Positions 1-23,206 of a DNA stretch of 23,206 nt are shown piece after piece. The first letter of the stretch is position 1, and each line of letters opens with the position of its first letter. The position numbers were made by a program, and so were the translations under genes. The stretch is from a virus. The notes below the pieces were generated by a model. It did not search any database, was not told the origin of the DNA, and saw only the letters and a program-made list of their open reading frames with translations. The stretch is taken from positions 1 through 23,206 of the IMG/VR virus record IMGVR_UViG_3300025407_000134; one strand, written 5' to 3'.

Positions 1-111
1 TTGAGCGACGGCACGGTGATAGTAACGCTCGAATATCTCAAGTCTATCCTTTGTAGAATAGCAGTCAGGTATCGGATAACCCTTTACCTTTAGCCAAACT
101 CTTTCTGCCAT
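1..111 (-). CDS. Unknown protein, N-terminal 37 residues only
   Basis: This is the beginning of a gene that runs off the left edge of the window; 37 codons are visible from an ATG at 111. It starts MAERVWLKVKGYPIPDCYST and is rich in charged and aromatic residues. It lies 13 bases after the stop of the gp41-type helicase on the same strand, so it is probably the next gene of the replication operon. The ribosome site is weak (GAG is immediately next to the ATG), which suggests translational coupling or that the true start differs. I do not recognise the family. In other T4-type phages the neighbours here are often replication genes, but that is context, not evidence of function. Confidence 0.6.
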   Translation of the reverse strand, partial: MAERVWLKVKGYPIPDCYSTKDRLEIFERYYHRAVAQ

Positions 112-124
112 CTCTAAATCAAAA

Positions 125-1540
125 TTACTTGAATCCTGCGAATTTTGACTTGTCGAACTTTGGTTTTGGTTTTCCTCTTTCATTATCTTCCTCACCAAAC
201 TTACTATTGTCGAATACAGACTTCATTGATGGTCCATCTGTAAGACCTTCTTGAGCGGATTGATCGACATCGTAGAGACGCATTTTGGAGCGATCAATCC
301 CAATGATAAACCTACGATTATTCCCAGGATCATTATAGCGATTCTTGAGTTGCTTAACCATGATCTGGCTGAGACTCTCAAGTTCTTCACTGGAGATGAG
401 TGCAAACATAAAATCAGCTGTGGCTGGGAGTCCAAAGGATTCTGATGTATCTTCCAGTCCCACGTCTGAGTTCGAATAGCCTCCTCGAGTTGTTTGAGTT
501 GCCGAGACGATAGGGACGTCGTACTCAACTGCCAACCCACGGAGCTCTTCTGCGATTGCTTTGACAAGGGTATAAGAATTGACGTTGGCTCCATGCTTAA
601 TCCTTGACGATAGACAAATATTTAGATAATCAATGTATATGATATCTGGTTCAAAGTTCCTCTTAATCTTTAACTCATTAAGAAGATGTCGGAAGTTAGC
701 GGATCCTGCACAAGCGGTAGGATATTCTTTTACAATAAGTTTGCCTTGAGTCTTTTCTTTTACCTTATTAATCTTAGCATCATATGTTTGCTTTGGAAGC
801 ATCTCAAGTTCATCAACAGCGACGTTGAGGAGATTAGCGTCGATACGTTCGGCGATCCTCTCCTCAGCCATCTCTAGTGTAATGTATAATACATTGAGAC
901 CTTTTGATAGGTTTGCTGCGGCACAGTGACACATGAATAACGATTTGCCGACACCTGTACCTGCGAGTGCAATATTGAGAGTTTTGTTTGGCAGTCCACC
1001 GTTGGTAATGACGTTGAAGTAGTCAAGATCGAATGGAATTCTCTTCTCTTTACGATGGTAGAACTCGTATCTCTCATCACTATCATCCAGAAAGTCATGA
1101 CCAATATGGGTATCAAAAGAGACGCCAAGAGCGTCAGTGAGGATTCCAGGAATACTTCCCTTGGAGATTGCTGCATTTTTCTCGTCCATGATTTTGATTG
1201 ACTGCATTATAGCGAGATATAATGCTTTATCCTGGCAGAATTTCTCTGTCTGGTCCAGAAGCCAATCCAGTTTAGTGTTAGAATCAGACTCAAGAGAAGA
1301 TAGAATCTCTCCACCTTCCTTGAATGCCTGATCGTTTAGTCCCTCTTTGTTAGACAGGTCTATTGCTAACGCTTCAACAGAAGGAAATGAGTTATACTTC
1401 TTAACATACTCGTCAATGAGGTCAAAGACCACACGCTCGGAATAATTCTGAAAGTAATCACTCTTAAGAAAGGGTATTACCTTTCTATTGTATTTATCGT
1501 TAAATAAAAGATTACTTAGAATTACACGTTCGATGCTCAT
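125..1540 (-). CDS. 41: Replicative DNA helicase, T4 gp41 / DnaB type
   Basis: This 471-aa protein is the hexameric 5'-3' helicase that unwinds the phage replication fork and works with a primase. The N-terminal part (about 1-140) matches the DnaB N-domain layout; the RecA-like motor follows, with a Walker A (GTGVGKS, about 194-200), a Walker B (IIYIDYLN, about 300-307) and the SATQTTRGG segment (about 346-354) typical of the DnaB H3 region. The length is close to the T4 gp41 norm. Its ATG overlaps the uvsX stop in an ATGA junction, so the two are translationally coupled and transcribed from the uvsX promoter. The C-terminal 30 residues are Lys/Phe-rich, end in repeated KF-K/S pairs and may be a partner-binding tail. 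Confidence 0.93.
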   Translation of the reverse strand: MSIERVILSNLLFNDKYNRKVIPFLKSDYFQNYSERVVFDLIDEYVKKYNSFPSVEALAIDLSNKEGLNDQAFKEGGEILSSLESDSNTKLDWLLDQTEKFCQDKALYLAIMQSIKIMDEKNAAISKGSIPGILTDALGVSFDTHIGHDFLDDSDERYEFYHRKEKRIPFDLDYFNVITNGGLPNKTLNIALAGTGVGKSLFMCHCAAANLSKGLNVLYITLEMAEERIAERIDANLLNVAVDELEMLPKQTYDAKINKVKEKTQGKLIVKEYPTACAGSANFRHLLNELKIKRNFEPDIIYIDYLNICLSSRIKHGANVNSYTLVKAIAEELRGLAVEYDVPIVSATQTTRGGYSNSDVGLEDTSESFGLPATADFMFALISSEELESLSQIMVKQLKNRYNDPGNNRRFIIGIDRSKMRLYDVDQSAQEGLTDGPSMKSVFDNSKFGEEDNERGKPKPKFDKSKFAGFK

Positions 1541-2598
1541 TGAACCTCCGCAGTTTCCTCATCATCATTATAAACTAAACTACCCTCTGTGTCAAGTGAA
1601 TATTTCTTCTTAATCCAATCAGAGAAGTCAGTTTCTTTAAGTAGAGTCAACCAAAATTCTTTACTGTCCACGATATCAGCTGCTCGATAGTTCTTTCCAG
1701 ATACCTCGCCTGTTTCCCTATCAACGACTGCGTACCAACCAACTTTTGGCTTAGCAACATAGCCTCCTTCAATGGCCAACTCAAGAAGACCACTCCAGCG
1801 ATTAATGCCACCCTCATAGCTAATGGTAATCGGTATCTTAGATTTTTCACGAACATAACGGGATTTCTCAACATTGATGACAAAATGGTACCCTTGTATC
1901 TCTCCATTGTCTTTATCCTGCTGTCTACCTAAAATCCAGATGTTATCAGCACCATAGTAAGAACCAGTTCCACCGCCCACAACAGCTTTAGGGAACATGC
2001 CGATTTCCATATAAGTGTGGTTAACTGCAACAAGTGGAATATCTTTCAATGTTAGATGTGGTGTAATCATTCTGAATAAAGACTTCAGCTGCTTTGCACG
2101 AGACATATCAGCAACTGATTTCTCGTTCAATGCATCCTCAACTTCTTTCTTTGAAGCAAGATTGCCGATAGAGTCAATAATGATAAGAACTTTCTCATCA
2201 CGAGTGATCTCTTTCAGTTGTTTCATCATATCAAACTTCAGTTCCTCAACATCAGTAATAGGCGTATGCACAACTGAATCAAGAGGGATCTTGAACTTGT
2301 TAAAATAAGACTGAGGCGTGCCAAACTCAGAATCATAAAACAATATAACGCCATCGGGATACTTCTTTAGATAAGCTGATGCTAACAGAAGAGCGAAGCC
2401 AGTTTTAAAATGCTTCGATGGTCCTGCTAACATTGTTAGACCAGGAGTAATACCTCCATCAATAGAACCTGCCAATGCTACATTAATCATTGGCACGGCT
2501 GTTTGAATCATATCTTTCTTAGTATATACTTTAGAATCAGTCAAAGTTGACGTCAAATCAATAGTGCTGTTCTTAATCAATTTCTCTTTCAACGACAT
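1537..2598 (-). CDS. uvsX: UvsX recombinase (RecA-like)
   Basis: This 353-aa protein is the phage RecA homologue that forms filaments on single-stranded DNA for strand exchange and recombination-dependent replication. A Walker A variant of the UvsX kind (GPSKHFKT, about 59-66) and a Walker B (VLIIID, about 137-142) are present, followed by the glycine-rich VVGGGTGSYYGAD segment that matches the DNA-binding loop region. The C-terminus is acidic (DDEETAEVQ), as in T4 UvsX, where it modulates DNA binding. A strong AGGAGG lies before the ATG and an early-type promoter sits directly upstream, inside the end of the 79-aa gene. The stop overlaps the helicase start. Confidence 0.96.
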   Translation of the reverse strand: MSLKEKLIKNSTIDLTSTLTDSKVYTKKDMIQTAVPMINVALAGSIDGGITPGLTMLAGPSKHFKTGFALLLASAYLKKYPDGVILFYDSEFGTPQSYFNKFKIPLDSVVHTPITDVEELKFDMMKQLKEITRDEKVLIIIDSIGNLASKKEVEDALNEKSVADMSRAKQLKSLFRMITPHLTLKDIPLVAVNHTYMEIGMFPKAVVGGGTGSYYGADNIWILGRQQDKDNGEIQGYHFVINVEKSRYVREKSKIPITISYEGGINRWSGLLELAIEGGYVAKPKVGWYAVVDRETGEVSGKNYRAADIVDSKEFWLTLLKETDFSDWIKKKYSLDTEGSLVYNDDEETAEVQ

Positions 2599-2621
2599 AC
2601 AAATACCTCCTAATTATATTC

Positions 2622-2650
2622 ATTATAAACTATTTCTGAACAGAAGTCAA
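2622..2650 (-). promoter_or_regulatory. Early promoter of uvsX
   Basis: Read on the minus strand this is TTGACT, a 17-base spacer, then TATAAT, a near-perfect sigma70-type promoter. The -35 box overlaps the stop codon of the upstream 79-aa gene and the -10 box lies 23 bases before the uvsX ATG. It allows uvsX and gp41 to be expressed separately from gp43. Confidence 0.88.
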
Positions 2651-2886
2651 GTGTTAATATAATCATCCATCTTTTTTATGAAGGCATTTATACTTTTAAC
2701 ACGAGCAGTTCCCTCCCATTTGATAATATCCATATCTGGGTTCTTTTTCAGATTATTCAGAAGAGGCATAATCATATCCCTAAGACCCTGCAGCTTCTGC
2801 TTAGTTTCCTGTGCCTTTAATATCTCGTCTTGTTTTAATTCGTCCTCCGAGGTAAACCCGAAGTCGAAGTTAATTTCGTCTGACAT
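2647..2886 (-). CDS. Conserved small protein between gp43 and uvsX
   Basis: This 79-aa acidic protein begins MSDEINFDFGFTSEDELKQ and continues with a helical, Lys/Leu-rich middle and a Trp near residue 57. From memory, short proteins with the same FDFGFT opening sit beside uvsX in T4-type cyanophages and pelagiphages, where they are called conserved hypothetical. It has a strong AAGGAG seven bases before its ATG and lies 9 bases after the gp43 stop, so it is in the gp43 transcript. Position and charge suggest an accessory to replication or recombination, but no catalytic motif is visible. Confidence 0.85.
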   Translation of the reverse strand: MSDEINFDFGFTSEDELKQDEILKAQETKQKLQGLRDMIMPLLNNLKKNPDMDIIKWEGTARVKSINAFIKKMDDYINT

Positions 2887-2895
2887 ATTTTCTCC

Positions 2896-5394
2896 TTATG
2901 AAAAGAAATCTTCCAGAGTAGCCTTTTGCTCTGTTTTCCATCCAATGATAGATGCAATAGATGTAACAGGATCTAAGAACGACTTAGTAAACTGCATCTC
3001 TCTATCAATATAATTATCGATGTTAAACTCTTCAGGAAGTGTGTCCGGAGCTCCAATAACACTATCACCGACAGGATTAGGCATCTTAAGATATGCGAAC
3101 CTAATCTTATCTCCATCAGTGATAGGCTGAATATTCTTAATGTTATGTTTCTTAATCATATCATTAAAGATAAGAGCAGCTTTAACGTGTATTGGTGTAC
3201 CTTTATCATACAATAATCCTTTTGTCTGAGTATATTTCTTCATATGCTTAATGCCACGAGGAAATGATACCTCTTCAAAAGGTAAAGTCATAAACTTATC
3301 ACGAAACTCCTCTACGAATTTAATAAGAGCAGTTTCATCTTCATTCATAATAATACCCAGAGCTTTCTTAATATTTTCACGACAAGCATGCGGAGTTGAA
3401 GAACGAACAGCCTCAATTCCCTGTAGTTTTAACTTAGGCTCTGAATACTGAACACCCTCGACATTCCAGGCATTCAGGATATACATTTTCTTACCACGCC
3501 AGATACCTTTGTTAGCGATAGTTTCACGCTTCATCTGCATTTTCTGCTGATAAGCATTCATATACTCTGCAAGCTCTTGATAGCATTTATCAATATAAGG
3601 CTGAATCTTATTTTCACAGAATTGATCAATTGCTTTAACAATAGTCTCATCGTCATCTGCTGGTAAATGTTCAACAAGAGCTTCCATAGTCACATAGATA
3701 GAATCTGTATCAGATGCAATCACATAATCAACACCATTAGTCTTGAGAATCTTATTCATATATTCATTCATCTTGCCCTCTATCCAACGAATGGACAGCT
3801 GACCAGACATAGTAATAGATTCTGCAAGATCAAAGTTAAACCAACGGAAATACTGATTACCCAAAGCACCATAAGCAGAGTTTAATTGTATTTTCTTTGC
3901 CATTTGCATGTTATGATAACGGGCGATTAGTTTTTCATCTTCAGAGTTCTTATTATTCTCATAACGCTGTTTAGCTTCAAGCATTAACTTCTTATACTTG
4001 GTTCTATCGTTATACATCATCTCCATAAGAGCAGGAAGAAATCCTTGCTTATCTTTAGTATACAATACACCATTAGCAGCAATGGCACAATCTTCCATAC
4101 CCCCCATATAATCACTATTTTTGAAATGATCGACTTTTTTCAACATATCATCGACTGAAGGGAAATTGTTAGGTCTCCAGAGAAATCTTGTTTCCGGAGA
4201 AATATTATACTGCATAATAAGATGGGGATATAGACTATTCAAGTCAAAAGAAACTACCCATTTAGAAAGACCGATCTTTGGCTCCTTAACATAACCACCA
4301 ACAAGAGCCTCTGTCATCTCTTGACGTCTGATCTTAGGAATAACAATGTTACGCTCTAAGAGATAGTTATGAATAATAATATCCCAAGGACGAACAGTTG
4401 TTAGAGTATCAGCATAGTTTACCTTGGCATCATAAGCCATAGCCATAACCTGCTCGATGAACTTCATCTTTTCATCAAGACGATCAACAAGAACAGTATC
4501 GTGAATATTATACTCGATAAACTTTTGAAAGTCTTGCTTATAAAGCTCTAACAGATTACCGTATTCAGAATAGTCAATCTTTTTCTCACCAAGCTCCACC
4601 TGACAGATATAATCGAGCTTATAAGATTCTTGGTTACCAAATGTGAACTTACGATATAGCTGATAATAATCCAGAGAAGCCAGACCTAATATCTCATATG
4701 TCTGGTTTGTCTTACCACGAAACTCAATAGACTTCTCGTGAATAATACCCCATGGAGATATTTTCTTGGCTTCTTTCTCATTAAATAATAACTTAATACG
4801 ATTGATCAGATAAGGAATATCGAAGAACTCAATATTCCATCCAGTTATAATATCAAGATCGAGTTTCTGCCAACAATCAAGAAACTGTAATACTAACTCA
4901 TGCTCATTTTTGCACTGGATATAATGAGTGTTATCGTCTCTGCTGCTATACTCACCACAACCGAAAACGTAATTACGGCCACGACAGCGAATAGTGATAG
5001 CCGTAAGAGGCTTATCAGCTCTCTGAATATCAGGGAAACCGTCATCAGCAGCACATTCAATATCCAGGATACCAACTTTGACCATCTTTGGATCATAATC
5101 AATATCTCCTCTATACTCATCGAAAACATAGAGATACTGAAAATGAGTTAGCCCATAGATCTCCATATTTGATACACCTTCATATCGTTCAAGGAAATCC
5201 TTGGCGTCATTCAGTGAATCAAATTCGAGTTTATCTACAGGCTTACCATCTATTGTTCTATATTTTCCGTTATCTTTTGGTATGAAAAGGTAAGGTTGAT
5301 AACTAATCTTATCTGATATTCTTAAACCTTTATCATATCCTCTTAAAAATATTTGATTACCACGCTTGCAAAAATCTGTATAAAATCTCGTCAT
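2896..5394 (-). CDS. 43: DNA polymerase, family B (T4 gp43 type)
   Basis: This 832-aa enzyme is the phage replicase with 3'-5' proofreading. The exonuclease motifs are visible: DIE (about 111-113), NIEFFD (about 187-192) and YNIHD (about 295-299). The polymerase motifs follow: A, DLNSLYP (384-390); B, K-x3-NSAYG (501-509); and C, DTDS (562-565). The C-terminus ends LEDFFS, a short hydrophobic tail like the sliding-clamp-binding end of T4 gp43. Every catalytic acid I looked for is present, so the enzyme should be active. It is slightly shorter than T4 gp43 (about 898 aa), as in cyanophage homologues. AGG lies before the ATG, and a promoter and leader hairpin sit in the 84-base gap upstream. 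Confidence 0.97.
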   Translation of the reverse strand: MTRFYTDFCKRGNQIFLRGYDKGLRISDKISYQPYLFIPKDNGKYRTIDGKPVDKLEFDSLNDAKDFLERYEGVSNMEIYGLTHFQYLYVFDEYRGDIDYDPKMVKVGILDIECAADDGFPDIQRADKPLTAITIRCRGRNYVFGCGEYSSRDDNTHYIQCKNEHELVLQFLDCWQKLDLDIITGWNIEFFDIPYLINRIKLLFNEKEAKKISPWGIIHEKSIEFRGKTNQTYEILGLASLDYYQLYRKFTFGNQESYKLDYICQVELGEKKIDYSEYGNLLELYKQDFQKFIEYNIHDTVLVDRLDEKMKFIEQVMAMAYDAKVNYADTLTTVRPWDIIIHNYLLERNIVIPKIRRQEMTEALVGGYVKEPKIGLSKWVVSFDLNSLYPHLIMQYNISPETRFLWRPNNFPSVDDMLKKVDHFKNSDYMGGMEDCAIAANGVLYTKDKQGFLPALMEMMYNDRTKYKKLMLEAKQRYENNKNSEDEKLIARYHNMQMAKKIQLNSAYGALGNQYFRWFNFDLAESITMSGQLSIRWIEGKMNEYMNKILKTNGVDYVIASDTDSIYVTMEALVEHLPADDDETIVKAIDQFCENKIQPYIDKCYQELAEYMNAYQQKMQMKRETIANKGIWRGKKMYILNAWNVEGVQYSEPKLKLQGIEAVRSSTPHACRENIKKALGIIMNEDETALIKFVEEFRDKFMTLPFEEVSFPRGIKHMKKYTQTKGLLYDKGTPIHVKAALIFNDMIKKHNIKNIQPITDGDKIRFAYLKMPNPVGDSVIGAPDTLPEEFNIDNYIDREMQFTKSFLDPVTSIASIIGWKTEQKATLEDFFS

Positions 5395-5412
5395 AAAACC
5401 TCCAAAATAAAC

Positions 5413-5439
5413 GGTGTTCGGTCAAAGACTCACAACACC
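5413..5439 (-). promoter_or_regulatory. Possible leader hairpin of gp43 mRNA
   Basis: A 6-bp stem (GGTGTT with AACACC) around a 15-base loop lies 19 bases before the gp43 ATG, within its untranslated leader. In T4 the gp43 protein represses its own mRNA by binding a hairpin near the ribosome site, so this is a candidate operator of similar kind. The stem is short and could be chance. Confidence 0.3.
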
Positions 5440-5453
5440 AGGAATAATGTATT

Positions 5454-5482
5454 ATATTACTATGAATTTAGTTGATTGTCAA
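5454..5482 (-). promoter_or_regulatory. Probable early promoter of gp43
   Basis: On the minus strand this reads TTGACA, 17 bases, TAATAT, with an overlapping TATAAT three bases further on. The -35 box overlaps the stop codon of the endolysin gene, the same compact arrangement as at uvsX. It would start the gp43, 79-aa gene transcript. Confidence 0.7.
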
Positions 5483-6075
5483 GCAATATCTGTGTTATCA
5501 GAGATTTCTTCTTCAAGCGATGCAATCTGATCTTTGGCCTGAACAGCCAATGCAACTTTGGCTCTGGCTAACATTGCCTTACGTGCAGCAAATCCATTTA
5601 AACCACCATTAATACGCTTAGTAATAGTAGTAATGTCGTCTTTATCAGCAAACTGATTTAGTTTCTTACTATTCCAATATGCACCAGCTGTAAGAGCAGA
5701 ATACTTTGGCTGTTCAGCGAGCTCTGGATTGTTTTCAAAATCTACATCAAGCAACTTACCGTATGTGCGATAGTTTGCACGGCCAGTCAACTGAATAGCA
5801 CCACGTCCTTTATATCTCTTACCGTCGCCAGCTTTAGTATTACCAAGATCCTTACGACCCTCGTATGCTGCACCTGATGCATATTCGTGTAATGTCTGAA
5901 AATGATCTGATTCGTGACCGATCTGTGCAAGGAAATGAGCAACTCTTTTGAGAGTATTAATTTCATACTTCTCAAGTACGTCAGGCAAATATTCAGCGAG
6001 TCCTTTCATGACTGCTGTTACTTTCTTAATGCCTGCAACCTTACGTAATAGGTCTGGAGTGATCTCAAATTGCAT
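5479..6075 (-). CDS. Endolysin, glycoside hydrolase family 19 (chitinase-like)
   Basis: This 198-aa protein is a peptidoglycan-degrading lysozyme of the GH19 chitinase fold, used at the end of infection. Visible signatures are HES at about 54-56 with the probable catalytic Glu55, HEYASG with Glu64, the GRGAIQLTGRANY block (about 90-102) and RINGGLNG (about 154-161). There is no signal peptide, so release to the cell wall would depend on a holin. The last 25 residues form an acidic tail. It lies between a terminator upstream and the gp43 promoter downstream, so it appears to be its own transcription unit. Being a lysis gene among replication genes, it should need late timing; a weak late-promoter candidate lies at 6118-6125. 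Confidence 0.9.
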   Translation of the reverse strand: MQFEITPDLLRKVAGIKKVTAVMKGLAEYLPDVLEKYEINTLKRVAHFLAQIGHESDHFQTLHEYASGAAYEGRKDLGNTKAGDGKRYKGRGAIQLTGRANYRTYGKLLDVDFENNPELAEQPKYSALTAGAYWNSKKLNQFADKDDITTITKRINGGLNGFAARKAMLARAKVALAVQAKDQIASLEEEISDNTDIA

Positions 6076-6091
6076 GTTACACCTCGTAGTG

Positions 6092-6116
6092 AAAAGGGGA
6101 GGAACAAGTCCTCCCC
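6092..6116 (-). terminator. Rho-independent terminator upstream of the endolysin
   Basis: On the minus strand, GGGGAGGA and TCCTCCCC form a perfect 8-bp stem around a 5-base loop, followed by TTTT. It ends transcription of the two-gene unit at 6125-7023 before the endolysin. Confidence 0.88.
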
Positions 6117-6117
6117 A

Positions 6118-6125
6118 TATTTAGT
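6118..6125 (-). promoter_or_regulatory. Weak late-promoter candidate for the endolysin
   Basis: The minus strand reads ACTAAATA, two mismatches from TATAAATA. Its place, overlapping the upstream stop codon and just before the terminator stem, matches the exact late promoter at 20399. If real, RNA would start about 6112, inside the hairpin arm. The sequence alone is weak support. Confidence 0.28.
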
Positions 6126-6625
6126 TACTTAATATCTACCTTCCAAGTTCTACCTTCTTTATAAAGACCAGCGTCAAAAGTCAAAGATACCAATTTACTA
6201 TCATACCCGAAATTTTCATTTACGGTGTATCCATACTCACTAAAGTAGAATTGTTCCTTTGGACCCCAGCAATCTTCAAAAAGAGCAGTCTGAAGAGAAT
6301 CGAGAATATATTTCGCGACGTCTTCTTTATCTTCAGTTTCTCTAGCAAAGATCGAAATAGTTTCGTTATATGATTTTTCGTTAGGCATAACTGCAACAAC
6401 GGATAACGTATTACCATTGTCTTCAATGACAAATCTAACCAGCTGACCAAAATATACATCACTGCCATCAAACGTATCTAAGTTATTTTCGTTGATAATC
6501 TTTTTGATATATGGATGCACCCATGTCTTGTTGTCAATGGTTTGGTTTATGATTAGAGGCTCTACTGAGAATCTACCTTGATTCTCCATAAAGTCTGCGA
6601 GGCTTTGAGGTTCAGGAAATTTCAT
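6125..6625 (-). CDS. Hypothetical protein, 166 aa
   Basis: I do not recognise this protein. It is acidic, without membrane segments or a signal peptide, and has an alternating pattern suggesting mixed alpha/beta structure (for example FGQLVRFVIEDNGNTLSVVA at about 60-79). A Cys-Trp-Gly-Pro stretch near residue 119 is the most distinctive local feature. Its ATG overlaps the stop of the 133-aa gene upstream in an ATGA junction, so the two are coupled and probably act together. A strong terminator follows it directly. Confidence 0.75.
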   Translation of the reverse strand: MKFPEPQSLADFMENQGRFSVEPLIINQTIDNKTWVHPYIKKIINENNLDTFDGSDVYFGQLVRFVIEDNGNTLSVVAVMPNEKSYNETISIFARETEDKEDVAKYILDSLQTALFEDCWGPKEQFYFSEYGYTVNENFGYDSKLVSLTFDAGLYKEGRTWKVDIK

Positions 6626-7023
6626 GCCGATTCTCCGATGTTTACTTTTCCGAGAGACACAGCGTCTTCTGGGACTTTATCCTTTGTGAACCCAAATATT
6701 TCTAAAAGTTCAATTTCACCTGTCTCTAAATTATGACAGTTCATGAAAATCTTATTAGGAATAAAAGTCTTTTTTGTTTCGAGATCGGTATATCTTAAGG
6801 TAAGATATCCGCCGCCAGGAGTTTTACATAGACTAGTAAGATATTTTTTACCATCCAGCTTTATTTCCATTAGCGCATATTTGTAATCTTTTTTGTTATC
6901 TCCATTCTCTTTGACCAGAGATTTTACCAGTTTTTTGCCCACCTTATCGGCTTCTGCCATTTTACACTGAACCCCTCCAGAACTTATAGTCTCCAGAATG
7001 GGTAGATAGTCTTCATTTACCAT
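6622..7023 (-). CDS. Hypothetical protein, 133 aa
   Basis: This is a small soluble protein of unknown family. The N-terminal third is Lys-rich and helical; the rest is beta-like, with KTPGGGYLTLRYTDLETKK at about 67-85 and a C-terminal half that mentions no catalytic motif I can name. Two Cys residues (about 66 and 96) are isolated. GGAG lies eight bases before the ATG. It overlaps the end of the small zinc-finger-like gene upstream by 11 bases and the start of the 166-aa gene downstream by four, forming a compact early unit behind the promoter at 7121-7149. Confidence 0.75.
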   Translation of the reverse strand: MVNEDYLPILETISSGGVQCKMAEADKVGKKLVKSLVKENGDNKKDYKYALMEIKLDGKKYLTSLCKTPGGGYLTLRYTDLETKKTFIPNKIFMNCHNLETGEIELLEIFGFTKDKVPEDAVSLGKVNIGESA

Positions 7024-7189
7024 TTATTTTCTCCAACATGTTGTTTAGTTCTTCAACGTCTACTTCGTCAAGTAGTCCTAACGCGAACATACGATTCGTT
7101 ATGCTCTCGTTATAACCTTCATTATATATCATATGGTTATAAAAGTCAAGTCTTTTTTCAAATTTTTTACCACAAAAAGGACAAAACAT
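7013..7189 (-). CDS. Small zinc-finger-like protein, 58 aa
   Basis: An ATG at 7189 with a good AAGGA seven bases upstream opens a 58-codon frame starting MFCPFCGKKFEKRL and ending LEKINGK. The CPFCGKKF start followed by FYNHM gives a C-x2-C plus His arrangement typical of small phage zinc fingers; a second His ligand is not clear. The C-terminal half is an acidic helix (LLDEVDVEELNNMLEKI). It overlaps the next gene by 11 bases. A very good promoter lies inside its 5' third, so either the promoter is internal or the true start is the Met at residue 20. Confidence 0.55.
   Translation of the reverse strand: MFCPFCGKKFEKRLDFYNHMIYNEGYNESITNRMFALGLLDEVDVEELNNMLEKINGK
7121..7149 (-). promoter_or_regulatory. 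Early promoter within the zinc-finger ORF
   Basis: On the minus strand this is TTGACT, 17 bases, TATAAT, the same boxes and spacing as the uvsX promoter. Transcription would begin near 7114 and carry the 133-aa and 166-aa genes. It overlaps codons 14-22 of the 58-aa ORF. Confidence 0.72.
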
Positions 7190-7200
7190 GTTATTTCCTT

Positions 7201-7208
7201 AATAAATA
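7201..7208 (+). promoter_or_regulatory. Probable late promoter of the HNH gene
   Basis: AATAAATA preceded by TT and followed by G fits the relaxed late box (NATAAATA) of T4-type cyanophages. It lies 60 bases before the HNH ATG and shares its 11-base core with the box at 19373-19380. Confidence 0.5.
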
Positions 7209-7267
7209 GAATGTGGTTCACGAGTTCCGACGCTCCAACCACTCTATATCTATCAAGGAGATACAGC

Positions 7268-7954
7268 ATGTCTATTTATAAACGAACATCTAAGAACTAT
7301 CGTAAGATCTGGGAACAAGCAAATAACCAAAAGATACCTAAAGGGTATCACGTTCACCATATCGACGGCAATCACGAAAACAATCATCCTTCTAATCTGA
7401 CAGTCTTAACAGCCATAGAGCATTACAGAATCCATAGAGAACAAGGAGACTCTGGTGCTTGTTGGGCGATGATAGTGACAGGTCATATATCAGTATCGCC
7501 AGAAGAAAGAGCAGAAGTAGCAAGAATTAATGGATTGAAAAGAGCGGCGGAAAAGTCTTTATGGTCTCAATCAGATATAGGAAAAAAGACTCTTTCTGAA
7601 AATACAAGAAAAATGAATTTAGAAAGATCTGCTAACGGAACGCATTTTTCTCAGACAAAAGAGTTTAAAGGACTAATATCAAATTTTCAAAATAAAAGAA
7701 TAGAATCTGGAGAACATTTATTCGTATGCGATAACCCAGTATACAAGCAGATAGAACAAGGAAAAAATATATTCTGCACAGAGCAAAATCCATCAACCGT
7801 TGCTTCTAAAAACGGAACGCATTTATGGATCAGCGATAATCCATCTTATAAACAAAAATTAGAAGTTTTTGAATGTGAACTTTGTGGAAGATCTATTCAA
7901 AGCAAAGGTAACTATACTCAGCACCTAAGAGCTTGCAAGAAAAAGGGGGCATGA
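7268..7954 (+). CDS. HNH homing-type endonuclease with repeat region and zinc finger
   Basis: This 228-aa protein has three visible parts. The HNH nuclease is at about 28-56 (HVHHIDGNHENNHPSNL, then EHYRIH), with the His-His-Asp and Asn residues of the fold. The middle (123-196) has four degenerate repeats of the form G-T/E/K-H/N, about six residues, then often NP (for example NGTHLWISDNPSYKQ), resembling NUMOD3-type DNA-binding repeats. The end has a C2HC zinc finger (CELC with His219 and Cys223). The chosen ATG has AAGGAG seven bases upstream; the longer upstream frame has no ribosome site. Such genes are usually selfish homing elements cutting a specific phage site. It is the only plus-strand gene between two minus blocks and sits next to hsp20-pmoC. 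Confidence 0.88.
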   Translation: MSIYKRTSKNYRKIWEQANNQKIPKGYHVHHIDGNHENNHPSNLTVLTAIEHYRIHREQGDSGACWAMIVTGHISVSPEERAEVARINGLKRAAEKSLWSQSDIGKKTLSENTRKMNLERSANGTHFSQTKEFKGLISNFQNKRIESGEHLFVCDNPVYKQIEQGKNIFCTEQNPSTVASKNGTHLWISDNPSYKQKLEVFECELCGRSIQSKGNYTQHLRACKKKGA

Positions 7955-7961
7955 AGCCCCC
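7940..7961 (-). terminator. Terminator of hsp20, overlapping the HNH 3' end
   Basis: On the minus strand GGGGGC and GCCCCC form a 6-bp GC stem with a 5-base loop, followed by TTTTT. It ends the hsp20 transcript. The stop codon of the opposing HNH gene lies in the loop, so the two convergent genes share this structure. Confidence 0.85.
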
Positions 7962-7966
7962 GATCG

Positions 7967-8404
7967 TTATTCGATATTGATCTTTTTAGATTGCTTCTCA
8001 GGGGGAAGCAGATGTTCAAGCCAAATTCTTAGAACACCATTGATGAGCTCTGCATTCTTCACTTCTACATGATCCGCTAACGTGAACGAACGAGTGAATG
8101 ATCTGTCTGAAATACCTTTGAATAGGTACTCAACTGGATTAACAGCGGGTTCTTCTGAATGGGTTGTTCCTTTTACAACCAGAGTATTATTGGCTAACTC
8201 GATATCAATCTCGTTCTTACCAAAACCTGCTACTGCAAGATCTACTCTGTATTTGTCCTTATCGACCTTTACAATATTATAGAACGGCCATGCTTGAGCC
8301 GCTTTCACATAGTTACTATTCACATTATTAAGAGTATCAAAAACTTTATCAAATCCTACCAGGTACTTATTCATATTTTTAGTATCAAACAGATAATCAG
8401 TCAT
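7967..8404 (-). CDS. hsp20: Small heat-shock protein, Hsp20 / IbpA family
   Basis: This 145-aa chaperone holds unfolded proteins and prevents aggregation without ATP. It has the IbpA-like N-terminus (LVGFDKVFDTLNN), a full alpha-crystallin domain at about 41-131 (PFYNIVK, YRVDLAVAGF, RSFTRSFTLADHVEV, GVLRIWLE) and the C-terminal I-x-I anchor (KINIE). The ATG at 8404 is chosen because GGAGA lies seven bases upstream; a longer open frame upstream has no such site. Hsp20 genes are common in T4-type cyanophages. Here it lies directly downstream of pmoC on the same strand and has its own promoter, so it may be made both early and together with the membrane enzyme subunit. Confidence 0.94.
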   Translation of the reverse strand: MTDYLFDTKNMNKYLVGFDKVFDTLNNVNSNYVKAAQAWPFYNIVKVDKDKYRVDLAVAGFGKNEIDIELANNTLVVKGTTHSEEPAVNPVEYLFKGISDRSFTRSFTLADHVEVKNAELINGVLRIWLEHLLPPEKQSKKINIE

Positions 8405-8459
8405 ATGTTTCTCCTTTTCAGCGAGATAGATTTTAGTGACCCTTTCGGCGTCTAATAAT

Positions 8460-8488
8460 AATATAAGGTTGAATGGGGGAGAAGTCAA
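8460..8488 (-). promoter_or_regulatory. Probable early promoter of hsp20
   Basis: On the minus strand this is TTGACT, 17 bases, TATATT, 56 bases before the hsp20 ATG. The -35 box lies in the loop of the hairpin at 8475-8499, an odd nesting. Confidence 0.65.
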
Positions 8489-8509
8489 TACCCTCCCCCA
8501 AACTTTTTT
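8475..8509 (+). terminator. Plus-strand terminator-like hairpin between hsp20 and pmoC
   Basis: GGGGGAG and CTCCCCC pair around an 11-base loop, followed on the plus strand by AAAC and then six Ts ending in the pmoC stop codon. The T tract serves plus-strand transcripts, so it would stop read-through from the HNH gene before it ran antisense into pmoC. On the minus strand there is a stem after pmoC but no T tract. Confidence 0.6.
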
Positions 8510-9269
8510 AACGAGTAAGGAGAGCAGCGCCTTCCTTACCAAGAAGAGCATGAACTCTTCCAAGGATCTGCAGGACTACACCAAAGACACCCAGTGCCAT
8601 CCAGCCGAAGAACACGAAGCCCCAATGAAGAGGAGCAACGAACAATTCTTCCATGAACCAGAATGTATGACCCCATTCGTTAAGTCCAACATTTGGGATA
8701 ATCATAAATGGTCCAATTGCTACAATCAAGAATGCAAGGCTGTACCCATGAGCGAAATATGGGATACGAGTCTTAGCATAAAAGAATGCGCCAACTGCAA
8801 TGATTGAATAGATAGGATATGACATATAGAACTCGATAATGTGACTTGGAGTAAAGTCAGTGTCACGAATAACAGTCATATGCCAAGTACCATCTTGTTC
8901 AGTGAAGAATGATGCACCCCAATAAATGGCAATGCCGTAAACAACAAGCCACTGAACTAAGCAGACTAATCTACGCATTTCCTCACGAGGAGTTACTGCG
9001 TCAATGTTACGGTCTCTTGTTCGCCAAAGATAACCAGCAAGAGCAAGTCCTGAAACTAACTCAAGAGGAACCTCTGTCCAAAGAATTGACATCCAGTATG
9101 TTTGAAATTCAGGAGCGAAGGAATCAAGTCCAGCCCTCCAGCCGAACACCTGTTCGTAGATACGAACGATAAGATAAAATACGTTTAATGTAGCCAAACC
9201 AATCCACATACCACGTAAGTCTACTACTTCTACTTTTTCTGCTACTGCAGCAGTTGCAACTGTACTCAT
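8508..9269 (-). CDS. pmoC: Particulate methane monooxygenase subunit C (PmoC)
   Basis: This 253-aa membrane protein is the C subunit of the copper enzyme that oxidises methane to methanol. Numbered from the chosen start, one metal site is Asp126, His130 and His143; the other is Asn197, His201 and His215. These equal Asp156/His160/His173 and Asn227/His231/His245 of Methylococcus, a constant offset of 30, so both sites are intact. About six hydrophobic membrane segments are visible, and the length is near the bacterial norm (about 255-290). The start at 9269 has GGAGA eight bases upstream, while an ATG 15 bases earlier has none. No pmoA or pmoB is in the window, so the product must join host subunits. 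An amoC reading is possible for this superfamily but the sequence pattern is PmoC-like. Confidence 0.97.
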   Translation of the reverse strand: MSTVATAAVAEKVEVVDLRGMWIGLATLNVFYLIVRIYEQVFGWRAGLDSFAPEFQTYWMSILWTEVPLELVSGLALAGYLWRTRDRNIDAVTPREEMRRLVCLVQWLVVYGIAIYWGASFFTEQDGTWHMTVIRDTDFTPSHIIEFYMSYPIYSIIAVGAFFYAKTRIPYFAHGYSLAFLIVAIGPFMIIPNVGLNEWGHTFWFMEELFVAPLHWGFVFFGWMALGVFGVVLQILGRVHALLGKEGAALLTR

Positions 9270-9352
9270 ATTATTATTCTCCATGGAGAGAAAGAATCAA
9301 GTGGTCAGTTAGTCTTTAGAAAATATGTGACAGAAACTGCCACTCTTACCCC

Positions 9353-9360
9353 TATTTATA
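9353..9360 (-). promoter_or_regulatory. Late promoter of pmoC (TATAAATA)
   Basis: The minus strand carries an exact T4 late box, in the intergenic space 84 bases before the pmoC start and followed by GGGG. Expected initiation is near 9347, giving a leader of about 78 bases. No convincing -35/-10 pair of the early type is seen in this gap. Confidence 0.72.
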
Positions 9361-9382
9361 TTATAACCCCATAGGATTTTAA

Positions 9383-9417
9383 GGCTAATTTTAGCCGAAC
9401 ACCGTTAAATTTTAGCC
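9383..9417. repeat. Palindrome and extra half-site upstream of pmoC
   Basis: GGCTAA and TTAGCC (9383-9396) form an inverted repeat with a 2-base centre, and a third half-site TTAGCC lies at 9412-9417, exactly 21 bases from the previous one. The group is 23-64 bases upstream of the late box of pmoC and ends at the stop of the upstream gene. It may be an operator or a weak terminator (UUAAAA follows on the minus strand). Confidence 0.5.
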
Positions 9418-9638
9418 TAATGTAGTTTCTTACCAAATGTTTCTTTAGCACAACAGTAGATGTCGCCGTTCTTTGTATCAAAGATAAAGATAGGCGTCAT
9501 GCCTGCATCTTTATAAGCAGCAGAAGCATCTAATACTTTTTTGAACCCAGAATCCTCTTCATTGTCCACAGCATTCCATGCATCCATGACAATATTCTCA
9601 GGAACAATAATCAGATTTTGGGAGATTGTTGATTTCAT
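9417..9638 (-). CDS. Hypothetical small protein, 73 aa
   Basis: The protein starts MKSTISQNLIIVPENIVMDA and has a short beta-rich end (MTPIFIFDTKNGDIYCCAKE) that looks like a small alpha/beta fold with two adjacent Cys. No family is recognised. The ATG overlaps the stop of the upstream 47-aa gene as TGATG, so it is coupled to it. It is the last gene before the pmoC promoter region, and any read-through from it would enter pmoC. Confidence 0.7.
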   Translation of the reverse strand: MKSTISQNLIIVPENIVMDAWNAVDNEEDSGFKKVLDASAAYKDAGMTPIFIFDTKNGDIYCCAKETFGKKLH

Positions 9639-9781
9639 CACATACCAAACTGCTTCTTAACAACTGCAACAGCTGCTTCAAACGCTTCTTCAATCTTATC
9701 TTTTGCTACGTCAGCGTCCTTTAAGATTTCTTCCATCTTAGCGACTGCTTCTTGTTTAGTTTCTTCAAGAATATTAAACAT
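9638..9781 (-). CDS. Very small helical protein, 47 aa
   Basis: The frame from the ATG at 9781, with AAGGAG eight bases upstream, encodes a 47-aa almost wholly helical amphipathic protein (MFNILEETKQEAVAKMEEIL, then Asp/Lys/Glu/Ala-rich, ending KKQFGM). A longer open frame through this region lacks a start signal and overlaps the upstream gene, so I prefer the short one. Function is unknown; it could be a protein-binding helix. It overlaps the 73-aa gene by one base. Confidence 0.72.
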   Translation of the reverse strand: MFNILEETKQEAVAKMEEILKDADVAKDKIEEAFEAAVAVVKKQFGM

Positions 9782-9791
9782 GCTATTCTCC

Positions 9792-10388
9792 TTAGTCCCA
9801 GAGTGAACTATAGTAACGACCAAACAAACGATAACCATTCTGTATACGTTCTTGGTGTCTCTTGTAGCCTTCATGATCAAACCAGTAGTCAGGATTTACT
9901 TGAATGTAAGTGAAACCTTTACCAACAATTTCATCATTAATTTCTGCCTGTTCATATTTAGGCTCGCCATGAGAGAATGAATCCTCCCAAGAATCATCAA
10001 CAGTATTCTCGAAAGCAAAGATCATTTCATTTAGAATCCATTCCCATTTATAATGAATCCAGTTATCGTCTTCTGTCCCATGACGCATGTGAACTGGTAG
10101 ATCCTCCTCATCAACAATAGGAGATCCTTGTTTTGTTGCTTTTAATTGCTTTAACATCGGTAGAATAATATGAGCGAGCGTATGATCCATTGACCATGTA
10201 TCCTCACGATCAATACGAATCTTTATCTTACGTCGATGTTTTTCGTTTAGCCAGTCACATGCTTTGTCAATACAACCTCCATCAAACCATTCCCAAATCT
10301 TATCTTTGGTCTGTTCTTTTAAAGGTAATACACTAATGACTTTCCATGTGGAGAAACTACGTGGATACTTTCCTATAAATACTTTCAT
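9792..10388 (-). CDS. Conserved phage hypothetical protein, 198 aa
   Basis: The block DTWSMDHTLAHIILPMLKQL (about 63-82), then an acidic segment with EEDLPVHMR and later WEWILNEMIFAFE, is a pattern I recall in conserved hypothetical proteins of many large myoviruses. The N-terminus (MKVFIGKYPRSFSTWKV) and a C-terminal Tyr/Trp/Arg-rich tail flank it. There are no membrane segments. The function is unknown. The start has only a weak ribosome site (GAT), and the first codons overlap the late promoter of the divergent spanin genes, so late transcription may hinder this gene. Confidence 0.8.
   Translation of the reverse strand: MKVFIGKYPRSFSTWKVISVLPLKEQTKDKIWEWFDGGCIDKACDWLNEKHRRKIKIRIDREDTWSMDHTLAHIILPMLKQLKATKQGSPIVDEEDLPVHMRHGTEDDNWIHYKWEWILNEMIFAFENTVDDSWEDSFSHGEPKYEQAEINDEIVGKGFTYIQVNPDYWFDHEGYKRHQERIQNGYRLFGRYYSSLWD
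10374..10381 (+). promoter_or_regulatory. Late promoter of the spanin genes (TATAAATA)
   Basis: An exact late box lies 33 bases before the i-spanin ATG, inside the first codons of the divergent 198-aa gene. Initiation would be near 10387. Spanins act at lysis, which fits late control. Confidence 0.75.
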
Positions 10389-10413
10389 GAACTAATCTTT
10401 CAAGGAGTATGTT

Positions 10414-10776
10414 ATGTTTGATTGGATATTTAGCAGAGGATTTTTGTATGGCCTAATCGCTGTTATTATAGCAGCTGCCATAGGCACATTCGTAAAACAC
10501 TACGATGATACTATTCGTGCTGCTGCTCTCGCTGAGTTTAATCTGAAACAAGCACAACAAGCAATTGCTGACAGAGACAAAACCATCAGAGATCTCCAGG
10601 TTATTAATAAGAATAAAGAGGACGTCGTTCAAGAACTAACGAAACAACGTGCTGCTATTGAACAGAGTCTTGTTGATATAGAAAAAAGATTCAGAGATAA
10701 TCCTAAAGTATCTGACCGTCAAGCATCAGAACTGTTGAAACAGACTATTAAAGAATTAGAAGTCGTCGTACCATGA
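10414..10776 (+). CDS. i-spanin (Rz-like inner-membrane lysis protein)
   Basis: This 120-aa protein has an N-terminal membrane segment (about 10-27, GFLYGLIAVIIAAAIGTF) followed by a long charged coiled coil (about 45-115), the layout of an Rz-type inner-membrane spanin. It would span the periplasm by binding the outer-membrane lipoprotein encoded next and fuse the two membranes at the last step of lysis. AAGGAG lies eight bases before the ATG. Its stop overlaps the o-spanin start in an ATGA junction, typical of two-component spanins. The call is by architecture and pairing, since sequence identity in this family is low. Confidence 0.85.
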   Translation: MFDWIFSRGFLYGLIAVIIAAAIGTFVKHYDDTIRAAALAEFNLKQAQQAIADRDKTIRDLQVINKNKEDVVQELTKQRAAIEQSLVDIEKRFRDNPKVSDRQASELLKQTIKELEVVVP

Positions 10777-11057
10777 AGAAATTATTATTGTTGATTGCTG
10801 TTCTTGGATTGACAGCTTGTAATTCTAATGATCCAGCGAGTCTTATCACGACCTACAAATATGTAGTAGTTCATCCAGCAGATGCGATGTATGAATGTCC
10901 GATTCTTAGAAGTTTTCCTAAGTGGCAGTCATTAACTGATGCTCAAGTCGCGAGAACTCTTGCTACATTATATAAGAACAACATAACATGCAAGAGCTCG
11001 ATAGAGAGCATCAGAAAGTTCCTGAAAGACGCTGAAGTTCAGATAGAGAGCAAATAA
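10773..11057 (+). CDS. o-spanin (Rz1-like outer-membrane lipoprotein)
   Basis: This 94-aa protein begins MKKLLLLIAVLGLTAC, a lipoprotein signal with lipobox LTAC and acylated Cys16. The mature part carries YECP, a QSLTDAQVARTLATLYKNN segment and a C-terminal helix, a pattern I recall from T4-like outer-membrane spanins rather than the proline-rich lambda Rz1. It starts inside the end of the i-spanin gene and so is co-translated with it. The stop abuts the stop of a convergent 55-aa gene with no space between. Confidence 0.85.
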   Translation: MKKLLLLIAVLGLTACNSNDPASLITTYKYVVVHPADAMYECPILRSFPKWQSLTDAQVARTLATLYKNNITCKSSIESIRKFLKDAEVQIESK

Positions 11058-11225
11058 TTACCTGACTTCACAGATGGCTCTGCCTACCAGTTTACCACAA
11101 GACTGGAGAACCTGAATAAAGTTCTTTGCATCTGATAATGTAGTAAACTGTTTGGACTTCTCTATTAGAAAGCCAGTATCGCTCTTCAAAGAATACAAAA
11201 CACGGAACTTATTCTTAGTAGACAT
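11058..11225 (-). CDS. Hypothetical small protein, 55 aa
   Basis: A strong AAGGAGAA lies before an ATG at 11225, opening a 55-codon frame starting MSTKNKFRVLYSLKSDTGF and ending GRAICEVR. The stop TAA abuts the convergent o-spanin stop exactly. The protein is basic and looks like a small alpha/beta unit (two strands, helix SDAKNFIQVLQSCG, strand). No family is recognised. It is the last gene of the early minus-strand unit behind the promoter at 12020-12048. Confidence 0.75.
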   Translation of the reverse strand: MSTKNKFRVLYSLKSDTGFLIEKSKQFTTLSDAKNFIQVLQSCGKLVGRAICEVR

Positions 11226-11248
11226 AATGTTCTCCTTTTTAGGCTTAC

Positions 11249-11650
11249 TTACTTAGTGAATTGACACTCGTTTATGCCTAATTTTATTAATTTCTCTCCT
11301 GATAAAGTTGCTTCTGGAGAGAAATCTCGCTTCAATTTACCCTTCATACTCGCCTGTATATTATCTGGCAGAAGAGTCATCATATAGTTAGTAACATCCT
11401 TACGAAGCACATTTGTTGTCTGGTCGTATGCCCAATGGAATGATACCTCTGCATTCTTAGTAACACAGACATTAGGAACTGCTAATGCCATCATACATGC
11501 AGATCGACAGGATCCAGTAATAGCTACTTGTCTTTTCTCAAATGCATATCTAACAGCTGCATCGATATACTTCTGAACTAATCCACCACCGTCTTCGGTA
11601 ATAATAACAGGAGCTCTATAATCTGGCGGAACATCAAGAAACGCTGGCAT
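11249..11650 (-). CDS. ClpP/crotonase-fold protein, possible serine protease
   Basis: This 133-aa protein resembles the core of ClpP- and SppA-type serine peptidases: VIITEDGGGLVQKYIDAA gives the glycine-rich oxyanion region, GSCRSACM places the probable nucleophile Ser50 at a helix start, and FHWAY places a His at 72. No signal peptide is present. At 133 aa it is much shorter than ClpP (about 195), so it lacks part of the fold or is a compact version. GGAGG precedes the ATG, overlapping the end of the upstream gene. Its partner and substrate are unknown; cytoplasmic action on a host or phage protein early in infection is an inference. Confidence 0.6.
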   Translation of the reverse strand: MPAFLDVPPDYRAPVIITEDGGGLVQKYIDAAVRYAFEKRQVAITGSCRSACMMALAVPNVCVTKNAEVSFHWAYDQTTNVLRKDVTNYMMTLLPDNIQASMKGKLKRDFSPEATLSGEKLIKLGINECQFTK

Positions 11651-11651
11651 G

Positions 11652-11993
11652 TTATCCTCCGATAATAGAATAATGACATTTAAATCTTTTATCTTTTTTC
11701 CACTGTTTATGTGGAATAGGATAGCTGCCTTCTGGTAGCTCTCCTTTCATTTCTTCATGCCATGCTATTGCTGCTGATTCTCCCATCTTTGTGATCTTGA
11801 TACCGTTACCCGTTGCACGGATTGCTTCTGCTGATTCCAATTGCCACTGAAGCTGTTCAGAAAGTTCATCGAAACTATCAGCAACGTAGTTAGAAAGATC
11901 ATCATATTCTCCATCATCTAAGACATTAGTGTTACGTTGATAATAGAGATAGGAAGACATTATTAACCAGCGAGCAGCTTTATCCGGAGACAT
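11652..11993 (-). CDS. Hypothetical protein with a DGEYDDL motif, 113 aa
   Basis: The protein contains SYLYYQRNTNVLDDGEYDDL (about 14-33), a pattern that recalls the start of NAD-dependent DNA ligases (Y-x-D-x-EYD) and also small conserved phage proteins, followed by helices and a short GxGIKITKMG segment. No ligase catalytic lysine motif is present, so I do not call it a ligase. The start at 11993 is chosen because AAGGA lies eight bases upstream; an ATG 15 bases earlier falls within that signal. It is the first gene after the promoter at 12020-12048. Confidence 0.72.
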   Translation of the reverse strand: MSPDKAARWLIMSSYLYYQRNTNVLDDGEYDDLSNYVADSFDELSEQLQWQLESAEAIRATGNGIKITKMGESAAIAWHEEMKGELPEGSYPIPHKQWKKDKRFKCHYSIIGG

Positions 11994-12019
11994 GTTTTGT
12001 TCCTTCATATTATACAGAT

Positions 12020-12048
12020 AGTATAACCTATATTTTATGAAAAGTCAA
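12020..12048 (-). promoter_or_regulatory. Early promoter of the 11058-11993 unit
   Basis: On the minus strand this is TTGACT, 17 bases, TATACT. It begins just after the stop of the 51-aa Rmf-like gene and lies 27 bases before the 113-aa gene. Confidence 0.82.
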
Positions 12049-12050
12049 GT

Positions 12051-12206
12051 TTATTCTTCTACGTAGAACATATCCCACCAACCATCATCCCATTGGTTTC
12101 TTAACTCTTCAGATACTCCATCATAAGGATTATCAAGAAAACAAACATCATCTTTATAGGCCATTACGCCTTCTTTATATACTAACTTTAGTTCATACTC
12201 AGTCAT
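12051..12206 (-). CDS. Small Rmf/CrpP-like protein, 51 aa
   Basis: An ATG at 12206, overlapping the end of the upstream gene by eight bases, opens a 51-codon frame. It has MAYKDDVCFLDNPYDG near the middle and then EELRNQWDDGWWD, which fits the G/A...NPY...W...GW pattern of ribosome modulation factor and the related short CrpP-like proteins. Ribosome modulation factor binds and silences host ribosomes; whether this one does so is not shown. The protein is strongly acidic, unlike basic bacterial Rmf, which is a reason for doubt. It is the last gene of the unit from the promoter at 13314. Confidence 0.65.
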   Translation of the reverse strand: MTEYELKLVYKEGVMAYKDDVCFLDNPYDGVSEELRNQWDDGWWDMFYVEE

Positions 12207-12432
12207 TCTCATTCATCCTCAGTATTAATTTAGAATCAACACACGTGTAAGTATGCTTAGAGTTTCTACCTGTATGATATGTTCTATCAAGGAGAGTACC
12301 ACCTGCTTTTTCACAGTCAACTCTATATTGTTCTACGTGCTCTTCTTCCTTAAATGCCATGTATATTAACACTATTACAAACAGTATAAATCCAACCAAC
12401 ATAATACCAATAGTTTTATTATCCTGTGTCAT
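12199..12432 (-). CDS. Small single-pass membrane protein with a Cys pair, 77 aa
   Basis: A membrane segment spans about residues 8-27 (IGIMLVGFILFVIVLIYMAF), followed by a polar 50-residue domain with two cysteines (VDCEKAGG and YTCVD). The layout is the same as the 81-aa protein at 12923-13168, and the two look like diverged paralogues. If the C-terminal part is in the periplasm, the cysteines could form a disulphide. The ATG overlaps the upstream stop as ATGA with AGAGG before it. Early small membrane proteins in T4-type phages often alter the host envelope or block a second infection; this is inference here. Confidence 0.78.
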   Translation of the reverse strand: MTQDNKTIGIMLVGFILFVIVLIYMAFKEEEHVEQYRVDCEKAGGTLLDRTYHTGRNSKHTYTCVDSKLILRMNEND

Positions 12433-12632
12433 TTTCTTTTCCTCTTGATCCGAGCAAATCTTATATAATCACCAAGCATAGCACCAGCAACTCTACGACG
12501 ATCGCTTTCTAACATATTCGCCATATGAATCATTACAGTTTCTAATATCTCAAGACGATCTGTTTCTTTCAGTGTTCTGTTAGCATAACACTCCTGCACC
12601 AAATCTCTAATCGTCTCGTCAATTGGTCCCAT
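12429..12632 (-). CDS. Hypothetical helical protein, 67 aa
   Basis: A small protein with an acidic N-terminal half and a very basic end (RFARIKRKRK), largely helical, containing ESDRRRVAGAMLGDYIRFA. The basic tail suggests nucleic-acid or membrane contact. No family is recognised. It begins directly after the upstream stop (TAA followed by ATG) and ends in an ATGA junction with the membrane-protein gene, so it is part of the same coupled early unit. Confidence 0.7.
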   Translation of the reverse strand: MGPIDETIRDLVQECYANRTLKETDRLEILETVMIHMANMLESDRRRVAGAMLGDYIRFARIKRKRK

Positions 12633-12923
12633 TTATTCATGTATCTCAAAGATATGCCAGGTTAATGTATTCGAATGACCTGCCTGGATTGTTGCGATAT
12701 ACTCATAGTTTTTCTTATCATAATCTTTCATTTCAAAACCAGTACCAAATACGTGGAAGACATACTTACGCTTCTCTTTCTTAGGATTAACTATAGCCCA
12801 AATAACTGGCGTATGTCCTTGGACTTGTATATCTAATATCTTTGCTGCTCTTGGCATCTCAATCTCAAATATAGCATTGTGATGAATGTCCTCGCCAAGA
12901 GGATACTTGAATATCATTTTCAT
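12633..12923 (-). CDS. Conserved phage hypothetical protein, 96 aa
   Basis: The protein reads as an all-beta small domain with MIFKYPL near the start, VIWAIVNP in the middle, YVFHVFGTGFEM and a final LTWHIFEIHE. Short phage proteins with an alternating IWA-V-P and GTG pattern like this are known as conserved hypotheticals. I chose the ATG at 12923 because it overlaps the upstream stop as TGATG and has GGAGG eight bases before it; an ATG 15 bases earlier lies within that ribosome site. Function is unknown. Confidence 0.78.
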   Translation of the reverse strand: MKMIFKYPLGEDIHHNAIFEIEMPRAAKILDIQVQGHTPVIWAIVNPKKEKRKYVFHVFGTGFEMKDYDKKNYEYIATIQAGHSNTLTWHIFEIHE

Positions 12924-13168
12924 CAGTTGACCCTCCATTCATTATCGTCGCAATTATATATCTTCTTACCAGGATATCTCTTTGGCACCATCATCTTTAA
13001 TGATACATCATACTCCATCTGAACTATATCTTTGTTCGTGTGTATCAATACACAATGATTACGGAGGATATCTTTGTTTCTCTCGTCACTCTCTATTACA
13101 GCATATACTATTATTAGGATAAGAGCAAGCCCTAATCCTCCGAATAACACCATTTCTTTATTATCCAT
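12923..13168 (-). CDS. Small single-pass membrane protein with a Cys pair, 81 aa
   Basis: The protein starts MDNKEMVLFGGLGLALILII, with a membrane segment at about 6-26 and a polar tail holding two cysteines (NHCVLIHT and YNCDDNEW). It shares this plan with the 77-aa protein at 12199-12432. The ATG lies within the end of the 39-aa gene upstream, so translation is coupled; a longer upstream frame begins only at TTG and overlaps that gene. Host-envelope or superinfection roles are plausible but not shown. Confidence 0.75.
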   Translation of the reverse strand: MDNKEMVLFGGLGLALILIIVYAVIESDERNKDILRNHCVLIHTNKDIVQMEYDVSLKMMVPKRYPGKKIYNCDDNEWRVN

Positions 13169-13280
13169 GGAATTTCTCTGCTTTAATACGTTTACGGTCA
13201 TACTTTTTCTTATTACGTATGATACGTTGCTTGTATTTGTTTGAACGTAGAAGCTCAATTGCTACTATATTTATAGACAT
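13161..13280 (-). CDS. Very small basic protein, 39 aa
   Basis: An ATG at 13280 opens 39 codons starting MSINIVAIELLRSNKYKQRI and continuing with many Lys and Arg to the end (KAEKFHG). It is the first gene after the minus-strand early promoter at 13314-13341, with a GAGA upstream at a rather long spacing. The strong positive charge suggests a nucleic-acid-binding peptide. It overlaps the next gene start by eight bases, which supports its being translated. The family is unknown. Confidence 0.6.
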   Translation of the reverse strand: MSINIVAIELLRSNKYKQRIIRNKKKYDRKRIKAEKFHG

Positions 13281-13313
13281 TTTCTTTATCTCTTACTATT
13301 ACCTTACACCTCA

Positions 13314-13341
13314 ATTATACCCGTTTTCTGGAAGTAGTAAA
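13314..13341 (-). promoter_or_regulatory. Early promoter, leftward, of the 12051-13280 unit
   Basis: On the minus strand this is TTTACT, 16 bases, TATAAT, followed by TGTAAGG-like sequence as in the rightward early promoters. It forms a divergent pair with the promoter at 13444. Confidence 0.8.
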
Positions 13342-13360
13342 GTTCTTTTTTCAGAAAACA

Positions 13361-13390
13361 ATAGTAAACGAACGTAAACGATAATAAACT
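13361..13390. repeat. Helically phased 10-bp repeat in the divergent control region
   Basis: Three 10-base units follow each other exactly: ATAGTAAACG, AACGTAAACG, ATAATAAACT, sharing the core TAAAC. They lie between the leftward and rightward early promoters. The 10-base period places each core on the same face of the helix, as at sites for a cooperatively binding regulator. Related cores occur at 15398, 21390 and 21439. Confidence 0.7.
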
Positions 13391-13401
13391 AACAATCAAT
13401 A

Positions 13402-13493
13402 ACTTACAACGCTAACATTAACATCTTTTAATGTTCTGGGGGCTTTACTTTTGACAAAATATAGGGTATAATATATTGTAAGATTGAGAAAGG
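13402..13493 (+). repeat. Promoter-region repeat, copy 1
   Basis: These 92 bases match 21466-21557 with only about eight differences, mostly in the spacer between the -35 and -10 boxes. The repeat holds an inverted repeat (AACATTAA, six bases, TTAATGTT at 13414-13435), a GGGGG run, the early promoter and the start of the transcript through the ribosome site. Confidence 0.88.
13444..13472 (+). promoter_or_regulatory. Early promoter, rightward, at 13444
   Basis: TTTACT, 17 bases, TATAAT. The sequence after the -10 box (ATATTGTAAGATTGAGAAAG) is shared with the promoters at 17566 and 21508. It lies 30 bases before the 75-aa gene. Confidence 0.9.
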
Positions 13494-13501
13494 GACCGAA
13501 T

Positions 13502-13729
13502 ATGAACTATCCTGAAACAACTTTTGAAGTCCTTAAGATTATCGCCGAGACCGAGTTTAGACCTTTTGATAGCGTTGATTGGGATGCTTTCAGCGGATGC
13601 GAGACGGCCAACCCTATTATCGGCGAGTACGAGAACATGGCTGTTGTTATTGACGGCGATAACGTATTGTTGTTAGAAGAGAACGACGAATATGGTGGCA
13701 AATTGTATTCTCTGGTCGCTACTTCTTAA
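13502..13729 (+). CDS. Hypothetical early protein, 75 aa
   Basis: This acidic protein begins MNYPETTFEVLKIIAETEFR and contains WDAFSGCETANPIIGEYENM followed by two short strands (VVIDGDNVLLLEE). No catalytic motif is recognised. It has its own strong promoter; the ribosome site is AAAGGGA before the ATG. The preceding TTG, in frame, has no ribosome site and would lie within the shared transcript start, so ATG 13502 is preferred. The strong negative charge is common in early host-takeover proteins, but nothing specific supports a function. Confidence 0.78.
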   Translation: MNYPETTFEVLKIIAETEFRPFDSVDWDAFSGCETANPIIGEYENMAVVIDGDNVLLLEENDEYGGKLYSLVATS

Positions 13730-13742
13730 GATAAAAAAGTAC

Positions 13743-13771
13743 TTGACTTTTTGAAAAAGTTAAGGTATAAT
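13743..13771 (+). promoter_or_regulatory. Early promoter at 13743
   Basis: TTGACT, 17 bases, TATAAT, followed by the shared GTAAGATTGA leader. It lies directly after the 75-aa gene and drives the four genes at 13801-14883. Confidence 0.9.
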
Positions 13772-13800
13772 ATAGTGTAAGATTGAAACGGAGATAAAAT

Positions 13801-14073
13801 ATGTCTGCTGCTACTCGTGCTATCCTGGCTATTGACAACATGGACGATCTTAGAGAGACAATCGCTGCCATTAACGTGAAGGGTAGAGAATTACAGCGCT
13901 ACGCCGCTAACAATTTCTCTATTGGCAATTTCGTTCAATTCCGTTCAAAGACTGGCAAGATCGTTAAAGGCCAGATCGTTAAGATCAATCAGAAAACTAT
14001 TAAGATCAAAGAGACGAATGGCTTAACAACTTGGACTGTTTCTCCTACAATGTTAACACGACAGGGGATTTAA
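13801..14073 (+). CDS. Conserved small phage protein with an SH3-like domain, 90 aa
   Basis: The N-terminal 45 residues are helical (MSAATRAILAIDNMDDLRET). The C-terminal half, FSIGNFVQFRSKTGKIVKGQ then VKINQKTIKIKE and TWTVSPTML, has the alternating hydrophobic and glycine pattern of a small SH3/KOW-like barrel. Similar helix-plus-barrel proteins are frequent conserved hypotheticals in T4-type cyanophages. A role in nucleic-acid binding is plausible from the fold and the basic charge. GGAGA lies seven bases before the ATG. The stop is one base before the next gene. Confidence 0.8.
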   Translation: MSAATRAILAIDNMDDLRETIAAINVKGRELQRYAANNFSIGNFVQFRSKTGKIVKGQIVKINQKTIKIKETNGLTTWTVSPTMLTRQGI

Positions 14074-14074
14074 T

Positions 14075-14260
14075 ATGAAAGAGGAATGGGCTATTACTCG
14101 TGAAGAGGCGTCACAAGTAGCCGATCTTATACACGAGTACCTGACAAAAGGTGGCTGTGGTTTCGACGTCGATAAATTAAGTAATGCTTTTGAAGCTCTA
14201 TTATGGGCTGATCGTATTCGTATTGTTGCTTCGGAAGAGGATCTTGACGATGAATACTGA
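14075..14260 (+). CDS. Hypothetical small acidic protein, 61 aa
   Basis: A helical, acidic 61-aa protein starting MKEEWAITREEASQVADLIH and ending EEDLDDEY. It begins one base after the upstream stop and its end overlaps the next gene by 11 bases, so it is embedded in a coupled operon. No domain is recognised; it could be a partner of the neighbouring SH3-like protein, but this rests only on proximity. Confidence 0.75.
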   Translation: MKEEWAITREEASQVADLIHEYLTKGGCGFDVDKLSNAFEALLWADRIRIVASEEDLDDEY

Positions 14261-14558
14261 TTATCGTGTGACGAATGATTATGGTGATAGTGGTATGACC
14301 TGTTTGCAGGGATATATCACCAGTGATTATAACACATTATGTGAAGTGTTTGGTGATCCTATTATTGGTTCTGGTGATGGCAAAATAACTGCCAGCTGGA
14401 TAATAAAATTCAATGATGGTCAAGTAGCAACAATATATGATTATAAGATGAACGAGACGCCAAAGGGTTCATATGACTGGCACATTGGCGGTAACATCAG
14501 AGAAGTAGTTAAGCGTGTAGAAAAGATTATGGAAGACTACGCTGTTCGGGAGGCATAA
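14250..14558 (+). CDS. Conserved phage hypothetical protein, 102 aa
   Basis: The middle of this protein, LCEVFGDPIIGSGDGKITAS followed by WIIKFNDGQVATIYDYK, belongs to a pattern I recall as a common conserved hypothetical family in T4-type and other phages (FGEP..., then W.L.F.DG..ATIY..K). The rest includes an IGG turn and a C-terminal helix. The ATG at 14250 lies within the previous gene with GAGG 11 bases upstream. The function of the family is unknown. Confidence 0.8.
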   Translation: MNTDYRVTNDYGDSGMTCLQGYITSDYNTLCEVFGDPIIGSGDGKITASWIIKFNDGQVATIYDYKMNETPKGSYDWHIGGNIREVVKRVEKIMEDYAVREA

Positions 14559-14559
14559 G

Positions 14560-14883
14560 ATGAAAACAATTGATTTTCTCTACGACATCGACGATCGTGT
14601 TCACAATCATGTTACATTTGAAATGGAAACAACAGATGCAGTTACATTAGGACTGGATATCCGTGCAGGATATCGTCTGTGGGTTGATGCAGAATCAATT
14701 GTTATTCATAAGTCACATGATGGATGCCTACAATACTATGGTGGTTTCGAATATATTGAAAAAGAGTACCGCCGAGAAGTTGGCGATTACGTTTTCTATC
14801 TTATCGAAGCTGATCGTGTTCGTGAAGCTCTGGATCGCTACTACGGCATCGTACGTCCGGAAGAAGAGGAAGAAGAGGAATGA
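14560..14883 (+). CDS. Hypothetical protein with a poly-Glu tail, 107 aa
   Basis: An alpha/beta protein starting MKTIDFLYDIDDRVHNHVTF and ending in eight residues of which seven are Glu. It contains YYGGFEYIEKEYRREVGDY before a helix (IEADRVREALDRYYGI). It starts one base after the upstream stop and is the last gene of its operon. The acidic tail may be a binding element or mimic nucleic acid. The family is not recognised. Confidence 0.75.
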   Translation: MKTIDFLYDIDDRVHNHVTFEMETTDAVTLGLDIRAGYRLWVDAESIVIHKSHDGCLQYYGGFEYIEKEYRREVGDYVFYLIEADRVREALDRYYGIVRPEEEEEEE

Positions 14884-14889
14884 AAGTAT

Positions 14890-14918
14890 TTTACTTTTCA
14901 TAAAATATAAAGTATAAT
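14890..14918 (+). promoter_or_regulatory. Early promoter of the second HNH gene
   Basis: TTTACT, 17 bases, TATAAT, immediately after the 107-aa gene. The leader after the -10 box differs from the other early promoters, which may mean this unit was acquired separately. Confidence 0.82.
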
Positions 14919-14951
14919 ACAAATACAGTTGTGATACTTTCGGAGAAAACC

Positions 14952-15386
14952 ATGACTAGCCGTAATCTGAAGTCCATTATTTTTCGTGGGGAAGTAATAG
15001 AAGATTATTTCGTTGACGATCTTGGTCTAATCTACAGCACAAAACGAGGGTCGCTTGCTTTATTGTCTGTTCAAAGAGGAGACGATTGGAACCCATACCC
15101 AAAAGTTACTATTAAAGTAGATGGCGCAAGGAAAACAGTTTCTGTTCACCGTTTAGTATGTGAAACTTTTCACAAAAAGCCACTACCAAATATATTGACA
15201 GAAAAAGAGTGGAATAGTATTGATAAAGTTATTCGCGATAAATTACTAGAACATATTCAACATGCTGATCGTTATCAGGTCAACCATATTGATCACGATC
15301 GTAATAATTTTCATCCTTCTAATCTTGAGTGGGTTACCGCATCCGAGAATCAGCAGAAGTTTCAAGAACACCGTAAAGCTGCCTAA
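14952..15386 (+). CDS. HNH endonuclease with a NUMOD4-like N-terminus, 144 aa
   Basis: The N-terminal region (VIEDYFVDDLGLIYSTKRG) and the VSVHRLVCETF block resemble the NUMOD4 module that precedes HNH domains. The HNH core is at about 108-128 (YQVNHIDHDRNNFHPSNLEW), with the His, Asp and Asn residues expected. It is probably a homing-type DNA cutter. The ATG has GGAGA seven bases upstream; an upstream GTG in frame has none. It differs in length, domain set and HNH type from the HNH protein at 7268, so they are independent acquisitions. A long-stem terminator follows. Confidence 0.88.
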   Translation: MTSRNLKSIIFRGEVIEDYFVDDLGLIYSTKRGSLALLSVQRGDDWNPYPKVTIKVDGARKTVSVHRLVCETFHKKPLPNILTEKEWNSIDKVIRDKLLEHIQHADRYQVNHIDHDRNNFHPSNLEWVTASENQQKFQEHRKAA

Positions 15387-15394
15387 ATTATAAT

Positions 15395-15448
15395 ACGATA
15401 GTAAACGAGAAACTGTAATAAAATCAGTATAGTTTACTATCGTTTTTT
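15395..15448 (+). terminator. Terminator after the second HNH gene
   Basis: ACGATAGTAAAC and GTTTACTATCGT form a perfect 12-bp stem around 25 bases that can add a small ACTG/CAGT stem, followed by six Ts. The stem is built from the same TAAAC core as the phased repeat at 13361. Confidence 0.78.
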
Positions 15449-15452
15449 CACA

Positions 15453-15480
15453 TCTTTCTTGTGAAAAAAGAGCTTTACTT
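15453..15480 (+). repeat. Shared upstream element, copy 1
   Basis: These 28 bases are identical but for one base to 17545-17572. The element includes an A6 tract just upstream of the -35 box, resembling an UP element. It marks the helicase-nuclease and the methyltransferase units and is not seen at other early promoters here. Confidence 0.85.
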
Positions 15481-15502
15481 TCGTGGTATTAGGGGGTATA
15501 AT
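15474..15502 (+). promoter_or_regulatory. Early promoter of the helicase-nuclease unit
   Basis: TTTACT, 17 bases, TATAAT, with the shared ATATTGTAAG leader. It lies 49 bases before the helicase start. Confidence 0.88.
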
Positions 15503-15550
15503 ATATTGTAAGGTTGAAAAAGATACCTTAACTATATTATGGAGATAAAA

Positions 15551-16951
15551 GTGGAAAAGGTACTTCACCAGCATCAATTTGAAGCAATACAAGCCATCCT
15601 TAATATTAAAGGAGATAAAGGTAGAATTGTTATTCCTACTGGTGGCGGAAAGACTTTAGTAGAAGCATTAACATTAAGAGACCGCCTTAATAATAAGCGT
15701 GGCGGAAAGATTCATCTTGTTCTTGCTCCTCGTATTGTTCTTCTCAATCAATTGATGAAGAACTATCGTAATGAAATCGGACAAGACTATATTGCTCTTG
15801 CATTTCATTCAGGTCGTTATGAACCTGATTACACCAAGATTGTCTGGGATGAGAAATCCACAACTAGCATTAATGTTGTTGGTGAAGAATTCGAACGTGC
15901 TAAGCGTATGAAGAAAGACTTAGTAGTGTTTTCTACTTATTGCTCAGCGTTTAAATTGATAGATTACAACTTTCATACTCTTATTGCAGATGAATCACAA
16001 TATTGTGTCGCGGAAGGTTTCTTTGACACAGTTCGTGATTTGTCTTCAAAGTTAAAGCTGTTCTTTACAGCTACAGAGAAACATACATTTCATGACACTG
16101 GCCGTGGTCTTAATAACATTGACGTATATGGTGACCTTCTTTATCAAGTTTCTCCTTTGACGTTAGCTGAACGTGGTATTATTGTTCTTCCAAAATTACA
16201 CGTTATGACTGCTACTTCTAAAGATACAGTTAAGACTGTTGTCGACGAAGTAAAGAATATTGCTTTGGCTCAGTCTAAATTGACTAACGAAACAGGTATT
16301 CCGGTCAATAAGATCCTGTTTGCTATGGAAGGCACAGCCGACGTAGAGACTATCGCTAAGAAATGGGCGACTATCGTAACTGACATGCCAGGTTATCGTG
16401 TATTTACTATTACATCTAAAGGTGGCGCTAAGATTAACGGTAGAAATTATGGAAACAATAGGGCTGAATGGGAGAAAGAGCTTCGTGAAAGCGATAAAGC
16501 ATTAGTGTTTCATTATGATATCCTTGCGGAAGGCATCGATATAGACGGAATTACTGGTGTCGCTATACTTCGTAATATGAAACAAGCAAAATTGTTGCAG
16601 ACTATAGGTCGTGCTGTTAGAATCTATAAGGCTAATCCTTCTCTTAAGAAGAATTGCTGGGTTTCAGTTACCAATATCAATGGAGACGAAGAGAACCAAC
16701 GATTCATCATGGATATACTAATGCAGATACGTGCTGGTGGATTTGACATTGGTCGTGAAATGATGACTTTTACTGGTGAAGATGGATCTGGTATTAAAGA
16801 AGATGACGGTATACCAGATGCATATGGTAACAATGGTGCTTCTCTGGCTCAGTTTCTTCTTGATAATATTATGCATCAAGTAGAGAGATCAGAATTAGCA
16901 GAAACAATTTCTCTGATGGACATCAATCAACGTGAAGAGGCAGTATTCTAA
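15551..16951 (+). CDS. SF2 DNA helicase/translocase, restriction-enzyme type
   Basis: This 466-aa protein is a two-domain SF2 motor. Visible motifs are a Q-like LHQHQFEA (5-12), Walker A PTGGGKT (29-35), motif Ia APRIVLLNQL, motif II DESQ (147-150), motif III TAT (about 173-175), motif V EGIDID (about 327-332) and motif VI QTIGRAVR (350-357). The layout matches the ResIII-type translocase of restriction enzymes; T4 UvsW is a more distant alternative. The start is taken as GTG 15551, because GGAGA lies just upstream; the in-frame ATG at 15539 contains that signal and has none of its own. The stop overlaps the nuclease start as TAATG, so motor and nuclease are made together. Confidence 0.87.
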   Translation: MEKVLHQHQFEAIQAILNIKGDKGRIVIPTGGGKTLVEALTLRDRLNNKRGGKIHLVLAPRIVLLNQLMKNYRNEIGQDYIALAFHSGRYEPDYTKIVWDEKSTTSINVVGEEFERAKRMKKDLVVFSTYCSAFKLIDYNFHTLIADESQYCVAEGFFDTVRDLSSKLKLFFTATEKHTFHDTGRGLNNIDVYGDLLYQVSPLTLAERGIIVLPKLHVMTATSKDTVKTVVDEVKNIALAQSKLTNETGIPVNKILFAMEGTADVETIAKKWATIVTDMPGYRVFTITSKGGAKINGRNYGNNRAEWEKELRESDKALVFHYDILAEGIDIDGITGVAILRNMKQAKLLQTIGRAVRIYKANPSLKKNCWVSVTNINGDEENQRFIMDILMQIRAGGFDIGREMMTFTGEDGSGIKEDDGIPDAYGNNGASLAQFLLDNIMHQVERSELAETISLMDINQREEAVF

Positions 16952-17526
16952 TGTTAACTCTTAATCATAGATTCTCTGGCCAGTGTTATTCTATAGACAA
17001 ACTTCTGAGTAACACTCAGAAGCTATCAACTTTCATGCGTAAATTAGAATCACAAGCGACAGAATATCCAGATAGATGGGATAGAGATACATATGTTGGT
17101 GATGGATTCGAGTGTCTTGTTGAAGCTCTTATTAAGATGTCTCCTATTGATAAAAGAATTAACATAATTAACTATCAACCACAGCTTGGTCCTGATTATG
17201 GTATTGATGGTATAGGTTATGGTCATGACGGTCAAGCTCATACTATTCAGTGTAAGTATCGTTCCAATACTATTTCAGTTCTTACAGCTAACAAAGATCA
17301 TATATCTAACTTTGTCTCTCAGAGTGCTATGAAGTATAACATAAGCAAGGATTATGGACATATGACTATATTCACTACTGCTAAGACTCTTCATGAAGAG
17401 ATTAATAGAGAGATGTATGCAGAAAAAGTAAGAACATTAGGATATAATGAGATATCTAAGATGATTGATGGAAATAGTGGGTTCTGGTCTCAATTCAGAG
17501 ATGCGATGATGTACGCTCGAAGCTAA
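16951..17526 (+). CDS. Mrr-like restriction nuclease (PD-(D/E)XK)
   Basis: This 191-aa protein has the elements of an Mrr-type nuclease: a helix with Glu (GDGFECLVEAL, Glu54), then GIDGIG with Asp86, a 13-residue strand pair, and QCKYR with Gln100 and Lys102. Asp-x13-Q-x-K is the Mrr form of the active site. The preceding Tyr-x-Pro-x-Leu-Gly-Pro-Asp-Tyr region is consistent. The gene is coupled to the helicase by a TAATG overlap, implying one complex in which the motor drives and the nuclease cuts. In single-chain type ISP enzymes a similar nuclease is fused to the helicase; here they are separate. The target may be host DNA or a rival phage. Confidence 0.75.
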   Translation: MLTLNHRFSGQCYSIDKLLSNTQKLSTFMRKLESQATEYPDRWDRDTYVGDGFECLVEALIKMSPIDKRINIINYQPQLGPDYGIDGIGYGHDGQAHTIQCKYRSNTISVLTANKDHISNFVSQSAMKYNISKDYGHMTIFTTAKTLHEEINREMYAEKVRTLGYNEISKMIDGNSGFWSQFRDAMMYARS

Positions 17527-17544
17527 GTCTTTGAATTTATTACC

Positions 17545-17572
17545 TCTTTCTTATGAAAAAAGAGCTTTACTT
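17545..17572 (+). repeat. Shared upstream element, copy 2
   Basis: This is the second copy of the 28-base element at 15453-15480, differing at one base, again ending in the -35 box. It ties the methyltransferase unit to the helicase-nuclease unit. Confidence 0.85.
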
Positions 17573-17594
17573 CTTGTCAATCTTAGGGTATAAT
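17566..17594 (+). promoter_or_regulatory. Early promoter of the methyltransferase unit
   Basis: TTTACT, 17 bases, TATAAT, followed by the shared transcript start and ribosome site, 30 bases before the ATG at 17624. Confidence 0.9.
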
Positions 17595-17623
17595 ATATTG
17601 TAAGATTGAGAAAGGGATTAAAG

Positions 17624-18694
17624 ATGTCTGCCGCTTCTTTTGATACATATGAGAAAAAGAAAGAGCTCGCAAATATAGTCTTTGGTAAAGATTTTGTTCG
17701 TAACGAACTTAATCCTCATTCTGTTCACACACCTTTCAGTTTATGTGAAGAAGTACTTTCTAAAATTGATTTGAATAATAAATCAATTTGTGTAGTATAT
17801 AATTTTGAATTTGTATGGGTGCTTAAACATCTATATAATATTGACGTCAGCGAAGTAGTTATTTGGACAGACGAATTCTCTGAATTTCATAACGGGAAAG
17901 CCAGTAAGATTGGTTGTATCTATTTGTGGGGAGAATTAGAAGATATGAAATTTGACGTTACTGTAGGTAATCCTCCTTTTAGTAATAATAAGGATATGTT
18001 ATATCCTAGATTCTTTCAGCTTTCTTTAGAGAATTCTAAAGAAGTTGCTATGATTATGCCAGAGAACTTAAATGTAAACTGGCGTTATTTTATCAACCAC
18101 AATAAACTAGTTAAGACTCATTCTAGAGAAATGATGGACGTAACATCACATTTTGGAGTAGGCATATCTTCTATGCATTGTGTGTTTGCTTCTAGGGATA
18201 TAAACAACAAAGTTGAACCTATTAAAGACAAATTCGAAGGATATAATGTTCTTTATCCGGAGAAGAAAAGACTAAAATGTATCAAGGGAGGATTTCCAAC
18301 TACATCAGGAATAGTAACAGAAAATGGTGACATTGAAGTAATAACCAAAGTTCATAAAACTGGACCTGTGATAGAGAAATATGACAGAAAACAAGTTAAT
18401 TCTGTTAGAAAATTAGAACGTCTTATATATAAAGGAAACAAACCATGGTTGTGTATAGTAAATCATACCCCATCTAGAGGTAAGTTTAACACATACATAT
18501 GTGAATCAAAGAATAAGATGTGGTCTGGGTTTGTGTTTGCTATAGAATGTAACAGTAAGAAAGAAGCAGAAGAAATGTCAAAGTGGCTTACTTCTGATGC
18601 TATAACAAACGAGAATATAAGATTGCTAGAGACAAACAAAACATATGCTACTTCTAAAACTTTGATAGAGAAGCTTCCGGATTTCAGAGATTAA
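17624..18694 (+). CDS. Adenine methyltransferase-like protein with NPPF but no SAM motif
   Basis: This 356-aa protein has the catalytic motif IV NPPF (116-119), preceded by FDVTVG and followed by RFFQLSLENSKEVAMIMPEN, exactly as in N6-adenine methyltransferases of the restriction type. An N-terminal VHTPFSLCEEVLSKI (about 34-48) resembles motif X. The SAM-binding motif I is not recognisable: where DPACGxG is expected there is ICVVYNFEFVWVLKHL. The C-terminal half (about 200-356) is probably the target-recognition region. The next gene begins one base after the stop and supplies motif I. AAAGGGA precedes the ATG. It could alternatively be an inactive DNA-recognition homologue. Confidence 0.7.
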   Translation: MSAASFDTYEKKKELANIVFGKDFVRNELNPHSVHTPFSLCEEVLSKIDLNNKSICVVYNFEFVWVLKHLYNIDVSEVVIWTDEFSEFHNGKASKIGCIYLWGELEDMKFDVTVGNPPFSNNKDMLYPRFFQLSLENSKEVAMIMPENLNVNWRYFINHNKLVKTHSREMMDVTSHFGVGISSMHCVFASRDINNKVEPIKDKFEGYNVLYPEKKRLKCIKGGFPTTSGIVTENGDIEVITKVHKTGPVIEKYDRKQVNSVRKLERLIYKGNKPWLCIVNHTPSRGKFNTYICESKNKMWSGFVFAIECNSKKEAEEMSKWLTSDAITNENIRLLETNKTYATSKTLIEKLPDFRD

Positions 18695-18695
18695 T

Positions 18696-19142
18696 ATGTG
18701 GAATAAGATAGCTGAACTAACCAACCAACACGGATATATGTCTGGCGTTGATCGTATGTCAGATCGTGTGAAGAAGACTGGTGAAGTATTCACACCGACT
18801 GATCTGGTCATTGAGATCCTACAAAAGATGGATATCGATACATTCGCTCCTGGCAAGACTGTTATTGATCCTGCCTGTGGAGACGGTCAGTTCTTAGTGC
18901 CAGTGAAATATCTTAAGATGCTACATTTCAATATGACGGAACAAGATGCATTGAAGGATATCTATGGTGTTGATATTATGAGAGACAACGTAGATATGTG
19001 TAAGAAGAGATTAGGTGGTGGTAATATTGTTATGGGAAATACGTTGGATCCTAATACAAGATTAGACGGACAAACAGATGAAGAATATAATAAGATGCGT
19101 CAATGGTTTGGTTCTACAGATGTCACGAGCTTCTTTAGTTAA
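18696..19142 (+). CDS. Methyltransferase SAM-binding half, 148 aa
   Basis: This protein holds the front part of a type I-like adenine methyltransferase: motif X TGEVFTP (28-34), motif I DPACGDGQF (58-66), motif II GVDI (91-94) and a motif III-like NIVMGNTLDP (110-119). It ends at residue 148 before any NPP[YF] motif, so it lacks the catalytic loop. From memory, stand-alone proteins of this length exist in other T4-type phages, so this may be a normal form rather than a truncation. Its direct neighbour upstream has the missing NPPF. The last 23 bases overlap the next gene. Confidence 0.78.
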   Translation: MWNKIAELTNQHGYMSGVDRMSDRVKKTGEVFTPTDLVIEILQKMDIDTFAPGKTVIDPACGDGQFLVPVKYLKMLHFNMTEQDALKDIYGVDIMRDNVDMCKKRLGGGNIVMGNTLDPNTRLDGQTDEEYNKMRQWFGSTDVTSFFS

Positions 19143-19374
19143 TATCTGCCTAGCATTATTAATAACGAAAGCACAGTTCGTTGATTCTCGCTGGCACTCA
19201 TTATCTGTGCCAGGAGGACTACCACAAGCGCCAACATATTCCTGGCAAGAAGGCACAAACGCCGGAGCCACAAGAGGATGGCAAAGTAGTCCTCCGTCTG
19301 GCGGTAATAGCGGAGGAGGATCAGTTGGCGGTGGTAGTTCGTTAAGCAAAGACTTTGATGCTATGGGTAATTAA
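19120..19374 (+). CDS. Small secreted Gly/Ser-rich protein, 84 aa
   Basis: The chosen start gives MSRASLVNICLALLITKAQF, a plausible signal peptide with a hydrophobic core and possible cleavage after TKA. The mature part has PGGLPQAPTYSWQEGTNAG, then a Gly/Ser-rich low-complexity stretch (GGNSGGGSVGGGSS) and a short charged end. The reading frame overlaps the methyltransferase end by 23 bases and its ribosome site is poor, so the start is uncertain; an earlier in-frame ATG lies at 19078. Its position before late genes suggests a role in the envelope or virion, but no family is recognised. Confidence 0.55.
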   Translation: MSRASLVNICLALLITKAQFVDSRWHSLSVPGGLPQAPTYSWQEGTNAGATRGWQSSPPSGGNSGGGSVGGGSSLSKDFDAMGN

Positions 19375-19380
19375 TAAATA
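19373..19380 (+). promoter_or_regulatory. Probable late promoter at 19373
   Basis: AATAAATA overlaps the stop codon of the 84-aa gene and shares TTAATAAATAG with the box at 7201. Initiation would be near 19386, so a terminator hairpin at 19406 lies just inside the transcript, which weakens the call. Confidence 0.5.
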
Positions 19381-19405
19381 GTTCTGCAGTGCGATGTAGC
19401 CCGAA

Positions 19406-19434
19406 GGGGAGTGATGGGAATCACTCCTCTTTTT
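19406..19434 (+). terminator. Terminator before the 158-aa gene
   Basis: GGAGTGAT and ATCACTCC pair perfectly around GGGA, with two further weaker pairs, followed by five Ts. It would end transcription of the methyltransferase unit. Confidence 0.82.
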
Positions 19435-19450
19435 CATTTAGGAGAAAAGA

Positions 19451-19927
19451 ATGCTAGCAACTCTTTTGACATTTAATCTTAGACACAAAGAAAGCTACAG
19501 AATATTAGCTTCTCAATTAAATTTATTTTCTAGTCCTACATATCCTCAAAATCTTACTGGATCTGATTTTTCTTCTCAAATAATAATAACTCCTGAAAAT
19601 GGCAGTTTTGAATATACTAATCGTGGTCTCACATCTGATGTTATTCTTAGAATTAATAAATTAGGCCAAGATCCTAGTAATTATCTTCTTGTTTCAATGA
19701 GGTCAGTAGACGATATTGCAGAAAAATGTTTCAAAATAGATGTTTCCAGTCACGATAAAAACTCTTATCCAAATTATAAAAGTATTAGTGGGAAATATGA
19801 TTACGACGCCCAACACCAATTTGACATTGAAACTTCAGAAAAAGAAACATTTCGCTTTCTTATTTCTACTGATTCTCTTAGAACAAATAACGTAATTAGA
19901 GCCACATGCGAATTCTATAAACTGTAG
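19451..19927 (+). CDS. Late-region hypothetical protein, 158 aa
   Basis: This protein begins MLATLLTFNLRHKESYRILA and is otherwise beta-rich with many Ser, Asn and Tyr, without membrane segments. The C-terminal portion (FDIETSEKETFRFLISTDSL, then TCEFYKL) has the same order of features as the two following proteins: a charged turn, an edge strand, a charged gap and a final strand. I regard the three as probably related, this one being the most distant. AGGAGA lies nine bases before the ATG. Small beta-rich late proteins in a row suggest virion decoration or fibre parts, but this is unproven. Confidence 0.7.
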   Translation: MLATLLTFNLRHKESYRILASQLNLFSSPTYPQNLTGSDFSSQIIITPENGSFEYTNRGLTSDVILRINKLGQDPSNYLLVSMRSVDDIAEKCFKIDVSSHDKNSYPNYKSISGKYDYDAQHQFDIETSEKETFRFLISTDSLRTNNVIRATCEFYKL

Positions 19928-19938
19928 GAGAGAAATAA

Positions 19939-20403
19939 ATGAAAGATGTAAGAATAAAGGTATTACCTGGTAATTTCTTAGATAGTATAGGCATAAATGT
20001 TTTCATGATAGAGAATAATATATCTGAATACGATGCATATATAAAAGGAAATATTACTAGATTTAATCATTTTGTGGAGTTTCAAGGAGGCAGAGCGGCT
20101 GGATTTCCTGATATGAAAGGCGAATTGAATTACAGGGGAAATAAATTCAAATTCCAGGCTTGTAACATAATATTCAGAAGACCTGTTTTTGATATAGCTG
20201 GCAAAGACGATAAAATGATAGAATGGTCTATGTCTGAAGGAGATTCAGTAAAAGCTAAAATTGATGGTGTGAATTTTCTAATAAAAAGATTAGAGAATGG
20301 TGATGGCGCTATATTATTCGAACTATATGTTGATTGTATGTTTGATGGGGAACCAGCACCTCCATCAACAGTTCATCGTAGAGAAACCATAGAATCACTA
20401 TAA
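19939..20403 (+). CDS. Late-region beta-rich protein, 154 aa
   Basis: The protein starts MKDVRIKVLPGNFLDSIGIN and ends with a disordered TVHRRETIESL tail. The segment MSEGDSVKAKIDGVNFLIKR followed by LENGDGAILFELYVDC closely parallels the end of the 159-aa protein downstream (NEDHIWEFQGVKFRVKR, then DDDDAKKFNVYINW), supporting common descent. Fold and function are unknown. GGAG lies nine bases before the ATG and 11 bases separate it from the previous stop. Its own stop codon overlaps the late promoter of the next gene. Confidence 0.72.
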   Translation: MKDVRIKVLPGNFLDSIGINVFMIENNISEYDAYIKGNITRFNHFVEFQGGRAAGFPDMKGELNYRGNKFKFQACNIIFRRPVFDIAGKDDKMIEWSMSEGDSVKAKIDGVNFLIKRLENGDGAILFELYVDCMFDGEPAPPSTVHRRETIESL

Positions 20404-20406
20404 ATA
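20399..20406 (+). promoter_or_regulatory. Late promoter (TATAAATA) overlapping a stop codon
   Basis: An exact late box, 40 bases before the 159-aa gene. Initiation near 20412 falls inside the 5' arm of the terminator at 20409-20424, so new transcripts would escape that hairpin. Confidence 0.75.
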
Positions 20407-20408
20407 AG

Positions 20409-20431
20409 GGGAGCTTCGGCTCCCTTTTTTT
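20409..20431 (+). terminator. UUCG-loop terminator
   Basis: GGGAGC, TTCG, GCTCCC and then seven Ts make a textbook terminator with the very stable C(UUCG)G loop. It ends the 19451-20403 transcript. Confidence 0.93.
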
Positions 20432-20445
20432 ATTAGGAGAAATCA

Positions 20446-20925
20446 ATGTCAATGCCAGTAAGAGTTTGTGTTCAGTGGGGAACTGTACCGTCCAGGGAAG
20501 ATGGTTGGCCTTACTGGTGGAACGACGATTACGTATTAGGCTTCAATGTTCATATGTTCGACAACGGTAACAACGATTACGCACACAACAACACCAGCAC
20601 CATATTTAGGAACAAGGACCCACAGCCAGACTTATTATGTTGGACAGGCCATGACGCCTGGAGCGGGATCGATCTCGGCGGTGATGTGAAAGGTATCGAC
20701 AAGAACGGTCATAACCTGTACGTATACTTTTATACGAACAACCCAACCATGGGTTGGCCGACGTTCGCAATGAGCCAGTCAATTGGCGATGATTCTAACG
20801 ATCATAAGTTCGAAGCCAACGAGGATCATATATGGGAGTTTCAAGGCGTGAAGTTTCGCGTCAAGAGAGAAGTAGATGATGACGATGCGAAAAAGTTTAA
20901 TGTTTATATAAATTGGACAGGATGA
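20446..20925 (+). CDS. Late-region aromatic, beta-rich protein, 159 aa
   Basis: A protein rich in Trp, Asn, Asp and Gly, starting MSMPVRVCVQWGTVPSREDG, with repeated W-x-x-D and N-N-D clusters and a final FRVKREVDDDDAKKFNVYIN. The end is related to the 154-aa protein upstream. No signal peptide or membrane segment is seen. The base composition is richer in G and C than its two relatives upstream, so it may be an older or transferred copy. GGAGA lies six bases before the ATG. A carbohydrate-binding or virion-surface role would fit the aromatic content but is inference. Confidence 0.72.
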   Translation: MSMPVRVCVQWGTVPSREDGWPYWWNDDYVLGFNVHMFDNGNNDYAHNNTSTIFRNKDPQPDLLCWTGHDAWSGIDLGGDVKGIDKNGHNLYVYFYTNNPTMGWPTFAMSQSIGDDSNDHKFEANEDHIWEFQGVKFRVKREVDDDDAKKFNVYINWTG

Positions 20926-20929
20926 TAAT

Positions 20930-21391
20930 ATGGCAGTGAAACCTACAACAACAAGAACAAGAAGGGTAACGAAACCAAAGGCTGAAGCCGAGGTGAGTGA
21001 AGTCCCAGCGGATGTGCCAGTTGACGAGTCCGGTAACCAAATTATTGATGAGGCACCTCCACAACAGGAGGGTAATATGGCTATTTACGATAATATTGTA
21101 AACAAGGCAGCTGAGGTATACAAATTTAATCCTATCCTTACGGGTATGATTATTCTTTTGATTCTTATCATCGGCGCTCTTGGTTATTATATGATGCGAA
21201 ATGACGACAGAATATATGCATATATTTCATATAAGGATAAGCAAACAGCAGACTTATATGACCGAGTAATTACAATGGCAAAGGAATGTAAGGATAAGCC
21301 ACTTGATAGAGGCAATTTCCCTTTGCTTGAGTTCCCTCGCACGACTACTAAGAGTCAGGCAACGCCGACTAAGGGCGACGGAGTCCAGTAA
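20930..21391 (+). CDS. Single-pass membrane protein with a nested start, 153 aa
   Basis: The N-terminal 49 residues are charged and proline-rich (TTTRTRRVTKPKAEAEVSEV). One membrane segment lies at about 68-88 (PILTGMIILLILIIGALGYY), then a 60-residue polar tail with a helix (YISYKDKQTADLYDRVITMA). An internal ATG at 21077 (Met50) has GGAGGG five bases upstream, a better ribosome site than that of the long form, so a 104-aa form beginning MAIYDNIVNKAAEVYKF is likely also made. Dual starts and N-in topology occur in holins, and holin is a candidate role, but length and single segment do not prove it. It is the last gene before a strong terminator. Confidence 0.75.
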   Translation: MAVKPTTTRTRRVTKPKAEAEVSEVPADVPVDESGNQIIDEAPPQQEGNMAIYDNIVNKAAEVYKFNPILTGMIILLILIIGALGYYMMRNDDRIYAYISYKDKQTADLYDRVITMAKECKDKPLDRGNFPLLEFPRTTTKSQATPTKGDGVQ

Positions 21392-21427
21392 TAGTAAACT
21401 TAGTTTACGTTCGAATATAAACTACAG

Positions 21428-21460
21428 TAGGAGGCGATAGTAAACGCCTCCTATTTTTTT
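21428..21460 (+). terminator. Terminator with the TAAAC core in its loop
   Basis: TAGGAGGCG and CGCCTCCTA form a 9-bp stem around ATAGTAAA, followed by seven Ts. The loop carries the same ATAGTAAAC sequence seen at 13361 and 15398. Confidence 0.92.
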
Positions 21461-21465
21461 CAGTC

Positions 21466-21557
21466 ACTTACAACACCAACATTAACATCTTTTAATGTTC
21501 TGGGGGCTTTACTTTTGTGAATTTATAGGGTATAATATATTGTAAGATTGAGAAAGG
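21466..21557 (+). repeat. Promoter-region repeat, copy 2
   Basis: This is the partner of 13402-13493, 8064 bases away, with the inverted repeat AACATTAA/TTAATGTT at 21478-21499. The two copies differ at only about eight of 92 positions. Confidence 0.88.
21508..21536 (+). promoter_or_regulatory. Early promoter at 21508
   Basis: TTTACT, 17 bases, TATAAT, in the duplicated 92-base region, 29 bases before the 93-aa gene. Confidence 0.9.
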
Positions 21558-21564
21558 CGAAAGA

Positions 21565-21846
21565 ATGAATAGCTCTAATTTGTCCGTTGGTCTTATCAAG
21601 AAGTCCTTAGCTTCATTAGCCGATACAGTAGGCAAGAAGCGTGATGGTTCATTCATTATACGTCGTGGGTTCTATTATCGTCACGGAGCCGACGCCGAGT
21701 CATATAAGATTGCCGTATGCAAGAAGTTAATGGGCGCTGGCGTCGGTTTTCATATTAAGGATTACGGCGAGCATTTCACAACATTCCGTGGTGGCGCCAC
21801 AATAGCCAACCAGTCGCATTGGTTTGTCGAGATTTGGCCAGAATAG
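21565..21846 (+). CDS. Conserved small phage protein, 93 aa
   Basis: A basic protein with KKRDGSFIIRRGFYYRHGAD (about 24-43), then a helix and a beta-rich end (GGATIANQSHWFVEIWPE). I recall similar short conserved hypotheticals with an RRxFxYxHG core in T4-type cyanophages. Its basic, aromatic core suggests nucleic-acid contact, but no function is known. GAGAAAGG, from the shared leader, is the ribosome site. Confidence 0.78.
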   Translation: MNSSNLSVGLIKKSLASLADTVGKKRDGSFIIRRGFYYRHGADAESYKIAVCKKLMGAGVGFHIKDYGEHFTTFRGGATIANQSHWFVEIWPE

Positions 21847-21862
21847 TAGCGAGGATATTAAC

Positions 21863-22207
21863 ATGCATATTACCTATTACGTAGACTCATATAGAGTATT
21901 AGAAGATAACACCACGACAGACGGAGATATGCATGCAGTAACAGGCGATGGTTTTATCGCCTACGCTTTGTTTGAGGATCTGATGAAGGATAACCCCGAT
22001 CGCCGTTATACTATAACAGCATATATTCCATTCGACGGAGATGTCGAGGAGTCAGAGAGCATTCTCCGTCTCACAGAGGATAGCACAGCATTGGAATTAG
22101 TAGCATCAGTTTCTGGTAGATACGGCGACGAGGAATTAGATCTCTGGTATATGGACGAGAACCCATCACATGTAGAAGTATTAGAATCATTAGGTCTTTC
22201 TACCTAA
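21863..22207 (+). CDS. Hypothetical acidic protein, 114 aa
   Basis: The protein starts MHITYYVDSYRVLEDNTTTD and is acidic throughout, with RRYTITAYIPFDGDVEESES and a C-terminal LWYMDENPSHVEVLESLGL. It resembles a small alpha/beta fold with no catalytic motif I recognise. The start at 21863 is preferred over an in-frame ATG 39 bases upstream because AGGA lies 10 bases before it and the upstream frame overlaps the previous gene. It is in the transcript of the early promoter at 21508. Confidence 0.75.
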   Translation: MHITYYVDSYRVLEDNTTTDGDMHAVTGDGFIAYALFEDLMKDNPDRRYTITAYIPFDGDVEESESILRLTEDSTALELVASVSGRYGDEELDLWYMDENPSHVEVLESLGLST

Positions 22208-22216
22208 TCTTTGTGC

Positions 22217-22245
22217 TTTACATTTATCAAAATGTAGGGTATGAT
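22217..22245 (+). promoter_or_regulatory. Early promoter of the AAA+ ATPase
   Basis: TTTACA, 17 bases, TATGAT, with the GAAGATTGAGGAG leader. It is the most diverged member of the early family here. Confidence 0.78.
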
Positions 22246-22273
22246 AATGTGAAGATTGAGGAGGAGATATATT

Positions 22274-23095
22274 ATGGCTCGTGGTTACCGTAACACCCGA
22301 ACAGTTCAAGATCCTATCGCCGCTGTTGACGCCGTAGTTGAGAGCGACGAAGCCATTGAGGAGCGTATCCGCGAGCGTTTTGAGATCCTATCTGATCTTA
22401 CTAACGCATCTATTACGGGCGACGCTCGTGCTCTTATTGTTTCGGGACCGCCAGGGCTCGGAAAGTCATTCACAGTTGAGCGTGCTCTTAACAGCTGGGA
22501 CCCGAGCGAGGTCAATCACACGATTATTAAGGGTTATGTTAAGGCGACTGGTTTGTATAAGACGCTTTATCAGTACCGTAATGAGGGACAGGTAATTGTA
22601 TTCGACGACGCCGACGCTCTTATATATGATGACGTAGCGTTGAATCTTTTGAAGGCGTGTTGTGACACGACGGATCGTCGGCGTGTTAGCTGGCGTTCGG
22701 AGGCGAAGTTCATCGACGAAGAGACAGCGGAGATTATTCCATCGTCGTTTGATTTTAACGGCACGGTAATCTTTATTACTAATCTTGATATGGACGCTAT
22801 GGTTGACCGTGGTCATAAGATTGCCCCACATTTAGAGGCATTGATTAGCCGTTCACATTATATTGACCTTTCTCTTAAGACCCGACGGGATTACCTTATA
22901 AGGATTCGTCAGGTTATTGAGGACGGAATGCTCGATAATCTTACATTAGAGCAGAAGGTAGACGTTATATCTTTTATTGAGATACACGCTGACAGCCTCC
23001 GTGAGTTATCATTACGTATGGCTATTAAGGTAGCGAATTTACGTAGGGCTAACCCTAATTGGGAGAAGTTAGCTCGCGTAACTTGCCTCCGCTGA
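22274..23095 (+). CDS. AAA+ ATPase
   Basis: This 273-aa protein has a Walker A GPPGLGKS (58-65), a Walker B VIVFDDAD (107-114), a sensor-like FNGTVIFITNLD (about 161-172) and an arginine in LISRSHYIDL (about 193). A C-terminal helical lid follows. It is a compact AAA+ motor; related ATPases are widespread in T4-type phages. The substrate is unknown; it might remodel DNA or a phage protein complex. GAGGAGA lies before the ATG at 22274; an upstream start would lie in the leader without a ribosome site. It does not look like the clamp-loader gp44. Confidence 0.85.
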   Translation: MARGYRNTRTVQDPIAAVDAVVESDEAIEERIRERFEILSDLTNASITGDARALIVSGPPGLGKSFTVERALNSWDPSEVNHTIIKGYVKATGLYKTLYQYRNEGQVIVFDDADALIYDDVALNLLKACCDTTDRRRVSWRSEAKFIDEETAEIIPSSFDFNGTVIFITNLDMDAMVDRGHKIAPHLEALISRSHYIDLSLKTRRDYLIRIRQVIEDGMLDNLTLEQKVDVISFIEIHADSLRELSLRMAIKVANLRRANPNWEKLARVTCLR

Positions 23096-23107
23096 GGAGT
23101 TTTCGAT

Positions 23108-23206
23108 ATGTATATAACAACACGTATGCGTCATCCTTTGTGGGACCAGAGAGACCGCTACGCTGCCGGAGTAATCCGTGAGTATAGCGAGTACACAGGC
23201 GAGATA
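23108..23206 (+). CDS. Unknown protein, N-terminal 33 residues only
   Basis: An ATG at 23108 with GAGGAG ten bases upstream opens a frame that runs to the end of the window, starting MYITTRMRHPLWDQRDRYAA. It starts 12 bases after the ATPase stop and is in the same early unit. Too little is visible to assign it. Confidence 0.6.
   Translation, partial: MYITTRMRHPLWDQRDRYAAGVIREYSEYTGEI

Follow-up and report, generated by a model that had tools for sequence, protein, structure and literature searches.

Type I (HsdR/M/S) and type III restriction systems are multi-subunit and ATP-dependent and methylate N6-adenine; their nuclease and motor lie in one chain, and recognition is carried by HsdS or Mod. 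In the type ISP restriction-modification enzymes, which include LlaGI and LlaBIII (PMC4666363, PMC4872093), an Mrr-family nuclease, an SF2 translocase and an N6-adenine methyltransferase with a recognition region form a single polypeptide. CglI (R.CglI and H.CglI) restricts DNA in an ATP-dependent manner and has its nuclease and its SF2 helicase-like ATPase on two different proteins (PMC5737866), and EcoP1I of P1 provides a type III precedent in a phage (PMC2962900).

Here we describe four neighbouring genes in a window of 23,206 nt, positions 1 to 23,206 of virus record IMGVR_UViG_3300025407_000134, from a large virus of bacteria. Based on their sequences, the four genes probably encode a phage-borne, ATP-dependent restriction-modification system that is type I/ISP-like and built of separate subunits. 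The literature covered, mostly outside subscription journals, contained no description of the four-gene arrangement, and the entire window had no megablast match among phages.

ORF calls placed all four genes at 15551-19142, and Pfam and PHROG confirmed the domains that the original prediction had named in them (Table 1). The predicted TAATG overlap of helicase and nuclease lies exactly as claimed, at 16951, and the two methyltransferase pieces are indeed one base apart, L stopping at 18694 and S starting at 18696. The helicase could start at ATG 15539 or GTG 15551, and the GGAG ribosome site belongs to the latter. ATG 17624 is the likely start of MTase-L, since the alternative TTG 17606 lies right on the promoter. 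All reading frames are intact, with ribosome sites at two of the starts. The promoter-like element was found in five copies in the window by exact-match DNA search, compared to none expected in shuffles. A second full copy before MTase-L rules out one operon for the four genes, so that the module comprises two transcription units, a point we count against the single-system reading. An Rfam search of the window gave no match.

Table 1. Module genes, their motifs and flanking signals in the window.
Feature	Position	Strand	Details
Promoter-like element TTTACT-N17-TATAATATATTGTAAG	15474..15512	+	exact match; 5' of helicase-nuclease pair
SF2 helicase-like translocase	15551..16951	+	466-470 aa; PTGGGKT 15635-15655, ADESQ 15986-16000, FTATE 16064-16078, QTIGRAVR 16598-16621
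Mrr-family PD-(D/E)XK nuclease	16951..17526	+	191 aa; GDGFE 17098-17112, GPDYGIDG 17188-17211, QCKYR 17248-17262
Promoter-like element, second copy	17566..17604	+	5' of MTase-L, inside 97-base gap before ATG 17624
MTase-L	17624..18694	+	ORF from 17606; degenerate motif I VVYNFEF 17792-17812, catalytic NPPF 17966-17980
MTase-S	18696..19142	+	motif X EVFTP 18783-18797, motif I DPACGDGQF 18867-18893, motif II GVDIMRDN 18966-18989
Terminator-like hairpin	19403..19432	+	13-pair stem, T-rich tail; 3' of module; pattern scan only

Pfam and PHROG searches of all four proteins, with values judged above chance, yielded the Pfam set Mrr_cat_2, ResIII, Helicase_C, N6_Mtase and Eco57I. All five are shared by a plasmid-borne type ISP control, bearing out the prediction that the parts of a type ISP enzyme are present as separate proteins. 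The coupler (PF22240) and the ISP C-terminal specificity domain (PF18135), both detected in the control, were absent from all four module proteins at E values up to 1. The matches thus amount to a type ISP enzyme minus these two domains, and we count their absence against the ATP-dependent restriction-modification reading. The description of the module as dismantled is not supported, as we saw no sign of descent from a fused enzyme and did not detect these two domains. Our best reading is that the module would work like type ISP without being a type ISP enzyme: it is phage-borne, and its parts are divided among four polypeptides rather than one, with the methyltransferase itself split. Unlike type I and type III systems, it places recognition in L and keeps motor and nuclease apart. 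This last feature is shared, as compared by description, with CglI, which is bacterial whereas the module is phage-borne; we know of no S-L split methyltransferase in CglI.

The gamma-class N6-adenine methyltransferase motif set is complete only in S and L jointly. MTase-S (N6_Mtase 2.4e-8; phrog_21201 1.5e-16) is the SAM-binding half, with motifs X, I and II in alignments and no NPPF, and MTase-L (Eco57I 9.4e-5, slightly under the Eco57I cut-off) carries NPPF and a C-terminal target-recognition region; a motif survey indicated that its SAM motif I is lost. The AlphaFold2 model of L (mean pLDDT 69) has an M.TaqI-like fold that matches 1aqi at 2e-7 along its length, in both the catalytic and the recognition domain. 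Unlike in M.TaqI, motif I would be supplied by the second gene. In many marine phages L begins at NPPF without any SAM half and S always adjoins it; Aeromonas phage Aeh1 has L and S as a single permuted chain with a confident predicted fold (pTM 0.80). From these two arrangements we infer that S completes L and that together they make one enzyme. The N-terminal half of the window L, degenerate yet kept, contributes in the model to a Rossmann domain that is complete, which complicates any picture of how S would dock and which we count against our best reading.

Foldseek with the fused Aeh1-type model returned weak half matches only, as expected of a permuted chain, and tblastn with MTase-L in phages gave no match. 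Searches of Pfam, PDB and PADLOC with the protein of about 375 aa that precedes marine L genes found nothing related. Iyer et al. 2021 note circularly permuted adenine methylases in jumbo phages (PMC7824862), and the Aeh1p090-type fusion is likewise a permuted L+S chain; neither the split pair nor nuclease-helicase partners were found described in the passages covered.

Relatives in many large phages keep the four genes grouped and exchange the target-reading part. In a sister phage with syntenic flanks, S is retained (90% aa) and the nuclease-helicase-L block is swapped for a GIY-YIG-helicase and a different L, and homology picks up again at the start codon of S. The target-recognition region of L is hypervariable: among cyanophage relatives, most of it shares 24-31% identity, compared to 57-64% in the N-terminal half of L, 64% in the helicase, 75% in S and 80% in the nuclease. 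Tandem L genes within one genome, seen in two relatives that each have a single S, share 80-91% identity as far as NPPY and 20-24% thereafter, differing mainly in the recognition region.

In a survey of the Mrr family (49 matches grouped into 21 clusters at 80%), the helicase of the module adjoined the nuclease in every cluster and an N6 methyltransferase lay nearby in 19 of the 21, in line with the co-occurrence proposed originally. A search with only the nuclease found 37 contigs: 35 have the helicase, two are truncated at a contig end, and most also have L and S. The clustering of the four genes is no accident. On three contigs from two clusters, nuclease and helicase are present but 12-36 kb of sequence yielded no methyltransferase, and these we count against our best reading. 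The expectation that the genes do not routinely occur apart held for the nuclease, which no cluster shows without the helicase, but S-L pairs do occur without the Mrr nuclease, usually beside another nuclease or helicase.

Such pairs without Mrr would fit unlinked functions, in which S-L serves solely to protect phage DNA against host restriction as a T4 Dam substitute and the helicase and nuclease degrade host DNA regardless of methylation. In KpV477 an S-L pair is flanked by the primase gene and the mrh/modA-type early genes, the position of dam in T4, and in the window the two promoters divide the two gene pairs. We nevertheless regard this explanation as unlikely, because the Mrr-helicase-methyltransferase neighbourhood is kept through five gene orders, natural helicase-L fusions exist (1140-1243 aa), and the sister phage exchanges nuclease, helicase and L as one block. 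Further fusions of adjacent parts are GIY-YIG-helicase chains of about 700 aa and single-chain methyltransferases beside Mrr and helicase, and we count all these fusions in favour of the restriction-modification system.

The window helicase (ResIII 1.6e-12, Helicase_C 4.5e-5) had its best PDB profile matches in LlaGI (7.6e-30) and LlaBIII (1.4e-29), with T4 UvsW far below, as foreseen in the original prediction; searched alone against PDB, it matched only these two. As a control, cyanophage UvsW-like helicases also had LlaGI and LlaBIII as top PDB matches, more weakly, which weakened the test, and we therefore added a tree. In the tree the window helicase clusters with module helicases (97/92) and T4 UvsW falls outside module and ISP helicases (fork 92/88, not starred). 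Scores and tree together rule out orthology to T4 UvsW, and with moderate confidence we assign the protein as an ISP-kind SF2 helicase-like ATPase. Since the cyanophage UvsW-like helicases share the LlaGI/LlaBIII affinity and nest among module helicases, helicase affinity alone is no proof of a restriction role.

That nesting is consistent with a recombination or repair module, in which a UvsW-like helicase would act with an archaeal Hjc-like PD-(D/E)XK resolvase and the methyltransferase would be unrelated. Among PHROGs the window helicase matches phrog_16 (phage DNA helicases) best, and Iyer et al. 2021 propose REase-fold and T5orf172 proteins as jumbo-phage Holliday junction resolvases (PMC7824862). 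This explanation is nonetheless improbable, as Bellamy and its relatives have a separate UvsW-like gene adjoining the module, T4 UvsW is not a member of the module clade and its score trails those of the type ISP enzymes by a wide margin, and the methyltransferase linked to helicase and nuclease has a hypervariable recognition region. The nuclease itself (Mrr_cat_2 5e-7; phrog_7683 4e-38) has E54, D86 and Q100-x-K102 invariant in an alignment of 25 relatives, with the spacing D86-x13-Q100-x-K102. A nuclease alignment had no match among PDB sequences, and a pattern scan of bacterial genomes with the nuclease alignment, suited to close relatives only, found none.

Mutational fragmentation of a fused restriction enzyme would account for the degenerate motif I of L and the abutting L and S, but decay is largely refuted and very improbable, because helicase, nuclease and S have retained undamaged catalytic motifs that are conserved in divergent relatives, the split is common to many divergent phages, and the frames are intact with ribosome sites at two starts. 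The observation behind the original prediction is confirmed, and its interpretation partly supported.

Under the restriction-modification reading, S and L would combine into a single N6-adenine methyltransferase that is sequence-specific and tags the DNA of its own phage. Where the tag is missing, on the chromosome of the host or in a competing phage, the complex of L and S would bring in the translocase (SF2) and the nuclease (Mrr family), and cleavage would follow from translocation driven by ATP. S would be the constant subunit, and L, nuclease and helicase an exchangeable cassette setting specificity and cutting mode. The chances seem about even that this locus belongs to a widespread phage restriction-modification family built on the split adenine methyltransferase, with a constant S serving one or several interchangeable L subunits, each L paired with Mrr and translocase, GIY-YIG and translocase, or a motorless nuclease-like protein, by which lytic phages would destroy host or competitor DNA.

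Restriction-modification is usually viewed as a bacterial defence against phages. If our reading is correct, a conserved, recombining ATP-dependent system in T4-like cyanophages and huge phages would make it a weapon that phages turn on host DNA and on competing phages, and its specificity code could be tested. With one SAM-binding subunit able to serve several recognition subunits, the split methyltransferase would give nature a simple means of altering methylation specificity. The module also accounts for many hypothetical cyanophage genes, including ACG-2014f gp051-054, Bellamy 85-88 and S-CAM7 054-057.

The window, an IMG/VR virus record of 23,206 bases, comes from a T4-like phage with genes for a gp43-type DNA polymerase, UvsX and a gp41-type helicase, and the module reads helicase, nuclease, MTase-L and MTase-S (L and S below). 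The tight packing described in the original prediction was borne out, as helicase and nuclease overlap by TAATG and a single base separates L from S.

Features of the window and of comparison loci
Feature	Sequence	Position	Strand	Remark
gp43-type DNA polymerase, UvsX, gp41-type helicase	window	125-5394	-	
HNH homing-type endonuclease gene	window	7133-7954		
HNH homing-type endonuclease gene	window	14931-15386		directly upstream of module
Module	window	15551-19142	+	four genes
Helicase	window		+	module gene 1; Pfam ResIII + Helicase_C
TAATG overlap	window	16949-16953		helicase/nuclease
Nuclease	window		+	module gene 2; Pfam Mrr_cat_2
MTase-L	window		+	module gene 3; Pfam Eco57I, slightly under curated cut-off
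MTase-S	window		+	module gene 4; Pfam N6_Mtase
Small ORF	window	19078-19374		overlaps S end; Gly/Ser-rich tail; without family match
Promoter-like element	window	13444-13482	+	
Promoter-like element	window	13743-13781	+	
Promoter-like element	window	starts 15474	+	precedes helicase
Promoter-like element	window	starts 17566	+	precedes L
Promoter-like element	window	21508-21546	+	
UvsW-like cyanophage helicase	L042	5721-6944		
UvsW-like cyanophage helicase	L004	6870-8060		
Phage helicase grouping with T4 UvsW	L081	14534-15991		long branch
Phage helicase grouping with T4 UvsW	L109	3104-4594		long branch
S-L pair	L005 (Klebsiella phage KpV477)	4731-6664		

That the genes belong together was upheld by their co-occurrence in other phages. 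Querying IMG/VR with the nuclease alone returned 37 contigs, 35 of which carry the helicase and most of which carry L and S; the two without a helicase both end at the contig edge there. Adding named cyanophages and loci reached through S gave 49 nuclease matches in 21 clusters at 80% identity, with the helicase in 21/21 and an N6 methyltransferase in 19/21, or in 13/15 once the six clusters that came via S, and are thus biased toward having it, are left out. Gene order varies, from helicase-Mrr-L-S in the window and Mrr-helicase-L-S in other relatives to helicase-L-Mrr-S in Bellamy, S-Mrr-L-helicase in ACG-2014f and Mrr-L-helicase-S in S-CAM7. Because the cluster survives this reshuffling, the comparison provides strong evidence that the genes function jointly. 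The nuclease keeps E54, G84, D86, Q100 and K102 across an alignment of 25 relatives, and these residues form its Mrr-type PD-(D/E)XK site. No close relatives were found in the bacterial genomes scanned with it, so the family looks phage-specific at the sensitivity of that scan.

S carries motifs X (EVFTP), I (SAM-binding, DPACGDGQF) and II (GVDIMRDN) and lacks NPPF. The window's L contains NPPF as well as an extended C-terminal region, with VVYNFEF where motif I is expected (hhxFNhEF in many relatives of this L type), and its AlphaFold2 model, of moderate confidence (mean pLDDT 69), matches M.TaqI along its length including the recognition domain. L occurs in three kinds, with a degenerate N-terminal half as in the window, with a more intact one, or with none; the last starts directly at NPPF, so the SAM half has to come from S. 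Aeromonas phage Aeh1 and relatives encode L and S as one chain in permuted order (model pTM 0.80), and beside some Mrr-helicase pairs (L019, L020, L035) both give way to a methyltransferase in one chain with the canonical order. The simplest reading is that S and L are the halves of a single enzyme and would bind each other. Klebsiella phage KpV477 has an S-L pair without a nuclease, between primase and mrh/modA-type genes, the position that dam occupies in T4; its L begins with a stretch that by eye is GIY-YIG-like.

The sister phage L046 shares 74-85% DNA identity and synteny with the window over parts of 8.1-12.1 kb, over S (90% identical in protein) and over parts of 19.4-23.1 kb. Between these stretches, the window's nuclease, helicase and L have been exchanged for a 694-aa protein that combines GIY-YIG (T5orf172) with an SF2 helicase, together with another L, and homology restarts at the S start codon, give or take a few bases. 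Many other S loci place directly 5' of L a comparable protein of 700-790 aa with helicase-like motifs, or encode helicase and L as one chain of 1140-1243 aa, with S coming next. For some of these long proteins Pfam matches are weak or absent, so that their assignment as helicases is partly motif-based. These arrangements indicate that L travels with motor and nuclease and that S is the constant partner. In marine phages (L049-L071), an L starting at NPPF and S are preceded by a ~375 aa protein, in some with a KGDF...SLKN pattern that is PD-(D/E)XK-like by eye; it had no family match in Pfam, PDB or PADLOC, and the arrangement may be a restriction-modification cassette that lacks a motor.

When cyanophage relatives are compared in pairs, the nuclease averages 80% identity, S 75%, the helicase 64% and L 57-64% in its N-terminal half, but L averages 24-31% over the greater portion of its C-terminal recognition part. 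Four phage loci (L094, L088, L112, L117) hold two to five L-type genes and a single S. The L copies of L094 and L117 are 80-91% identical through NPPY plus 30 residues and 20-24% identical beyond. Variation of this kind in the recognition region is the hallmark of shifts in DNA specificity, known also from restriction systems of types I and II.

A 23-sequence helicase profile searched against PDB ranked the type ISP enzymes LlaGI (7.6e-30) and LlaBIII (1.4e-29) on top, with T4 UvsW at only 9.6e-14, and the window helicase alone matched only LlaGI and LlaBIII. The predicted affinity to type ISP held against T4 UvsW; cyanophage helicases placed as UvsW-like, used as a control, also match LlaGI and LlaBIII best, more weakly. 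In our tree T4 UvsW falls outside module and ISP helicases, at a fork that is not fully supported and amid long branches, and the window helicase groups with other module helicases. The UvsW-like cyanophage helicases (L042, L004 and relatives) nest within the clade of cyanophage module helicases, not with T4 UvsW, and may share descent with a restriction motor. Two further phage helicases do group with T4 UvsW, on long branches; one of these phages (L081) also has a helicase-L fusion and the other (L109) an S gene.

The element TTTACT-N17-TATAATATATTGTAAG, similar in form to T4 early promoters, occurs five times in the window, with none expected by chance, and was not found in L046 with up to 3 mismatches allowed. 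As one copy precedes the helicase and another L, the pair for restriction and the pair for modification each seem to form a unit of their own, behind putative promoters of one type, which, speculatively, could allow modification to be controlled apart from restriction.

Phage-borne restriction-modification is already known from EcoP1I of P1. Permuted adenine methylases in jumbo phages were noted earlier (PMC7824862). We found no description of the four-gene split, the S-L methyltransferase or the exchangeable cassette in the openly available literature searched. In contrast to type ISP as defined, the module is not a single chain, and neither the coupler nor the ISP C-terminal domain was found in its proteins; it is therefore not a member of type ISP. 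Comparative analysis establishes its composition, conservation, exchange and hypervariability, and from these we infer complex formation, ATP-dependent cutting and a target. S-L would methylate adenines of phage DNA within a motif that L determines. On unmarked DNA, site-bound L-S would load the SF2 motor and nuclease, and translocation would end in cleavage, on the model of type ISP enzymes, whose Mrr nuclease is activated by motor collision (PMC4666363). CglI provides a precedent for nuclease and motor as separate proteins (PMC5737866). If this holds, the module would work like a type ISP enzyme, and the phage likely uses it either to break down host DNA that lacks the mark, thereby gaining nucleotides and control of the cell, or to exclude rival phages.
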